NCBI RefSeq assembly: GCF_003363715.1 | Contig: NZ_QREV01000003.1 | Coordinates: 1-64,000, forward strand | From: Parabacteroides acidifaciens | GTDB lineage: Bacteria; Bacteroidota; Bacteroidia; Bacteroidales; Tannerellaceae | Direction: 5' to 3' | Length of the DNA: 64,000 nt | In this document: positions 1 through 64,000 of the stretch, in pieces | Layout of the letters: each line of letters begins with the position of its first letter | Position numbering within the stretch: the stretch's first letter is position 1 | Translations under genes and position numbers: made by a program | Notes under the pieces: model-generated | Database searches by the model: none | What the model saw: only the letters and a program-made list of their open reading frames with translations | Told to the model about the DNA's origin: nothing

Positions 1-300
1 TCCTTGGGATATTTGGAACGCCGTCCGTTTTATTTTCAAATATTCGATTCTCCGGGAGTTAAGGTTTATCACTTTGTCGGTTTTTCAGCCTTTAGACAAT
101 CAAATTGCAGGCTTAACGGGACGAGCTCGGCACCTCGTTTCATCAGTTGTTAGTCCTAAAAGCTAAAACCGTAAAAAAAGTCAATCCAAAATTGATCAAA
201 ATTTTAGATGAAATAGAAAAATGGCCGAAATGGGGGGTTATTGTATTTTTTTATTTGCGGGAGATTTAAATTTAGGTAGAAGTGAGTTACTTTCTTATGA
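1..300. other. left edge, no supportable gene
   Basis: Two short open stretches are visible (frame 1 up to the stop near 153, and a piece from about 115 to 270 in frame 3 ending KWGVIVFFYLREI). Neither has a start codon or a family I recognise. They could be the tail of a gene cut by the window edge or a decayed ORF. I make no functional call. Confidence 0.3.
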
Positions 301-678
301 TTAATATTCGCAAAGATCTTGAATTACCTTCTCAATGGTAGGAAGTAAGGTCGGAATATCTTCTTTTATTGTTGAATAAACAATTCCAGCATCAACATCA
401 AAGTAATGGTGAGCAATTTTATCTCTTATCTGCATAACTCCTCTCCAATATATTTCAGGGTATTGAGGCAAAACTTTCCCTCCTGTTATTTTGTCGAAAC
501 TTTTAACTGATTCTCCTAATGCTATCAGATTCATACAAATAGCATCTAACCGTAACATACCATCCGGTGAACAAAGAAAGTCGTTTACACAAGAAATGAC
601 TGTAGCACGTTCTTCTATAGTTAACAATGCTTTTCTAATATTTTCCAGACATTGGATAGCTAACTCTCGGTCAAACAT
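301..678 (-). CDS. HepT-like HEPN-domain toxin (DUF86)
   Basis: This 125-residue all-helical protein belongs to the HepT/DUF86 group of HEPN ribonuclease toxins. The RX4HXY active-site signature is present as R85-DKIA-H90-H-Y92. HEPN toxins of this type cleave RNA and are held in check by a cognate MNT nucleotidyltransferase, which AMPylates or binds them. Here the MNT gene lies directly upstream and the two reading frames overlap by 8 bases, so they are translationally coupled. The length is normal for the family and the catalytic residues are intact, so the toxin is predicted to be functional. Activity is inferred from the motif only. Confidence 0.88.
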   Translation of the reverse strand: MFDRELAIQCLENIRKALLTIEERATVISCVNDFLCSPDGMLRLDAICMNLIALGESVKSFDKITGGKVLPQYPEIYWRGVMQIRDKIAHHYFDVDAGIVYSTIKEDIPTLLPTIEKVIQDLCEY

Positions 679-964
679 AAATAGCCTCCTTTGTGATACG
701 TTGTTTCAAATAAGCATTCATGTGTTCTCGTATGCGTACTAAGTCAACAGGACATCCAAACAGATTCTTTAGCTCTGATTGCATCTTATCCAATGTTAAC
801 AAAGACGGTGCTTTTCCTTCGTAGCAAATATCGATATCACTTTCTTCTTTTTGTTCGCCACGAGCAACAGAACCAAATATACCCATGCGAGTAATCCCGT
901 ATTTACCAGCATGTTGTGCCTGGTAGCTCTTTAGGATTGAAAGATATTCAGTTGTTGTTTTCAT
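671..964 (-). CDS. MNT-type nucleotidyltransferase antitoxin
   Basis: This 97-residue minimal nucleotidyltransferase carries the GSX10DXD catalytic signature (G31-S32, D43, D45). In HepT/MNT systems this protein neutralises the HEPN toxin by tyrosine AMPylation. It is the first gene of a two-gene minus-strand operon with the HepT-like gene, whose ATG lies inside its last codons. A TAnnTTTG-type -7 box (CAAATATA read on the plus strand, 981-988) sits about 17 bases upstream of the start, so the leader would be very short. The family is clear; specificity for this toxin is inferred from adjacency. Confidence 0.88.
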   Translation of the reverse strand: MKTTTEYLSILKSYQAQHAGKYGITRMGIFGSVARGEQKEESDIDICYEGKAPSLLTLDKMQSELKNLFGCPVDLVRIREHMNAYLKQRITKEAIYV

Positions 965-1266
965 ATTACCACGTTTTGGGCAAATATACGGAATATTATC
1001 GAAAGCTGATAAATTCTATCCTGATTTCGGGTAAACCTGTAAGCTGTTTTTAGCTCTTTTTACCCCCTTTTTTGCCGCATCCCTTCAAAAATAACAAAAC
1101 AGCACTTCAAGCACTACTTGAATGGAGGTGGTGTAAGTGGTTATAAATAAGAAATATATACACAATTGTAAGCGGACGCGGAAAAGCCCGTTTTTTAGGG
1201 GTAAAAATGACCTGTTTTTGACTTATAACTGACTGGGAATAAAAAAGATAGGAGGCTAATTCGAAA
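965..1266. other. intergenic spacer before the invertible promoter
   Basis: About 300 AT-rich bases separate the toxin-antitoxin pair from the first invertible promoter. They contain the -7 box of the MNT gene (981-988) and a small hairpin (CTTCAAG-CACTA-CTTGAA near 1108-1125). I see no ORF with a credible start. If the promoter at 1394-1425 is active in the present orientation, its transcript would run across this spacer, antisense to nothing and in the same sense as the toxin-antitoxin genes. Confidence 0.5.
981..988 (-). promoter_or_regulatory. probable -7 box of the MNT/HepT operon
   Basis: Read on the minus strand the bases are TATATTTG, a full match to the Bacteroidetes -7 consensus TAnnTTTG. 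I see no good TTTG -33 element 19-21 bases further upstream, so this is a half-supported promoter. Confidence 0.45.
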
Positions 1267-1470
1267 TGACGAAAAAAAACGTACGTTTAAATTCGTCACA
1301 AATTTACGCATACTTTTTAAACCTGCAATTCTTTTCTCTAATATTTTTTCATTTTCTATGTTGTTTCTTATCAATTAGATAGCTTATCAAGGACAAAAAT
1401 ACCTCTTTTTGCAACAAACACCAAAAACGCCTCAAAAAATGACGAATTTAAACGTACGTATTTGTAGTCA
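1267..1470. promoter_or_regulatory. invertible promoter region upstream of the 1179-residue surface protein
   Basis: Two palindromic sites flank about 140 bases. The left site (1267-1298) runs TGACGAA...TTCGTCA around AAACGTACGTTT; the right site (1440-1470) runs TGACGAA...GTAGTCA around ACGTACGT. Their inner arms are a perfect 20-bp inverted repeat: 1279-1298 is the reverse complement of 1440-1459. The core centres are 173 bp apart. This resembles the B. fragilis capsule promoters inverted by the serine recombinase Mpi, whose sites I recall as ARACGTWCGT; AAACGTACGT fits that. The enclosed segment holds a promoter directed leftward, away from the gene at 1550. Inversion would place that -7 box near 1337-1344, facing the gene. 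No recombinase is encoded in this window. Confidence 0.8.
1394..1425 (-). promoter_or_regulatory. promoter inside the invertible segment, pointing away from the gene
   Basis: On the minus strand a -33 TTTG (CAAA at 1422-1425) is followed after exactly 20 bases by the -7 box TATTTTTG (CAAAAATA at 1394-1401). Both elements and the spacer match the Bacteroidetes sigma consensus. As assembled, it cannot drive the downstream surface-protein gene. Confidence 0.7.
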
Positions 1471-1549
1471 AAATACAATCGTTAACATTAACAAAGTAGT
1501 ATACATTAATATAACACATAGATTTTATTACTAATTAAATTATTAAATT

Positions 1550-4500
1550 ATGAACAAAAGATTTTCTACTCTTTTGGCTGCCGTAATGGTGGTAGGTAGT
1601 TCTTTCTCGGCTCAAGCAAACGGAGATGAAGTTACTTTGAAAGAAAGCTTGGGAAAGTATTATCAAATGAAAGTTGACGGCAATTTCGTCGTTATTGGAC
1701 ATGGCGAGACGCGTGACTCTTTGGCTGTTTGGGCTGCTGACGAGATTAAAACACTTGAAGATGTAAACGAGACATTGTGGCGTGTTGAATTTACTCCGGT
1801 TAAGGCTGCAAACGGACAGATTGCCGAATATGAAATGCGCTTGTTTAACAAGGTTGGTAACCGCCAGTTGATTTTAAGCACTGCTCTTGCACAACATGGG
1901 AAAACATTCTACAAATCTCCGGCTGCAGTCTTGGGGGCTGAAGGTTTGGATAAATGGACTGTGACAAAAGAAGAATACGATGAATTGTCAACGGTTGCAG
2001 ACCAGGATTTCCGTTTTATTAAATATATCTATTCTAAAACAGCTGACAAAACGACTAAATATAAGTTAGCTATTAAGGGGGATGTAATCAAACTGCAATC
2101 GATCGTTTCTGATGAGCAAAAAGGTAGTGAACCTACATTTACTCATGACTTTCCTGTAGAGAGTGATGTTGAGACATTTGCCCCGACAGCTACAGCCGTA
2201 GATGAAAATGGAGTTTACTCTTTTGATGCAAAAGAACTGAACGCTAAAGGCAATGATGGTTTTACCCTTTCTTTCTCAAAGGATGTCGTAAATAATAAAT
2301 ATGCGAATCCGTTCTCTGCTTATACTTTACATGCTACAACAAAGCCTATCTATTCTGCTGCTGTATATAAAGGTGACTATGCGAAGGCTTTAGCTGATGT
2401 AAAAGAAGCTTACGAACAGTTGGATGATTTGAAAGCGGCTTTGAAAGGTTATTCAGATGGCGTAAATGAAGCGATTACTTATTTGACAACAACTGGTAAT
2501 ACGGGTGCTGCAGCTGCTAAAGCCGGATCATTGATTCAGAATCAGTCTGATTTGAATTTGGCTGGCGAAGAAGTGGATGCTTGTCTTGTTATCTTGTCTA
2601 CTGGCAGTGAGATCAAAACTCTTATTGGAACGGCTAAAAATGCTATGAATAAAGTTGCAGCTATAGAGATTGCTGCTGGAACTAAATTGGCTACTACCAA
2701 TGCTGACCTGAAAGCATATCAGACTGCCAATAAAGCAGTTTTGGATGCTATTGATGATCTGATTGATGACACCAAAGATGCTGTTGATGCTGTAGATGAA
2801 ATTATGCAGGCTTGGATGGTTCCGGCTAATATTGATGCTACGATCGGGTTTGATGATACTGAAAGCGAACTGACTGCTTTAACAACTTTCAATACAGCTA
2901 ATTTTGCAACAAGTGAAAACACTATTGGTGCATTAATTTCTACTCTGGCAAGCAAAGCTGTTGTTGGTGAAAGAGAAGCTGCTGCAACTTTAGTTGAAGA
3001 TTATTATGCATTGGCAATCGCCGATTCAACAATCAAAGAAAAGCAGGCTTATCTGGCTGTAGACACGAACTATGTTGCCAACAAAGAAAAATATCTGACT
3101 TTTACTACAGATACATTGATTCCGGCAACAGTAAAAGTTGGAAGTGAAGACGTAGATGTTTTGGTCGCTCCATTGAATAAAAATATCAACAAATATGCAT
3201 TCGCATTGTCTGCAGTTATTGATAATATCGCAACAGGTGACTCTATCCTGATTGATACTTATGCACCTAATGTAGGTGATAATGGTAATTTTACCGATGT
3301 AAAAGATGGTTTTGTGACATATGAGGATGAAGCACGTGTTGTAATCCGTACTTTGGGTAATGGCCGTGAAATTTCTGTGACAACAGATATTACTACTCCT
3401 GACGAAGCAGTTTATAATACAAACATTGCATTTGCAATGCCTCCGTATGCAGACTTTGAAGAAGGTGAAGTATTCTTTGTTAAGAGCATGAAGGATGCAG
3501 ATAAGGGTGGTTTCCGTGTTGTGGCTTATGACGGTACATTCAATACTACATTAGTAAAAGAAAGTAAAGTGTCGGCATCTGTTCCTGCGACTCAGTGGTT
3601 CGTTAAGAAAGCAAATGCTGCTACTCATACTTATACAATCGCTAACCGTGATAAGGATCAGAAGCTTGTAAATGCAGGAAGTGTATATGTCGTAGATGCT
3701 GAAAAACGTATTTATACAACTGCTGCCAAAGATACATTCCAGGTTGTGGAAATCGCAGACTTGAAAGAAGATACTCATCTGGGTTACAAATATCTGACTA
3801 ATGAAGAGCAGGTATTGAAATCATTTGTACTGACAGCTAAGAACTATGCTAATCCGGAAGCTTACTATCTGACAGTCGGTAAGGATTCTGCTGTTGTGGT
3901 TACTCCGAATGCAGACGAAGCAATGTCTTTGGTTGTTGCCACTCCGACAACTACAGATTCAAAATTGAATGACGAATCTATCCTGACTCGTGCATTCCAG
4001 TTGGTAACAAAAGATAAGAAGGAAACTTATTATCTGACTTCTACCGACGGTATGTTGTATATCACGACAAAGGCAAACACCAATACTTTGAAGTTCAGAA
4101 GAGTAAACGATAATGCTGACGAATATGAAGTTTTGGTTAATGCAAACGAAGGCAAGTTGTCAATCAACCAGGATGGTGAAGGCGTGAAGGTTGCAATGGG
4201 TGAAGCTACTTCTTATGTATTCAATCTGGCAGAAGAAGTGACAGAAATCTATAAGAACTTTGAAACTGAAACGATCAAGAATGTGACCATTTCTTTGGAT
4301 GGCGATGAGGCTTCTAAGGTAACAGCTGTTAAGCCGTTTGCTATTATCAAACGCACAGGTTTGGAACTGAAGGCTGCTGCTACAGATAACGATTTTGTTC
4401 TGGGATTGGATACTGCTTATATCAATCGTGCAAATAACTATCGCTATGCTTACTATATCACTAAACCGATCGATGTAGAAAAAGTAGGTTCCTTCGACGA

Positions 4501-5089
4501 AAAAGCATATATGGTAAGTTATAACGATTCTATCGATTATAGCAGTGATACAGTTAAGTATACTCAAGACAATCTGACTCGTATCGGATTTGTTCATGCG
4601 AGCCGTATTGAAGCATTCAATAATGATTCTTTGGCTATCAGCAAGGTGGCTCCTGATGAAAGTGATACGATCAATGTTGCCAGCGCACAGGGTATCACTC
4701 CTGCAACTTGGGCATTCGCAATTGAAAGCGACGGTGTTTATCGCATTGAAACAAAACAGGATGTTAATGGATGCAAGTATGTTAGCTACCTGAATGGAAT
4801 CTTGGTACTGGGTAACAAGGAACAGGCACAATTATTCAATGTAAACGATACAGATTTGACTCCGACAGACAACGAGGTAATCTCAACTTCAGAAGTGAAA
4901 GTAATCGCTGCTAACGGCGGTGTTCAGATCATCGGTGCACAGGGTAAGAAAGTTGTTATCACTAACATCCTTGGCCAGACAATCGCCAACACAGTTATTT
5001 CTTCTGACAACGCAACAATCGCTGCACCTGCCAGTGTAGTCGTAGTTGCTATTGAAGGTGAAGAAGCTGTAAAAGCAATCGTAAAATAA
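1550..5089 (+). CDS. large secreted/surface protein with C-terminal DUF6383-like domain
   Basis: This 1179-residue protein starts with a clear signal peptide (about residues 1-23, cleavage after SAQA). It continues with beta-rich repeats broken by an alanine-rich, probably helical stretch near residues 268-490. It ends with a small beta domain (about 1114-1179) containing GKKVVITNILGQ and terminating AVKAIVK. That tail is nearly identical to the tail of the protein at 46663 and resembles type IX secretion sorting domains; I associate it with DUF6383 of Parabacteroides. I infer export to the cell surface. The function of the body is unknown. The gene sits behind an invertible promoter that points the wrong way here, so I predict phase-variable expression, currently off. 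The start is chosen because the signal peptide follows directly. Confidence 0.85.
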   Translation: MNKRFSTLLAAVMVVGSSFSAQANGDEVTLKESLGKYYQMKVDGNFVVIGHGETRDSLAVWAADEIKTLEDVNETLWRVEFTPVKAANGQIAEYEMRLFNKVGNRQLILSTALAQHGKTFYKSPAAVLGAEGLDKWTVTKEEYDELSTVADQDFRFIKYIYSKTADKTTKYKLAIKGDVIKLQSIVSDEQKGSEPTFTHDFPVESDVETFAPTATAVDENGVYSFDAKELNAKGNDGFTLSFSKDVVNNKYANPFSAYTLHATTKPIYSAAVYKGDYAKALADVKEAYEQLDDLKAALKGYSDGVNEAITYLTTTGNTGAAAAKAGSLIQNQSDLNLAGEEVDACLVILSTGSEIKTLIGTAKNAMNKVAAIEIAAGTKLATTNADLKAYQTANKAVLDAIDDLIDDTKDAVDAVDEIMQAWMVPANIDATIGFDDTESELTALTTFNTANFATSENTIGALISTLASKAVVGEREAAATLVEDYYALAIADSTIKEKQAYLAVDTNYVANKEKYLTFTTDTLIPATVKVGSEDVDVLVAPLNKNINKYAFALSAVIDNIATGDSILIDTYAPNVGDNGNFTDVKDGFVTYEDEARVVIRTLGNGREISVTTDITTPDEAVYNTNIAFAMPPYADFEEGEVFFVKSMKDADKGGFRVVAYDGTFNTTLVKESKVSASVPATQWFVKKANAATHTYTIANRDKDQKLVNAGSVYVVDAEKRIYTTAAKDTFQVVEIADLKEDTHLGYKYLTNEEQVLKSFVLTAKNYANPEAYYLTVGKDSAVVVTPNADEAMSLVVATPTTTDSKLNDESILTRAFQLVTKDKKETYYLTSTDGMLYITTKANTNTLKFRRVNDNADEYEVLVNANEGKLSINQDGEGVKVAMGEATSYVFNLAEEVTEIYKNFETETIKNVTISLDGDEASKVTAVKPFAIIKRTGLELKAAATDNDFVLGLDTAYINRANNYRYAYYITKPIDVEKVGSFDEKAYMVSYNDSIDYSSDTVKYTQDNLTRIGFVHASRIEAFNNDSLAISKVAPDESDTINVASAQGITPATWAFAIESDGVYRIETKQDVNGCKYVSYLNGILVLGNKEQAQLFNVNDTDLTPTDNEVISTSEVKVIAANGGVQIIGAQGKKVVITNILGQTIANTVISSDNATIAAPASVVVVAIEGEEAVKAIVK

Positions 5090-5097
5090 GAATGAAA

Positions 5098-5293
5098 TTA
5101 TAATCAAATAATTCTAAAATAGGCCGCGCGGGTTTGTAGAGACGGACGGCCGTCCGTCTCGATCAACACCAATTACCCTGTGACAGGCGAACAAGCGGTC
5201 AAGTTTAATATTAATAATACTAAAGTATATTGAATTAAAAGTTCAATGTAGCCGGTAACCCTGTGAAGGACGAAAGCATACAAAAAAACAAGC
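5098..5293 (+). repeat. conserved 3' element of the surface-protein cassette (copy 1)
   Basis: Downstream of the stop codon is a non-coding stretch shared in order with the region after the paralogous gene (49859-50060). The shared blocks are TTATAATCAAATAATTCTAA (5098-5117), GGCGAACAAGCGGT (5186-5199), a TTAATAnTACTAAAGTA-like block, and ACAAAAAAACAAGC (5280-5293) directly before a terminator hairpin. Between the first two blocks lies a perfect 22-base palindrome. Conservation outside coding sequence suggests a functional 3' UTR or that the whole cassette was duplicated as a unit. Confidence 0.65.
5139..5160. repeat. perfect 22-base palindrome
   Basis: GAGACGGACGG is followed at once by its exact reverse complement. 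It lies in the 3' region of the surface-protein gene. A different hairpin (49825-49843) lies just upstream of the corresponding element after the second gene. Confidence 0.8.
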
Positions 5294-5325
5294 CCCGGGA
5301 GATGGTAACACTTCCGGGGCTTTGT
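5291..5325 (+). terminator. terminator-like hairpin after the surface-protein gene
   Basis: AGCCCCGGGAG pairs with CTTCCGGGGCT around a short loop, followed by a weak T-rich tail. A hairpin with unrelated stem sequence sits at the same place after the second surface-protein gene. Confidence 0.65.
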
Positions 5326-5426
5326 CGTTAGCCGGTATATCTGCGATACGATCTGCCACTACTGCCGAAAAGAAGAAGTGGCTTTCGGGGCGCGAGGGAT
5401 AAACAATCCCCCTCCGAACATATTTT

Positions 5427-5891
5427 ATGAAAGAACTACTGACAGCACTGTTTAACGGTGCCAATCCGTCCGTGTCTTTGTATCAACAGTGTCTAACCTC
5501 CATGCCCACCGAAGAACGGCAAACCTTTCGTCGTAAGACATATGCGATAGCTCTTTCGGAATGGAGCGAACTAAACTCGCCTTACCGCCTTTTCCTGGTG
5601 CGCCTGATTAAAAGCGAACGTCAGGAATTTCTCGATTACTTGCATGACGAAACGATATTAGGGCAATTCCTGTATGATATGGAAGACTTAAATCTCTTCC
5701 TGAAAGTCCTTGGTTTATTAGCTAAACCCAGTAAAAATCATATAACTTCTTATACCAAATTGTCTTTCTCCCTACTTCTGTCTTTTAATATGGATTTAAA
5801 AATAAAGACCTTATCCGATAAAATCAGATACGCGAAAGCCGATACCTTCGATTTTGTGGAGCTGATGGAGAAAAACGGTGAGATGGAATAA
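5427..5891 (+). CDS. hypothetical protein, 154 residues
   Basis: I do not recognise the family. The protein is predicted to be mostly helical and soluble, with no signal peptide or membrane segment; charged and leucine-rich segments such as FLVRLIKSERQEFLDYLHDE stand out. About 380 bases downstream (6272-6362) is a broken partial copy of its central part, joined to bases resembling its 3' end, so the gene has been duplicated locally. It lies between a surface-protein cassette and degenerate sequence, which suggests accessory rather than core function. No clear promoter is visible in front of it. Confidence 0.6.
   Translation: MKELLTALFNGANPSVSLYQQCLTSMPTEERQTFRRKTYAIALSEWSELNSPYRLFLVRLIKSERQEFLDYLHDETILGQFLYDMEDLNLFLKVLGLLAKPSKNHITSYTKLSFSLLLSFNMDLKIKTLSDKIRYAKADTFDFVELMEKNGEME
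5592..5684 (+). repeat. segment of the hypothetical gene that is duplicated downstream
   Basis: These bases (starting TTCCTGGTGCGCCTGATT) are repeated at 6272-6362 with a few substitutions and a one-base deletion. This is the parent copy, inside an intact reading frame. Confidence 0.8.
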
Positions 5892-5966
5892 ACGATTTTT
5901 CGGGCTAAATTCCCCTAATAACTTACTTTTTTTCTTTAATTAGAGCGTTTTTCTTTTTTTTATTTG

Positions 5967-6048
5967 TACTTTTGCAATGCCCATCTACAATTAGAAGGGG
6001 TTTCGAGGCTCGTTTTGGCAAGATCCAATTCGGAGCCTTGCGTTTTTT
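5967..6048 (+). ncRNA. possible short transcript: promoter plus terminator, no ORF
   Basis: A -7 box TACTTTTG (5967-5974) is followed by about 30 bases and then a terminator-like hairpin (AGGCTC at 6006-6011 with GAGCCT at 6033-6038, then TTTTTT at 6043-6048). Together they would give an RNA of roughly 65-70 bases. There is no good -33 element at 19-21 bases. It could instead be just the terminator of the gene ending at 5891. No known RNA family is recognised. Confidence 0.3.
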
Positions 6049-6268
6049 ATAAGACTTCGTTCAGTTTCTTTTTCAGCATCTTCTTTATTTTCTTCTCACC
6101 GCCCGGCATATTCAAGTAATAGGCAGTCAGCAGATAATATCCGTAAGGGCTTCGTTGTGGTTCAAGGACAATTATATACTTCTCCGCTGTGTCATACACG
6201 ATACGGATTAGAGGACTATTCTTTAAGCGGGACAGAAATATTGCTGTATTCTGCGAATAGAGTGGCTT
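6047..6268 (-). pseudogene. 3' relic of a minus-strand gene, nuclease-like C-terminal domain
   Basis: Read on the minus strand this stretch is open for about 73 codons and ends in a stop at 6047-6049. It contains FLSRLKNSPLIRIVYD, EKYIIVLEP, YYLLTAYYLNMPGGEKK and a lysine-rich end. That pattern resembles the C-terminal barrel-like nuclease domains found in phage and toxin proteins (PBECR-like), but this is recognition by eye. There is no start codon or N-terminal part: just upstream, at about 6272, the sequence changes into the broken copy of the 5427 gene. It is therefore a fragment, probably non-functional. Confidence 0.5.
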
Positions 6269-6271
6269 TCT

Positions 6272-6362
6272 TTCTGGTGCGCCTGATCAAAGCGAACGTC
6301 AGGAATTTCTCGATTACCTGCATGACGAAACGATATTGGGGCAATTCCTGTGTGAGATGGAA
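6272..6362 (+). pseudogene. frameshifted, internally deleted copy of the 5427 gene
   Basis: This stretch matches bases 5592-5672 of the upstream hypothetical gene and then continues TGTGAGATGGAATAG, close to that gene's own 3' end (5878-5891). About 200 bases between these parts are missing. A single-base deletion (GATCAAAGCG against GATTAAAAGCG) shifts the reading frame. It has no start of its own. Confidence 0.7.
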
Positions 6363-6439
6363 TAGCAGATTAAAAAGGGAGGGCCTCTATTTGTATAGAA
6401 GGAATTAATTCCGTTTCTTTGTGGCAAAGATTTTTGGAT

Positions 6440-7192
6440 ATGGCAGACGAACAACAAATGGTGCTCCGCACGGAGGACCTCGTTAAGAAATATAAGACAC
6501 GAACCGTTGTAAATCATGTTTCTATTAATGTGAAGCAAGGGGAGATCGTGGGATTGCTCGGACCGAACGGGGCGGGGAAAACGACTACGTTCTATATGAC
6601 GGTAGGCTTGGTGACGCCCAACGAAGGAAAGATATTTCTGAACGACATGGAGATCACGAAGTTTCCGGTATATAAACGTGCCCGTAACGGTATCGGCTAC
6701 CTGGCGCAGGAAGCTTCCATCTTCCGGAAAATGACGGTGGAAGATAATATCCGCTCCGTATTGGAAATGACGGAAACGACACCTGAATACCAGAAAGAGA
6801 AGCTGGAAAGCCTGATTGCCGAGTTTGGTCTGAACAAGGTGCGGAAAAACTTAGGTGACCAGTTGTCCGGAGGTGAACGGCGCCGTGCCGAGATTGCCCG
6901 CTGTCTGGCTATCGACCCGAAATTTATCATGCTCGACGAACCGTTTGCCGGAGTCGACCCGATTGCCGTACAGGATATCCAGAGCATTGTTGCCAAATTG
7001 AAACACAAAAATATCGGTATCCTGATAACCGACCACAACGTGTATGAGACGCTGAGTATTTGCGACCGTGCCTACCTTTTGTTTGAAGGAAAAGTGCTCT
7101 TTCAGGGAACAGCCGAGCAGCTGGCCGAGAACGAGATCGTACGCGAAAAATACCTGGGTAAAGACTTTGTGCTTCGCAAGAAAGACTTTTAG
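6440..7192 (+). CDS. lptB: LPS export ABC transporter ATP-binding protein LptB
   Basis: LptB is the cytoplasmic ATPase of the LptB2FG complex that extracts lipopolysaccharide from the inner membrane and feeds it to the Lpt bridge. This 250-residue protein has Walker [10 protein letters not shown] (residues 41-49), the signature LSGGERRR, Walker [13 protein letters not shown] and the switch histidine in ITDHNV. Its length and close similarity to the LptB branch of ABC ATPases make the call firm. I place the start at the ATG at 6440; a TTG at 6419 would add seven residues and is less likely. It converges with the CPBP protease gene, and the two stop codons overlap. Confidence 0.92.
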
Positions 7193-8100
7193 TTTTTGGC
7201 TGCCGTCAACTGTTTAATCTTTTTTGCACAGGCATAAAACAGGAACAACGAGATAATGGCTATGACGGTGTAAGGCAACAGGTTTTGCGCAGAGATATCG
7301 CCGGTGATAAATTCGTTGTCTTTGAGCTTGGCATCCGACATACTTATTACGGCAAAAGCGTTGTTGGTAAAGTGGGCGAATACCGGTATCCAGATATTCC
7401 GTCCCCAGTAGAGCAGATAACCGAAATAAGCACCTAACAGCATACGGGGCAGGAAACCGAAGAACTGCATATGGAAGGCGCTGAAAAGAATTGCGGCGCT
7501 CCAGATGATAATATGGTGGTTACGTGTCCATCCTCCGATTACCCGTTGCACGGCTCCCCTAAAAAGAAATTCTTCCGTGATCCCGGCGGCAAGGGCGATG
7601 ACAAGCAAATTGAACAATAACGTTACGATCCCTTTGCCTGCCAGCAGCATCAGTGTCAACTCTTCAGCGGTCTTTTCCTGCGCGCGCATCCAGTTTTCTA
7701 CCGGTTCCATAAAAGACGGCAGTTCCATTTGTTTATTCAACAATCCGGCCAAGCTGATGGAGGGAGAGAGCAGGAAGATACTGACCAGTGTGAGCAGCAG
7801 AATTTGTCCTTTGGGGATTTTGCCGATCGACAGATATTCTTTCGGATTGTTGCTGCAAGTCCAGGCCAGTGCTACGGCCGGAAACAGGAAAGTTCCGACA
7901 GCCGATATCAATTGCACAAGGCGCATCATGTCGGGATATTGCATGATATCAGACTGGAAACCATACACCATATAGAATATTCCCATTGCGATCAGCGATG
8001 AGAAAATAGCCCCGAACAAAACCAGCAGGAGCAAGACGAACAGTTGAAAGAAAGCCGGTTTTCCGGCATATATACCTTTTAAGAACATACGTTTGGACAT
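7189..8100 (-). CDS. CPBP family intramembrane protease (CAAX-protease-like)
   Basis: This 303-residue multi-spanning membrane protein belongs to the Abi/CPBP family of intramembrane glutamic proteases. The conserved motifs are EEFLFR (E176, E177, R181), the histidine in FSAFH (H210) and HFTNN (H243, N247). Its substrate is unknown; bacterial members act in peptide maturation or stress and bacteriocin immunity. I prefer the ATG at 8100. The upstream TTG extension would begin inside the terminator hairpin of the neighbouring RNA-binding protein gene. The 3' end overlaps that of lptB on the other strand. Confidence 0.88.
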
Positions 8101-8106
8101 AAAAAA

Positions 8107-8137
8107 ACTTCTGCTCAAAGATAAGCAGAAGTTTTTT
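8107..8137. terminator. bidirectional terminator hairpin
   Basis: ACTTCTGCT (8107-8115) pairs with AGCAGAAGT (8124-8132), with T runs on both strands. On the minus strand it ends the RNA-binding protein transcript just before the protease start codon. Confidence 0.8.
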
Positions 8138-8157
8138 ATTTCTTTCCGGAAAAGTAA

Positions 8158-8400
8158 TTATTTAGGACGAGCCTCTTTTACTACCATCTGACGGCCTTCG
8201 TATTCAGCTTCGTTTAATTCTTCGATAGCCTTCTTTGCTGCTGCATCGTCGGGCATTTCAACGAAAGCAAAACCTTTTGATTTGCCGGTTTCACGGTCTT
8301 TGATGATCTTTACGGAATCAACAGTACCGTATTCTTCCATTACTTGTTTCAAATCATCTTCCCGAACACGATAGTTCAGGTTTCCAACATAAATGTTCAT
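8158..8400 (-). CDS. RRM-type RNA-binding protein, 80 residues
   Basis: This is a single RNA recognition motif. RNP2 is IYVGNL (residues 3-8) and RNP1 is KGFAFVEM (42-49), with aromatic residues in the RNA-contacting positions. Small one-domain RRM proteins are common in Bacteroidetes, which lack Hfq in many lineages, and are thought to act in RNA chaperoning or post-transcriptional control. The gene is monocistronic, with its own terminator at 8107-8137, and is divergent from tig. The specific RNA targets are unknown. Confidence 0.9.
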   Translation of the reverse strand: MNIYVGNLNYRVREDDLKQVMEEYGTVDSVKIIKDRETGKSKGFAFVEMPDDAAAKKAIEELNEAEYEGRQMVVKEARPK

Positions 8401-8580
8401 AAAATAGAAAATTAAAAAAATAAAATTGTTACTTAATGAAAGAAGTAAACCGGAACTTCGTAACAGGTTGCCCTTTCATGTCACAAAGGAATACATTTAT
8501 TTTAGATAAACAACATTTTAGCCGGGAAAAAATAATATTGCTCTTAAATTCATCTCGGTTATAACAAATTAAGCAAACAA

Positions 8581-8612
8581 TTTGCGAGATTAAAAGAATA
8601 AGTCTAATTTTG
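8581..8612 (+). promoter_or_regulatory. promoter of tig
   Basis: TTTG at 8581-8584, then exactly 20 bases, then TAATTTTG at 8605-8612. This is a textbook Bacteroidetes promoter, about 46 bases ahead of the trigger factor start codon. Confidence 0.8.
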
Positions 8613-8658
8613 CACCCTAAAATTCGAACAAGACTATTAATTAAATAAATCATTCAGA

Positions 8659-10014
8659 ATGAACGTTTCGCTTAAAAACATTGATGCCACAAAAGGCATT
8701 GTGAAATTAGAAATAGTGAAAGCTGACTATGCTGAAAAGGTCGAAAAGAGCCTTCGCAGCTTCCGTCAGAAAGCAAATGTGCCTGGTTTCCGTAAAGGTA
8801 TGGTGCCGATGGGTATGGTGAAAAAGATGTATGGAAAGCATGTGTTGGTGGAAGAAATCAACAAATTGGTTTCTGAAAACCTGTACAACTATATCCGTGA
8901 AAATAACCTGAACATTTTGGGCGAACCGCTGCCTAACGAGACTGAACAGAAAGAAATCAACTTTGATACTCAGGAAGAGTTCGAATTTTGTTTCGACGTT
9001 GCTTTGGCTCCGGAAATCAAACTCGAACTGTCCAAGAACGATAAGGTTCCTTACTATCAGGTGAATATCGACGATGACATGATCGGCAAGCAGGTTGAAG
9101 CTTACCAGGCTAATTTCGGCTCTTATGACGAAGTTGACGATGTAGAAGAAAAAGACCTGATAAAAGGTACTGTAGCCGAGCTGGAAAACGGTTCTCCGAA
9201 AGAAGGTGGTATCGTTGTTGAAGACGCAGTCCTGATGCCTATGTATATCAAGGATGAAGCAGAAAAGGCTAAATTCTTGGGTGCAAAGAAAAATACGGTT
9301 GTCGTGTTCAACCCGAACAAGGCTTATGAAGGTGCAGAAGCTGAAATCGCTTCATTCCTGAAGGTAGAGAAAGAGGCGGTTGCCGGCATTACAGGTGACT
9401 TCAGCTTCGAAATCAAGGAAGTGACTCGTCATAAAAATGCAGAACTGAACCAGGAATTGTTCGACAAAGTATTCGGAGAAGGTGTAGTTACCAGCGAAGA
9501 AGAATTTAAGAACAAGATCCGCGAAGCGTTGGCTGAACAGTTCACTCCGCAGAGCGACTTCAAGTTCCTGACCGATACACGTGATATTTTGGTTAAGAAA
9601 GCCGGAGAACTGGCTTTTGCCGAAGACCTGTTGAAACGTTGGTTGCTGGTTGCAAACGAAAAGAATACAAAAGAAAAGATCGACGAAGAATATCCGCAGA
9701 TCGTGGAAGACCTGAAATATCACCTGATCAAGGAAAATCTGGTGAAAGAAAACGGTCTGAAGGTTGAAGATGCCGATATCGAAAACTTCGCTAAACGTGT
9801 GGCTAAAGCCCAGTTCGCACAGTACGGAATGCTTTCTGTACCTGAAGATGTGTTGGCTAACTATGCGAAGGACATTTTGAAGAATAAACAAACCTTGCAG
9901 AATATCATCGACCGTGCTGTCGAAGAAAAACTGGCTGGTTGGTTGAAGGAACAGGTTGAGCTGGATGTTAAGGAAGTATCAGCCGACGAGTTCAATAAAC
10001 TTTTTGAAGAATAA
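8659..10014 (+). CDS. tig: trigger factor, ribosome-associated chaperone
   Basis: Trigger factor binds near the ribosomal exit tunnel via protein L23 and shields nascent chains. The 451-residue length is normal. The N-terminal ribosome-binding signature is present in a slightly altered form (VPGFRKGMVP, near residues 41-50). A long charged helical C-terminal domain follows. The middle PPIase-like domain is divergent, as usual in Bacteroidetes. It has its own consensus promoter and a downstream terminator, and it precedes clpP-clpX, the same order as in many bacteria. Confidence 0.93.
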   Translation: MNVSLKNIDATKGIVKLEIVKADYAEKVEKSLRSFRQKANVPGFRKGMVPMGMVKKMYGKHVLVEEINKLVSENLYNYIRENNLNILGEPLPNETEQKEINFDTQEEFEFCFDVALAPEIKLELSKNDKVPYYQVNIDDDMIGKQVEAYQANFGSYDEVDDVEEKDLIKGTVAELENGSPKEGGIVVEDAVLMPMYIKDEAEKAKFLGAKKNTVVVFNPNKAYEGAEAEIASFLKVEKEAVAGITGDFSFEIKEVTRHKNAELNQELFDKVFGEGVVTSEEEFKNKIREALAEQFTPQSDFKFLTDTRDILVKKAGELAFAEDLLKRWLLVANEKNTKEKIDEEYPQIVEDLKYHLIKENLVKENGLKVEDADIENFAKRVAKAQFAQYGMLSVPEDVLANYAKDILKNKQTLQNIIDRAVEEKLAGWLKEQVELDVKEVSADEFNKLFEE

Positions 10015-10023
10015 TATCCCCTG

Positions 10024-10053
10024 AAAAAGCAGCTCCGGCTGCTTTTTTCTTCT
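10024..10053 (+). terminator. terminator after tig
   Basis: AGCAGC (10028-10033), loop TCCG, GCTGCT (10038-10043), then a run of six T residues. Confidence 0.88.
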
Positions 10054-10100
10054 AAAAAGGGCTTTCTCTCGAAAAAATATCTTACCGGATTGCAAATAAG

Positions 10101-10132
10101 TTGTTTCTTTCAGAAATTTATTTATAACTTTG
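10101..10132 (+). promoter_or_regulatory. promoter of clpP-clpX
   Basis: TTGT at 10101-10104, 20 bases, then the -7 box TAACTTTG at 10125-10132, about 70 bases upstream of the clpP start. The -33 element is one base off consensus. Confidence 0.6.
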
Positions 10133-10202
10133 TTTTTCCGATAAGTAAGAGGGGAATCCCTTTTTTTATGACTTTTCGGTAATACAAATAAGACTATAGA
10201 TT

Positions 10203-10868
10203 ATGGAAGATTTCAGAAAGTATGCAACGAAGCATTTAGGGATGAGCAGTAATGCGCTGGACAGTTATATGAACATAACCAGCAGTTACATCTCTCCGAC
10301 GATTATCGAAGAGCGCCAATTGAACGTTGCTCAGATGGACGTTTTTTCACGGTTGATGATGGACCGTATTATATTTTTAGGTACACAAGTTGACGATTAT
10401 ACGGCCAATGTAATCCAGGCACAGTTGTTGTATCTGGACTCCAGTGATCCTGGTAAAGATATTTCAATTTATATCAATTCACCGGGCGGTTCCGTCTATG
10501 CCGGATATGGCATCTATGACACCATGCAGTTTATCAGCAGTGACGTATCGACAATCTGTACGGGTATGGCAGCTTCATTCGCAGCCGTATTGCTGGTGGC
10601 CGGAACAAAAGGCAAACGTATGGCATTGCCCCATTCCCGCGTGATGATTCACCAACCGTTAGGAGGTGCTCAGGGACAGGCCTCGGATATCGAGATTACA
10701 GCACGTGAAATCCTGAAAGTAAAGAAAGAACTGTACACGATCATATCGACCCATTCCGGTCAGCCGTATGAAAAGGTAGAACACGACAGTGACCGTGACT
10801 ACTGGATGACAGCGGAAGAAGCGTTGGCTTACGGTATGGTGGACAAGGTTCTGGTACGTAACAAATAA
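10203..10868 (+). CDS. clpP: ATP-dependent Clp protease proteolytic subunit
   Basis: ClpP forms the tetradecameric serine-protease barrel that degrades substrates unfolded by ClpX or ClpA/C. The catalytic triad is visible: S125 in GMAASFAA, H150 in MIHQPLGG and D199 in DRDYWM. At 221 residues it is a little longer than the E. coli enzyme because of an N-terminal extension that is usual for Bacteroidales. The adjacent clpX gene begins 50 bases downstream and is presumably cotranscribed. Confidence 0.96.
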
Positions 10869-10918
10869 TATTAATGCAGGGGCAAGGTAAGCTTGCCCTT
10901 TAAAAAAACAAATACGGA

Positions 10919-12148
10919 ATGGCCAAAACAGGCGATAGCTGTACGTTTTGCGGGCGCAGTAGCCGGGATGTTAATATGCTGATTAACGGAATTTCCGGCG
11001 CTATCTGTGATGAATGTGCACAGCAGGCGTACGAAATAGTAAAAGAACAAATGCCCGGTAAAAAGAGCTCTTTCGGATTAAGCCAGGGAGAGTTGCCGAA
11101 ACCGGAAGATATTAAGGCTTTCCTGGATCAATATGTAATAGGGCAAGACGATGCCAAACGTTACCTGTCGGTTGCCGTTTATAACCACTATAAGCGTTTG
11201 ATCCAGAAAGTGACATCGGATGATGTCGAGATCGAGAAATCGAATATTATTATGGTGGGTGCTACGGGTACCGGTAAAACGTTGTTGGCCCGTACGATCG
11301 CCAAATTGCTTCATGTCCCGTTTGCTATTGTCGATGCAACGGTGCTGACGGAAGCCGGTTATGTAGGGGAGGATATAGAAAGTATTTTGACCCGTTTGTT
11401 GCAGGCAGCCGATTATGATGTGGATGCGGCGCAACGCGGTATCGTATTTATCGACGAAATAGACAAGATCGCCCGCAAGAGCGATAATCCTTCCATTACA
11501 CGTGATGTCAGTGGTGAAGGCGTACAGCAGGGATTGCTGAAATTACTGGAAGGTTCCATCGTGAACGTGCCTCCCCAGGGTGGCCGTAAACATCCGGAAC
11601 AGAAAATGATTGCTGTGGATACCAAAAATATCCTGTTTGTATGTGGTGGCGCTTTCGACGGAATAGAGAAGAAAATCGCCCAGCGTTTGAATACCCGTGT
11701 AGTTGGATACGCCGCAAACGAAAACACAGCACAGGTTGACCGTAACAATCTGCTGAAATATATTACGCCTACCGATTTGAAGTCGTTTGGTCTGATTCCT
11801 GAGATCATCGGACGTCTGCCCATTCTGACGTATTTGAATCCGTTGGATAGAAGTACGCTCCGGAATATCCTGACGGAGCCGAAGAACTCCATTATCAAAC
11901 AATACATCAAATTGTTCGATATGGATGATATAAAGCTGACGTTTGATGAGGACGTGTTCGAATTTATTGTCGATAAGGCACTCGAATTTAAGTTGGGAGC
12001 ACGTGGTCTGCGTTCCATTGTAGAGGCTGTGATGATGGATGCCATGTACAGTATGCCGTCTGCAAAAAAGAAGACACTCCATGTTACGTTGGAGTATGCG
12101 AAGGATAAGTTTGAAAAGTCGGACGTAAACCGTCTGCAGGTGGTCTGA
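10919..12148 (+). CDS. clpX: ClpX, AAA+ unfoldase of the ClpXP protease
   Basis: ClpX recognises and unfolds substrates and feeds them to ClpP. The N-terminal zinc-binding domain has C8, C11, C30 and C33; Walker A is GATGTGKT (114-121); Walker B is [10 protein letters not shown]; sensor and C-terminal domains follow. Its 409 residues are the usual length. It lies directly behind clpP and 27 bases ahead of recQ. Confidence 0.96.
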
Positions 12149-12175
12149 TCGGCGGTTTTTAAAATATTAATTAGT

Positions 12176-15858
<3,683 letters not shown>

Positions 15859-15942
15859 GAAAGTCATATGACCTGTATTATAAAAAACACTAATTTAATT
15901 GGATAGCATACTTTTCTTGCCTGCTCTCCGTTAGATTAGTGT

Positions 15943-15950
15943 TATTTTTG
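15943..15950 (+). promoter_or_regulatory. probable -7 box for the SurA/OstA/mutL operon
   Basis: TATTTTTG matches TAnnTTTG and lies about 35 bases before the start of the first parvulin gene. The nearest -33-like sequence (TTGC) is 22 bases upstream. Confidence 0.5.
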
Positions 15951-15984
15951 TAATGTATATCGTGATATGATAAAAGGAGGATTA

Positions 15985-17565
15985 ATGAAGAAGTTACTTG
16001 TATTATCTTTGGTATTCGCTTGTATGACAGGACATGCCCAGATCCCGGCCGATTCAGTTGTGATGACGGTTGCCGGAAAGCAGATCCCGTTGGATGAATT
16101 TATTTTTATTGCACAAAAGAATAGCGAAGTTAATTTGTCAGACCAGAAGTCCGTGAATGCCTATGTGGAGTTGTTTAAGAACTTCAAGCTGAAAGTGGCG
16201 GAAGCGGAAGAACAGGGTCTGGACAAGACAAAGGCGTTCAAAGACGAATTGGACGGCTATCGCGCTCAGTTGACTTCGAGTTATTTGTCGGATAAAGAAG
16301 GTGAAGAGGCTGCAGTGCATGCCGTGTACGATCGCTATGGCGAGGTGCTCGAATTAAGTCACATCTTATTCCGCTTGCCGGCGCGTACCTTGTCGAAAGA
16401 TACGGTTGCCGTTTATCAGAAAGCGATGCAGGCTTACGAGCGCATTCAGAAAGGGGAGGACTTTGCCGCTGTAGGTGAGGAACTGAAAGAAGCCGACAAA
16501 GAAAATGTCGGTTATGAGTATGTCCATTGCCTGCTGCCGATGCAGACGGTCAAAGCCTTTGAGAATGTCGCCTATTCCATGCCGGTAGGGGCTATATCCA
16601 AGCCGGTGCGTACGACGATGGGTTTCCATCTGATAAAGATACATAGCCGTAAGCCGAATCCCGGTCTGGTGCGTGTGGCGCATATCCTGATCCCGTTTCC
16701 GGCGGACTCGGTGAAGCAGGATGAAGCAGAGGTGTTGGCGCGTGCGGAAGAAGTTTACCGGAAAGCAAAAGAAGGAGCCGACTTTGCCGAGTTGGCAAAA
16801 GAATATTCATCGGATACCGGCTCTGCCAAAAGGGGTGGCGAACTGCCCGCTTTCGGTGTCGGCGAGATGGTAGAACCGTTTGAAGCGGCTGCTTTTGCAT
16901 TGAATACGCCGGGGGAATTGTCCCGTCCGGTGAAAACGCGTTTCGGCTATCATATCATTAAGTTGATCGAGAAGAAAGGAATGCCTACTTTCGATGAAAA
17001 GAAAAAAGGTTGGTCACGCCAGATGGCACAGGGCGAACGCAACTTTGAATATTACGGTGCCTTTGACGAACGGATGAAGAAAGAGTACGGATATAAATTC
17101 TATCCCGAAGCCTATGCGGAATTGCAGGCGCTTTGCAATGACTATTTCCCGTCCGATCCGGCTTTCTACGAGAAGGCGAAGGATATGAACAAGACATTGT
17201 TCCATCTTAACGGTACGGATTTCCCGCAGAGCGAGTTCGCTTATTACATCCAGCGTTGCCCGTTCTCCACAAAATCCTATGCCGGAGATTTTATGCAGGA
17301 AGTGTACGATCTTTTCATCCGTGATATCGTAACGACAGCAGAGCGTAAGAACCTGACGACAAAGCATCCTGAATTTAACCTGTTGATGCAGGAATACCGG
17401 GATGGCATCCTGTTGTTTGATATTAGCAATAAGGAAGTCTGGAACAAGCCTATGAACGAGCAGGCTCAGGCAGAAGCCGCTTGGATCGAGCGTTTGAACC
17501 AGAAATATCCGGTGACGGTAAACAAGAAATTGCTGAAGAAGATCGATAAAAAGATAAAGAAATAA
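15985..17565 (+). CDS. periplasmic peptidyl-prolyl isomerase with tandem parvulin domains
   Basis: This 526-residue protein has a signal peptide (MKKLLVLSLVFACMTGHAQ) and two PpiC/parvulin domains, seen as LSHILFRLP...GFHLIKIHSRK and VAHILIPFP...GYHIIKLIEKK. It is a SurA/PpiD-like chaperone expected to help outer-membrane proteins fold in the periplasm. The start is placed at the ATG at 15985 because AAAGGAGG lies just in front of it; an in-frame ATG at 15967 lies upstream of that site. It heads a colinear set of three such proteins followed by an OstA-like protein, which points to outer-membrane biogenesis. Confidence 0.9.
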   Translation: MKKLLVLSLVFACMTGHAQIPADSVVMTVAGKQIPLDEFIFIAQKNSEVNLSDQKSVNAYVELFKNFKLKVAEAEEQGLDKTKAFKDELDGYRAQLTSSYLSDKEGEEAAVHAVYDRYGEVLELSHILFRLPARTLSKDTVAVYQKAMQAYERIQKGEDFAAVGEELKEADKENVGYEYVHCLLPMQTVKAFENVAYSMPVGAISKPVRTTMGFHLIKIHSRKPNPGLVRVAHILIPFPADSVKQDEAEVLARAEEVYRKAKEGADFAELAKEYSSDTGSAKRGGELPAFGVGEMVEPFEAAAFALNTPGELSRPVKTRFGYHIIKLIEKKGMPTFDEKKKGWSRQMAQGERNFEYYGAFDERMKKEYGYKFYPEAYAELQALCNDYFPSDPAFYEKAKDMNKTLFHLNGTDFPQSEFAYYIQRCPFSTKSYAGDFMQEVYDLFIRDIVTTAERKNLTTKHPEFNLLMQEYRDGILLFDISNKEVWNKPMNEQAQAEAAWIERLNQKYPVTVNKKLLKKIDKKIKK

Positions 17566-17580
17566 TAAAGAGAAAGTTAT

Positions 17581-18438
17581 ATGAGATATTGCTTCATTTT
17601 TATAGCATTCGTATCTTTGCTGTGTTCTTGCAAGAAGACACAGTCTTCCGATGATGCGGATGTACTGGTAAGAGTGAAGGACCGGGTTCTCGAGCGTTCG
17701 GAGGTCAAAAAGCAGATCCCGCGCGGACTCTCGTCGGCTGACAGCCTGTTGCTTGGCGAAAGCCTGGAAAAGAAATGGGTGAAAGACGCTTTGGTTTACG
17801 AGGTGGCACAGCGTAACCTGGATGGAAAAGATAAAGAAGAAGTGGACAAGCTGGTGGAGGAATACCGCCATTCGCTGATCCGCTACCGCTATCAGGAACA
17901 ACTGGTAAGGGAAAGGCTTTCATCCGAGTTCCAGGAAAGCGACAAGTTGAGCTATTACGAAGAGAACCAGAAAAAGTTTGTATTGGACAAGGCTTTGGTG
18001 AAAGGCTTGTTCCTGAAAATCCCGGTGGACGCCCCCGGGCTTTCTGATGTAAAAGGATGGTATAGATCGACATCTGAGGCTTCTTTAGAAAAAATTGAGA
18101 AGTATAGTGTGCAGAATGCCAGTATTTATGACTACTTTTACGACAAATGGGTGGACTTCGACCAGGTGATGGATAATATTCCTGTCCGGGTGTCGAACGC
18201 AAACGACTTCCTGAAGGCGAATAAATTTGTGGAAGCGACCGATAGTACGTATTGCTATCTGTTGAATATCAAAGAGTATTTGCCCGTAGGTAGTGTGGCT
18301 CCCTACGATTACGCCAGTCCGCAGATTGTGGAGATGCTGACTAATTTGCGTAAGGTGGAGTTTTTGAGGAAATTTGAAGAAGAATTATATAATGATGCAG
18401 TCAGGCGAGGTGATGTTCAGTTTTACACGGAACCCTGA
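17581..18438 (+). CDS. SurA-like lipoprotein, probable folding factor
   Basis: This 285-residue protein begins with a lipoprotein signal (SLLCSC, lipidated cysteine near residue 17). It is built like the SurA N-terminal chaperone region without a recognisable parvulin active site. It lies 15 bases after one parvulin gene and 25 bases before surA. I infer a membrane-anchored helper in the same periplasmic folding pathway; the family assignment rests mainly on this context and the helical charged body. Confidence 0.7.
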   Translation: MRYCFIFIAFVSLLCSCKKTQSSDDADVLVRVKDRVLERSEVKKQIPRGLSSADSLLLGESLEKKWVKDALVYEVAQRNLDGKDKEEVDKLVEEYRHSLIRYRYQEQLVRERLSSEFQESDKLSYYEENQKKFVLDKALVKGLFLKIPVDAPGLSDVKGWYRSTSEASLEKIEKYSVQNASIYDYFYDKWVDFDQVMDNIPVRVSNANDFLKANKFVEATDSTYCYLLNIKEYLPVGSVAPYDYASPQIVEMLTNLRKVEFLRKFEEELYNDAVRRGDVQFYTEP

Positions 18439-18463
18439 TTGGTAACTTATTTATAAATAGTAC

Positions 18464-19828
18464 ATGATGAAAAAGATTTTAACAGTATTCATTCTTGCCT
18501 GCTTATCCTGTGTTGTTTATGCACAGGATAATGTGATTGATGAGATAGTGTGGGTGGTAGGAGATGATGCAATTCTGCGTTCGGATGTGGAAAGCCAGCG
18601 TTTGTACTTACAGAACGAGGGGCAGCGTCTGGATGGAGACCCCTATTGTGTGATTCCGGAACAGATGGCCATCCAGAAATTGTATCTGAACCAGGCAAAG
18701 ATCGATAGTGTGGAAGTAAGTGAAAGCCAGGTGATCCAGGAAGCGGACCGTTGGGTGAACTATGCGATCAACCAGAGTGGTTCAAGAGAAAAGTTAGAGG
18801 AGTATTTCAATAAAAGGATTTCCGAAATAAAGGAAGAAAAAAAGGAACAGCTTATGGAGCAGCAAACGGTGCAGCAGATGCAGCGCCAGCTGATCGGTGA
18901 GATTAAGCTGACTCCTTCCGAAGTCCGTAAATATTACAGCCAACTGTCTAAGGACAGCTTGCCTAATATCCCGACAACAGTGGAAGTGCAGGTTATCACA
19001 ATGGAGCCGAAGATTCCGTTCGAAGAAACAGATGCTATCAAGGCTCGTTTGCGCCAGTACACGGAAGATATCAATAGTGGAAAATATGAGTTTTCGACAT
19101 TGGCGCGTTTGTATTCCGAAGATCCCGGATCGGCTGCCCGTGGTGGCGAGTTGGGCTTTATGAGTAAGATGGACTTGTTACCGGAGTATGCCAATGTCGC
19201 TTTCAATTTGAACGATCCGAAAAAGATTTCCCAGATTGTACAGACTGAATATGGTTTTCATATTATCCAGTTGATCGAAAAGCGTGGCGACCGTATCAAC
19301 AGCCGCCATATCCTGTTGAAGCCGAAAGTGTCGGATAAGGAGTTGAACGAATGTTTGACCCGTATGGATTCACTGTACGCAGATTTGACTGCAAAGAAAT
19401 TTACATTCGAAGAAGCGGCAACCTTTATCTCTGCCGATAAGGATACAAGAAACAACAAAGGTTTGATGGTAAACCCGAAATTTGAAAGCAACAATCACGG
19501 AACGCCGAAGTTTGAGATGTCCGAACTGCCGCAGGAAATTGGTAAGATGGTTTATACCATGCAGGTTGGCGAAATCTCCAAACCTTTTACGATGATAAAC
19601 GACAAGCAGAAAGAAGTGGTTGCTATCGTAAAGTTGAAATCCAGAGTAGAGCAGCATAAGGCAAATATCTCGGACGACTATCAGGCTTTGAAGGCAATCG
19701 TCGAAGCTCGGAAGCGTGAAGAATTGTTGAATAACTGGATTGTTAAGAAGCAGAAAAGTACATATGTACGCATCAGTGAAGGCTGGCGTAATTGTGACTT
19801 CAAGTTCCCTGGCTGGGTTAAAGAATGA
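18464..19828 (+). CDS. surA: SurA-type periplasmic chaperone/PPIase
   Basis: This 454-residue protein has a signal peptide (cleavage near VVYAQ), a SurA N-terminal chaperone domain beginning DNVIDEIVWVVGDDAILRSD, and two parvulin domains (VQVITMEPK...GGELGFMSK...GFHIIQLIEK, and NSRHILLKP onward). SurA escorts outer-membrane proteins to the BAM machinery. A second ATG three bases downstream is an equally possible start. Its stop overlaps the start of the OstA-like gene by four bases (ATGA), so the two are translationally coupled. Confidence 0.9.
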   Translation: MMKKILTVFILACLSCVVYAQDNVIDEIVWVVGDDAILRSDVESQRLYLQNEGQRLDGDPYCVIPEQMAIQKLYLNQAKIDSVEVSESQVIQEADRWVNYAINQSGSREKLEEYFNKRISEIKEEKKEQLMEQQTVQQMQRQLIGEIKLTPSEVRKYYSQLSKDSLPNIPTTVEVQVITMEPKIPFEETDAIKARLRQYTEDINSGKYEFSTLARLYSEDPGSAARGGELGFMSKMDLLPEYANVAFNLNDPKKISQIVQTEYGFHIIQLIEKRGDRINSRHILLKPKVSDKELNECLTRMDSLYADLTAKKFTFEEAATFISADKDTRNNKGLMVNPKFESNNHGTPKFEMSELPQEIGKMVYTMQVGEISKPFTMINDKQKEVVAIVKLKSRVEQHKANISDDYQALKAIVEARKREELLNNWIVKKQKSTYVRISEGWRNCDFKFPGWVKE

Positions 19829-21501
19829 AGACGGTAAAGAAATTTGTTTTCACATCTCTGTTTTTTCTCTGTACGGTTTGCGCTTTTGCACAGACCCAGG
19901 ATACCACTGTCATCTCTGCACAAAATATAACAGTTGCTCCGCCGGACAGTTTGTTGGCCGGCGATAGTTTGCAGGTTGCAGATAGCTTGCTTGTAGCTGA
20001 TACCGTTCCGGTAAAGAAGACAAAAATTTATTTGGAACATACGAATACGCTGTCGTTTGACAAGGATATCATGCCCGATGCGCAAATCCTGAACGGGGAT
20101 GTCTGTTTCCGGCACGACAGTTCGTATATGTATTGCGACAGCGCTTACTTTTTTGAGCAGGCCAATTCGCTCGAAGCATTCAGTAATGTTAGGATGGAGC
20201 AGGGAGACACCTTGTTCGTCTATGGCGATTACCTGTTTTATGACGGTAATACGCAAATTGCCTACCTGCGCGAGAATGTCCGGATGGAGAACGGGGAGGT
20301 GACGCTTTTTACGGACAGTCTCAACTATGAGCGTATTCCAAATATCGGTTATTATTTCGAGGGAGGGATGATTGTCGATTCCCTCAATCAGCTTACCTCT
20401 TTCTACGGGCAATATTCTCCGGATACGAAACTGGCTATCTTTAATGACAGTGTGCAACTCGAGAATCCCGATTTCACGTTGTACTCCGATACTTTGAATT
20501 ACGATACAGAATCGAAGATCGCAACTATCTTGGGACCGTCTGTCATTGTTTCGGACAGCGGTACGATCCATACTTCGCGCGGTTGGTATGATACGCAAAA
20601 CAATACCTCCCTTTTGCTTGACCGTTCGCAGGTGGAGTCGGGTGAAAAGATACTGATCGGTGACTCCATCTTCTATAACCGGGATTCGGGTATGGGGGAA
20701 GTTTACGGCAATATGGTCCTGGTCGATACGGCGCAACATGTGACCCTGGAAGGCAATTACGGCTATTATAACGAACAGACTGACTACGCATTTGCGACCG
20801 ACAGTGCCCGTTTCCTCGAATATTCGCAAGGTGATACGCTTTTCCTGCATGCCGATACCCTGCAGATGATAACAGTCGACTCGGCCTACCGGGAGATTAA
20901 AGCCTATTACGGCGTCCGCTTCTACCGGACCGATATGCAGGGAGTTTGTGACTCCATGCAGTTTAATACGCGTGACTCTGTATTATATATGTACACGGAA
21001 CCAGTTATCTGGAACGAACAATACCAGTTGTACGGCGATACGATTGCCATTTATATGAATGACAGTACGATCGAGTACGCCCACGTGATTCAGTTCGCTT
21101 TCGCCGCCCAGCATGTCGATTCGACTTATTATAACCAGCTGAAAGGGAACGACCTGAAAGCCTATTTCGAAGGGCAGGCACTCAGCCGGATCGATGTGGC
21201 GGGAAATGCCGAGTCTATTTTTTATCCTTTGGAAAAGGACGGGGCAAAGGTGGGCATGAATCAAACGAAGAGCGGTTTCCTGACTATTTGGGTGAAAGAA
21301 AACAAGCTGGACCGATTGAAGCTCTGGCCGCAGGTGACAGCCGATATGACGCCGATCCCGGACTTGAGGCCCGATCAGAAAATGCTGAAAGATTTCTACT
21401 GGTTCGATTATCTGCGTCCGAAGGATAAGTATGATATTTACCAGGTGGTGAAAAGAAAAGCGGCAGAGTCACCCAAGAGAAGCAATAAATTTGTACATTA
21501 G
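19825..21501 (+). CDS. OstA/LptA-like periplasmic protein
   Basis: The protein has 558 residues with a signal peptide (cleavage near CAFAQ). The body consists of repeating beta segments of the OstA/LptA/LptD N-terminal type, with patterns such as GDTLFVYGDYLFYDGNTQ recurring. Proteins of this fold form the periplasmic bridge that carries LPS. Bacteroidetes have such a larger OstA-like protein next to surA-like genes. I infer a role in LPS transport, which fits lptB elsewhere in the window. Coupling to surA by ATGA overlap supports a shared pathway. Confidence 0.82.
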   Translation: MKTVKKFVFTSLFFLCTVCAFAQTQDTTVISAQNITVAPPDSLLAGDSLQVADSLLVADTVPVKKTKIYLEHTNTLSFDKDIMPDAQILNGDVCFRHDSSYMYCDSAYFFEQANSLEAFSNVRMEQGDTLFVYGDYLFYDGNTQIAYLRENVRMENGEVTLFTDSLNYERIPNIGYYFEGGMIVDSLNQLTSFYGQYSPDTKLAIFNDSVQLENPDFTLYSDTLNYDTESKIATILGPSVIVSDSGTIHTSRGWYDTQNNTSLLLDRSQVESGEKILIGDSIFYNRDSGMGEVYGNMVLVDTAQHVTLEGNYGYYNEQTDYAFATDSARFLEYSQGDTLFLHADTLQMITVDSAYREIKAYYGVRFYRTDMQGVCDSMQFNTRDSVLYMYTEPVIWNEQYQLYGDTIAIYMNDSTIEYAHVIQFAFAAQHVDSTYYNQLKGNDLKAYFEGQALSRIDVAGNAESIFYPLEKDGAKVGMNQTKSGFLTIWVKENKLDRLKLWPQVTADMTPIPDLRPDQKMLKDFYWFDYLRPKDKYDIYQVVKRKAAESPKRSNKFVH

Positions 21502-21528
21502 CACAATATTTATAAACAATAAAAGACT

Positions 21529-21837
21529 ATGGCGTTATTCTCATTTTATAATGTACGGAAACCTCGCCAATTCGAGCACAAACCGATCTATTGGGATCCT
21601 CATAAAGAGGCGATGGAAGATCGTATCCGCAAGGTGAAGCGAGAGATTGGGATGGACGGTGAACTGTCGATCGACGATTACAAAGCTGAGATCAAAGGCA
21701 GTTTTGTCGAAGGAACTTCCCATTTGAAAAAGAGCCGCGACAATGGACATGATTCCCGTAGTCGTACCTATAAGAATGTAAAACTGTTATTGGCCGTCGC
21801 TATTTTAGTCGGCATATTCTGGTATTTGTTCATGTAA
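21529..21837 (+). CDS. small tail-anchored membrane protein, 102 residues
   Basis: The N-terminal part is charged and soluble. A single hydrophobic segment lies at the very C-terminus (LLLAVAILVGIFWYLFM, about residues 86-102), so it should sit in the inner membrane with its body in the cytoplasm. I do not know its function. It lies between the OstA-like gene and mutL; its stop TAA overlaps the mutL ATG by one base, so it belongs to the same operon. Confidence 0.75.
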   Translation: MALFSFYNVRKPRQFEHKPIYWDPHKEAMEDRIRKVKREIGMDGELSIDDYKAEIKGSFVEGTSHLKKSRDNGHDSRSRTYKNVKLLLAVAILVGIFWYLFM

Positions 21838-23699
21838 TGAGCGATATAATACATTTACTTCCCGACAGTATTGCCAATCAGATAGCGGCAGGCGAGGTGA
21901 TCCAACGTCCTGCCTCTGTTGTGAAGGAACTGGTGGAGAATGCGGTTGATGCCGGTGCCGGACATATTCAGGTGAATATCAAGGATGCCGGCCGTACATT
22001 GGTCCAGGTGATCGATGACGGGAAAGGTATGTCCGAAACGGATGCCCGCATGGCTTTCGAGCGGCATGCAACGTCTAAGATTTCTTCTGCCGACGATCTA
22101 TTCTCTTTGCATACGATGGGTTTTCGCGGTGAGGCGCTTGCTTCGATCGTGGCTGTCTCGCAGGTTGAGCTTCGTACGCGCCTGAAGGGAACGGAGCTGG
22201 GTTCGCATCTTGTCTTTTCCGGTTCCAACCTGGAAAGTATCGAGCCGGATGCCTGTAACGAGGGGAGTATATTTTCTGTCAAGAATCTTTTCTTTAATGT
22301 CCCGGCACGTCGCAAGTTCCTGAAATCGAACGAGACGGAGTTCCGGAATATCATCAATGAATTTGAACGGATTGCCTTGGTGAATCCGCAGGTTGCCTTG
22401 TCTCTCTATCATAACGATACGGAGATTTTCAACCTGCCGGAGTCCGGCTTGAGGCAACGTATTATTAATGTATATGGCAAGACGCTGAACCAAAAGCTGC
22501 TTTCGGTGGATGCCCAAAGTTCATTAGTTACGGTTTCCGGCTTTGTCGGCCGTCCCGATTCGGCCAAGAAACGCGGAGCTTTGCAATATTTCTTTGTGAA
22601 CGGACGCTTCATGAAGCACCCGTATTTCCACAAAGCCGTGATGCAGGCCTATGAACAATTGATCCCGCAAGGCGAACAGCCAAACTATTTTATCTATTTC
22701 ACGCTCGATCCCTCCACGATAGATGTGAATATACATCCGACCAAAACGGAGATCAAGTTTGAAAACGAACAACCGATCTGGCAAATCCTGATGGCGGCAA
22801 CCCGCGAAGCGCTGGCCAAATCGAGCGCTATCCCTACAATCGACTTCGATGTGGAGGGCGCTATCGACATCCCGGTCTATAATCCTGTCAAGGAGACTGC
22901 CTCTTATAAAGCTCCCCGCGTGCAGGTGGATGCAGGCTATAATCCATTTGAATCCTCCTCCTATAAGAAACCGGAGTTCGACTGGTCCAAGCTCTATCAG
23001 GATTTTGAGGAAGACCGTTCTGCTGTCAGCCAGGACCCGGCTTTGACGGATGCCTTGCTGCCAGACCTATCAGAACCTGTGGCCGATGTCGGTGAAGCGG
23101 CTGCGGCGGACTCTTCTACAGGTCTGTTTAATGATGTGTCTAATCCCTGCTATCAGTATAAAGGGAAATATATCGTCACATCGTTGAAGTCCGGTCTGGC
23201 TCTGATCGATCAACATCGTGCCCATGTCCGCATCCTCTTCGACCAATATATCACGAATATACGGCAGCAGAAAGGCGCCTCCCAACAGATGCTTTTCCCG
23301 GAAGTAGTGGAGTTTACGACTGCCGAAGCGGCTGTTTTGCCGTCTTTGTTGGATGATATGCACTTCATCGGTTTTGAGTTGACCCATCTGGGGAACAACA
23401 GTTATGCCATCAACGGCATGCCTGCCGGTATCGAGAATCTGGATACGGTAGCTCTGGTGCGCGACATGGTTAGCCGCGCCATTGAAACAGGCTGTGAGGT
23501 ACATGAGGAAATTTGTGAATCGCTGGCACTTTCCCTGGCAAAAGCCGCAGCTATCCGCCCCGGCAAAGTCCTTTCCGCCGAAGAAATGGATAACCTGATC
23601 GCCACTCTTTTCTCCTGTCCGGATTCTAACTTGACTCCCGACGGCAAGACGATCATCTCGCTATTGACGGATGATGAGTTGGAAAGACGCTTCAAGTAA
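21837..23699 (+). CDS. mutL: DNA mismatch repair protein MutL
   Basis: MutL links mismatch recognition by MutS to strand removal. The GHKL ATPase motifs are all present: ELVENAVDAGA (near residues 31-41), DDGKGM (about 61-66) and TMGFRGEALASI. The C-terminal dimerisation domain is present, but the endonuclease signature DQHA(X)2E(X)4E reads DQHRAHVRILFD near residue 458, with both glutamates replaced, and there is no CPHGRP-type motif. The 620-residue length is normal. It is the last gene of the envelope operon. Confidence 0.95.
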   Translation: MSDIIHLLPDSIANQIAAGEVIQRPASVVKELVENAVDAGAGHIQVNIKDAGRTLVQVIDDGKGMSETDARMAFERHATSKISSADDLFSLHTMGFRGEALASIVAVSQVELRTRLKGTELGSHLVFSGSNLESIEPDACNEGSIFSVKNLFFNVPARRKFLKSNETEFRNIINEFERIALVNPQVALSLYHNDTEIFNLPESGLRQRIINVYGKTLNQKLLSVDAQSSLVTVSGFVGRPDSAKKRGALQYFFVNGRFMKHPYFHKAVMQAYEQLIPQGEQPNYFIYFTLDPSTIDVNIHPTKTEIKFENEQPIWQILMAATREALAKSSAIPTIDFDVEGAIDIPVYNPVKETASYKAPRVQVDAGYNPFESSSYKKPEFDWSKLYQDFEEDRSAVSQDPALTDALLPDLSEPVADVGEAAAADSSTGLFNDVSNPCYQYKGKYIVTSLKSGLALIDQHRAHVRILFDQYITNIRQQKGASQQMLFPEVVEFTTAEAAVLPSLLDDMHFIGFELTHLGNNSYAINGMPAGIENLDTVALVRDMVSRAIETGCEVHEEICESLALSLAKAAAIRPGKVLSAEEMDNLIATLFSCPDSNLTPDGKTIISLLTDDELERRFK

Positions 23700-23734
23700 T
23701 TATTGATATAGGACTCATTATATGGACTGCAGTC

Positions 23735-23812
23735 CGTTTGCGATTCGATGGGCATCGGCTGCAACTTCGATGGGCATCGGCTGCAACTTCGATGGGCATC
23801 GAATCGCAAACG
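23735..23812. repeat. palindromic tandem-repeat element (intergenic, between mutL and rpsL)
   Basis: The 16-base arms CGTTTGCGATTCGATG (23735-23750) and CATCGAATCGCAAACG (23797-23812) are perfect inverted repeats. Between and overlapping them, the 12-base palindrome CGATGGGCATCG occurs three times at 23746, 23768 and 23790, an exact 22-base period. The same geometry with unrelated sequence is found at 62497-62592. Function unknown; it could fold into alternative cruciform or hairpin forms and may end mutL transcription. Confidence 0.85.
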
Positions 23813-23915
23813 CTAAAGGAGCGGAAACTTAACGAATGTCTCCTTCTTGATGAAATAATTGTTAATTATCTGTAAATGGATAAAAGGTTGGTCTTGTGAT
23901 ACGGGAACAAATGCG

Positions 23916-23923
23916 TAACTTTG
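23916..23923 (+). promoter_or_regulatory. -7 box, first promoter of the rpsL operon
   Basis: TAACTTTG followed by CACC, typical of Bacteroidetes housekeeping promoters, about 140 bases ahead of rpsL. The -33 region (TTGT-like) is imperfect. Confidence 0.6.
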
Positions 23924-23989
23924 CACCGTTTTTAGCGCGAAGTGTATAATAAAGTGGACTTAAATGATTGATAGTCCGAAAAGAATGCG

Positions 23990-23997
23990 TACCTTTG
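23990..23997 (+). promoter_or_regulatory. -7 box, second promoter of the rpsL operon
   Basis: TACCTTTG followed by CAGC, with a TTG about 19 bases upstream (in TGATTG). Start of transcription would fall about 60 bases ahead of rpsL. Two tandem promoters suit a highly expressed ribosomal operon. Confidence 0.65.
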
Positions 23998-24062
23998 CAG
24001 CTCAAAATAAAGAAATAGATAATTATAATAATAACACATTCAAAGTTTAAAAAAGAAAAGAA

Positions 24063-24473
24063 ATGCCTACAATTCAGCAATTAGTTAGAAAAGGAAGGGA
24101 AACTTTGGTGGAAAAGGGTAAATCACCCGCATTGGATTCATGTCCGCAGAGACGTGGCGTTTGCGTTCGTGTTTACACTACAACTCCGAAGAAACCTAAC
24201 TCTGCAATGCGTAAAGTAGCGAGAGTACGTTTGACAAATGGAAAAGAAGTAAACTCTTACATTCCGGGAGAAGGACACAACTTGCAGGAACACTCAATCG
24301 TACTGGTACGTGGTGGTCGTGTGAAAGACCTTCCTGGTGTACGTTATCACATTGTACGTGGAACCTTGGATACTGCAGGCGTAAACGGACGTACTCAGAG
24401 ACGTTCCAAATACGGCGCTAAACGCCCGAAACCGGGACAGGCAGCTGCTGCAGCTAAAGGAAAGAAGAAGTAA
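24063..24473 (+). CDS. rpsL: 30S ribosomal protein S12
   Basis: S12 sits at the decoding centre. The [11 protein letters not shown] and [13 protein letters not shown] segments are intact, with lysine at residues 43 and 88, the positions where streptomycin-resistance substitutions usually arise, so this is the sensitive-type sequence. At 136 residues it has an alanine/lysine-rich C-terminal tail. It is the first gene of the long translation operon, behind two promoters. Confidence 0.98.
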
Positions 24474-24628
24474 TTAGTTACATCCCTTCAAACTGAGAAT
24501 TTAAATTTAAGTATTAAAGCTGGTTTGAGTTATTTGGATAGGCTATAGGTTGAGTAAATGGTTCAGCGGAACCGTTGAAGACGCATAAAAGGCAACCAAG
24601 AAACAAGAACGAAATTTTTGAAAACAAA

Positions 24629-25105
24629 ATGAGAAAAGCAAAACCAAAGAAAAGACAGATCCTTCCGGATCCTGTTTTCGGTGATGTTAAGGTTACGAGA
24701 TTCGTTAACCATTTGATGTATGACGGCAAGAAAAATACTGCCTTCGAAATTTTCTATTCCGCTTTGGAAACAGTTAAGGCCAAATTGCCTAACGAAGAAA
24801 AGTCCGCTCTCGAAATTTGGAAAGCTGCACTCGACAATATTACTCCTCAAGTCGAAGTGAAATCCCGCCGTGTTGGTGGTGCTACTTTCCAGGTACCTAC
24901 TGAAATCCGCCCCGATCGTAAAGAATCAATTTCAATGAAGAACCTGATCATCTTCTCACGCAAGAGAGGTGGTAAGACTATGGCTGACAAGCTGTCTGCA
25001 GAGATTGTAGATGCTTTCAACAATCAAGGTGGCGCGTTTAAAAGAAAAGAAGATATGCACCGTATGGCTGAAGCTAACCGTGCATTCGCTCACTTCAGAT
25101 TTTAA
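24629..25105 (+). CDS. rpsG: 30S ribosomal protein S7
   Basis: S7 nucleates assembly of the 30S head and contacts mRNA near the E site. The 158-residue length and the start [10 protein letters not shown] fit Bacteroidetes S7; an upstream in-frame ATG at 24575 would add 18 residues and is rejected. A 155-base gap after rpsL contains a small hairpin (GGTTC-AGCG-GAACC) that could be an autoregulatory leader, since S7 controls this operon in E. coli. Confidence 0.97.
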
Positions 25106-25136
25106 TTTATCAATTATTTAGGAGATAATAAAAAAG

Positions 25137-27266
25137 ATGGCAACAAAAGCTGACGAACAATTAAAGTATACCAGAAACATCGGTATCATGGCGCACATCG
25201 ATGCAGGAAAGACTACGACTTCAGAGCGTATCCTTTTCTACACAGGTCTGACTCACAAGATTGGTGAAGTTCACGACGGTGCTGCAACAATGGACTGGAT
25301 GGAACAGGAGCAGGAACGCGGTATCACAATTACCTCTGCTGCAACTACGACTTTCTGGAACTACGCTAATGATAAATATAAGATTAACTTGATTGACACT
25401 CCGGGACACGTTGACTTCACTGTCGAAGTAGAACGTTCATTGCGTATCCTGGATGGTGCTGTTGCTGCTTTCTGTGCTGTAGGTGGTGTTGAACCGCAGT
25501 CTGAAACAGTATGGCGTCAAGCTGATAAATATAACGTACCCAGAATTGGTTATGTAAATAAAATGGACCGTTCCGGCGCAAACTTCTTCGAAGTAGTTCG
25601 TCAGGTAAAGGATGTTTTAGGTGCTAATCCTTGTCCGATTCAGATACCTATCGGCGCAGAGGAAACTTTCAAAGGGGTTGTAGACCTGGTTAGAATGAAA
25701 GCTATTTTCTGGCATGACGAAACAATGGGTGCTGAATATTCTGTTGAAGAAATTCCGGCAAACCTGATGGCTGAAGCTGAAGAATGGAGAGACAAGATGC
25801 TTGAAGTTCTGGCTGAATGCGATGATGCTTTGATGGAAAAGTATTTTGACGATCCTTCTACTATCACAGAAGAAGAAATCAGAACTGCTATCCGTAAAGG
25901 TACATTGGCTATGCAGATCAACCCGATGATCTGTGGTTCTTCTTTCAAGAACAAGGGTGTTCAGACTTTGCTGGATGCTGTTTGTGCATATCTGCCGAGC
26001 CCTGCCGATACAGAAGCTATCGAAGGTACAGATCCGCGTGATCCGGATAAAGTGATCGTTCGCAAACCGTTGTTTGAAGAACCGTTGACCGCGTTGGCAT
26101 TTAAGATCGCAACCGACCCGTATGTAGGCCGCTTGTGCTTCTTCCGTGTGTATTCAGGTTCTTTGCAGGCTGGTTCTTATGTGTATAACACTCGTTCAGA
26201 CAAGAAAGAACGTATTTCACGTCTGTTCCAGATGCACTCAAACAAACAGAACCCGATGGAAGCTATCGGTTGCGGTGATATCGGTGCCGGTGTTGGTTTC
26301 AAGGATATCCGTACTGGTGATACTCTTTGTGACGAAGCACATCCGATCACACTGGAATCAATGGAATTCCCGGATCCGGTTATCGGTATCGCAGTAGAGC
26401 CTAAGACTCAGAAAGACCTGGATAAGCTGGGTATGGGATTGGCTAAGCTGGCTGAAGAAGACCCGACGTTCCGCGTACAGACTAACGAAGAAACTGGCCA
26501 GACAGTAATCAGCGGTATGGGTGAGCTTCACCTGGATATCATTGTTGACCGTCTGCGTCGTGAATTCAAGGTTGAATGTAACCAGGGTAAACCTCAGGTT
26601 ACTTACAAGGAAGCTATCACCAAGTCTGTTGAACTTCGCGAAGTTTATAAGAAACAGTCCGGTGGTCGTGGTAAGTTTGCCGATATCATCGTTCGTATCG
26701 AACCGGCTGACGAAAGCTTTGAAGGTACACTGCAGTTTATCGACGAAGTGAAGGGTGGTAACATTCCGAAGGAATTTATCCCGTCTGTTCAGAAAGGTTT
26801 CGAAAAGGCAATGAAGAACGGTATCTTGGCCGGTTATCCGTTGGATAAACTGAAAGTTACTTTGATCGATGGTTCTTTCCACCCGGTAGACTCTGACCAG
26901 TTGTCATTCGAAATTTGTGCTATCCAGGCATTCAAGAGTGCTTCTGAAAAGGCAGGTCCTGCTTTGATGGAACCGATCATGCAGATGGAAGTTGTGACTC
27001 CGGAAGAAAGCATGGGTGATGTAATCGGCGACTTGAACAAACGTCGTGGACAGGTTGAAGGTATGGAATCAAGCCGTACCGGTGCACGTGTAGTGAAAGC
27101 GAAAGTTCCTTTGGCTGAAACATTCGGTTATGTAACAGCATTGCGTACTATCACTTCAGGTCGTGCAACTTCTTCAATGCAGTTCTCACACTATGCTCAG
27201 GTATCTTCTTCTATCGCTAAGCAGGTATTGACAGAAGTACAGGGTCGTGCTGATTTGATCAAATAA
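25137..27266 (+). CDS. fusA: elongation factor G
   Basis: EF-G is the GTPase that drives ribosomal translocation. It has 709 residues, G1 motif AHIDAGKTT (about 19-27), DTPGHVDF as G3 and NKMDRSG as G4, followed by domains II-V. It follows rpsG as usual in the str operon. No tuf gene follows; rpsJ comes next, as expected for Bacteroidetes. Confidence 0.97.
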
Positions 27267-27287
27267 TTTAGAAACATATATATAAAT

Positions 27288-27593
27288 ATGAGCCAAAAGA
27301 TCAGAATTAAATTAAAGTCTTACGATTATTCTCTGGTAGACAAGTCTGCCGAGAAGATCGTGAAGACGGTTAAGGCTACCGGTGCAGTTGTTAGCGGCCC
27401 GATACCTCTGCCTACGCACAAGCGTATCTTTACTGTGAACCGCTCGACTTTCGTTAACAAAAAGTCTCGTGAGCAGTTCGAACTCTCTTCTTATAAGAGA
27501 TTAATCGATATCTATAGCTCGACTGCAAAAACAGTTGACGCTTTGATGAAGCTGGAATTGCCCAGCGGTGTTGAAGTAGAAATTAAAGTGTAA
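27288..27593 (+). CDS. rpsJ: 30S ribosomal protein S10
   Basis: S10 is a 30S head protein and also the NusE antitermination partner. 101 residues, with the typical [13 protein letters not shown] start and [10 protein letters not shown] loop. It opens the S10 operon section, 21 bases after fusA, so str and S10 operons are fused here. Confidence 0.98.
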
Positions 27594-27614
27594 GTTTATT
27601 AACAAATTAGTGAA

Positions 27615-28232
27615 ATGCCAGGATTATTAGGAAAAAAAATCGGAATGACATCCGTTTTCAGTGCCGAGGGAAAAAATCTTCCATGCACTGTTATCGAAGT
27701 GGGTCCTTGTGTAGTTACACAGATTAAGACTTTGGAAAAAGATGGCTATGAAGCTGTACAGTTGGGTTTCGAAGAGAAAAAAGAGAAACACACTACGCAG
27801 CCTGAAATGGGCCACTTTAAAAAAGCTGGTGTAACTCCCAAGAGATACTTGGCCGAGTTCAAGAATTTTGAAACCGAATATAAGCTCGGTGATGTAATCA
27901 CTGTAGATTATTTGGAAGATGCAGGTTTCGTTGATGTAGTTGGTACATCAAAAGGTAAAGGTTTCCAGGGTGTAGTAAAACGTCATGGTTTCGGTGGTGT
28001 AGGTCAGACTACTCACGGTCAGCATAACCGTTTGCGTGCTCCCGGTGGTATCGGTGCCTGTTCTTACCCTGCAAAGGTATTCAAAGGTATGCGTATGGCC
28101 GGCCAAATGGGTAATGAACGTGTAACTGTTCAGAACCTGCAAGTGATCAAGGTGATGCCGGAACACAATCTTTTATTGGTTAAAGGATCTGTTCCAGGAG
28201 CAAAAGGTTCAATCTTATTAATTGAAAAGTAA
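27615..28232 (+). CDS. rplC: 50S ribosomal protein L3
   Basis: L3 binds near the 3' end of 23S rRNA and reaches the peptidyl-transferase centre. 205 residues, with the conserved [14 protein letters not shown] and glycine-rich region ending with the loop [14 protein letters not shown]. Its stop overlaps the rplD start by one base (TAATG). Confidence 0.98.
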
Positions 28233-28861
28233 TGGAACTGAGCGTATTAAATATTAAAGGTGAAGATACCGGAAGAAAGGTAACATTGAACGATGCTATC
28301 TTTGGAATTGAACCCAATGATCATGCTATTTACTTGGATGTAAAACAGTATTTGGCTAATCAGCGTCAGGGAACTCACAAATCGAAAGAAAGAAGTGAAG
28401 TTTCCGGTAGTACTCGTAAACTGATCCGCCAGAAGGGTGGTGGTGGAGCTCGTCGTGGTGACATCAACTCTCCGGTGTTGGTAGGTGGTGGCCGTGTATT
28501 CGGTCCGAAACCCAGAGATTATGAGTTCAAATTGAACAAGAAAGTGAAGGGTCTGGCTCGTAAGTCTGCCTTGGCTTATAAAGCAAAGAATAACGCAATC
28601 GTAGTAGTAGAAGATTTCACTTTGGAAGCTCCTAAGACTAAAGAATTCGTAACAATTGCTAAGAATCTGAAAGTGGCTGACGGAAAGTTACTTTTGGTTT
28701 TATCAGAGAAAAATAATTTCGTATATTTGTCGGCCAGAAATTTAGAGAAGGCAAATGTTATAACAGCTTCTGAATTAAATACATACGGAGTGTTAAATGC
28801 TGCAAATGTTGTATTTACCGAAAGTTCAGTCGCTGCTATTGAAAAACTGTTTAACGCATAA
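28232..28861 (+). CDS. rplD: 50S ribosomal protein L4
   Basis: L4 lines the exit tunnel. 209 residues, with the conserved basic loop ([17 protein letters not shown]). In E. coli L4 autoregulates the S10 operon; no such leader is recognisable here. It overlaps rplC by one base. Confidence 0.97.
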
Positions 28862-28872
28862 GGAGTAGAAAA

Positions 28873-29166
28873 ATGGGAATTATTATTAAACCTATAGTAA
28901 CTGAGAAGCAAACAGCGATTACAGAAAAGATGGCTAATCGCTATGGTTTTCGTGTTTCTCCTGATGCCAACAAGTTAGAGATTAAAAAAGCCATTGAAGA
29001 CATGTACAATGTTACCGTAGTTGATGTTAATACCATCAACTACTCAGGCAAACAGAAAAGTCGTTATACCAAATCCGGTATTATCAATGGCAAACAATCA
29101 GCTTTCAAAAAAGCTATCGTAACGTTGAAAGAAGGAGAAACAATTGATTTCTTTAGTAATATCTAA
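28873..29166 (+). CDS. rplW: 50S ribosomal protein L23
   Basis: L23 sits at the exit of the peptide tunnel and is the docking site for trigger factor, encoded at 8659 in this window. 97 residues, with the PIVTEKQ start region and [17 protein letters not shown]. Confidence 0.97.
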
Positions 29167-29174
29167 AAAAAGAA

Positions 29175-29999
<825 letters not shown>

Positions 30000-30019
30000 T
30001 CTGATTAATTAAGTAAACT

Positions 30020-30289
30020 ATGAGTCGTTCGCTAAAAAAAGGCCCGTACATTAATATCAAGCTGGAAAAGAAAGTCCTGGCAATGAATGAGTCAGGTAAG
30101 AAGGCTGTCGTTAAGACATGGGCAAGAGCTTCAATGATTTCGCCTGACTTTGTAGGCCATACTATTGCAGTTCATAATGGAAATAAATTTATTCCTGTTT
30201 TTGTAACCGAGAACATGGTAGGTCATAAACTGGGAGAGTTTTCTCCTACTCGTACGTTCCGTGGTCACGCCGGTAACAAGAAAAAATAA
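30020..30289 (+). CDS. rpsS: 30S ribosomal protein S19
   Basis: S19 forms a complex with S13 at the 30S head. 89 residues, starting [12 protein letters not shown] and containing [23 protein letters not shown] in pieces that match the family signature. Confidence 0.98.
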
Positions 30290-30338
30290 TCGGTAGTAAC
30301 AGGAATTCAGGAATCTGAAAATAAAAAGAATCAATAAA

Positions 30339-30749
30339 ATGGGTGCTAGAAAAAGAATATCAGCTGAAGCAAGAAAAGAAGCCCAAAAAACCATGTATTT
30401 CGCAAAGTTGCGTAACGTGCCGACTTCTCCGCGCAAGATGCGTCTCGTTGTAGACATGATCCGCGGTATGGAAGTATTCCGTGCACTTGGTGTTTTGAAG
30501 TTTTCTAATAAGGAAGCTGCAGCAAGAGTAGAAAAATTGCTTCGTTCGGCTATTGCCAATTGGGAACAGAAGAATGAACGTAAAGCAGAAGCTGGAGAGT
30601 TGTGCGTATCTTCAATCAGCGTAGATTGCGCTACTACATTGAAGAGAATGCGTCCGGCTCCTCAGGGAAGAGGTTACAGAATTCGTAAACGTTCGAACCA
30701 TGTAACTCTGTTTGTTGATACACTTAGTAAAAACGATAGTCAAAATTAA
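30339..30749 (+). CDS. rplV: 50S ribosomal protein L22
   Basis: L22 lines the exit tunnel near the macrolide site. 136 residues. The conserved C-terminal hairpin region [18 protein letters not shown] is present with no insertion or deletion visible in the loop. Confidence 0.97.
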
Positions 30750-30756
30750 TTTGTAG

Positions 30757-31491
30757 ATGGGACAAAAAGTTAATCCGGTTAGTAATCGTTTGGGAATTAT
30801 CCGTGGATGGGATTCCAATTGGTATGGCGGCAAGAAATACGGAGACACTTTGCTGGAAGATAGCAAAATCCGTAAATATCTGAATGCTCGTCTTGCTAAG
30901 GCTAGTGTATCTCGCGTCGTTATTGAACGTACGCTGAAGTTGATTACAATTACAGTTTGCACATCGCGTCCGGGTATCATCATCGGAAAAGGTGGTCAGG
31001 AAGTTGATAAGTTGAAAGAAGAGTTGAAGAAAATTACCGACAAAGAAGTTCAGATCAATATCTTTGAGGTAAAAAGACCCGAATTGGACGCTGTTATCGT
31101 TGCAAACAACATTGCTCGTCAGCTTGAAGGAAAAATTGCTTACCGTCGTGCTATCAAGATGGCTATCGCCTCTACCATGAGAATGGGTGCCGAAGGTATT
31201 AAAGTGCAAGTCTCTGGTCGTTTGAATGGTGCTGAAATGGCGCGTTCAGAAATGTATAAAGAAGGAAGAACTCCGTTACACACATTCAGAGCAGATATTG
31301 ATTATGCTTTGGCTGAAGCGTTGACGAAGGTTGGTTTGATCGGCGTTAAGGTTTGGATCTGCCGCGGTGAAGTATATGGTAAGAGAGATCTTGCTCCTTC
31401 ATTCGCTGCTACTAAAGATTCAGGTCGCAGAAATGACAATGCCGGCGGCAGCAGAGAAAAGAACTTCAAGAGAAAGAAAGCTAATCGTTAA
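30757..31491 (+). CDS. rpsC: 30S ribosomal protein S3
   Basis: S3 forms part of the mRNA entry channel. 244 residues with the KH domain motif ([16 protein letters not shown]) and the C-terminal domain; the basic extra tail [15 protein letters not shown] is typical for Bacteroidetes. Confidence 0.98.
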
Positions 31492-31511
31492 ACGTTAGAA
31501 TTTAAGAAGAG

Positions 31512-31946
31512 ATGTTACAACCAAAGAAAACCAAGTTCAGAAGACAGCAGAAAGGCCGCATGAAGGGCGAAGCTCAACGTGGCAACCAGCTGGCATTCGG
31601 TTCGTTTGGTATAAAAGCGTTAGAGAATAAATGGATTACCGGTCGTCAGATTGAAGCTGCTCGTATCGCGGTAACTCGTTATATGCAACGTCAGGGTCAG
31701 GTTTGGGTTCGTATTTTCCCGGACAAACCAATCACAAAGAAGCCTGCTGAAGTACGTATGGGTAAAGGTAAAGGTAATCCCGAAGGGTTTGTTGCGCCTG
31801 TTACTCCAGGTCGTTTGATTTTCGAAATCGAAGGGGTTCCTTTTGATATTGCTAAAGAAGCTTTGCGCTTAGCTGCACAGAAGCTTCCGGTAACAACAAA
31901 GTTTGTTGTGAGACGTGATTATGATATGGCTAATCAAAATGCGTAA
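31512..31946 (+). CDS. rplP: 50S ribosomal protein L16
   Basis: L16 organises the A-site finger region. 144 residues; signature segments [12 protein letters not shown] and [15 protein letters not shown] are intact. Confidence 0.98.
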
Positions 31947-31951
31947 TTGTT

Positions 31952-32149
31952 ATGAAGATTGCAGAAATTAGAGAATTAAGCACGAAGGAGTTAGTAGAAA
32001 GAATTGATGCTGAAGTTACTGCTTACGATCAGAAAGTAATTAACCACAGCATATCTCCGAGTGAAAACCCTGCTCAGATTAAACAACAACGCAGGATGAT
32101 TGCGCGCATGAAGACAGAATTGCGCCAGAGAGAACTTAACAACAAATAA
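31952..32149 (+). CDS. rpmC: 50S ribosomal protein L29
   Basis: L29 lies next to L23 at the tunnel exit. A 65-residue two-helix protein with the conserved KQQRRMIARMKTELRQRE segment. Five bases after rplP. Confidence 0.96.
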   Translation: MKIAEIRELSTKELVERIDAEVTAYDQKVINHSISPSENPAQIKQQRRMIARMKTELRQRELNNK

Positions 32150-32158
32150 TTGAGCCTG

Positions 32159-32416
32159 ATGGAAACTAGAAATTTAAGAAAAGAAAGAACGGGCGTGGTT
32201 ACCAGCAACAAGATGGATAAGAGCATCACGGTTGCTATCAAATGGAAGGAAAAACACCCCATTTATGGAAAGTTCGTTAGCAAGACGAAGAAATATCATG
32301 CTCATGACGAAAAGAATGAATGCGGTATCGGCGATACTGTAAAGATTATGGAAACTCGTCCTTTGAGCAAAACAAAAAGATGGAGATTAGTTCAAATAAT
32401 CGAAAGGGCTAAGTAA
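32159..32416 (+). CDS. rpsQ: 30S ribosomal protein S17
   Basis: S17 is a primary 16S-binding OB-fold protein. The 85-residue form starting [14 protein letters not shown] is chosen; the TTG at 32150 would add three residues without support. The [18 protein letters not shown] segment is diagnostic. Confidence 0.97.
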
Positions 32417-32417
32417 C

Positions 32418-32783
32418 ATGATACAACAAGAATCAAGACTAGTAGTAGCAGATAACAGTGGCGCTAAAGAAGCGTTGTGTATCCGTGTTTTGGGCGGAAC
32501 AAGAAAACGTTATGCCTCTGTTGGGGATGTAATTGTAGTAGCAATTAAGAGTGTAATCCCGGCAAGTGATGTGAAGAAGGGTGCTGTTTCTAAGGCTATC
32601 ATTGTTCGCACTAAAAAAGAAATCCGCCGTCCGGATGGTTCATACATCCGTTTCGATGATAACGCATGCGTATTGTTGAATGCCGGTGGTGATATTCGTG
32701 GAAGCCGTATCTTCGGTCCGGTTGCCAGAGAACTTCGTGCAACAAACATGAAAATCGTTTCACTTGCACCTGAAGTGCTTTAA
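32418..32783 (+). CDS. rplN: 50S ribosomal protein L14
   Basis: L14 bridges the subunits. 121 residues, beginning [18 protein letters not shown]. It begins one base after the rpsQ stop and opens the spc section. Confidence 0.98.
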
Positions 32784-32802
32784 TTTTGTAAAACGTAAAG
32801 TA

Positions 32803-33123
32803 ATGAGCAAATTACATATCAAAAAAGGCGATATAGTTTTTGTTAATACCGGCGAAGACAAAGGTAAGACAGGTCGTGTTTTAGAAGTACTCGTAAAAGA
32901 CAGCCGTGCCATTGTAGAAGGTATTAATATGGTATCAAAGCATACCAAGCCTAATGCAAAGAATCCTCAGGGAGGAATTGAAAAGAAAGAAGCCCCGATT
33001 CATATTTCCAACCTAAACGTTGTTGACCCGAAATCCGGCAAGCCGACACGTATTGGTCGCAAATTAGACGAAAAAGGTGCTTTAGTGCGTTATTCTAAAA
33101 AATCAGGGGAGGAAATTAAGTAA
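32803..33123 (+). CDS. rplX: 50S ribosomal protein L24
   Basis: L24 is an assembly-initiating KOW-domain protein. 106 residues with the KOW segment [20 protein letters not shown]. The ATG at 32803 ([10 protein letters not shown]) is used; the longer frame starting inside rplN is rejected. It overlaps rplE by one base. Confidence 0.97.
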
Positions 33124-33680
33124 TGAGCAATACTGCCAGTCTTAAGAAAGAATATCAGGACAGAATTGTTCCTGCTTTGACGAAAGAGTTCGGTTATAAA
33201 ACCGTTATGCAGGTGCCCGTACTGAAGAAGATTGTTATCAATCAAGGTTTAGGTATGGCTGCTGCTGATAAGAAGATTATTGATATCGCTATCAGCGAAT
33301 TGTCAACTATCACAGGCCAGAAGGCTGTTGCGACAGTTTCAAAGAAGGATATCTCTAACTTCAAGTTGCGTAAGAAAATGCCGATCGGTGTAATGGTAAC
33401 ATTGCGTCGTGAACAGATGTACGAATTCCTGGAAAGACTCGTTCGCGTGGCTCTTCCCCGTATCCGTGACTTCAAGGGCATCGAAAGCAAATTGGACGGA
33501 AGAGGTAATTATACACTCGGTATTCAGGAACAAATCATTTTCCCTGAAATAAATATCGATAATATTACCAAAATATTGGGAATGAATATTACCTTTGTGA
33601 CCTCTGCGAAAACAGATGAAGAAGGGTATGCTCTCTTGAGAGAATTTGGATTGCCTTTTAAAAATGCAAAAAAAGACTAA
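33123..33680 (+). CDS. rplE: 50S ribosomal protein L5
   Basis: L5 binds 5S rRNA and the P-site tRNA. 185 residues; [13 protein letters not shown] and the [18 protein letters not shown] block are typical. One-base overlap with rplX. Confidence 0.98.
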
Positions 33681-33686
33681 GTAGTT

Positions 33687-33956
33687 ATGGCAAAGGAATC
33701 AATGAAAGCCCGTGAGGTGAAAAGAGCAAAGCTCGTAGCTAAATATGCTGCTAAAAGAGCAGAACTGAAAGCAGCAGGTGACTATGAAGCTTTACAGGCT
33801 TTACCTAAAAATGCTTCTCCTGTACGTTTGCACAACCGTTGCAAAATTACAGGACGTCCGAAAGGCTATGTACGCCAGTTCGGTATTTCTCGTATTCAAC
33901 TGCGTGAAATGGCATCTAATGGTTTAATCCCGGGTGTAAAGAAAGCAAGTTGGTAA
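33687..33956 (+). CDS. rpsN: 30S ribosomal protein S14, zinc-independent long form
   Basis: 89 residues with the conserved [18 protein letters not shown] core. The CxxC pairs of the short zinc-binding form are absent (a single cysteine is present), so this is the C-minus type that does not need zinc. It is the sixth base after rplE. Confidence 0.97.
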
Positions 33957-33974
33957 GAGTTTTTTAATTTAAAT

Positions 33975-33997
33975 ATTGTCCGGGTGTCCGGATCAAT
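33975..33997. promoter_or_regulatory. hairpin in the rpsN-rpsH spacer
   Basis: ATTG-T-CCGG, loop GTGT, CCGG-A-T-CAAT forms a compact stem in the only sizeable gap of the spc section (56 bases). It could be an S8 binding target or an mRNA processing site. No experimental parallel is known to me in Bacteroidetes. Confidence 0.4.
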
Positions 33998-34012
33998 TTA
34001 ATTCATTTATAT

Positions 34013-34408
34013 ATGACAGATCCTATTGCAGATTATTTGACAAGATTGCGTAATGCAATTAAAGCGAAGCACAGAGTTGTTGAAGTGCCGGCGTCAAATT
34101 TAAAGAAAGAGATCACAAAGATCCTTTTCGACAAGGGCTACATTCTTAATTTCAAGTTTGTAGAAGATGGTCCTCAGGGTACAATTAAGATTGCCTTGAA
34201 GTATGACCTGGTAAACAAAGTTAATGCAATCAAGAAACTTGAGAGAGTTTCTACCCCTGGTTTGCGTAAGTACACTGGTTACAAGGAAATGCCGAGAGTA
34301 TTGAATGGTTTAGGTATTGCCGTTCTTTCTACTTCTAAGGGTGTGATGACAGACAAAGAAGCACGTGATCTGAAGATCGGCGGCGAAGTATTATGTTATG
34401 TTTATTAA
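34013..34408 (+). CDS. rpsH: 30S ribosomal protein S8
   Basis: S8 binds the central domain of 16S rRNA and represses the spc operon in E. coli. 131 residues, start MTDPIADYLTRLRNA and C-terminal GIAVLSTSKGVMTDKEA are typical. Confidence 0.98.
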   Translation: MTDPIADYLTRLRNAIKAKHRVVEVPASNLKKEITKILFDKGYILNFKFVEDGPQGTIKIALKYDLVNKVNAIKKLERVSTPGLRKYTGYKEMPRVLNGLGIAVLSTSKGVMTDKEARDLKIGGEVLCYVY

Positions 34409-34424
34409 TTAGGAGGAAAGAAGA

Positions 34425-34976
34425 ATGTCAAGAATAGGAAAATTACCAATTCATGTACCGGCCGGTGTTACGGTTACCATTAAGGATAATGTAGTGACTG
34501 TAAAAGGTCCCAAAGGCGAGATGACTCAGGCTGTGAATCCTGATATTAATGTGACTTTGGAAGATGGAATCATCCATCTGACACGTCCGACAGACGAAAA
34601 GAACCATCGTGCATTGCACGGCTTGTATCGTTCACTGATCAACAACATGGTGATCGGATGTTCAGAAGGATATAAGAAAGAACTGGAACTTGTCGGTGTT
34701 GGTTACCGTGTGACAAATACAGGTCAGCTGTTAGACCTTTCTTTAGGTTATACACATAACATTTACATGCAGTTGCCTAAAGAAGTGAAAGTTGAAACAA
34801 AGGCAGAGAGAAATAAAAATCCTCTTATTATCCTTGAATCGGCTGATAAACAATTACTGGGACAGATTTGTGCTAAGATTCGTTCATTCAGAATGCCGGA
34901 ACCGTATAAAGGTAAAGGTATCAAGTTCGTGGGTGAAGAAATTCGCAGAAAGTCTGGTAAATCAGCAGGTAAGTAA
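34425..34976 (+). CDS. rplF: 50S ribosomal protein L6
   Basis: L6 supports the factor-binding region. 183 residues; duplicated RNA-binding fold, with PEPYKGKGIKFVGEEIRRK near the C-terminus. Confidence 0.98.
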   Translation: MSRIGKLPIHVPAGVTVTIKDNVVTVKGPKGEMTQAVNPDINVTLEDGIIHLTRPTDEKNHRALHGLYRSLINNMVIGCSEGYKKELELVGVGYRVTNTGQLLDLSLGYTHNIYMQLPKEVKVETKAERNKNPLIILESADKQLLGQICAKIRSFRMPEPYKGKGIKFVGEEIRRKSGKSAGK

Positions 34977-34997
34977 TCTACGTAAACTGAAATTATC

Positions 34998-35342
34998 ATG
35001 ACAACGAAGGAAGAAAGAAGATTAAAGATAAAAGCAGGTGTACGCGGTAAGATCTCAGGAACTCCTGAACGTCCGCGCCTGACTGTGTTTAGAAGCAACA
35101 AGCAGATCTATGCACAGGTTATTGATGACACTACAGGTAAGACTCTGGCTGCAGCATCATCTCTGAAGATGGATGTTAAGGCTCCGAAAAAGGAGATCGC
35201 TGCCAAGGTTGGAGAACAGATCGCTAAAGTAGCCCAGGAAGCTGGTGTACAAGCTGTCGTTTTCGACCGTAACGGTTACCTGTATCATGGGAGAATTAAA
35301 GAATTAGCTGATGCTGCACGTAACGGCGGCCTTAAATTTTAA
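34998..35342 (+). CDS. rplR: 50S ribosomal protein L18
   Basis: L18 binds 5S rRNA with L5. 114 residues, with [20 protein letters not shown] and the C-terminal [20 protein letters not shown]. Confidence 0.98.
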
Positions 35343-35347
35343 TGAAG

Positions 35348-35866
35348 ATGGCAGGAGTTAATAATAGAGTTAAGTCGACCAACGACATAGAGTTGAAGGA
35401 CCGTTTGGTTGCAATCAACCGCGTAACTAAAGTAACTAAGGGTGGACGTACATTCAGTTTTGCTGCAATCGTTGTAGTAGGAAATGAAGACGGCATCGTT
35501 GGTTGGGGCTTGGGAAAAGCCGGTGAAGTCACGACAGCTATCGCTAAAGGTGTTGAAGCTGCAAAGAAAAACTTGATCAAGGTTCCCGTTCATAAAGGTA
35601 CTATCCCTCACGAACAATTAGCTAAGTTCGGTGGTGCTCAGGTGCTGATCAAACCGGCATCTCACGGTACCGGAGTGAAGGCTGGTGGTGCTATGCGTGC
35701 CGTATTGGAAAGTGTTGGTATCACAGACGTTTTGGCTAAGTCAAAAGGTTCTTCTAACCCTCACAACCTGGTGAAAGCGACTATCGCTGCACTGAGTGAG
35801 TTGAGAAGCCCGTTGATGGTTGCTCAGAACAGAGGTGTTGCAGTTGAAAAAGTATTCAGAGGTTAA
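35348..35866 (+). CDS. rpsE: 30S ribosomal protein S5
   Basis: S5 takes part in decoding fidelity and mRNA unwinding. 172 residues starting [10 protein letters not shown], as in other Bacteroidales; an ATG two codons upstream overlaps the rplR stop and is an alternative. The spectinomycin-site loop TKGGRTFSF and the KPASHGTG block are intact. Confidence 0.97.
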
Positions 35867-35885
35867 TTAGGGAGGATAATAAGTT

Positions 35886-36062
35886 ATGGCAACTATCAAA
35901 GTTAAGCAGACAAAAAGTAGAATTAAATGCCCGAAAGACCAAAAGAGAACTCTTGATGCACTGGGTCTGAAGAAAATGAACCAGGTAGTAGAACATGAAG
36001 CTACTCCGGCAATTCTGGGTATGGTTGAGAAAGTGAAACATTTGGTTTCAGTAGTAAAGTAA
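35886..36062 (+). CDS. rpmD: 50S ribosomal protein L30
   Basis: A 58-residue protein reading MATIKVKQTKSRIKCPKDQK and ending HLVSVVK, in the expected place between S5 and L15. Its single-domain size and the TLDALGLKKMNQVV segment are diagnostic of L30. It is easily missed because of its small size. Confidence 0.95.
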   Translation: MATIKVKQTKSRIKCPKDQKRTLDALGLKKMNQVVEHEATPAILGMVEKVKHLVSVVK

Positions 36063-36089
36063 TAACGGTTGAAAAATAAATTATACGAT

Positions 36090-36536
36090 ATGAACTTATC
36101 AAATTTAAAACCTGCTGAAGGATCTACCAAGACCAGAAAGAGAATCGGCCGTGGTCCGGGTTCAGGATTAGGAGGAACTTCAACAAGAGGTCATAAAGGT
36201 GCGAAATCAAGATCCGGTTATAGCCAGAAGATTGGTTTCGAAGGTGGTCAGATGCCTATACAGAGACGCTTACCTAAATTTGGTTTCAAGAATATTAACC
36301 GCGTAGAATATAAAGCTATCAATCTTTCTACATTACAGGGCATGGCTGAAGCTCAGCAGCTCACAAAGATTGGTATCAATGATTTGATCGAAGCTGGTTT
36401 CATTTCAGCTTCCCAGTTGGTTAAAATCCTTGCTAAAGGTAGCTTGACAGCGAAACTTGAAGTGGAAGCTCACGCTTTCTCAAAGAGTGCTGAAGCAGCT
36501 ATCCAGGCTGTAGGTGGAACTGTTGTTAAACTCTAA
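36090..36536 (+). CDS. rplO: 50S ribosomal protein L15
   Basis: L15 is a late 50S assembly protein with a glycine-rich N-terminal extension (RIGRGPGSGLGGTSTRGHKG). 148 residues from the ATG at 36090 (MNLSNLKPAEG); an upstream in-frame start would only add seven unsupported residues. Confidence 0.97.
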   Translation: MNLSNLKPAEGSTKTRKRIGRGPGSGLGGTSTRGHKGAKSRSGYSQKIGFEGGQMPIQRRLPKFGFKNINRVEYKAINLSTLQGMAEAQQLTKIGINDLIEAGFISASQLVKILAKGSLTAKLEVEAHAFSKSAEAAIQAVGGTVVKL

Positions 36537-36539
36537 GTT

Positions 36540-37880
36540 ATGAGAGCAGTTGAAACAATAAAAAATATCTGGAAGATTGAGGATCTGAGAAATCGGATCC
36601 TCACCACTCTTTTGTTAGTGGCGATATACCGTTTCGGTACATACGTTGTGCTTCCGGGTATTGATCCTAAAGCGTTGACCGCTTTGCAGGAACAGACAAG
36701 AGGCGGATTGCTGGCATTGTTGGACATGTTCTCTGGTGGTGCATTCTCTAATGCTTCTATTTTTGCATTAGGGATTATGCCGTATATCTCCGCTTCCATT
36801 GTGATGCAGTTGATGGCAATTGCAGTTCCTTCTTTCCAGAAATTACAGAGAGAAGGCGAAAGTGGTCGTCGTAAGATCAACCAGTGGACTCGCTACCTGA
36901 CAGTGGCTATTCTTCTGTTCCAGGGTCCTACTTATCTTGTTAACTTAAGTGTACAGCTGAAAGCCGCCGGAGCAGCTCTGCCTGCAGGTATATGGTTTAC
37001 AATCTCTTCTACAGTTATTTTAGCTGCTGGAAGTATGTTTATCTTATGGCTTGGTGAAAGAATTACAGATAAAGGTGTTGGAAATGGTATCTCATTTATC
37101 ATTTTAGTTGGTATTATAGCCCGTCTGCCGCACTCGCTGTTCGAAGAATTTATTTCAAGAACAAGTGAAAAAACCGGTGGTCTGGTTATGTTCCTGTTTG
37201 AAATGTTGTTCCTTTTGCTGGTTATCGCAGGTGCTATCCTGTTGGTACAAGGTACCCGTAAGGTCCCCGTACAGTATGCAAAACGGATCATTGGAAATAA
37301 ACAATATGGTGGCGCACGCCAGTACATTCCCCTGAAGGTGAATGCTGCAAACGTAATGCCTATCATCTTTGCCCAGGCAATCATGTTTATTCCGATTTCA
37401 ATTGTTGGTTTCTCAAGCACGGGCGAACGTTCCGGCTTTGTAGCTGCCTTTATGGATAATACCGGATTTTGGTACAACTTCGTATTTGCTGTACTGATTA
37501 TCTTGTTTACATATTTCTATACAGCTATCACGATCAATCCTACTCAGATGTCGGATGATCTGAAGAGAAACAACGGGTTCATTCCGGGTGTCAAGCCGGG
37601 AAAGAGTACCAAAGATTATTTGGATACCATTATGGACCGTATTACTTTGCCGGGAGCATTCTTCCTTGCATTAGTGGCAATCATGCCTGCTTTTGCCCGG
37701 ATCGCCGGTGTAAGTATGGCGTTCTCCCAATTCTTTGGCGGAACATCTTTGTTGATCCTGGTTGGTGTAGTGTTGGATACACTGCAGCAAGTAGAAAGTC
37801 ATTTGTTGATGCGTCATTATGACGGTTTGTTGAAGTCAGGAAGAATTAAAGGTCGTACAGGCTCAGTTGCCGCTTACTAA
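36540..37880 (+). CDS. secY: protein translocase subunit SecY
   Basis: SecY forms the channel of the general secretion machine, which exports the signal-peptide proteins encoded elsewhere in this window. 446 residues with ten predicted membrane helices; the segments GIMPYISASIVMQL and the cytoplasmic loop around NPTQMSDDLKRNNGFIPG are conserved. It starts three bases after rplO. Confidence 0.97.
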   Translation: MRAVETIKNIWKIEDLRNRILTTLLLVAIYRFGTYVVLPGIDPKALTALQEQTRGGLLALLDMFSGGAFSNASIFALGIMPYISASIVMQLMAIAVPSFQKLQREGESGRRKINQWTRYLTVAILLFQGPTYLVNLSVQLKAAGAALPAGIWFTISSTVILAAGSMFILWLGERITDKGVGNGISFIILVGIIARLPHSLFEEFISRTSEKTGGLVMFLFEMLFLLLVIAGAILLVQGTRKVPVQYAKRIIGNKQYGGARQYIPLKVNAANVMPIIFAQAIMFIPISIVGFSSTGERSGFVAAFMDNTGFWYNFVFAVLIILFTYFYTAITINPTQMSDDLKRNNGFIPGVKPGKSTKDYLDTIMDRITLPGAFFLALVAIMPAFARIAGVSMAFSQFFGGTSLLILVGVVLDTLQQVESHLLMRHYDGLLKSGRIKGRTGSVAAY

Positions 37881-37884
37881 TAGA

Positions 37885-38670
37885 ATGATCTATTTAAAAA
37901 CAGATGAAGAAATAGAGTTGATGCGTGCTGCGAATCAACTGGTGGGTAAGACGCTTGGCGAATTAGCCAAACATATCGCTCCCGGCGTGAATACGCTTCA
38001 ACTCGATAAGATTGCCGAGGAATTCATTAGAGATAATGGTGCAGTTCCGGCCTTTTTAGGATACGGTGGTTTTCCAAACTCAATCTGTGCTTCCGTAAAC
38101 GAGCAGGTAGTACACGGCATCCCTTCCGAGAAAGCAGTTTTGAAAGAAGGTGACGTTATATCTGTCGATTGCGGTACGGTGTTGAATGGTTTTGTCGGAG
38201 ATTCCGCCTATACATTTTGTGTCGGCGAAGTCGATCCCAAAGTGAAAGCCTTGTTGAAGACAACAAAAGAATCACTTTACCTGGGCATCCAGCATGCCCT
38301 CGAAGGCAAACGCCTGGGTGATATCAGCCATGCCGTACAGTCCTATTGTGAATCGAAAGGTTACTCTGTTGTCAGAGAGCTGGTCGGTCACGGAATCGGA
38401 CGTAAGATGCACGAAGAACCGGAAGTCCCCAATTACGGGCGCCCCGGTTGCGGTCCCTTATTACGCAGCGGTATGTGCATCTGCATAGAACCGATGATCA
38501 ATATGGGAAGCAAGAATGTAGCTTTTGAGAAAGACGGTTGGACAGTCCGCACGAAAGACAGAAAGTGTTCGGCTCATTTCGAGCATTGTATCGCGATCCG
38601 TCCCGACGGTCCCCAGATCTTATCTTCATTCGAGTTTTTAGAAGAAGTTTTAGGTAATAACGCAATTTAA
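37885..38670 (+). CDS. map: methionine aminopeptidase, type I
   Basis: This enzyme removes N-terminal methionine from new proteins. 261 residues with the metal ligands in the usual places: VDCGTVLNGFVGDSAYTF (two aspartates), GHGIGRKMHEEP (histidine) and the glutamates in CIEPM and HFEH. The ATG at 37885, four bases after secY, is preferred to a TTG inside secY. Confidence 0.96.
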   Translation: MIYLKTDEEIELMRAANQLVGKTLGELAKHIAPGVNTLQLDKIAEEFIRDNGAVPAFLGYGGFPNSICASVNEQVVHGIPSEKAVLKEGDVISVDCGTVLNGFVGDSAYTFCVGEVDPKVKALLKTTKESLYLGIQHALEGKRLGDISHAVQSYCESKGYSVVRELVGHGIGRKMHEEPEVPNYGRPGCGPLLRSGMCICIEPMINMGSKNVAFEKDGWTVRTKDRKCSAHFEHCIAIRPDGPQILSSFEFLEEVLGNNAI

Positions 38671-38685
38671 TTTGATTTAATTTAT

Positions 38686-38904
38686 ATGGCTAAACAGTCA
38701 GCAATTGAACAAGATGGAGTTATAGTAGAAGCATTGTCAAACGCAATGTTTCGTGTAGAATTAGAGAACGGACATGAAATTACTGCTCATATCTCAGGGA
38801 AGATGAGAATGCACTACATTAAGATCCTCCCGGGTGATAAAGTAAGAGTTGAGATGTCTCCGTATGATCTATCGAAAGGTAGAATTGCTTTTAGATATAA
38901 ATAA
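38686..38904 (+). CDS. infA: translation initiation factor IF-1
   Basis: IF-1 occupies the A site during initiation. The 72-residue OB-fold protein has the signature [18 protein letters not shown] and [16 protein letters not shown]. Normal position between map and rpmJ. Confidence 0.98.
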
Positions 38905-38919
38905 AAAAAACAACAAGAT

Positions 38920-39036
38920 ATGAAAGTAAGAGCATCTTTAAAGAAGCGTACTCCCGAATGTAAAATCGTTAGAAGAAAGGGACGCTTATACGTAATTAAC
39001 AAGAAAAATCCTAAGTATAAACAACGTCAAGGATAA
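38920..39036 (+). CDS. rpmJ: 50S ribosomal protein L36, zinc-independent form
   Basis: A 38-residue protein ([20 protein letters not shown], ending KYKQRQG). It has only one of the cysteine/histidine ligands of zinc-binding L36, so it is the C-minus form, as is S14 in this operon. Directly after infA. Confidence 0.95.
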
Positions 39037-39041
39037 TTTAT

Positions 39042-39049
39042 TATTTTTG
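39042..39049 (+). promoter_or_regulatory. possible internal -7 box before rpsM
   Basis: TATTTTTG matches TAnnTTTG and lies inside a small TTATTTT-TGC-AAAATAA hairpin between rpmJ and rpsM. There is no -33 TTTG at the right distance, so it may be a chance match or a weak internal promoter. Confidence 0.3.
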
Positions 39050-39071
39050 CAAAATAATTTAAGTAAGTAAT

Positions 39072-39452
39072 ATGGCTATAAGAATAGTTGGTGTAGACTT
39101 GCCACAAAATAAAAGAGGAGAAATTGCCTTGACCTATATTTACGGTATTGGTCGTAGTGCTTCAAAATCCATTTTAGATAAAGCAGGCATCGATCGTGAT
39201 ATCAAAGTAAAAGACTGGACAGACGATCAGGCTGCAAAAGTACGTGAAGTCATTGGCGCTGAGTATAAAGTAGAAGGTGATCTTCGTTCAGAAGTTCAGC
39301 TGAACATCAAGCGTCTGATGGATATCGGATGTTATAGAGGTGTTCGTCACCGTATTGGTTTGCCTTTGAGAGGCCAGAGCACGAAGAACAATGCTCGTAC
39401 TCGTAAGGGTAAGAAGAAAACTGTTGCAAATAAGAAAAAAGCTACTAAATAA
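39072..39452 (+). CDS. rpsM: 30S ribosomal protein S13
   Basis: S13 contacts the 50S subunit and P-site tRNA. 126 residues, start [18 protein letters not shown]-terminal [18 protein letters not shown]. First gene of the alpha section. Confidence 0.98.
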
Positions 39453-39463
39453 TAAGAATTGAT

Positions 39464-39853
39464 ATGGCAAAGAAATCAGTCGCAGCAAAGAAGAGAAACG
39501 TAAAAGTTGACGCTTACGGTCAAGCTCATATTCATTCTTCTTTTAACAACATTATTGTGTCTCTTGCTAATAGCGAAGGTCAGGTTATCAGTTGGTCTTC
39601 TGCTGGTAAGATGGGATTCAGAAGTTCTAAAAAGAACACTCCGTATGCCGCTCAGATGGCAGCTCAGGATTGTGCAAAAGTAGCTTATGATCTTGGTTTG
39701 AGAAAAGTAAAAGTATTCGTTAAGGGCCCGGGTAACGGACGTGAGTCTGCTATCCGTACAATTCACGGTGCCGGTATTGAAGTAACAGAAATCGTTGACG
39801 TTACTCCGCTTCCTCACAATGGTTGTCGTCCTCCGAAAAAGAGAAGAGTATAA
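39464..39853 (+). CDS. rpsK: 30S ribosomal protein S11
   Basis: S11 lies in the platform near the E site. 129 residues; [20 protein letters not shown] and the terminal RPPKKRRV are diagnostic. Confidence 0.98.
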
Positions 39854-39876
39854 TTAACTATAGTTTCTTGAACATT

Positions 39877-39949
39877 GAATCCGGAATTGTGAATAGATTA
39901 CACAAAGACCTTATCCTCTCTGTAATCGCGGCTGCACGGTTCCAGATTC
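39877..39949 (+). promoter_or_regulatory. structured leader upstream of rpsD
   Basis: In the 123-base rpsK-rpsD gap, GAATCCGGAA (39877-39886) pairs with TTCCAGATTC (39940-39949) with one mismatch. Nested inside, GATTACA (39896-39902) pairs perfectly with TGTAATC (39921-39927). S4 represses its own operon in several bacteria through an RNA leader, so this is a candidate S4-binding autoregulatory element. That role is inferred from position and structure. Confidence 0.5.
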
Positions 39950-39976
39950 AGAACAGAACATTAAAACAATAAAAAA

Positions 39977-40582
39977 ATGGCAAGATATACTGGACCTAAA
40001 ACAAGAATTGCCCGTAAGTTTGGTGAGGCAATATTCGGACCGGATAAAGTTCTTTCAAAGAAGAACTATCCTCCCGGACAGCACGGAAACGCCCGCAAAA
40101 GAAAAACTTCTGAGTACGGAATCCAGCTTCGTGAGAAGCAGAAAGCAAAATACACTTACGGTGTATTGGAAAAACAATTTAGAAACCTGTTTGAAAAGGC
40201 TTCACGTTCAAAAGGTATTACCGGTGAGGTGCTGTTGCAGCTCCTGGAAGGCCGTCTGGACAACGTAGTATTCCGTTTGGGTATCGCCCCGACGCGTGCT
40301 GCAGCTCGTCAGTTGGTTTCTCATCGTCACATTACAGTAGACGGTAAGGTTGTAAACATTCCTTCTTACTCTGTAAAAGCCGGTCAGGTTATTGGTGTTA
40401 GAGAAAAATCCAAATCACTTGAAGTGATTGCTGACGCATTGTCAGGATTCAATCACAGCAAGTATCCCTGGATCGAATGGGATCAGTCTTCTTTAAGCGG
40501 AAAATTACTGCATCTGCCGGAAAGAGCTGACATTCCTGAAAACATTAAAGAGCAGTTGATCGTAGAATTGTATTCTAAATAA
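39977..40582 (+). CDS. rpsD: 30S ribosomal protein S4
   Basis: S4 starts 30S assembly and in several phyla represses its operon. 201 residues with the S4 RNA-binding domain ([20 protein letters not shown]). It follows an unusually long structured spacer. Confidence 0.98.
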
Positions 40583-40594
40583 TAATTGATTTCC

Positions 40595-41587
40595 ATGGCG
40601 ATATTAGCATTTCAAAAACCCGATAAAGTATTAATGTTGGAAGCGGACAATTTCTTCGGAAAGTTTGAATTTCGTCCGTTGGAACCCGGCTATGGTATTA
40701 CAATAGGTAATGCTCTACGTCGTATTCTCCTGTCGTCACTTGAAGGTTTTGCTATTACATCCATTAAGATCGAAGGCGTTGACCATGAATTTGGTACAAT
40801 TCCCGGCGTGATCGAGGATGTGACAAACATAATCTTGAATCTGAAACAAGTCCGGTTCAAGCATATTGTAGACGACATAGAGAATGAAAAAGTAAGTATT
40901 ACTGTTTCGGGTTCGGAAGTGTTCAAAGCCGGTGATATAGGTAAACAGCTGACCGGATTCGAAGTATTGAATCCTGAGTTGGTTATTTGTCGCTTAGATC
41001 CGAACGCAGGTTTCCAGATTGAACTGACGATTAACAAAGGTCGCGGATATGTTCCCGCTGATGAAAACAGAGACCCGAACGCAGACATGCACGTGATTGC
41101 AATCGACTCTATTTACACACCTGTGCGTAACGTCAAATATTCAATCGAAAACTTCCGTGTTGAGCAGAAGACGGACTACGAAAAGTTGGTTCTTGAAATA
41201 GCCACTGATGGTTCTATTCATCCGAAGGAAGCGTTAAAAGAAGCAGCTAAGATTCTGATTCACCATTTCATGTTGTTCTCAGATGAAAAGATTGCTATCG
41301 AGACAGTTGATACTGACGGTAATGAGGAATTCGATGAAGAAGTACTTCACATGCGCCAGTTGCTCAAGAGCAAACTCTCGGATATGGATCTTTCCGTTCG
41401 CGCATTGAATTGCTTGAAGGCCGCAGATGTTGAAACGTTAGGCGAACTGGTTAAATTCAACAAGAATGACCTGTTGAAGTTCCGTAACTTCGGTAAGAAG
41501 TCACTGACCGAGCTTGACGAACTGCTTGAAAGTCTGAACCTTTCATTCGGTATGGATATCACTAAGTATAAATTAGATAAAGAGTAA
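40595..41587 (+). CDS. rpoA: DNA-directed RNA polymerase subunit alpha
   Basis: The 330-residue alpha subunit has the N-terminal assembly domain ([20 protein letters not shown]) and a C-terminal domain that contacts promoter UP elements ([35 protein letters not shown]). The ATG at 40595 ([12 protein letters not shown]) is chosen; the TTG three codons upstream is rejected. Confidence 0.98.
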
Positions 41588-41595
41588 GTATAGCG

Positions 41596-42090
41596 ATGAG
41601 ACATAATAAAAAAATAAATCATTTGGGTCGTACAAATACTCACCGTAACGCGATGCTTTCAAACATGGCATGTTCCCTTATCAAGCATAAGAGAATCTTT
41701 ACTACTGTTGCAAAAGCTAAAGCGCTTCGTAAATTTGTAGAACCGCTTATCACTAAGTCTAAGGAGGATACAACTCACTCAAGACGTGTGGTATTCAGCA
41801 ATTTGCAGGACAAATTTGCTGTAACAGAATTGTTCAAGGAAGTATCTCAGAAGATCGGCGACCGTCCGGGTGGTTACACACGTATCCTGAAGACTGGCAA
41901 CCGTCTGGGTGACAACGCAGCCATGTGCTTCATTGAACTGGTTGATTACAACGAAAACATGTTGAGCGCAGCTACAACTAAGAAAGCTACGAAGACAAGA
42001 CGTTCTCGTAAGAAAGCTACAGCTGCTGAAGCCGCTGTCGAAGCTCCCGTTGCAGAAGCACCGGTTGCTGAAGAAAAAGCTGCCGAATAA
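41596..42090 (+). CDS. rplQ: 50S ribosomal protein L17
   Basis: L17 is at the tunnel exit. The first 120 or so residues are the conserved core ([20 protein letters not shown]). A lysine- then alanine/glutamate/valine-rich C-terminal tail brings it to 164 residues. Last gene of the super-operon, followed by a strong terminator. Confidence 0.97.
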
Positions 42091-42117
42091 TACGACCAGT
42101 TTTTGGCAAACAAATAA

Positions 42118-42154
42118 AAAAAGCCTGTCTGCATTTTTGCAGACGGGCTTTTTT
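42118..42154 (+). terminator. terminator of the ribosomal super-operon
   Basis: AAGCCTGTCTGC pairs with GCAGACGGGCTT around an ATTTTT loop, preceded by A residues and followed by T residues. One base pair mismatch only. Confidence 0.92.
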
Positions 42155-42175
42155 GTGTTCTACCAGAGTCTGATC

Positions 42176-42346
42176 CTAACGGACAGTCTCAAATAGAGGT
42201 TCATCCCCTTCCTCAGAATCCGGAGGAGCAGGGCGAGGATAAGTTTCAGTGCTGACGGGAGGTTCTTCATCCGGTACGGGTTTAAAGTGAAACAAGAAAT
42301 TCAATAATGCCAAAACAAATTCAATGATCTTTCTGATTTTCTGCAT
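42176..42346 (-). CDS. small protein, 56 residues, with N-terminal hydrophobic helix
   Basis: The reading frame runs from MQKIRKIIEFVLALLNFLFH through a proline- and glutamate-rich stretch to a stop at 42176. It starts three bases after the stop of the glucosaminidase gene and is on the same strand, so it looks like the last gene of a three-gene operon. One hydrophobic helix suggests membrane association. I know of no named family; short hydrophobic peptides are often encoded beside similar HU/amidase gene pairs in Bacteroides. Confidence 0.6.
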   Translation of the reverse strand: MQKIRKIIEFVLALLNFLFHFKPVPDEEPPVSTETYPRPAPPDSEEGDEPLFETVR

Positions 42347-42348
42347 AA

Positions 42349-42819
42349 TTATTCTTCAATTAACGCAATAACCGCCTGAATTGTCCGTGCGATCTGGATG
42401 ATGCTGTGCCGGTACGTTTCGCGGTTGTCGCCGTTCTGTTCGCTAATGTAGGGACTGTAGGCAATCTCTTTGGCGTAGGCCTCCGGGTCATTGCTTACCT
42501 GCCAGGCACGGCGATAACAATCCCGAATAAGGCGTGCAAAATCCAGGAAAGAGTTTTCGCGCGTATCATACCGGCGGAAGTCCAAAGAATAGGCAGAAGT
42601 CTTTAAAACCGTCTTTCCGCCATGCCAATAAGCGTTACTGCAACCGTAGGCCGTCAATCCGAAAAAGTTCCGGCTTTCCCGTGCCAGGTCACTCATGCCC
42701 CAACCGCTCTCTAACGCCGCCTGTGCCAAGATGACCAGCGGATTCATGTTGAAAGCTGCTCCTGCCGACAAAGCCGCCGGCAAACACTCTTTTACGAAGC
42801 TGATTTGTGCTGGTTTCAT
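42349..42819 (-). CDS. glucosaminidase-domain (GH73-like) cell-wall hydrolase
   Basis: This 156-residue protein is a single FlgJ/GH73-type domain. The probable catalytic glutamate is E37 in AQAALESGWG, followed by the NFFGLTAYG segment typical of beta-N-acetylglucosaminidases that cut peptidoglycan. It has no signal peptide, as in phage endolysins that leave the cell with holin help. It overlaps the HU-like gene upstream by four bases (ATGA). The pairing of a peptidoglycan hydrolase with an HU-like protein is common in Bacteroides accessory modules; the biological role is not known to me. Confidence 0.85.
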   Translation of the reverse strand: MKPAQISFVKECLPAALSAGAAFNMNPLVILAQAALESGWGMSDLARESRNFFGLTAYGCSNAYWHGGKTVLKTSAYSLDFRRYDTRENSFLDFARLIRDCYRRAWQVSNDPEAYAKEIAYSPYISEQNGDNRETYRHSIIQIARTIQAVIALIEE

Positions 42820-43259
42820 AAAATTCCAGGTCTTTCTACACCAGAACCATTTCCGGAATTATCTGATTCATTTTCAATGCGTTCAACGCTTACTTTGGCT
42901 ATCATTTCACGCAGTTTAGCCCCCGGAGAGAAGATTATTCGCGGCTTTCGGATCATGGATGCCTGAAAATCGCTTGCATATACCACTCCAGCGCTTCCGA
43001 TCGAGAGGCGGAAGTTACCCAATGCGCCCATCTGGACCGTTTCGCCTCGGAGCAACGCCTCTTGCATGCAGCGGATCACACCCAGCAAGACGAGCGCCAC
43101 GTCGCCATCGCTGGCTGTCGAACGGTCTGCCACCACATCGCAGATGGTATTGAAGTCCATCATTCCCGTGACATTGGCGGAAGCATAATACCGCTTCGCA
43201 TCTGCATCCGCACCTTTCGTCAGGTCTTTTTTCAAAACAAGTTTGTACTTTACTGACAT
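42816..43259 (-). CDS. HU-like DNA-binding protein with C-terminal extension
   Basis: This 147-residue protein belongs to the divergent HU/IHF-like family of Bacteroidetes (HU-HIG type). The N-terminal part (VKYKLVLKKDLTKGADADAKRYY pattern) and the GETVQMGALGNFRLSIGS turn are typical. A disordered tail rich in Asp, Ser, Asn and Gly follows. It is the first gene of the minus-strand half of the module, coupled to the glucosaminidase gene. A TAnnTTTG-type -7 box lies 40 bases upstream. Confidence 0.85.
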   Translation of the reverse strand: MSVKYKLVLKKDLTKGADADAKRYYASANVTGMMDFNTICDVVADRSTASDGDVALVLLGVIRCMQEALLRGETVQMGALGNFRLSIGSAGVVYASDFQASMIRKPRIIFSPGAKLREMIAKVSVERIENESDNSGNGSGVERPGIL

Positions 43260-43298
43260 ACGATTAAAAAATTTAAGGGTTAGTGAATTATTACATTA

Positions 43299-43306
43299 CA
43301 AAGATA
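43299..43306 (-). promoter_or_regulatory. -7 box for the HU-like/glucosaminidase operon
   Basis: TATCTTTG on the minus strand, 40 bases before the HU-like start codon. No convincing -33 element is present at 19-21 bases. The 200-base divergent spacer also holds the unassigned promoter of the DUF4248 gene. Confidence 0.5.
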
Positions 43307-43461
43307 CAACACCATGTAGCCCAATGGGAAAGGTGTTGCAGGGTGCCGGATGTTTGTGCCGGATTCAATAACTTTTTATAAAATAGTTGTCAAAAAGTTT
43401 GTACAGTATTAAATAAGTCCGTACATTGTAAGTGGTTTAGATGACTTAGATAAAAAATATT

Positions 43462-43698
43462 ATGGAAGATAAAAAAAACGAGCTGGAATCAGCAAGAGGC
43501 GCAATGGGAGTAACCGAGTTCGCCCTCCTTTATTTCCCTGACTGTACGCCCGAAATGGCATACAAAAGGATGTGGGTATGGATTCGTACCTCGCGCGGAT
43601 TGAAGGAAAAGCTGATCGCTGCCGGTTGGGTAAGATTTCAGAAACTCTACACGCCGAAACAAGTCGCCTGCCTGGTTGAGCACCTGGGCGAACCTTAG
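43462..43698 (+). CDS. DUF4248 family protein, 78 residues
   Basis: A small basic protein with the pattern GVTEFALLYFP...MAYKRMWVWIRTSRGL...KLYTPKQVACLVEHLGEP, which I recognise as DUF4248, found in Bacteroides next to DUF3987 and HU-like genes. The helical content suggests a winged-helix or similar DNA-binding adapter, but this is not established. It lies 51 bases ahead of the primase-helicase-like gene and is presumably cotranscribed with it. Confidence 0.75.
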   Translation: MEDKKNELESARGAMGVTEFALLYFPDCTPEMAYKRMWVWIRTSRGLKEKLIAAGWVRFQKLYTPKQVACLVEHLGEP

Positions 43699-43749
43699 AT
43701 AGAATACTAATCGGATATTTTTAGTACATCCACATAAAACAATTGTGAC

Positions 43750-46110
43750 ATGATTGATTCATTAAGCGTCAAAGGAACTTTCTTTGACTCGGCGATCCGG
43801 ACATGGAGCGCCCGTATGATGCCCTTAGATCAGTACATCAACGAAGTGAAAAACGGAGTTCACGCTCCGGCGATTGCCCGGATCAGGGAACTGGTCTCGG
43901 CCGGTAAAAACAAAGAAGCGGAGAGCCTGAAGAAGGAACTATCCCTCTACGTTGCCGGCGGCGAAATGCAAGGCGGCCGGCGCCTGGAGCACATGGTCGC
44001 TTATAGCGGTTGCATCTGCACTGATATCGACGACCCCGCCATCCCGCCCCAGGAAGTCCTCCGGATCGCAGGAAACCTCCCGTATGTGAAAGCCGGGCAC
44101 ATCAGTCCTTCCGGCACAGGTAACAAACTCTTTATCCTGGTAGACAGCCCTTTGGAGTGCCACTCCCTGGCCTTTGAGCTCGTACGCCGCCGCATCGAAA
44201 CCGATATCCCCGGCGTGACGGTGGACCGGAGCGGCAAGGACCCGAACCGCGGCTGTTTCGTCAGCCACGACCCCGACGCCTTTTATAAGGAAGAGTCGGA
44301 AGTGCTCTCCCTTCCCATGCCCGAGCCTGCGCCGGTCACCCATGCGTCCCGCCCGGAGGCCGGCCGTACGGCAGACGCCCTCACGAACTACATCGACAAG
44401 TATGAGCAGGATAACCCTTTCGCCGCCGGAGGGCGTCACTCGCATGTCGTGAAACTCGCCGCCGTCCTGAACAATGCCGGCTTTTCGCCTTACGAAGTAG
44501 CGGCCGAATGCACCCGCCGTTACGTCCAGCCGGATTTCCCGGCAGGCGAAATCGAGAAGACCGTCACGGATATTTACCGCCGTTACAGCGCCTCGCATGG
44601 CTGCAATCCGTATAGGCCGAAAGAGGAGCAGGAGATCCGGAAAACTGCCAAAACCGCCAAAACTGCCCCCGATGGTATCCAGAGAGGATTAGCTACAGAT
44701 AATGATGTAGAAAGTGTTGATATAGAACCGGATATGTCTCTTTTGCCCTGCTTCGACGAATCCATCTACAATCACCTCCCCAGCCTTCTGGCGGACGTCG
44801 TGAAGCGTGCCGAAAGCCGTACGGAAAAGGATGTCTTGCTGCTCTCCACCCTGACGTTGTTGAGTAGTGTAATGCCGGGTGTCAGGGGCTCATTGAAAGA
44901 GCACGAATACGCATCTCCTCTTTATACGATCATCACCGGCAGTTCGGGTAGCGGGAAAGGCTGTGTCGCTGGTTTGCAAAAGTTGCTCGATCCCTGGCAA
45001 CAATATATCTACGATAACTCCTCCTATGAAGTTGAAAAATATGAGCAGGAGAACGAAGAATATGAAACCTACCGGATGCAGAAGCGGCAGAACCGCAGCT
45101 CGAAACAGCCCGCCGGCCCGGCACCGTCGAAGCCGAAGGTCGTGAAGCAACGCAACCTCCGTGTCACCGGCAGCGTCACGCAAGCACGCCTGGTGGAACT
45201 CCTCCATGTCAACTATCCCTACACCTCTTGCCTGCTGGACACGGAGATGGAGACGGTAGTCAATATGTTGTCGCAGGATTTCGGAAACTATTCCGATATC
45301 ATAAACAAGTCGGCCCATCACGAGACTGTTGGCAATTCTTCTAAAAAAGACGGTTCCCTGCTGGCCAAATTCCCCTGCCTTGCAATGTTGTGCACCGGGA
45401 CGCCCGCCTTGCTGCCCCGTCTGATCCCCTCGACCGAGAATGGATTGTTCAGTCGTATTTTGATGTATAAGATAGCCGGGGGAGGGCAGTACCATCCGCT
45501 GACTTCGGCCGATGATACGCCGGCTGCTTCCAGCCATCTGGACAGCCTTGGACAGTGTGTGCTCGACTATGGTGTTTTTCTGGACGGTTCACTGACGTGG
45601 GTGAAGTTTTCCAATGCACAACGTAAAAGGCTGGATCGTTTCTTGGAGAGCGAATACTATAATGTCCGTTCTTTCGGCCATGAAGATCTCGAATCGACGG
45701 TCCTGCGCTATCGGCTGATTATCTTCCGCCTGGGGATGACCCTGACCGGTTTGCGTAAAGCCGAGAGTGGTTTGACGGAACGTGTCTGGACGATAAGCGA
45801 TGAAGATTTTGACCTGGTTTTTCATATCGGGAAAATCTGTTTGCAGCATGCCTATGTCGTGGCTACCTCGTTGAAGCACGCCTCTGAAGAGGTCCACTTC
45901 AAGTTTCCGCATGCCTTGCGCAACCTCTTTGCCTCCCTTCCGGAAAGTTTCAAACGTAGCGATGCTTTAGTCGCTGCAAATGGCTGTGGCGTCAGTGTCT
46001 CAAGTCTCGACAAATTTCTCCGGAAAGCCGAAAAAAGCAATCTAATCGTCTCTGAAGGAAGTGGTTACTATCGGAAGACAGAACAGGGTAAACAGGTGGT
46101 TGCCATTTAA
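43750..46110 (+). CDS. VirE-N/DUF3987 primase-helicase-like protein
   Basis: This 786-residue protein has the two-part build of this Bacteroides family. The N-terminal third is the BT4734/VirE-N domain (GCICTDIDDP and GHISPSGTGNKLFILVD, a primase-like fold with acidic residues). A linker with a helical primase-C-like segment follows. The DUF3987 helicase-like domain comes next, with a P-loop GSSGSGKG near residues 396-404. Similar architectures replicate phages, plasmids and phage satellites, so the gene probably derives from a mobile element. The coding sequence looks richer in GC than the ribosomal genes beside it. Whether it still replicates anything is unknown. Confidence 0.82.
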   Translation: MIDSLSVKGTFFDSAIRTWSARMMPLDQYINEVKNGVHAPAIARIRELVSAGKNKEAESLKKELSLYVAGGEMQGGRRLEHMVAYSGCICTDIDDPAIPPQEVLRIAGNLPYVKAGHISPSGTGNKLFILVDSPLECHSLAFELVRRRIETDIPGVTVDRSGKDPNRGCFVSHDPDAFYKEESEVLSLPMPEPAPVTHASRPEAGRTADALTNYIDKYEQDNPFAAGGRHSHVVKLAAVLNNAGFSPYEVAAECTRRYVQPDFPAGEIEKTVTDIYRRYSASHGCNPYRPKEEQEIRKTAKTAKTAPDGIQRGLATDNDVESVDIEPDMSLLPCFDESIYNHLPSLLADVVKRAESRTEKDVLLLSTLTLLSSVMPGVRGSLKEHEYASPLYTIITGSSGSGKGCVAGLQKLLDPWQQYIYDNSSYEVEKYEQENEEYETYRMQKRQNRSSKQPAGPAPSKPKVVKQRNLRVTGSVTQARLVELLHVNYPYTSCLLDTEMETVVNMLSQDFGNYSDIINKSAHHETVGNSSKKDGSLLAKFPCLAMLCTGTPALLPRLIPSTENGLFSRILMYKIAGGGQYHPLTSADDTPAASSHLDSLGQCVLDYGVFLDGSLTWVKFSNAQRKRLDRFLESEYYNVRSFGHEDLESTVLRYRLIIFRLGMTLTGLRKAESGLTERVWTISDEDFDLVFHIGKICLQHAYVVATSLKHASEEVHFKFPHALRNLFASLPESFKRSDALVAANGCGVSVSSLDKFLRKAEKSNLIVSEGSGYYRKTEQGKQVVAI

Positions 46111-46350
46111 AATAGGGTAGGGCAATTTTGGCAGTTTCGGCAGTTTTTTAACACGAAATTCATCAAATGCCCAAAATTGAACGGATAAGCATCGAATCAA
46201 AAACGGATAAGCACCCCTTCAAAACGCAGTAGGCATCGGGGTTTTCCCTAAAAAGCACCGATTTTTAGACGGAAACGCTGTTAAGACTTTTTAAGACTGT
46301 CGTTTTTGGAAGTAAATATCTGGGATTCAGATTGTTGGGTGGCTGAAAAA
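46111..46350. other. intergenic spacer before the second invertible promoter
   Basis: About 240 bases with no ORF. It contains two short repeats of CGGATAAGCA (near 46181 and 46204) and small hairpins such as CATCGGGG...; no terminator with a clear T run follows the primase-helicase-like gene. Confidence 0.4.
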
Positions 46351-46566
46351 TGACTAAAAAAAACGATCGTTTTAATTCGTCATTTTTACTGCACAAAAAT
46401 ACGCATTCCTTTTTAAACCACAACTCTTTTCAATAAAAAATTTCTTACCTCTATATTCTTTCTTATCAATTAGATAGCAATTTTAGTACGAAAATACGCC
46501 TTTTCAATACGAAGTCCAAAGATAGCCGAAAAAAATGACTAAAAAAAACGATCGTATTCGTAGTCA
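46351..46566. promoter_or_regulatory. invertible promoter region upstream of the 1042-residue surface protein
   Basis: The left site (46351-46382) is TGACTAAAAAAAACGATCGT followed by TTTAATTCGTCA; the right site (46536-46566) is TGACTAAAAAAAACGATCGT followed by ATTCGTAGTCA. Core centres are 185 bp apart. The inner arms match as inverted repeats at 16 of 20 positions, including the whole ACGATCGTTTT core; the outer left arm is a direct repeat of the right inner arm. Site length, spacing, the shared right-hand GTAGTCAAAATACAA and an internal TTTCTTATCAATTAGATAGC match the locus at 1267-1470. The enclosed promoter points away from the gene. Confidence 0.75.
46489..46520 (-). promoter_or_regulatory. 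promoter inside the second invertible segment, pointing away from the gene
   Basis: On the minus strand a -33 TTTG (CAAA at 46517-46520) precedes, by exactly 20 bases, the -7-like box TATTTTCG (46489-46496), one base off TAnnTTTG. Position and spacing are the same as in the first locus. Inversion would place the -7 box near 46422-46429, reading toward the gene. Confidence 0.6.
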
Positions 46567-46662
46567 AAATACAAGAATTAACAAACGTACCTTATAATAG
46601 CGCGTACGTATATATAGAACTGACATTTCAATAACTGTATTATTAATATTAAAATTTAGATT

Positions 46663-49600
46663 ATGAACAGAAAGATTTCTACTCTTTTGACAGCGGGCTT
46701 GTTAGCTACAAGTGCGTTGTGTAGTAGTGCTTGGGCACAAGGTGCAGATCCGAAACCCATCACAATTAATGGAATTGAATTAAAGGCTGTCGATGATCCT
46801 GCTAAAGACAAAGCATGGGCAACAGGTCCTTATTTTGTTATTGCTGATGTGGATAACGATGGTGAAGCTTCAGAGAATGACATTTTGCTGAAAGTTGTAG
46901 CTACAGACGAAGGTGAGACTTTGACTTATTCTGGTGTGAAATTAGTAGCTGGCGACCAAACATTAGATTTGGATGAGACTGCTTGGAACTTTAATGAAGA
47001 TGCTCAGGTAAATGCTCTTGGTGAACCTGAATATCTGTATTCATTGCAGAGCATAGGTACAGGTAAGTTTTTGACTGCCGCTAAGAACGGTGCAATCAAA
47101 ACTTTGGCAGCCGAAAGTACACATGATGCAACTAAAAGTCAGTATGCTCTTTTTACTACTAAGGATAATGACAAATCCACTCAGTTTGCGCAGAATGGTA
47201 ATTTGTTCCTTTATGTAGGGGAAGCTGTAACAAATGCTCTTAATATAACAGATGGGACAATTTCTTCTGTTGTGGGTAGTGAAGCAACAAGCAAGCTTAT
47301 CCTTTGCAAACTTAAAACAAAGACATTGGATAACCTCGAAGTTGCAGCCTTGAACGACGTAATGGGTGGTGAAGGTTTCAACCTGGATTTCACTTCCGGT
47401 AACAAGTATCCTTGGAAGAACGATTCTTTGACGGGTCTTAATCTGAAGGCTTTCTATGTTGACGCTCCTGGTATCGACTTGGGCAACAGCATGGCTATTC
47501 CTGCCGGTGTTTATTTGGCAACTGCTTATCCGGAAGAATTGAACGGAACAAACGTTAAAATTGCTAATGCAGAATTGTTTAATCAATGTACATTCCTGGC
47601 AATCGATCCGAAAGGCAATTATGATATCAACAAGGCTGACCGCGCTGCTGGTATTGGCTACGAATTGAAAACTGTACAAGGTTCTGAAATGAACTTCTTC
47701 GCAGGACTTCCTGCTTCAGATAACTATTCTGCAGGCGATGAAGTTTTCGTTGGTAATGCTTGTTTCTCTATCGAAGTGCCTGATCCAATGACAGCTCCGG
47801 AAACTTATAACATTAAGGTTGCCAATATGCATGTGTTTGTTTCTGCCAACAAAAATCCGACAGAAAAGCATGAAGCTAAAAATGGTTATATCGGTTTGGT
47901 TACAGACCAGTTAGTAAACTACTTGGTAACAAATACAAGCGGTTTGAACTTCGCAACAACCAATTCTACTCTTATGGATGGTGACGATCTGGCAACATTG
48001 TTGCAGAAAGCTGATGCTCCTTCTATCTACACAATCCAGTTTGTAAGCGGTGAGAAGAAAGAAAATGAATCGGAATACTTGCAGTATCTGACTGCTATTA
48101 AAGGTGCAAGTGCTTTCGATTTGGCTTCTACGGTAGAATACAACGAAGCTGACCCGATGTATCAGTTTGTTGTTACTGCTATCGACAAGACTAACAAGAC
48201 GATCACATTCACAAACCGTCAGACTAAAACAGATTTGACAGTTTCTCTGTATGAAAATGCAGAAGGCGTTTACACTGTATATCCTGCTGCTACAACTAAT
48301 GTATATGTAGAATATGTAGACACTGATGATAAGAACGAAGAAGTAAAGTTCGAAGCTGTTGATCTGGCTAACACAAAGATCGTCCTGACTCCGTATACTG
48401 TAGAAGATAAATTCGCTACATTCGTAAACAGAACAGATGCTATGGGCTTGGTTCAGTTCGAATTGGCTAAGAACAGCGTTTCTGGTACTGCTTTCTACTT
48501 AGGTGGAACAAAGGATGATGACGGCAAACTTCAGGAAGATGAGATCCTGGCTTATGTTGATGCTGACGATATGACTCAGTTCGAGTTGGTTAAGAGTGAA
48601 AAACCGGTTAATGTATTGAATAAATACATCTATCTGAAAGATACTCGTATCCTGACTTCTACTGCAAAAGATACAGTTGCTTACTATACGTATGCTGTAA
48701 AAGCATTTGATGCAGAGATCGATAATTACTATCTGACTTATACAACTAATGGTAGTATTACGTATAAGTTAGCAGAGAAGAATTCACTTGCAGCTGCTGA
48801 TAAATTCATCATCAAAGAAAACATGGATGGTTCTATCTCTTTGATTAAGGATGCTTCTAATGCTCTTTCAACATATGGTGTAAACTATGCCGAATCTGCA
48901 GACCCGAAGGAAAACGAAGAGGCTGCTTGGGCTGCTAAAGCAAACTATGACCTGGCTGCTAAGATCAGCACAAGCCTGAAGACTTTCATGGTAGAAGAAA
49001 CTCCGGCTGTCAGCCTGGAAGCTGTTCCGCAGCACATCTCTATCGAAGTAGCTCGTGGCGGTTTCATGACAATGGATGAAAACAAGGATGCACGCCTGGC
49101 TATCACAAGCGAAGCTGGTGAAGACTTGACATTCTGGGTTGACACTGTTCATTCAGATCGCAACATCCCTTCATTCTATATCATCAAGGGTGGTAACTTC
49201 TTGTATAACTCAACAGACTCTGCTACATATTATGCAGCTCGCAAGAACTACCGTTTCAATATGGAAAATCAGGCCGATGGCGCAGCTAAACTGATCTTCA
49301 AAGCCGGTGAACTGGTTTCTTCCGATACTTTGAGCACTACGGTTGACGGCAAGCAGGTATTGGTTGCTGAAAAAGACAATGCTCCGAAGAAGATCAAAGG
49401 CAACTTGGCTAAGTTCCAGTATCAGATCATTCTGGATGAAACAGGAGGCGACGAATATGTAATCCGTCAGGGTGGCCAGTATGTTAGCCAGTATAACAAC
49501 TACTTCTATATGAATGCAGACAAGAAGAAAGCCGTTCGCTTCCTTATCGAATCTCAATCTGCTCCTACAGCTAACGAAGGTGTAGAAGTATCAGAAGTAA

Positions 49601-49791
49601 AAGTTATCGCTGGTAACGGTAATGTACAGATCGCTGGTGCTGCCGGCAAGAAAGTTGTTATCAGCAACATTTTGGGCCAGGTAGTAGCTAACACTGTTAT
49701 CTCTTCTGACAACGCAACGATCGCAGCTCCTGCTGGTGTAGTAGTTGTAGCTGTTGAAGGTGAAGCAGCTGTAAAAGCTATCGTTAAGTAA
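46663..49791 (+). CDS. second large secreted/surface protein with DUF6383-like tail
   Basis: This 1042-residue protein has a signal peptide (about residues 1-27, cleavage after AWAQ or nearby) and a long beta-rich body with many Asp, Asn and Thr residues. Its C-terminal domain (about 974-1042) reads EVSEVKVIAGNGNVQIAG, then GKKVVISNILGQ and ends AVKAIVK. The tail is nearly identical to that of the protein at 1550, while the bodies differ. Both have the same 5' start (MN-K/R-K/R-x-STLL). Export and surface display are inferred from the signal peptide and tail. Expression is probably phase-variable through the invertible promoter, which is in the non-productive orientation here. Confidence 0.85.
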   Translation: MNRKISTLLTAGLLATSALCSSAWAQGADPKPITINGIELKAVDDPAKDKAWATGPYFVIADVDNDGEASENDILLKVVATDEGETLTYSGVKLVAGDQTLDLDETAWNFNEDAQVNALGEPEYLYSLQSIGTGKFLTAAKNGAIKTLAAESTHDATKSQYALFTTKDNDKSTQFAQNGNLFLYVGEAVTNALNITDGTISSVVGSEATSKLILCKLKTKTLDNLEVAALNDVMGGEGFNLDFTSGNKYPWKNDSLTGLNLKAFYVDAPGIDLGNSMAIPAGVYLATAYPEELNGTNVKIANAELFNQCTFLAIDPKGNYDINKADRAAGIGYELKTVQGSEMNFFAGLPASDNYSAGDEVFVGNACFSIEVPDPMTAPETYNIKVANMHVFVSANKNPTEKHEAKNGYIGLVTDQLVNYLVTNTSGLNFATTNSTLMDGDDLATLLQKADAPSIYTIQFVSGEKKENESEYLQYLTAIKGASAFDLASTVEYNEADPMYQFVVTAIDKTNKTITFTNRQTKTDLTVSLYENAEGVYTVYPAATTNVYVEYVDTDDKNEEVKFEAVDLANTKIVLTPYTVEDKFATFVNRTDAMGLVQFELAKNSVSGTAFYLGGTKDDDGKLQEDEILAYVDADDMTQFELVKSEKPVNVLNKYIYLKDTRILTSTAKDTVAYYTYAVKAFDAEIDNYYLTYTTNGSITYKLAEKNSLAAADKFIIKENMDGSISLIKDASNALSTYGVNYAESADPKENEEAAWAAKANYDLAAKISTSLKTFMVEETPAVSLEAVPQHISIEVARGGFMTMDENKDARLAITSEAGEDLTFWVDTVHSDRNIPSFYIIKGGNFLYNSTDSATYYAARKNYRFNMENQADGAAKLIFKAGELVSSDTLSTTVDGKQVLVAEKDNAPKKIKGNLAKFQYQIILDETGGDEYVIRQGGQYVSQYNNYFYMNADKKKAVRFLIESQSAPTANEGVEVSEVKVIAGNGNVQIAGAAGKKVVISNILGQVVANTVISSDNATIAAPAGVVVVAVEGEAAVKAIVK

Positions 49792-49824
49792 CGATTGATA
49801 TAAAAGAACAATACTGAATGTGGC

Positions 49825-49843
49825 GGGCGAGTGAACCTCGCCC
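49825..49843. repeat. perfect hairpin after the second surface-protein gene
   Basis: GGGCGAG, loop TGAAC, CTCGCCC. There is no T run behind it, so it may stabilise the mRNA 3' end rather than stop transcription. Confidence 0.7.
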
Positions 49844-49858
49844 CTACATAATGACATT

Positions 49859-50060
49859 TTATAATCAAATAATTCTAAGATTCACTCGTGCGGCATTTCC
49901 CGGACGGAAGGCCCTTGTTGTCTCTGTCCCGTAGAAACGTCCAACTACCCCGTGAGGGCGAACAAGCGGTGGATATTAATACTAAAGTAATCGAAATTAC
50001 AGTAAAAAAGTTCATCTGTCCCTCCCTCTGCGAAGACCGAAGGCAGACAAAAAAACAAGC
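49859..50060 (+). repeat. conserved 3' element of the surface-protein cassette (copy 2)
   Basis: The blocks seen after the first gene recur in the same order: TTATAATCAAATAATTCTAA (49859-49878), GGCGAACAAGCGGT (49957-49970), a TATTAATACTAAAGTA block and ACAAAAAAACAAGC (50047-50060), again immediately before a hairpin. Spacing between blocks is similar but the sequence in between has diverged. Confidence 0.65.
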
Positions 50061-50095
50061 ACCCGCAATCTTTTGATTGCGGGTGCTTCGTTGTG
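50058..50095 (+). terminator. terminator-like hairpin after the second cassette
   Basis: AGCACCCGCAATC pairs perfectly over 13 bases with GATTGCGGGTGCT around TTTT. The following tail (TCGTTGTG) is only partly T-rich. Confidence 0.65.
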
Positions 50096-50151
50096 TATCA
50101 TTGTAAAAAACTTCTTGTAGTTTAACGCTTAATCCAGTTTTCTGTTTGGTT

Positions 50152-50430
50152 TCATTCGTCAAAGGATACTATATGCCGTGTTGTATTATTCTGACGACCT
50201 TGTTTAATAGCCTCACTTATCTTCTCAACTTCCGGATTATCTTTCCAAATACCGGCCAGGCGATGCAATGCGATATCCTTGTCTGTCTCTATAGTTGCTT
50301 GTCTTTTTTTTAGATTCAACAAACCATACAGGCGATGTTTAACCATTTCAAGAATATCATCGTTTTCAATGGAAAGTATGGCACGAGCTAATTCCGCTTT
50401 ATCAGCTTCCAGTTTCAGACTTGTATCCAT
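50152..50430 (-). CDS. orphan antitoxin-like protein, 92 residues
   Basis: The helical, charged protein with the C-terminal pattern LAGIWKDNPEVEKISEAIKQG looks like antitoxins that precede PIN-domain or similar toxins in Bacteroides. The last codons contain an overlapping ATGA start, as in coupled toxin-antitoxin operons. The following frame, however, closes after eight codons (MKPNRKLD), so no toxin is encoded. A TATCTTTG -7 box on the minus strand (50462-50469) lies about 32 bases upstream. I consider it a solitary antitoxin or the remnant of a pair. Confidence 0.5.
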   Translation of the reverse strand: MDTSLKLEADKAELARAILSIENDDILEMVKHRLYGLLNLKKRQATIETDKDIALHRLAGIWKDNPEVEKISEAIKQGRQNNTTRHIVSFDE

Positions 50431-50536
50431 ATTCTATTCTCCTATTCTAATGTTATTTAGACAAAGATAATTGTTTTTTCTCACAGTTGTGTAGCCCTGG
50501 CTGTAAAAAGTTTGTCAGCTCTTTTTATTTGGGGGC

Positions 50537-52123
50537 TTATTTAATGTTCTTCAGCGCTTCGAGGGCAGTCTTGTTGCCGGGGTCGATGTCGAGGATTTTG
50601 TTCCAGTATGTCCGGGAGCTGTCCATGTCTTGCTTGAGGTAATAGAAGTAACCTAAGTAGCGGTAACATTCGGACAACTCTTTCTGGTATTTGTCCTTGT
50701 CCTTTTCGAGGAGGGGAATACATGATTCGTAGTACGGTTTAGCTTGCCCCTTTACTGTTTCCGGGTCCATCAGCGAGTTGGTGCGCGCCTGCCACAAGAG
50801 CCCCAGGTGGCTTGACGGGACCCGTTCCTTGACGATCGCGAAAAGGCTGTCGGCTTTTGTCAGGTAGCCGGTTGCAAGCGTGCTGTCCTTGACGGCGGCG
50901 CCGTAATAATATTTCCCCAATTGGTAGAAGTCGGAAGCCTCTGCCGCTTCACCCGCCTGTTCGATGTATTTTGTGTAAGCCAGGATGGCGGCCTTGTCGT
51001 CTCCTTTGTTCAGGTTGGCATCGGCGATATCCTTATAGATCTCGGGATGTGTATCGCTATTGCAAAGCGCTTGCGCTTTTTGTAAGGCGACTAACGACTG
51101 TTCATACTGTTCGGACTTGTTTAGCAGACGGCCATAGTACAGGTAATCCTGCCAGATGAATTTGCCGTCCGGGATATTGAAGAAGGCAGTCGCTTCGTCC
51201 AGGCCCTCCCGGTAGTTGCCGGTTTCGCAGGCGCTATAGAAGCTAAGACGTTTCAGCAGGAAATTGTCCGGGTCGATGGACTTTCCTTCGGCTATCGCCC
51301 GGGCCGCTTCGTCGTACTGTTTGTTGAAGAAGAGGGCGGAGGCGTAATGGACCAGGTTGTCGACAGAATAGAAGCCTCCGGCCATGTAGCGGCTGTAGGC
51401 GTCGATCGCTTTCGCATAGGCACCCTCCTGCGAATAGATATTCCCTAAGGTACGTTGGGCAAGCAAATAATCCGGATGGCTTGCCAGCACCTTTTGCAAC
51501 ATTTCCACCGAAAGGGCAGGGGTTACGCTCTGGTAGACCTCGGCATATTTGAGATAGGCGATCCGGCAGTCGGGATCGAAATGGATCGCCTGCTCGTATT
51601 TGCCGGCGGCGTCACCCGGTTTGTTCTCGGACAGCAGGCGGTCGCCTTCGTACAAATAGAGGGAGGGGGCGTTCGGATTGTATTTGCGGGCGTTCTCGAG
51701 AGAGGCGGCGGCTTCTGTCGCCATACCGTTTGCTGCATAGGCAGAGGCGATGGCGACGTAGGTGTCCGCATCCTTTTTGTTTACTTTGATGGCAGCGTCG
51801 AAGGCTTTTACGGCGGCGGATTTGTCTGTCTTCAGCAGGAGCTTTCCTTCGCCTACTTTACTCAGGGCATATTCGGGGTTGGCTTCCCAACCCTGTTTAT
51901 AGTAGTTTTGCGCTTCCGGCAATTGTCCGGCGTTGTAGGCGATCTCGCCTAAATAATAGCAGGCGATCGCTTTTTCCACAGGGGAATTGTCCAGCTGTTT
52001 CTCAAACAGTTTTCTGGCAATATCCGGTTCACCGGCTTGGTAGAAGTCGATGCCGGGATTGTTGTCTGCATAGGCAATGGTTGCCAGCAGACTGATGATC
52101 AGGATATAGATGTTGCGTCTCAT
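50537..52123 (-). CDS. secreted TPR-repeat protein of the TonB/ExbBD operon
   Basis: The 528-residue protein has a signal peptide (cleavage after TIAYA) and a body of about ten tetratricopeptide repeats (for example YYLGEIAYNAGQLPEAQNYY, YLYEGDRLLSENKPGDAAGK). TPR arrays mediate protein-protein contacts, here in the periplasm or at the outer membrane. The start is the ATG at 52123; a 100-codon upstream extension overlaps the PstS-like gene and lacks coding character. It is the last gene of the ExbB-ExbD-ExbD-TonB-PstS set. Confidence 0.88.
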   Translation of the reverse strand: MRRNIYILIISLLATIAYADNNPGIDFYQAGEPDIARKLFEKQLDNSPVEKAIACYYLGEIAYNAGQLPEAQNYYKQGWEANPEYALSKVGEGKLLLKTDKSAAVKAFDAAIKVNKKDADTYVAIASAYAANGMATEAAASLENARKYNPNAPSLYLYEGDRLLSENKPGDAAGKYEQAIHFDPDCRIAYLKYAEVYQSVTPALSVEMLQKVLASHPDYLLAQRTLGNIYSQEGAYAKAIDAYSRYMAGGFYSVDNLVHYASALFFNKQYDEAARAIAEGKSIDPDNFLLKRLSFYSACETGNYREGLDEATAFFNIPDGKFIWQDYLYYGRLLNKSEQYEQSLVALQKAQALCNSDTHPEIYKDIADANLNKGDDKAAILAYTKYIEQAGEAAEASDFYQLGKYYYGAAVKDSTLATGYLTKADSLFAIVKERVPSSHLGLLWQARTNSLMDPETVKGQAKPYYESCIPLLEKDKDKYQKELSECYRYLGYFYYLKQDMDSSRTYWNKILDIDPGNKTALEALKNIK

Positions 52124-52149
52124 AATAATTAATTGTTTAGTGTTGGTAA

Positions 52150-53085
52150 CTAATTCGTTATATTCACGATCCGGACCGGCTGTGTCACCGGGAGCAGACC
52201 GGATTTCAGGATGATCCGCTGTCCGCGATCGCTCGAGACAAAAGAGGTGAAACCAGAAGCCAATCCTGTCCGGGGTTCGGAAAGGATCAGGTAGACTGGC
52301 CGTGTCATCGGATAATCGCCTAATGCGATATAGGCCTGGTAAGGCTTGAAGCTGTTTGCCGGAGTTGCCTCCTGGTAACGGCTGACGGCCATCACGCGAA
52401 TATTGTCGATAAAGCTCATGCAAGTGGAATCGGACGGATTACTGATCCAGTTAACCCCGATGACGCCGAGCGCTCCGGGTGTCTTGGAAACGTAGTCGAG
52501 GACGGCTCGGTTGCTCTGTGCCGCTTGCAGGTGTGCACTTAGTTTCTCACCGCCGCAAATAGAGTCGATCGCATACCGTACGGTGCTCGAATTGGGGTTG
52601 TCGAACACCACTTCGATCCGGGTCGCCGGATTTCCGGGTGATAGCTCGTTCCAGTTGTGTATCTTACCGGTCAGGATATCTTTCAGGGTGGGAATACCGA
52701 TCAACGAATCGGCATTCTGCCTGTTGACGATCAGTGCAATTGCATCGGTCGCGATCCGGATGGCTTTCGGGTACAACTTTTTCCGATTCATAAAGTCTGT
52801 TTCCTCTCCGGTCAGTTGCCGGGTGGTAACGGCCAGCCAGGTACTGTCGTGCAACAGCCGGTTGATCGTCTCCGTCTCGCCGGAGGATAGGGGAACGATT
52901 CCCGCTTCTTTGTAGATGCTTTCGAATACGGCGACCTCTTCTTGCAGGATCGGTGCCAGAGATTCGTCCGACGCGACGGCTATCACGCCGCTTGTCGGAG
53001 TGTCGTCGGGTTCCGTCTCTTTCCTGGAGTTGCATGCAACCAGAGACGAGGCTATTAAGAGCGATATGATAATATTCTGTTTCAT
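52150..53085 (-). CDS. PstS-like substrate-binding lipoprotein
   Basis: This 311-residue lipoprotein (lipobox SLVAC, cysteine near residue 18) has the fold pattern of PstS phosphate-binding proteins, with IAVASDESLAPIL at the start of the mature part and SGFTSFVSSDRGQRIIL near the end. No pstA, pstB or pstC is nearby. Instead it is coupled with TonB, ExbB and ExbD, an arrangement that recurs in Bacteroidetes. A role as a ligand sensor or a carrier for TonB-dependent uptake is possible but not proven. Confidence 0.82.
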   Translation of the reverse strand: MKQNIIISLLIASSLVACNSRKETEPDDTPTSGVIAVASDESLAPILQEEVAVFESIYKEAGIVPLSSGETETINRLLHDSTWLAVTTRQLTGEETDFMNRKKLYPKAIRIATDAIALIVNRQNADSLIGIPTLKDILTGKIHNWNELSPGNPATRIEVVFDNPNSSTVRYAIDSICGGEKLSAHLQAAQSNRAVLDYVSKTPGALGVIGVNWISNPSDSTCMSFIDNIRVMAVSRYQEATPANSFKPYQAYIALGDYPMTRPVYLILSEPRTGLASGFTSFVSSDRGQRIILKSGLLPVTQPVRIVNITN

Positions 53086-53106
53086 CTTAACACTTTACCT
53101 CCATAA

Positions 53107-53934
53107 TTATTGTAACTTGAAGCGAACCGGAACCGTGAAATAGACAGGGACAGCCCTACCGTTCTGCTTGCCTGGCATCCATTTGGGGAGCGACTTGATC
53201 ACACGTATTGCCTCTTTGTCGCATGAAGGGTCCAGTTTACGGAGTATTTCCACATCCGTCACTTCGCCGGTCGGACTGACTACGAAGCGGATCGTTACGC
53301 TTCCCTGTATTCCCTGTTCGGCCGCCAAGATCGGATATTTCAGATGTCCGGAGATGTATTTCAGCAGCTCGGTCGTGCCGCCGGGATATTCAGGCATCTG
53401 CTCGACGGCGGTGTAGGGTTTTGCTTCCTCCTGGATGACCTCTTTGTTGTCTTTCAGGTCGGCGATGTCGATCGCATCTTCGCTGTCTGTCCCCTGTACG
53501 TCGGCTACCGAAATAGCCATCTTCGAGGTGGTCAGTTCTTCCTGTGTCTTGATCTCTTCGTTATCGTTCACTTCCTTGTCCGCTTTGATGACGGGAGGGG
53601 TGAACTTGATGGTGCTCTTCAGTTTGGGAGGAGGGGGCGCTTCGAGGTTGCGGATAACGTTCTCTTCCGGTACTTTCGTTTCCATTTTCAGGTCGGAGAG
53701 GGTGGTTACTTCCAACACCTGCTCCTTCGCATGTTGCGGTATGACCGACTTGATGATGGCCGGCAACACCATGATCAGAATGGCTCCGGCTGCGACGATC
53801 AGCAGGGCGCGGATATGCCGGGAGGAAGAATCTTTACGCAATTCGTAAGCTCCGTATTCCTTGTTCTTCCCGGTGAAGACCAGCTCGCACCATTCCGGTG
53901 AATTCAGATTTATATTCTTTAGCATGACCGTCAT
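53107..53934 (-). CDS. TonB family energy transducer
   Basis: The 275-residue protein has one N-terminal membrane helix (about 42-60, LLIVAAGAILIMVLPAI), a periplasmic linker and a C-terminal TonB domain (YPGGTTELLKYISGHLKYP, IQGSVTIRFVVSPTGEV). It passes proton-motive energy from ExbB/ExbD to outer-membrane transporters. It overlaps the upstream ExbD gene by four bases. An ATG three codons in is an alternative start. Confidence 0.9.
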   Translation of the reverse strand: MTVMLKNINLNSPEWCELVFTGKNKEYGAYELRKDSSSRHIRALLIVAAGAILIMVLPAIIKSVIPQHAKEQVLEVTTLSDLKMETKVPEENVIRNLEAPPPPKLKSTIKFTPPVIKADKEVNDNEEIKTQEELTTSKMAISVADVQGTDSEDAIDIADLKDNKEVIQEEAKPYTAVEQMPEYPGGTTELLKYISGHLKYPILAAEQGIQGSVTIRFVVSPTGEVTDVEILRKLDPSCDKEAIRVIKSLPKWMPGKQNGRAVPVYFTVPVRFKLQ

Positions 53935-54596
53935 TTTTTAGGGTTGGACCGGGCAATCTGCTTCGTCAGCTCTCCGCCGCTCTTCAGGTTGTCGACCAGA
54001 AATTTATCTCCATCCGTGATGTCCACGATTGCGTATTTGCCGATATTGCATATCTGCATTTCGTCCAGAGCGTCTACCAGGTTCCGGTAGGAAGCGTCGT
54101 CGGTCGCCTTGATCAGGACGACGGGGGCGTCTTTGGAACCTTTTATCTCGGAGGCCTGTTTCTTGAACTCGTCTTCGGAAATCTCTTTGTCCAGTTTCTT
54201 CAGCTTGAGTTCTTTCATCTTTTGGACGACATCGAAGTTGCGTGCCAGCAGGATGTCGCGCAGTCCGGTGGGCGAGTAGTCGGTTTGTTTCAGGGATTCG
54301 ACGTGCTCGTAGTCCGGTTCACCGAAATAGTAGTATATCTTGTTGTCTTCGCCAAGTAACAGGGTGATGGCCTTGGAGGCTTTCACTTTCGTTTGTTCGG
54401 CTTCTGTCACCTGGTCTTTCGACGGCATGCTGATCTCCATTGTCTGCGGCTTGCTGAGCGAGGTGCAGAGCATGAAGAAGGTGATCAGCAACATGTTCAT
54501 GTCCACCATAGGCGTAAAATCTACGCGGACGGTCATCTTCTTCTGTTTGCCTTTCTTGCCGTCGTCTTTGTTTTTATCTGTATTTACTTCTGCCAT
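53931..54596 (-). CDS. ExbD/TolR family protein, second copy
   Basis: 221 residues, a basic N-terminus, one membrane helix with the proton-path aspartate D32 in TPMVDMNMLLITFFML, and a periplasmic domain. ExbD works with ExbB as the proton channel that energises TonB. A charged insertion (KMKELKLKKLDKEISEDEF) makes it longer than E. coli ExbD. Overlaps tonB by four bases. Confidence 0.88.
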   Translation of the reverse strand: MAEVNTDKNKDDGKKGKQKKMTVRVDFTPMVDMNMLLITFFMLCTSLSKPQTMEISMPSKDQVTEAEQTKVKASKAITLLLGEDNKIYYYFGEPDYEHVESLKQTDYSPTGLRDILLARNFDVVQKMKELKLKKLDKEISEDEFKKQASEIKGSKDAPVVLIKATDDASYRNLVDALDEMQICNIGKYAIVDITDGDKFLVDNLKSGGELTKQIARSNPKK

Positions 54597-54610
54597 GACT
54601 TGTGTCGTTG

Positions 54611-55219
54611 TTAGACATTGTCGGGCATGTTCTTGAGTGTGGTAATCAAATTATACCGGTTCTCTCGAAGGTCCTGCAATGTGTTCATAATGTTCTTAAT
54701 CTTCGGGTAAGGAGTGTCCTGGTCGGCCTTGATGGCGATGACCAGGTCGCGGTTCACTTCGCGCGCATGCTGTACCCAGAATTTGAACTGGTTGTTGATG
54801 CTATCGGTAGGGATACCGTAGTCTTTCATCAGCCGGTCTTGTTCGTCGGACGGCATGTTGAGATACTCCTGCATGTTCTGGATAGGGACGCCGAAGGAAG
54901 GTTGCAGGCTGAAGTTGTAGATTTCTTTGTCTGTGAAACGGATGCCGAAATCTTTTCCCAATAATTTCAGGACGTTTGCCTTGTCTTCCTGCTTGTCCAG
55001 GCTCATGAATACTTTCCCGTCGGGGTCTACCAGGATGGAAAGGATGTTCGTTTCCGGTATCTTGATCTCGGAGACGGACGAAGGGGTGGAAACGACCACC
55101 GGTTCTTTCTGGATAAAGGTAGACGTCAGCATGAAGAAAGTAAGCAGCAGCACGGTGACATCACTCATCGCCGTCATGTCGATGAATGTGCTTTTGCGTT
55201 TTACTATCAGCTTAGGCAT
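54611..55219 (-). CDS. ExbD/TolR family protein, first copy
   Basis: 202 residues with the transmembrane segment AMSDVTVLLLTFFML carrying aspartate D20 and a periplasmic domain. Two different ExbD proteins in tandem are usual for this Bacteroidetes operon and probably form a mixed dimer. Six bases follow the ExbB stop. Confidence 0.88.
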   Translation of the reverse strand: MPKLIVKRKSTFIDMTAMSDVTVLLLTFFMLTSTFIQKEPVVVSTPSSVSEIKIPETNILSILVDPDGKVFMSLDKQEDKANVLKLLGKDFGIRFTDKEIYNFSLQPSFGVPIQNMQEYLNMPSDEQDRLMKDYGIPTDSINNQFKFWVQHAREVNRDLVIAIKADQDTPYPKIKNIMNTLQDLRENRYNLITTLKNMPDNV

Positions 55220-55224
55220 ACGGC

Positions 55225-56034
55225 TCAGTGTTTAGCGGCAAACGTCTGTACGATGGAGAAACCGATTTCATCAATGGCATAGGTGATATTATCTATTTTA
55301 CTGGTGAAGTAGTTGTATGAGATGATGGCCAGTGCACCGGTGGCAATACCTAATGCGGTGTTGACCAGGGCTTCGGAAATACCTGTCGACAGGGCTACGG
55401 AGTCGGGTGATCCGGCATTGGCCAGGGCGGCGAACGAACGGATCATGCCCAATACGGTGCCCAGCAGTCCGAACAGGGTTCCTAACGTAGAGATCGTGGC
55501 GATGACCGGGAGGTTCTGTTCCATTGAAGGCAGTTCGAGGGCGGTGCTCTCTTCTATCTCTTTCTGGATAATGGCTATTTTTTGCTCCTTGGTCTGCTCT
55601 GTCGTGCTCTCCACATCGCTATAGCGCGACAGGGCGGCGTTGACGACATTGGCGACAGAGCCTTTCTGTTCGCTGCACAGTTTATGGGCGGCTTCGAGGT
55701 TGCCGGCTTCGAGGTATTTCTTGATTGCCTGTACGAAGTTGACCAGATTCTTTTTCCCTTTTGAGCGGCTGATGGCGATCATGCGTTCGATACTCAGGGT
55801 GATCACGGTGAGCAACAGTGTGATCACGAGCGGGACAATGTATCCGCCTTTGTAGACAGTTCCGAAATAGTTTCCGGGCAGCGGATGGTTGGCAGGATTG
55901 TTATCCATGAAGTTGGCCGGGTTGCCCAGCACGAACTTGTAAAAACAAACGGCTATGATGAAGCACGCTAAGATGACGATGGCTGCGGAAATGCCGTTAT
56001 ATGACTTCTTGTTATTTGATTTCTTCGTTTCCAT
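55225..56034 (-). CDS. ExbB/TolQ/MotA family proton channel protein
   Basis: 269 residues with three membrane helices: one near residues 15-35, one near 68-90 (IVPLVITLLLTVITLSIERM), and the conserved pair in NLPVIATISTLGTLFGLLGTV...SEALVNTALGIATGALAI. It is the pentameric motor unit for the TonB system. First gene of the six-gene minus-strand operon ending at 50537. Confidence 0.9.
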   Translation of the reverse strand: METKKSNNKKSYNGISAAIVILACFIIAVCFYKFVLGNPANFMDNNPANHPLPGNYFGTVYKGGYIVPLVITLLLTVITLSIERMIAISRSKGKKNLVNFVQAIKKYLEAGNLEAAHKLCSEQKGSVANVVNAALSRYSDVESTTEQTKEQKIAIIQKEIEESTALELPSMEQNLPVIATISTLGTLFGLLGTVLGMIRSFAALANAGSPDSVALSTGISEALVNTALGIATGALAIISYNYFTSKIDNITYAIDEIGFSIVQTFAAKH

Positions 56035-56240
56035 ACTCTTGTATTATTTGACAGTAAATGTGATTTTGTGATAAAGCTGATGCATGTATGGCTGTTTAGC
56101 GGCTGTATCCAACCATTCCCCTCTTGAGAAAGGCGGAGAGTGCGGTATTGTCTGCGCATGTGAAAATACACACTCTTTGATCCCCTCTCCAAGAGGGGAG
56201 ACGATTACTCTCAGCTACTAAAAACCGACAGTATGTACTA

Positions 56241-56633
56241 TCAAATAATAATTTTTCGTAAGACGTAGACCCAGTGGCCTGCCCGTATACGAAGGGAAGA
56301 GCATTTTAAGGTGTGATTGATTGATGTTATTTCGGATATCTTATTGAGGGCGTCTTGTTCTTTTTGCAACGATAGCTCAAGCAGGCGGGTAGTCGTTTTT
56401 AAAAGACGTTCGCTGTATTCGGTCGTTTGTTGTACACGGTTGGTGAGGCATAGGGCGGCATTCGGACTTTTGCATAATTCGAAATGTTTGACTTTCTCCT
56501 GGAGGGAATGGGCATTGTCTTTTTCCGTCACGATGGTTTGCCTGTCGGCGGAGTCTTCTGTCGTAGCCATGATTCCTTGTCCTACGGTGAACAGGAGAAG
56601 AATGGATAATATGGATAACAATCTTTTCATCAT
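56241..56633 (-). CDS. small secreted hypothetical protein, 130 residues
   Basis: A signal peptide (MMKRLLSILSILLLFTVGQGIMA) is followed by a short helical, charged domain with leucine-rich pattern (ERLLKTTTRLLELSLQKEQDALNKI). I do not recognise a family. The start at 56633 is chosen for the signal peptide; a longer frame begins 16 codons upstream. It is divergent from eno and 206 bases upstream of the ExbB gene on the same strand. Confidence 0.55.
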   Translation of the reverse strand: MMKRLLSILSILLLFTVGQGIMATTEDSADRQTIVTEKDNAHSLQEKVKHFELCKSPNAALCLTNRVQQTTEYSERLLKTTTRLLELSLQKEQDALNKISEITSINHTLKCSSLRIRAGHWVYVLRKIII

Positions 56634-56745
56634 GGTACATTTAGAAACCCTATCGTATAAACATAACAATGCAAGTGGCAAAAAGTTGAACGGTGTATAG
56701 ATAAATTCGATCTCTTTTTTCCAACAAACCTTCGTATTCTCCTGT

Positions 56746-56753
56746 TATATTTG
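56746..56753 (+). promoter_or_regulatory. -7 box of eno
   Basis: TATATTTG matches TAnnTTTG, about 30 bases ahead of the eno start codon. The -33 region is T-rich but not exact. Confidence 0.6.
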
Positions 56754-56765
56754 TACAAAAGATAA

Positions 56766-58067
<1,302 letters not shown>

Positions 58068-58093
58068 CCGACGGAAAGAAGGTCTATAATAAC

Positions 58094-58127
58094 AAAAAGG
58101 CCTGCCAATCACTGGTGGGCCTTTTTT
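58094..58127 (+). terminator. terminator after eno
   Basis: GGCCTGCCA and TGGTGGGCC form an imperfect stem around ATCAC, preceded by A residues and followed by six T residues. Confidence 0.85.
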
Positions 58128-58181
58128 CATGTGTCAAAAAATTTTACCTAATCAGAGAGTGAATGTTTATTCGTTTCATCA

Positions 58182-59192
58182 TCATTCGTCATCCGGGTCA
58201 TAATCGTATGGATGCAGTTCCCAGATGTCATCGAACCGGTAAGTACCGCTTTTGCCCGTTGCTATAAAGCCTCTTGTCCCGTTGGAGAAAGAGACTGCTA
58301 CTGTACGCGCCGACCCTTTGAAGGCATGTACCTCTTCCCACAGGTCGGTAGAAGGATTATACTTCCATGTGTCGTTTCGGACGTTTCCGCTTTCCCCGCA
58401 GGTCAGATAGGCTGCGCCGTCGATAACGAAGGTGCTGGCGTTCATGCGTACAATACTATAATCGTCGTCATAGTCTTCATCCGAAGTGTTGGCTATGTCG
58501 CGAAGTTGTGTCCATTGTCCTGTCGACGGGTCGAACTTCCAGAAGTCGCTGATATATTCGCCGTTGTTGACGCCGCCGCATACATAGGCGATATTGTCGA
58601 TCACGAAGCTGGAAGCGCCCATGCGCTTGCTTCCCCCGATACTGATAATCTGTGTCCAGGTGTTGTTGGCAGGGTCGAAGGAGTAGAAGTCTTTCAGGTA
58701 GTTGCCGTCGTATCCGGCACCGATGTATCCTTTCCCGGAGACTCCGAAGGAGACGGCGCTGTATCGTCCTACGCCGGGAAAGTCGGCCTTTTGTGTCCAG
58801 GTATTGGTTGCCGGATCGTATTCCCAGAAGTCGTTCAGCTTGTTTTCGCCGTCGTAGCCGGTACCGAAATAGCCTTTGCCGTCGATCGCGAAGGCGGTTG
58901 CGTTACTGCGGGCGATGCCGGGGAAGCTGGCTTTCTGCGTCCAGGCGTCCGTTGTCATATCGTATTCCCACAGGTCGCTCAGTCGCGCATTGCTTTTGCT
59001 ACCGTCATATCCGCAGACCAGGTATCCTTTATTGCCGATGGAGAAGCAGGAGGCTTCTCCGCGGGCAAGCCCGTCGAAGTCGGAGGTGCGTACCCAGTTA
59101 CCGATCAGATCGTCGTCATCGTCGTCGCTGCAAGAAGAGACGAAGACGGGAAGCAGAGCTATCAAGAGAGCAAATAATCTTTTGTGTGTCAT
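58182..59192 (-). CDS. Kelch-repeat lipoprotein
   Basis: 336 residues with a lipoprotein signal (VFVSSC) followed by a run of six aspartates. It then has about five to six Kelch-type repeats of the pattern G-YLVCGYDG...L-DLWEYD...TDAWTQKASFPG, which should fold as a beta-propeller. The role is unknown; Kelch lipoproteins of Bacteroidetes are thought to bind sugars or proteins at the surface. It is divergent from the DUF4270 gene, 255 bases away. The frame is open for 78 codons upstream of the ATG at 59192, but that part is not protein-like. Confidence 0.8.
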   Translation of the reverse strand: MTHKRLFALLIALLPVFVSSCSDDDDDDLIGNWVRTSDFDGLARGEASCFSIGNKGYLVCGYDGSKSNARLSDLWEYDMTTDAWTQKASFPGIARSNATAFAIDGKGYFGTGYDGENKLNDFWEYDPATNTWTQKADFPGVGRYSAVSFGVSGKGYIGAGYDGNYLKDFYSFDPANNTWTQIISIGGSKRMGASSFVIDNIAYVCGGVNNGEYISDFWKFDPSTGQWTQLRDIANTSDEDYDDDYSIVRMNASTFVIDGAAYLTCGESGNVRNDTWKYNPSTDLWEEVHAFKGSARTVAVSFSNGTRGFIATGKSGTYRFDDIWELHPYDYDPDDE

Positions 59193-59447
59193 TCTTAAAC
59201 GTGTTCTTTTGTTGTTTACGGTTGCAAAAGAACGAGGCTTTCCCTTTTCCCGCAAATGAAATCGACGAACAGACGTTCTTATCCGGTGAACGGACGGATC
59301 AGGGAGGTAAATGCCTTTTTCACCCGCTGAAAGACATTGGCAGGCGAACAGCAGCCTTTTATTGAGAGAAACCGGCCGTTGGCAGGTTATTCTTGCAGGA
59401 CAAAACCGGATTGAAGTTCTTTGCAAGCCGAAATATATCGTATATGT

Positions 59448-60764
59448 ATGAATAAGAATCTGATTCCTTTTGGGCTGCTTCTACTGTGCAGCGCTCTCTT
59501 TTCCTGTTATGACGAGAATAATAGTTACGGGGACAACTTGGTGGACAGTGTTTTCCGGAATGTGCTGGTGGACAGTTGTACCGTCACGGTGAGTTCCACC
59601 ATAATCGATTCGTTAGAGACGACCGGACAGGGGCTTGCACTGGTGGGACAGTACACCCATTCGCTCTGGGGAACAGTCTCCGCCAGTGCCTATCTGCCTT
59701 ATTCGTCTCCTTCCTATACGACGGAGGCGGACGAGGTTGTACGGTTGGATTCCCTTGTGCTGGCCCTCTCATACGGCGGCTATTCGATCGGCGACACGGC
59801 GCAACCGATGCGGCTTACCGTACACCGCCTCTTGGAGAAGGTCATCCTGAACGATAACGACTATCTTTATAACAACAGCTCTTTCGCCTATGATCCGGAG
59901 CCGATCGCTACCTGCACCTTCAAGCCGAAGCCGGGTGACAGCGAACGGTTGGAAATCCGTCTGCCGGACGACTTGGGAGAAGATATGCTCACAAGGTTGC
60001 ACAGCCGCGACGACGGCCTGTCGGGTGACCGTTTCGAGGATTACTTCAAAGGGCTGGTCGTTGTTCCCGACCTCGACGTATGCCGGAATATCGTTTCCTT
60101 CAGTGTGGGCGACACGGCTTCCGCCCTGATCCTGCGCTATCGTATAGAAGATGCAATCGCGCAGGAAGCGGAGTGTGTGATCTATCCGAACACCGAGACG
60201 CAGTTCTACCATGTCGACCACGACCGGACAGGGACGGCTATGGAAAGCCTGCCGCTTAAGAACCTCGAAGTCGCTTCCTCCGAACTGGATAACCGGGGCG
60301 TGCTCTTCGGGGGAATCGGCTGGTACAGCCGGCTTGGCTTTCCCCACCTGAACGAGATCCTGCAACAGGGCGAACGTATCTCGATCGAATCGGCCTATCT
60401 AAAGATCTATCCCGAGCCGGGTTCCTGGTCTGAGTTCAACCCTCTTCCCGACAGCCTTTTCCTGTATATCGTAGACGAGAACAACGTGGTGACGGATGCC
60501 GTCACCGACTATTTAGGCACCGAAGTACAGAGCGGGACGCTGGTCAAGGACGAGAGTTTCTCGGAGAATACATATTACTACTTTGACGTCAGTACTTTCA
60601 TGCAAGAGGAGTTAGGCGCTTTCGGGAAGTATAAGCACAGCCTGCAACTGGTCTTCGGCGAGGACGATTATACCCAGACGTTCCGCAACCTGACCTTCAG
60701 CGACCAGGCGGGACGTTCTCCCATTGTCTTACAACTAACTTATAAAATATATGAGAGTTATTAA
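59448..60764 (+). CDS. DUF4270 family lipoprotein
   Basis: 438 residues starting MNKNLIPFGLLLLCSALFSC, a lipoprotein signal. The body matches the DUF4270 family of Bacteroidetes outer-membrane lipoproteins (early YGDNLVDSVF, later SAYLKIYPEPG and a C-terminal SPIVLQLTYK). The last 14 bases overlap the start of the barrel protein gene, so the two are translationally coupled and probably form one surface complex. A nine-codon longer start exists but lacks a signal peptide. Confidence 0.82.
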   Translation: MNKNLIPFGLLLLCSALFSCYDENNSYGDNLVDSVFRNVLVDSCTVTVSSTIIDSLETTGQGLALVGQYTHSLWGTVSASAYLPYSSPSYTTEADEVVRLDSLVLALSYGGYSIGDTAQPMRLTVHRLLEKVILNDNDYLYNNSSFAYDPEPIATCTFKPKPGDSERLEIRLPDDLGEDMLTRLHSRDDGLSGDRFEDYFKGLVVVPDLDVCRNIVSFSVGDTASALILRYRIEDAIAQEAECVIYPNTETQFYHVDHDRTGTAMESLPLKNLEVASSELDNRGVLFGGIGWYSRLGFPHLNEILQQGERISIESAYLKIYPEPGSWSEFNPLPDSLFLYIVDENNVVTDAVTDYLGTEVQSGTLVKDESFSENTYYYFDVSTFMQEELGAFGKYKHSLQLVFGEDDYTQTFRNLTFSDQAGRSPIVLQLTYKIYESY

Positions 60765-61959
60765 ATACGGATGGCTGCTCGGCCTGCTGCTTCCCCTCTC
60801 CGCCGCAGCCCAGAATGTGATGACTTCCTCGCCCTATTCGATGTTCGGGATCGGGGAGATTACGACCGGGCTATATGGCTCCAATACGGCTATGGGAGGC
60901 GTTTCGACCGGTATGCGGGGGAAGATGCTTCTCAACATGGATAATCCTGCCGCCCTGACTGCCATCGATACGTGCCGCTTGCTGGCGGAAGTCTCTGCTT
61001 TTGCCAAGTGGGAGGCGTACCGCTCGAAGGGGGACGATAACCAGGCTTTTACGGGCAACTTCTCCCGCTTTGCGATGGCCGGGCGTATCATTCCCCGCTG
61101 GTATATGGCGGCGGGACTGACGCCTTACAGTTCGGTCGGCTATTATTTCCAGAGCACGCAGGAGCTGGAAGGTTCTCCCGGCTCTTACTATACGAGTGTG
61201 TTCTCCGGTGACGGCGGCCTGTCGAAGGTGTATCTCTCGAATGCTTTTCTGGTGTTGCCCTCGCTGTCGGTCGGTGTCAATCTGGGCTATATCTTCGGGA
61301 ATATGACACAGGCGGAGACGCAGAGCACGATGGCGATCTCCCAGAAACTCTTCGGGCAGTCTTTCACGGCCGATTTCGGCGTGCAGTACTCCCGCCGTCT
61401 CGGCCGCGAACTGAACCTGACGCTCGGTGCTGTCTACGGCCTGCCCCAAACGATGCGCCTGGAGAAGACAAAGACGATGACGGATAATTCCACCTCCACC
61501 TCTTCCAATATGAAGAAGGTCAGCCAGACCTTGCCGCAGTATATCGGGGCAGGCGTTTCCGTGGAGTATAAAAAGATGACGTATGCGTTCGACTATATGT
61601 ACCGGCAGTACAGTTCGCTGACTTCGGTGGACACGCGTGTCACGTTCCACGATTCGCACGAACTGCGTGCCGGCGCCTGTTATTATCCGGATGGCTACAG
61701 CTCATCGAGCATCTGGCAAAGGATGGATTATAAGATCGGCCTCGGACTGTCGTCCCCTTATTATATGCATGTCAGAGGACAGTCCGGCATCTCCTGGCGT
61801 GTCAGTGCCGGCCTCGGCTTCCCGCTGATGAACGGCCGCCTCCATACCGCCTTCTTCTACGACCGTGTCGACCTCAGCGGCAATGCGCTGAAGCGGGGGA
61901 TAACCGGTTTCACGGTTACTTATACGCTGAGCGAGTTGTTCTATAAGGTTAAGTTGTAG
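60751..61959 (+). CDS. outer-membrane beta-barrel protein, DUF4270 partner
   Basis: 402 residues with signal peptide (cleavage near SAAAQ). The N-terminal SPYSMFGIGEITTG...GGVSTGMRG...NMDNPAAL block and the alternating aromatic strands that follow resemble FadL/PorV-like Bacteroidetes barrels. It ends with an aromatic-rich strand (TVTYTLSELFYKVKL), as barrel proteins do. Function unknown; the coupling with the DUF4270 lipoprotein suggests joint action in transport or surface assembly. Confidence 0.75.
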   Translation: MRVIKYGWLLGLLLPLSAAAQNVMTSSPYSMFGIGEITTGLYGSNTAMGGVSTGMRGKMLLNMDNPAALTAIDTCRLLAEVSAFAKWEAYRSKGDDNQAFTGNFSRFAMAGRIIPRWYMAAGLTPYSSVGYYFQSTQELEGSPGSYYTSVFSGDGGLSKVYLSNAFLVLPSLSVGVNLGYIFGNMTQAETQSTMAISQKLFGQSFTADFGVQYSRRLGRELNLTLGAVYGLPQTMRLEKTKTMTDNSTSTSSNMKKVSQTLPQYIGAGVSVEYKKMTYAFDYMYRQYSSLTSVDTRVTFHDSHELRAGACYYPDGYSSSSIWQRMDYKIGLGLSSPYYMHVRGQSGISWRVSAGLGFPLMNGRLHTAFFYDRVDLSGNALKRGITGFTVTYTLSELFYKVKL

Positions 61960-62018
61960 AGGAATGTGTTGCCGGATGTTATAAGCCTTTGATGTGTTGC
62001 GGGAAAAGATTTATTTCA

Positions 62019-62026
62019 TATCTTTG
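62019..62026 (+). promoter_or_regulatory. -7 box for the small antitoxin-like genes
   Basis: TATCTTTG, 31 bases before the ATG at 62058. A TTG-containing stretch lies about 18-22 bases upstream. Confidence 0.5.
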
Positions 62027-62057
62027 CTTCTGTAACTCAAAAGAAAGGAGTATAAAT

Positions 62058-62195
62058 ATGACTATGATAGAATTAGACACTTACTCCATGCCTGCGGATT
62101 TATTGGACGATTTGATGGCACAAGCAGAAAAAGATGATGAGACTGGATTGTGTATAACATCCGAAGAGTTAGACAAGGAGATGGAAACATGGTAA
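62058..62195 (+). CDS. very small acidic protein, 45 residues, antitoxin-like
   Basis: The ATG at 62058 is preceded by AAAGGAG, a good ribosome-binding site. The protein (start MTMIELDTYSMPADLL) is acidic and ends with ITSEELDKEMETW. The pattern resembles short antitoxins or truncated DNA-binding antitoxin domains. It forms a likely two-gene operon with the ORF at 62218. No toxin is recognisable next to it. Confidence 0.5.
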   Translation: MTMIELDTYSMPADLLDDLMAQAEKDDETGLCITSEELDKEMETW

Positions 62196-62217
62196 TGTTC
62201 AACCGCTAAAAAACTAT

Positions 62218-62394
62218 ATGGCAAAGCTTAACCGCAAAATAAAGACAAAGACAACCGCGTCCACCGAAGAGGGAGCCGGATATATCAGTAAGGAAGAAAT
62301 CCTTGCTGGAATTGATGTTGGGTTGAAAGATTTGAAAGCAGGAAGGAAAACACCGGCACGGGAATTCTTAAAAGAGTTGAGAGATGTTCGTTAG
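62218..62394 (+). CDS. small protein, 58 residues, antitoxin-like
   Basis: The N-terminal part is basic (MAKLNRKIKTKTTAS). The C-terminal part, YISKEEILAGIDVGLKDLKAG followed by PAREFLKELRDVR, is typical of antitoxins paired with RelE/ParE-type toxins in Bacteroides. It starts 22 bases after the 45-residue gene. The following 270 bases contain no toxin gene. I consider it an orphan antitoxin. Confidence 0.5.
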   Translation: MAKLNRKIKTKTTASTEEGAGYISKEEILAGIDVGLKDLKAGRKTPAREFLKELRDVR

Positions 62395-62496
62395 TATCTT
62401 CTAACCGATTATATCTTCTATTCGCTTAATCTATTAAACTTATCCCTATCCATTAAGTCATTCCCCCTATTATATTATCCCTTTCATCGTAATCAA

Positions 62497-62592
62497 TAAG
62501 TCGTCCGCTTGGCGTCGAACGATCGTTCGCTTGCCGCCGGACGATCGTTCACTGGGCGGCGGACGATCGTTCGCCACCAAGCGGACGACTTA
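62497..62592. repeat. palindromic tandem-repeat element (intergenic)
   Basis: The arms TAAGTCGTCCGCTTGG (62497-62512) and CCAAGCGGACGACTTA (62577-62592) are perfect 16-base inverted repeats. Between them the 12-base near-palindrome GRACGATCGTTC occurs three times at 62517, 62539 and 62561, an exact 22-base period. The design equals that of 23735-23812 with different bases. The core ACGATCGT also equals the core of the invertible sites at 46 kb, possibly by chance. Confidence 0.85.
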
Positions 62593-62670
62593 CGAATAGT
62601 AACCAACGGCCTAACATATACCGAAGAAAAGGCTAAAGGATAACGATCAAACGCTTAACAGCCGGTAGCC

Positions 62671-63720
62671 TTATTTGGAAGAAGTCCCGCTCTCCAGAAT
62701 ACTGACAATGGAGAAGAGCGTGAAACAGATACCTCCCAATCCCGCCAACACACGTGCCGGCACGAAATAGTATCCGTGAACCGTCCCCATTTCGAACAGG
62801 AATGCTGCCAGGAAGAGGCACCCCAACGCCGTAAAGATAGGAATCAGCGGGATACGGTTGGACAGCTTGAACTCATGCCGCCATATCTTCGACAACAGGA
62901 TCACCTTGCTGGAAATGCTGTAGCAGACCAGTCCCAATCCAATCATGATGTAGCCGGTCGAAGCGAGTCCCCTGTCGGCCGTACCCAATATCAGGATCAA
63001 TCCCCAGATGACACACAGGCTTCCCATGATTAGGACCAGCACCGGCCATATCTTTCGTTCGGAGGCGGAGAAGATGTTCCGTATCTGCCGGGCGATGGTG
63101 GCGACCAGCGTAATCAGGCAGGTACAAATCGAGGCGAGCCCGATCATGACGTGTCCCGCCACGAAATACTTCGGATGCAGTCCGCTCTTGGCAAGCAGCA
63201 CGAATGCCCATACCCAGGCGACGACCGAGATGATGAGGGCAATGGAGATCAGCGTCAGCCCCTGTGTGCGTGTGAAGGCTTTGGGTGGTGGCTCGTGGTC
63301 GTTCCTCCGGGCGTTAACGGTTATCATTGTAAAGCGGGTGGATGAGGTCGCGGTTGTTGCCACACAGGCGGTGATAAGTCCGACGCCGCAGATGACATGC
63401 CCTGCCACAAACGAAGCTGTGTCCGTCGAAACATGCAGCAACCGGATTCCTCCGATAATCGTCAGGGCTGCCGACAGATAGCCCACTCCGGGAAGCACAT
63501 ATTTACTCACTGTCCCGAAAGTCCCGATAATCTGCCGTATGATAGTGGCGGCTGTCGAGAAAAGAGCAATACAAATCATCCCTAACGAGAACACGACCGG
63601 ACCGGCTAAAAAGCGGTTTGGGTCTGTCCCATACGACGTGATGAACAGCCCGTAACCGAAACAAAACAGGCCCATAAGCAGGGGAATAGCCCTGAACAGA
63701 ACGCTAATACCGTAATTCAT
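62671..63720 (-). CDS. DUF2776 (YhiM-like) inner-membrane protein
   Basis: 349 residues with about ten hydrophobic segments in an internally repeated pattern: FLAGPVVFSLGMICIALFST, FVAGHVICGVGLITACVATT, FVAGHVMIGLASICTCLITL. The repeated F-V-A-G-H motif and the length match the DUF2776/YhiM family. YhiM of E. coli is linked to acid resistance; the molecular role is not settled. No operon partner is seen; the upstream gene on the same strand is rplS with its terminator in between. Confidence 0.75.
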   Translation of the reverse strand: MNYGISVLFRAIPLLMGLFCFGYGLFITSYGTDPNRFLAGPVVFSLGMICIALFSTAATIIRQIIGTFGTVSKYVLPGVGYLSAALTIIGGIRLLHVSTDTASFVAGHVICGVGLITACVATTATSSTRFTMITVNARRNDHEPPPKAFTRTQGLTLISIALIISVVAWVWAFVLLAKSGLHPKYFVAGHVMIGLASICTCLITLVATIARQIRNIFSASERKIWPVLVLIMGSLCVIWGLILILGTADRGLASTGYIMIGLGLVCYSISSKVILLSKIWRHEFKLSNRIPLIPIFTALGCLFLAAFLFEMGTVHGYYFVPARVLAGLGGICFTLFSIVSILESGTSSK

Positions 63721-63823
63721 AGAATCATCTTTTTGAGTTTCCAGACAAACAACGCCTGCCGCAGCTTTGTTCCTGCTCTTTACATTTTATAAATACTTTT
63801 AGGGGTGGACGGTTTATGAATCC

Positions 63824-63878
63824 GATGCCTGTCCGTCCGCAAAGCGACAGGCATCGCATCCGGAACGGACAGGCACAA
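63824..63878. repeat. intergenic inverted repeat near the rplS terminator
   Basis: TGCCTGTCCGT and ACGGACAGGCA are perfect inverted repeats around about 30 bases. Inside, GACAGGCATC also pairs with GATGCCTGTC of the left arm, so two alternative stems are possible. It is similar in style to the elements at 23735 and 62497 but without the 22-base period. Confidence 0.6.
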
Positions 63879-63879
63879 C

Positions 63880-63914
63880 AAAAAAGCCGCCCGAAATGAA
63901 TCGGACGGCTTTTT
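63880..63914 (-). terminator. terminator of rplS
   Basis: GCCGCCCGA (63886-63894) pairs with TCGGACGGC (63901-63909) with one mismatch, flanked by A and T runs. It lies 25 bases after the rplS stop on the minus strand and can work in both directions. Confidence 0.85.
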
Positions 63915-63938
63915 CGTATGGCAATCGAACCAGAGAGA

Positions 63939-64000
63939 TTACACTCTTCTTTCTTTGATTCTTGCTTTTTTACCGGTAAGAGCACGCAGATAATACAGCT
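63939..64000 (-). CDS. rplS: 50S ribosomal protein L19, C-terminal part (cut by the window edge)
   Basis: The last 20 codons are visible, reading LYYLRALTGKKARIKERRV and a stop. That is the conserved C-terminus of L19, a protein at the subunit interface. The rest lies beyond the right edge. Confidence 0.85.
   Translation of the reverse strand, partial: LYYLRALTGKKARIKERRV

Follow-up and report, generated by a model that had tools for sequence, protein, structure and literature searches.

Does the pair of palindromes in front of a large exported protein of Parabacteroides acidifaciens enclose a promoter that can be inverted, and in which state was the locus assembled? The window, the whole 64,000-nucleotide stretch that was analysed, consists of bases 1-64000 of contig C68 in a source genome of 5.10 Mb and 144 contigs (contigs are given below as C with a number). 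We put a probability of about 90% on the reading that the locus is a phase-variation switch in which Mpi, encoded on contig C35, inverts 1283-1455, and that the DUF6383 protein behind it is OFF as assembled. The predicted features of the locus are as follows.

1267-1298, no strand: left recombination site, a 32-bp near-palindrome with sequence TGACGAAAAAAAACGTACGTTTAAATTCGTCA; core ACGTACGT at 1279-1286
1283-1455, no strand: invertible segment, from the site positions, with crossover assumed mid-core
1299-1328, minus strand: family-conserved promoter TTGC-N18-TAAATTTG, from a 32-segment alignment; leftward, i.e. OFF; adjoins the left site
1367-1383, no strand: dyad CTTATCAATTAGATAGC (GCTATCTAATTGATAAG in the promoter direction), conserved in the family
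1394-1425, minus strand: TTTG-N20-TATTTTTG match of the original prediction; leftward; not conserved as such in the family
1440-1471, no strand: right, gene-proximal recombination site, sequence TGACGAATTTAAACGTACGTATTTGTAGTCAA; core ACGTACGT at 1452-1459; outer half degenerate
1550-5089, plus strand: 1179-aa surface protein behind the switch, with a signal-peptide-like start (by eye) and a C-terminal DUF6383
4862-5083, plus strand: DUF6383 domain, a possible type 9 secretion sorting tail

The two sites had been predicted to carry perfect 20-bp inverted inner arms, and these were confirmed at 1279-1298 and 1440-1459 (24 nt at 96%); the enclosed stretch, put at about 140 bases, measured 141 bp between the arms, and the spacing of 173 bp between the ACGTACGT cores was reproduced exactly. 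This was the sole perfect 20-mer inverted repeat with copies at most 600 bp apart in the 64-kb window. Copies of the arm 20-mer with up to three mismatches numbered 31 in the source genome, compared with 0 for the reversed control. Placing the crossover at the core centre follows from serine recombinases in general. The sites presumably resemble the Mpi site consensus of Bacteroides fragilis.

We examined promoter placement in an alignment of 32 segments, 12 from the source genome and 20 from genomes G013, G014 and G021, all turned promoter-forward. The exact TTTG-N20-TATTTTTG promoter of the original prediction was present, but it lies on the minus strand (1425 to 1394) and is directed away from the open reading frame at 1550-5089. 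It was also the only exact match to this pattern upstream of the 21 DUF6383 family genes of the source genome; counted by eye, TATTTTTG stood at this position in 1 of the 32 segments and TTTTCGTAC in most others. What the alignment showed as conserved was a promoter that lies at the segment's inner edge and runs up to the recombination site; its final bases were TATTTTTG in 28 rows and TAAATTTG in four (counted by eye). Because the TATTTTTG of the 1394-1425 match is rare while the edge promoter is conserved, the match is the less likely functional promoter, and the alignment points to the conserved element at 1299-1328 as probably the functional one. Arithmetic from the core positions places the inverted edge promoter on the plus strand at 1410-1439, some 110 bases ahead of the ATG. 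Since the edge promoter and the 1394-1425 match both point left, the assembled state is OFF for 1550-5089. The earlier interpretation as an Mpi-like invertible promoter was therefore upheld, with two amendments: the OFF state had gone unstated, and the functional promoter is probably the one at 1299-1328.

Evidence for inversion came from other members of the genus. Locus L243 of genome G013 and locus L252 of genome G014 have common flanks on both sides and encode proteins that are 64% identical, yet their segments lie in opposite orientations (L243 ON, L252 OFF). Flipping L243 between its cores in silico raised the alignment score from 957 to 1197.5, whereas six other G013/G014 pairs used as controls (proteins 31-98% identical, some not strict orthologues) all lost score when flipped. 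The assembled sequences show both orientations of this single homologous locus, one in each of two species of the genus other than that of the window. Across G013, G014 and G021, 15 of 20 loci were OFF and 5 of 20 ON, the count covering 20 of the 36 DUF6383 matches among those listed (9 of 13 in G013, 9 of 14 in G014 and 2 of 9 in G021). Two of the ON loci, L243 and L260 (left core with one mismatch), had sites on both sides; the other three, L244, L257 and L261, had no recognisable pair and, by eye, a site-like remnant beside the promoter. For the window we infer that its own copy, whose sole known orientation is OFF, flips as well.

The target claimed for the switch, a 1179-residue protein, is a real open reading frame (1550-5089) with DUF6383 at its end, and an NCBIfam search with this protein returned no match. 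The source genome contained 28 DUF6383 matches, of which 21 were strong. Upstream of these 21 genes, 11 had a complete site pair, four had one site near a contig end, two had only 57 bp before the contig ended and four had no site, so that at least one site preceded 15 of 21. All 11 complete pairs were OFF in the segment alignment, and low switching activity is possible for this reason. The window itself contains a second member of the set:

46351-46382, no strand: left site of the second switch, core ACGATCGT
46462-46478, no strand: dyad of the second switch
46536-46567, no strand: right site of the second switch, core ACGATCGT; outer half degenerate
46663-49791, plus strand: 1042-aa DUF6383 protein behind the second switch, OFF

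A genome-wide search for further paired sites, proposed together with the original prediction, found 15 complete pairs, and 11 more sites stood alone close to contig ends; eight extra single matches with two mismatches were treated as background (9 matches came from the reversed control). Four complete pairs are outside the DUF6383 family: on C2 ahead of a polysaccharide-type gene, on C64 between SusC-like and DnaK genes, on C138 ahead of a giant surface-type protein, and on C79 close to a 264-aa protein, these names coming from reading the translations without a family search. Close to switch sites, C79 and C102 each encode a protein of 264-265 aa with the shared ending RPGIL (L149:3851-4645 and L113:83-880, respectively); next after the C102 one comes a 921-aa protein that matches the T9SS tail.

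As a general rule, a serine recombinase joins only sites that have the same two-base centre. In all 15 complete pairs of the source genome the two-base core centres agreed in inverted register (8 TA, 4 AT, 3 TT/AA); random pairing would give such agreement with a probability of 4.4e-6, a value that assumes independent loci, whereas the switches are related. Contig ends also fell at these sites: at least 12 of 288 lay no more than 75 bp from a core, with 0.35 expected (positions entered by hand), and some of them coincided with the core. Contigs ending at sites were C60, C67, C73, C74, C78, C80, C93, C102, C105 and C118. Such ends are expected from mixed orientations or from repeats common to the switches, and we did not take them to prove that inversion had occurred in the culture that was sequenced, as near-identical promoters of different loci (C60, C80, C118) would also break the assembly.

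The search for an Mpi-like serine recombinase, likewise proposed earlier, found a 207-aa protein on C35 that scored 321.9 bits against NF009949 (cut-off 272). It aligned with solved structures, and its relatives in the PDB include DNA invertases and resolvases. Five resolvase-family genes were found in the source genome, on C35, C5, C134 and C123 (two). The Mpi profile scan took in the four small serine recombinases and left out the fifth, a C123 protein with a 674-aa frame; the C5, C134 and smaller C123 proteins scored 187.1, 184.6 and 92.8 bits, all below the cut-off. Residues R7, V8, S9, D11, K12 and Q13 were invariant in 13 aligned Mpi sequences (that of the source genome and 12 relatives). 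The Mpi proteins of G002, G007 and G030, genomes of the same genus, were identical to ones in three named Parabacteroides records (207/207, 211/211 and 212/212 residues). We infer that the C35 Mpi acts on the window sites.

Of 59 genomes, 21 contained matches to the site pattern, and 20 of these 21 belong to the genus. Every genus genome with at least five site matches (14, the source genome included) also had an Mpi relative at 67% identity or more (in G003 over residues 1-156 only). In 10 genus genomes no Mpi relative reached 60%; nine of these had no site and G004 had four site matches. Five genomes with relatives at 72-79% (G007, G017, G029, G030 and G032) had one to four site matches, and the pattern had no match in six with relatives at 60-75% (G005, G008, G009, G015, G026 and G034). 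The pattern was built from the source genome, and distance confounds this co-occurrence count.

In the mechanism that we propose, the Mpi-family invertase from C35 would bind the two inverted sites in trans, and recombination at the matched TA centre of the ACGTACGT cores would invert 1283-1455. In the assembled orientation the promoter, read from 1328 to 1299 on the minus strand, would fire away from the gene, leaving 1550-5089 OFF; after inversion, the predicted start of transcription would fall within the right site or close to it, some 105 nt ahead of the start codon, turning the gene ON. The locus would be one of at least 11 complete switches (15 counting those cut by contig ends) over about 21 DUF6383 proteins, which are probably exported, by a putative type 9 route, and could provide the population with a variable coat.

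Another recombinase might recognise the sites, either an Mpi paralogue from C5 or C134 or a tyrosine recombinase, a proposal that conflicts with ours on the enzyme only. The genome does encode the two further Mpi-like small serine recombinases, and passages of PMC8400631 tie the capsule switches of P. distasonis to tyrosine recombinases. However, both paralogues lack a serine at the position of Mpi S9 (by eye; C5 has one a place later), and a serine invertase, by the general rule, is what cores paired by the same two-base centre would suggest. The inverted repeat of the P. distasonis CPS switch given in excerpts of PMC12118408, GCTACTYRGNRAGTAGC, is also a different sequence, and we regard a different enzyme as improbable. 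We give a similarly small chance to a relic, that is, a segment inherited from active switches whose copy in the window is now fixed OFF. The OFF state of the assembly and of all 11 complete pairs would agree with fixation, as would the existence of relatives without a recognisable pair (C74:28509, L244, L257 and L261), but the inner arms and the cores of this copy are both perfect, the open reading frame at 1550-5089 is intact, and the pair-less relatives that were found are ON, not OFF.

Repeats of this kind might also form a transcription-factor operator or a terminator pair with no inversion at all, each site being itself near-palindromic. Against this, the homologous segment occurs in opposite orientations with its breakpoints at the cores, and no terminator-like site was found in 900-1600; the idea is disfavoured for the family and appears very improbable for this locus. 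Inversion of 1283-1455 by the C35 Mpi is the reading that we retain.

A second element recurs in these segments. The 17-bp dyad GCTATCTnATTGATAAG, with at most two mismatches in its regular positions, was present in 32 of 32 aligned segments, pair-less ones included. With a related pattern, also at up to two mismatches, 12 of 20 matches in the source genome fell in the 12 readable family segments (reversed control, 3). G016 stands further off within the genus, and 8 of its 11 site matches had a dyad 87-88 bases away. No dyad with up to two mismatches was found at the C2, C64, C79 and C138 switches. A role as recombination enhancer is less likely because the dyad occurs in copies without a pair (C74:28509, L244, L257 and L261) and is absent from these four complete non-DUF6383 pairs, single-site segments at contig ends lying outside the test. 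We read it as a putative site for a transcription regulator.

A table on P. gingivalis in PMC9722745 lists DUF6383 as a putative T9SS targeting domain. The T9SS component SprA was present in the source genome (2993.7 bits). The T9SS tail TIGR04183 matched at six weaker DUF6383 places and in 0 of the 21 strong DUF6383 proteins, that of 1550-5089 included. Export of DUF6383 proteins by T9SS is plausible. An O-glycosylation motif occurred 11 times compared with a shuffle mean of 8.2, and 179 of 1000 shuffles reached 11; as the motif is not enriched, it was dropped as support for a glycoprotein.

The DUF6383 gene C74:28509, which has no sites, had its promoter ON. Together with L244, L257 and L261 it makes up a set of ON promoters without a recognisable site pair, one found per genome in four genomes, and each has, by eye, an additional ATGTACGCGTGTACAT-like palindrome upstream. 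A single default-coat orthologue across species is unsupported: the four pair-less ON proteins are 44-87% identical to each other, and that of the source genome is as close to C60:98 (55%) as to the L244, L257 and L261 proteins. Two further DUF6383 genes, L096 and L097 (C112:106120 and C115:20583), have very similar long leaders and no sites.

Surface-protein switches of this type are already known in Parabacteroides, and the window locus is, in our reading, an additional, real switch. Mpi and finA are, we assume, two names for one gene. The Mpi invertible capsule promoters of B. fragilis were reportedly described by Coyne et al. in 2003. Mpi is treated in passages of PMC5903667, and the invertase finA in passages of PMC3090145. 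The present system resembles that of B. fragilis in having a match to the NCBIfam Mpi equivalog, a serine invertase in trans and many scattered promoter segments; a promoter flanked by inverted repeats ahead of a surface gene, an invertase encoded in trans and scattered centre-matched sites were all found here. It differs in its targets: most are DUF6383 proteins, and one polysaccharide locus (C2) is among the rest.

In the genus of the window, excerpts of PMC8400631 describe inversion-based phase variation of an S-layer glycoprotein for P. distasonis. The work of Fletcher et al. 2007 on phase-variable S-layer glycoproteins of P. distasonis is cited in PMC8400631, PMC9409006 and PMC10773633, and DgpA and DgpC are named in a table of PMC2943079. 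The Dgp system, as far as these excerpts and titles describe it, shares with ours the genus, a surface-protein family (by title) and phase variation by DNA inversion; here too, by description, large surface proteins form a multigene family whose members stand behind invertible promoters. BT1927 of B. thetaiotaomicron, a surface lipoprotein in the passages of PMC12118408 and PMC12578637, is likewise an S-layer protein behind an invertible promoter, and PMC12578637 has it inactive in most wild-type cells. Its inverted repeat, CCGTTACCTABVRAGTAAC, and the site-specific integrases nearby (excerpts of PMC12118408) contrast with the other sites and the distant serine invertase found here; the same excerpts state a tyrosine-type integrase for CPS loci whose inverted repeats are nearly identical to that of BT1927. 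Through this analysis a surface-protein switch of a gut genus has precise coordinates, a promoter and a call of its state as OFF, and at least 15 of the 21 related coat proteins of the genome stand behind such sites. Less expected were the family dyad, the matched core centres in 15 of 15 pairs and the Mpi paralogues without the catalytic serine.

The paralogues of the source genome lie at L004:475-1101 (C5) and L005:1330-1935, minus strand (C134). A serine at the S9 position was missing from 19 of 21 aligned paralogues (those of the source genome and the L262-L278 set) in 11 genomes of the genus, the residue being replaced by tyrosine, glycine, threonine or alanine (ungapped register, by eye); most tyrosine-type paralogues have a serine one place later, and L279 and the C123 protein retain the serine at the S9 position. 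A literature search, with coverage that left out most subscription papers, found no paper on inactive serine-recombinase paralogues in Bacteroidales.

More tentatively, these elements may form a two-layer coat regulon of one Mpi, a dyad regulator and the serine-less paralogues, an idea whose three parts we consider possible but doubtful as a whole. One Mpi might serve the TA, AT and TT/AA classes, with recombination only within a class. A regulator might bind dyads of the GCTATC-N5-GATAAG type in DUF6383 promoters of the genus and co-regulate the ON members, with pair-less members perhaps staying ON as a default coat. The serine-less Mpi paralogues, kept across the genus, may modulate inversion or transcription. 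With the dyad, the constantly ON members and the paralogues lacking the serine, it would become testable how a single coat is maintained with many others in reserve.

On the other side of the switch, about 300 bases downstream of the OFF-oriented promoter, the minus strand at 301-964 encodes a likely toxin-antitoxin pair. It consists of a nucleotidyltransferase-like protein at 671-964 (by reading) and a HepT-like protein at 301-678 (Pfam PF01934), and by eye has its own TATATTTG box.
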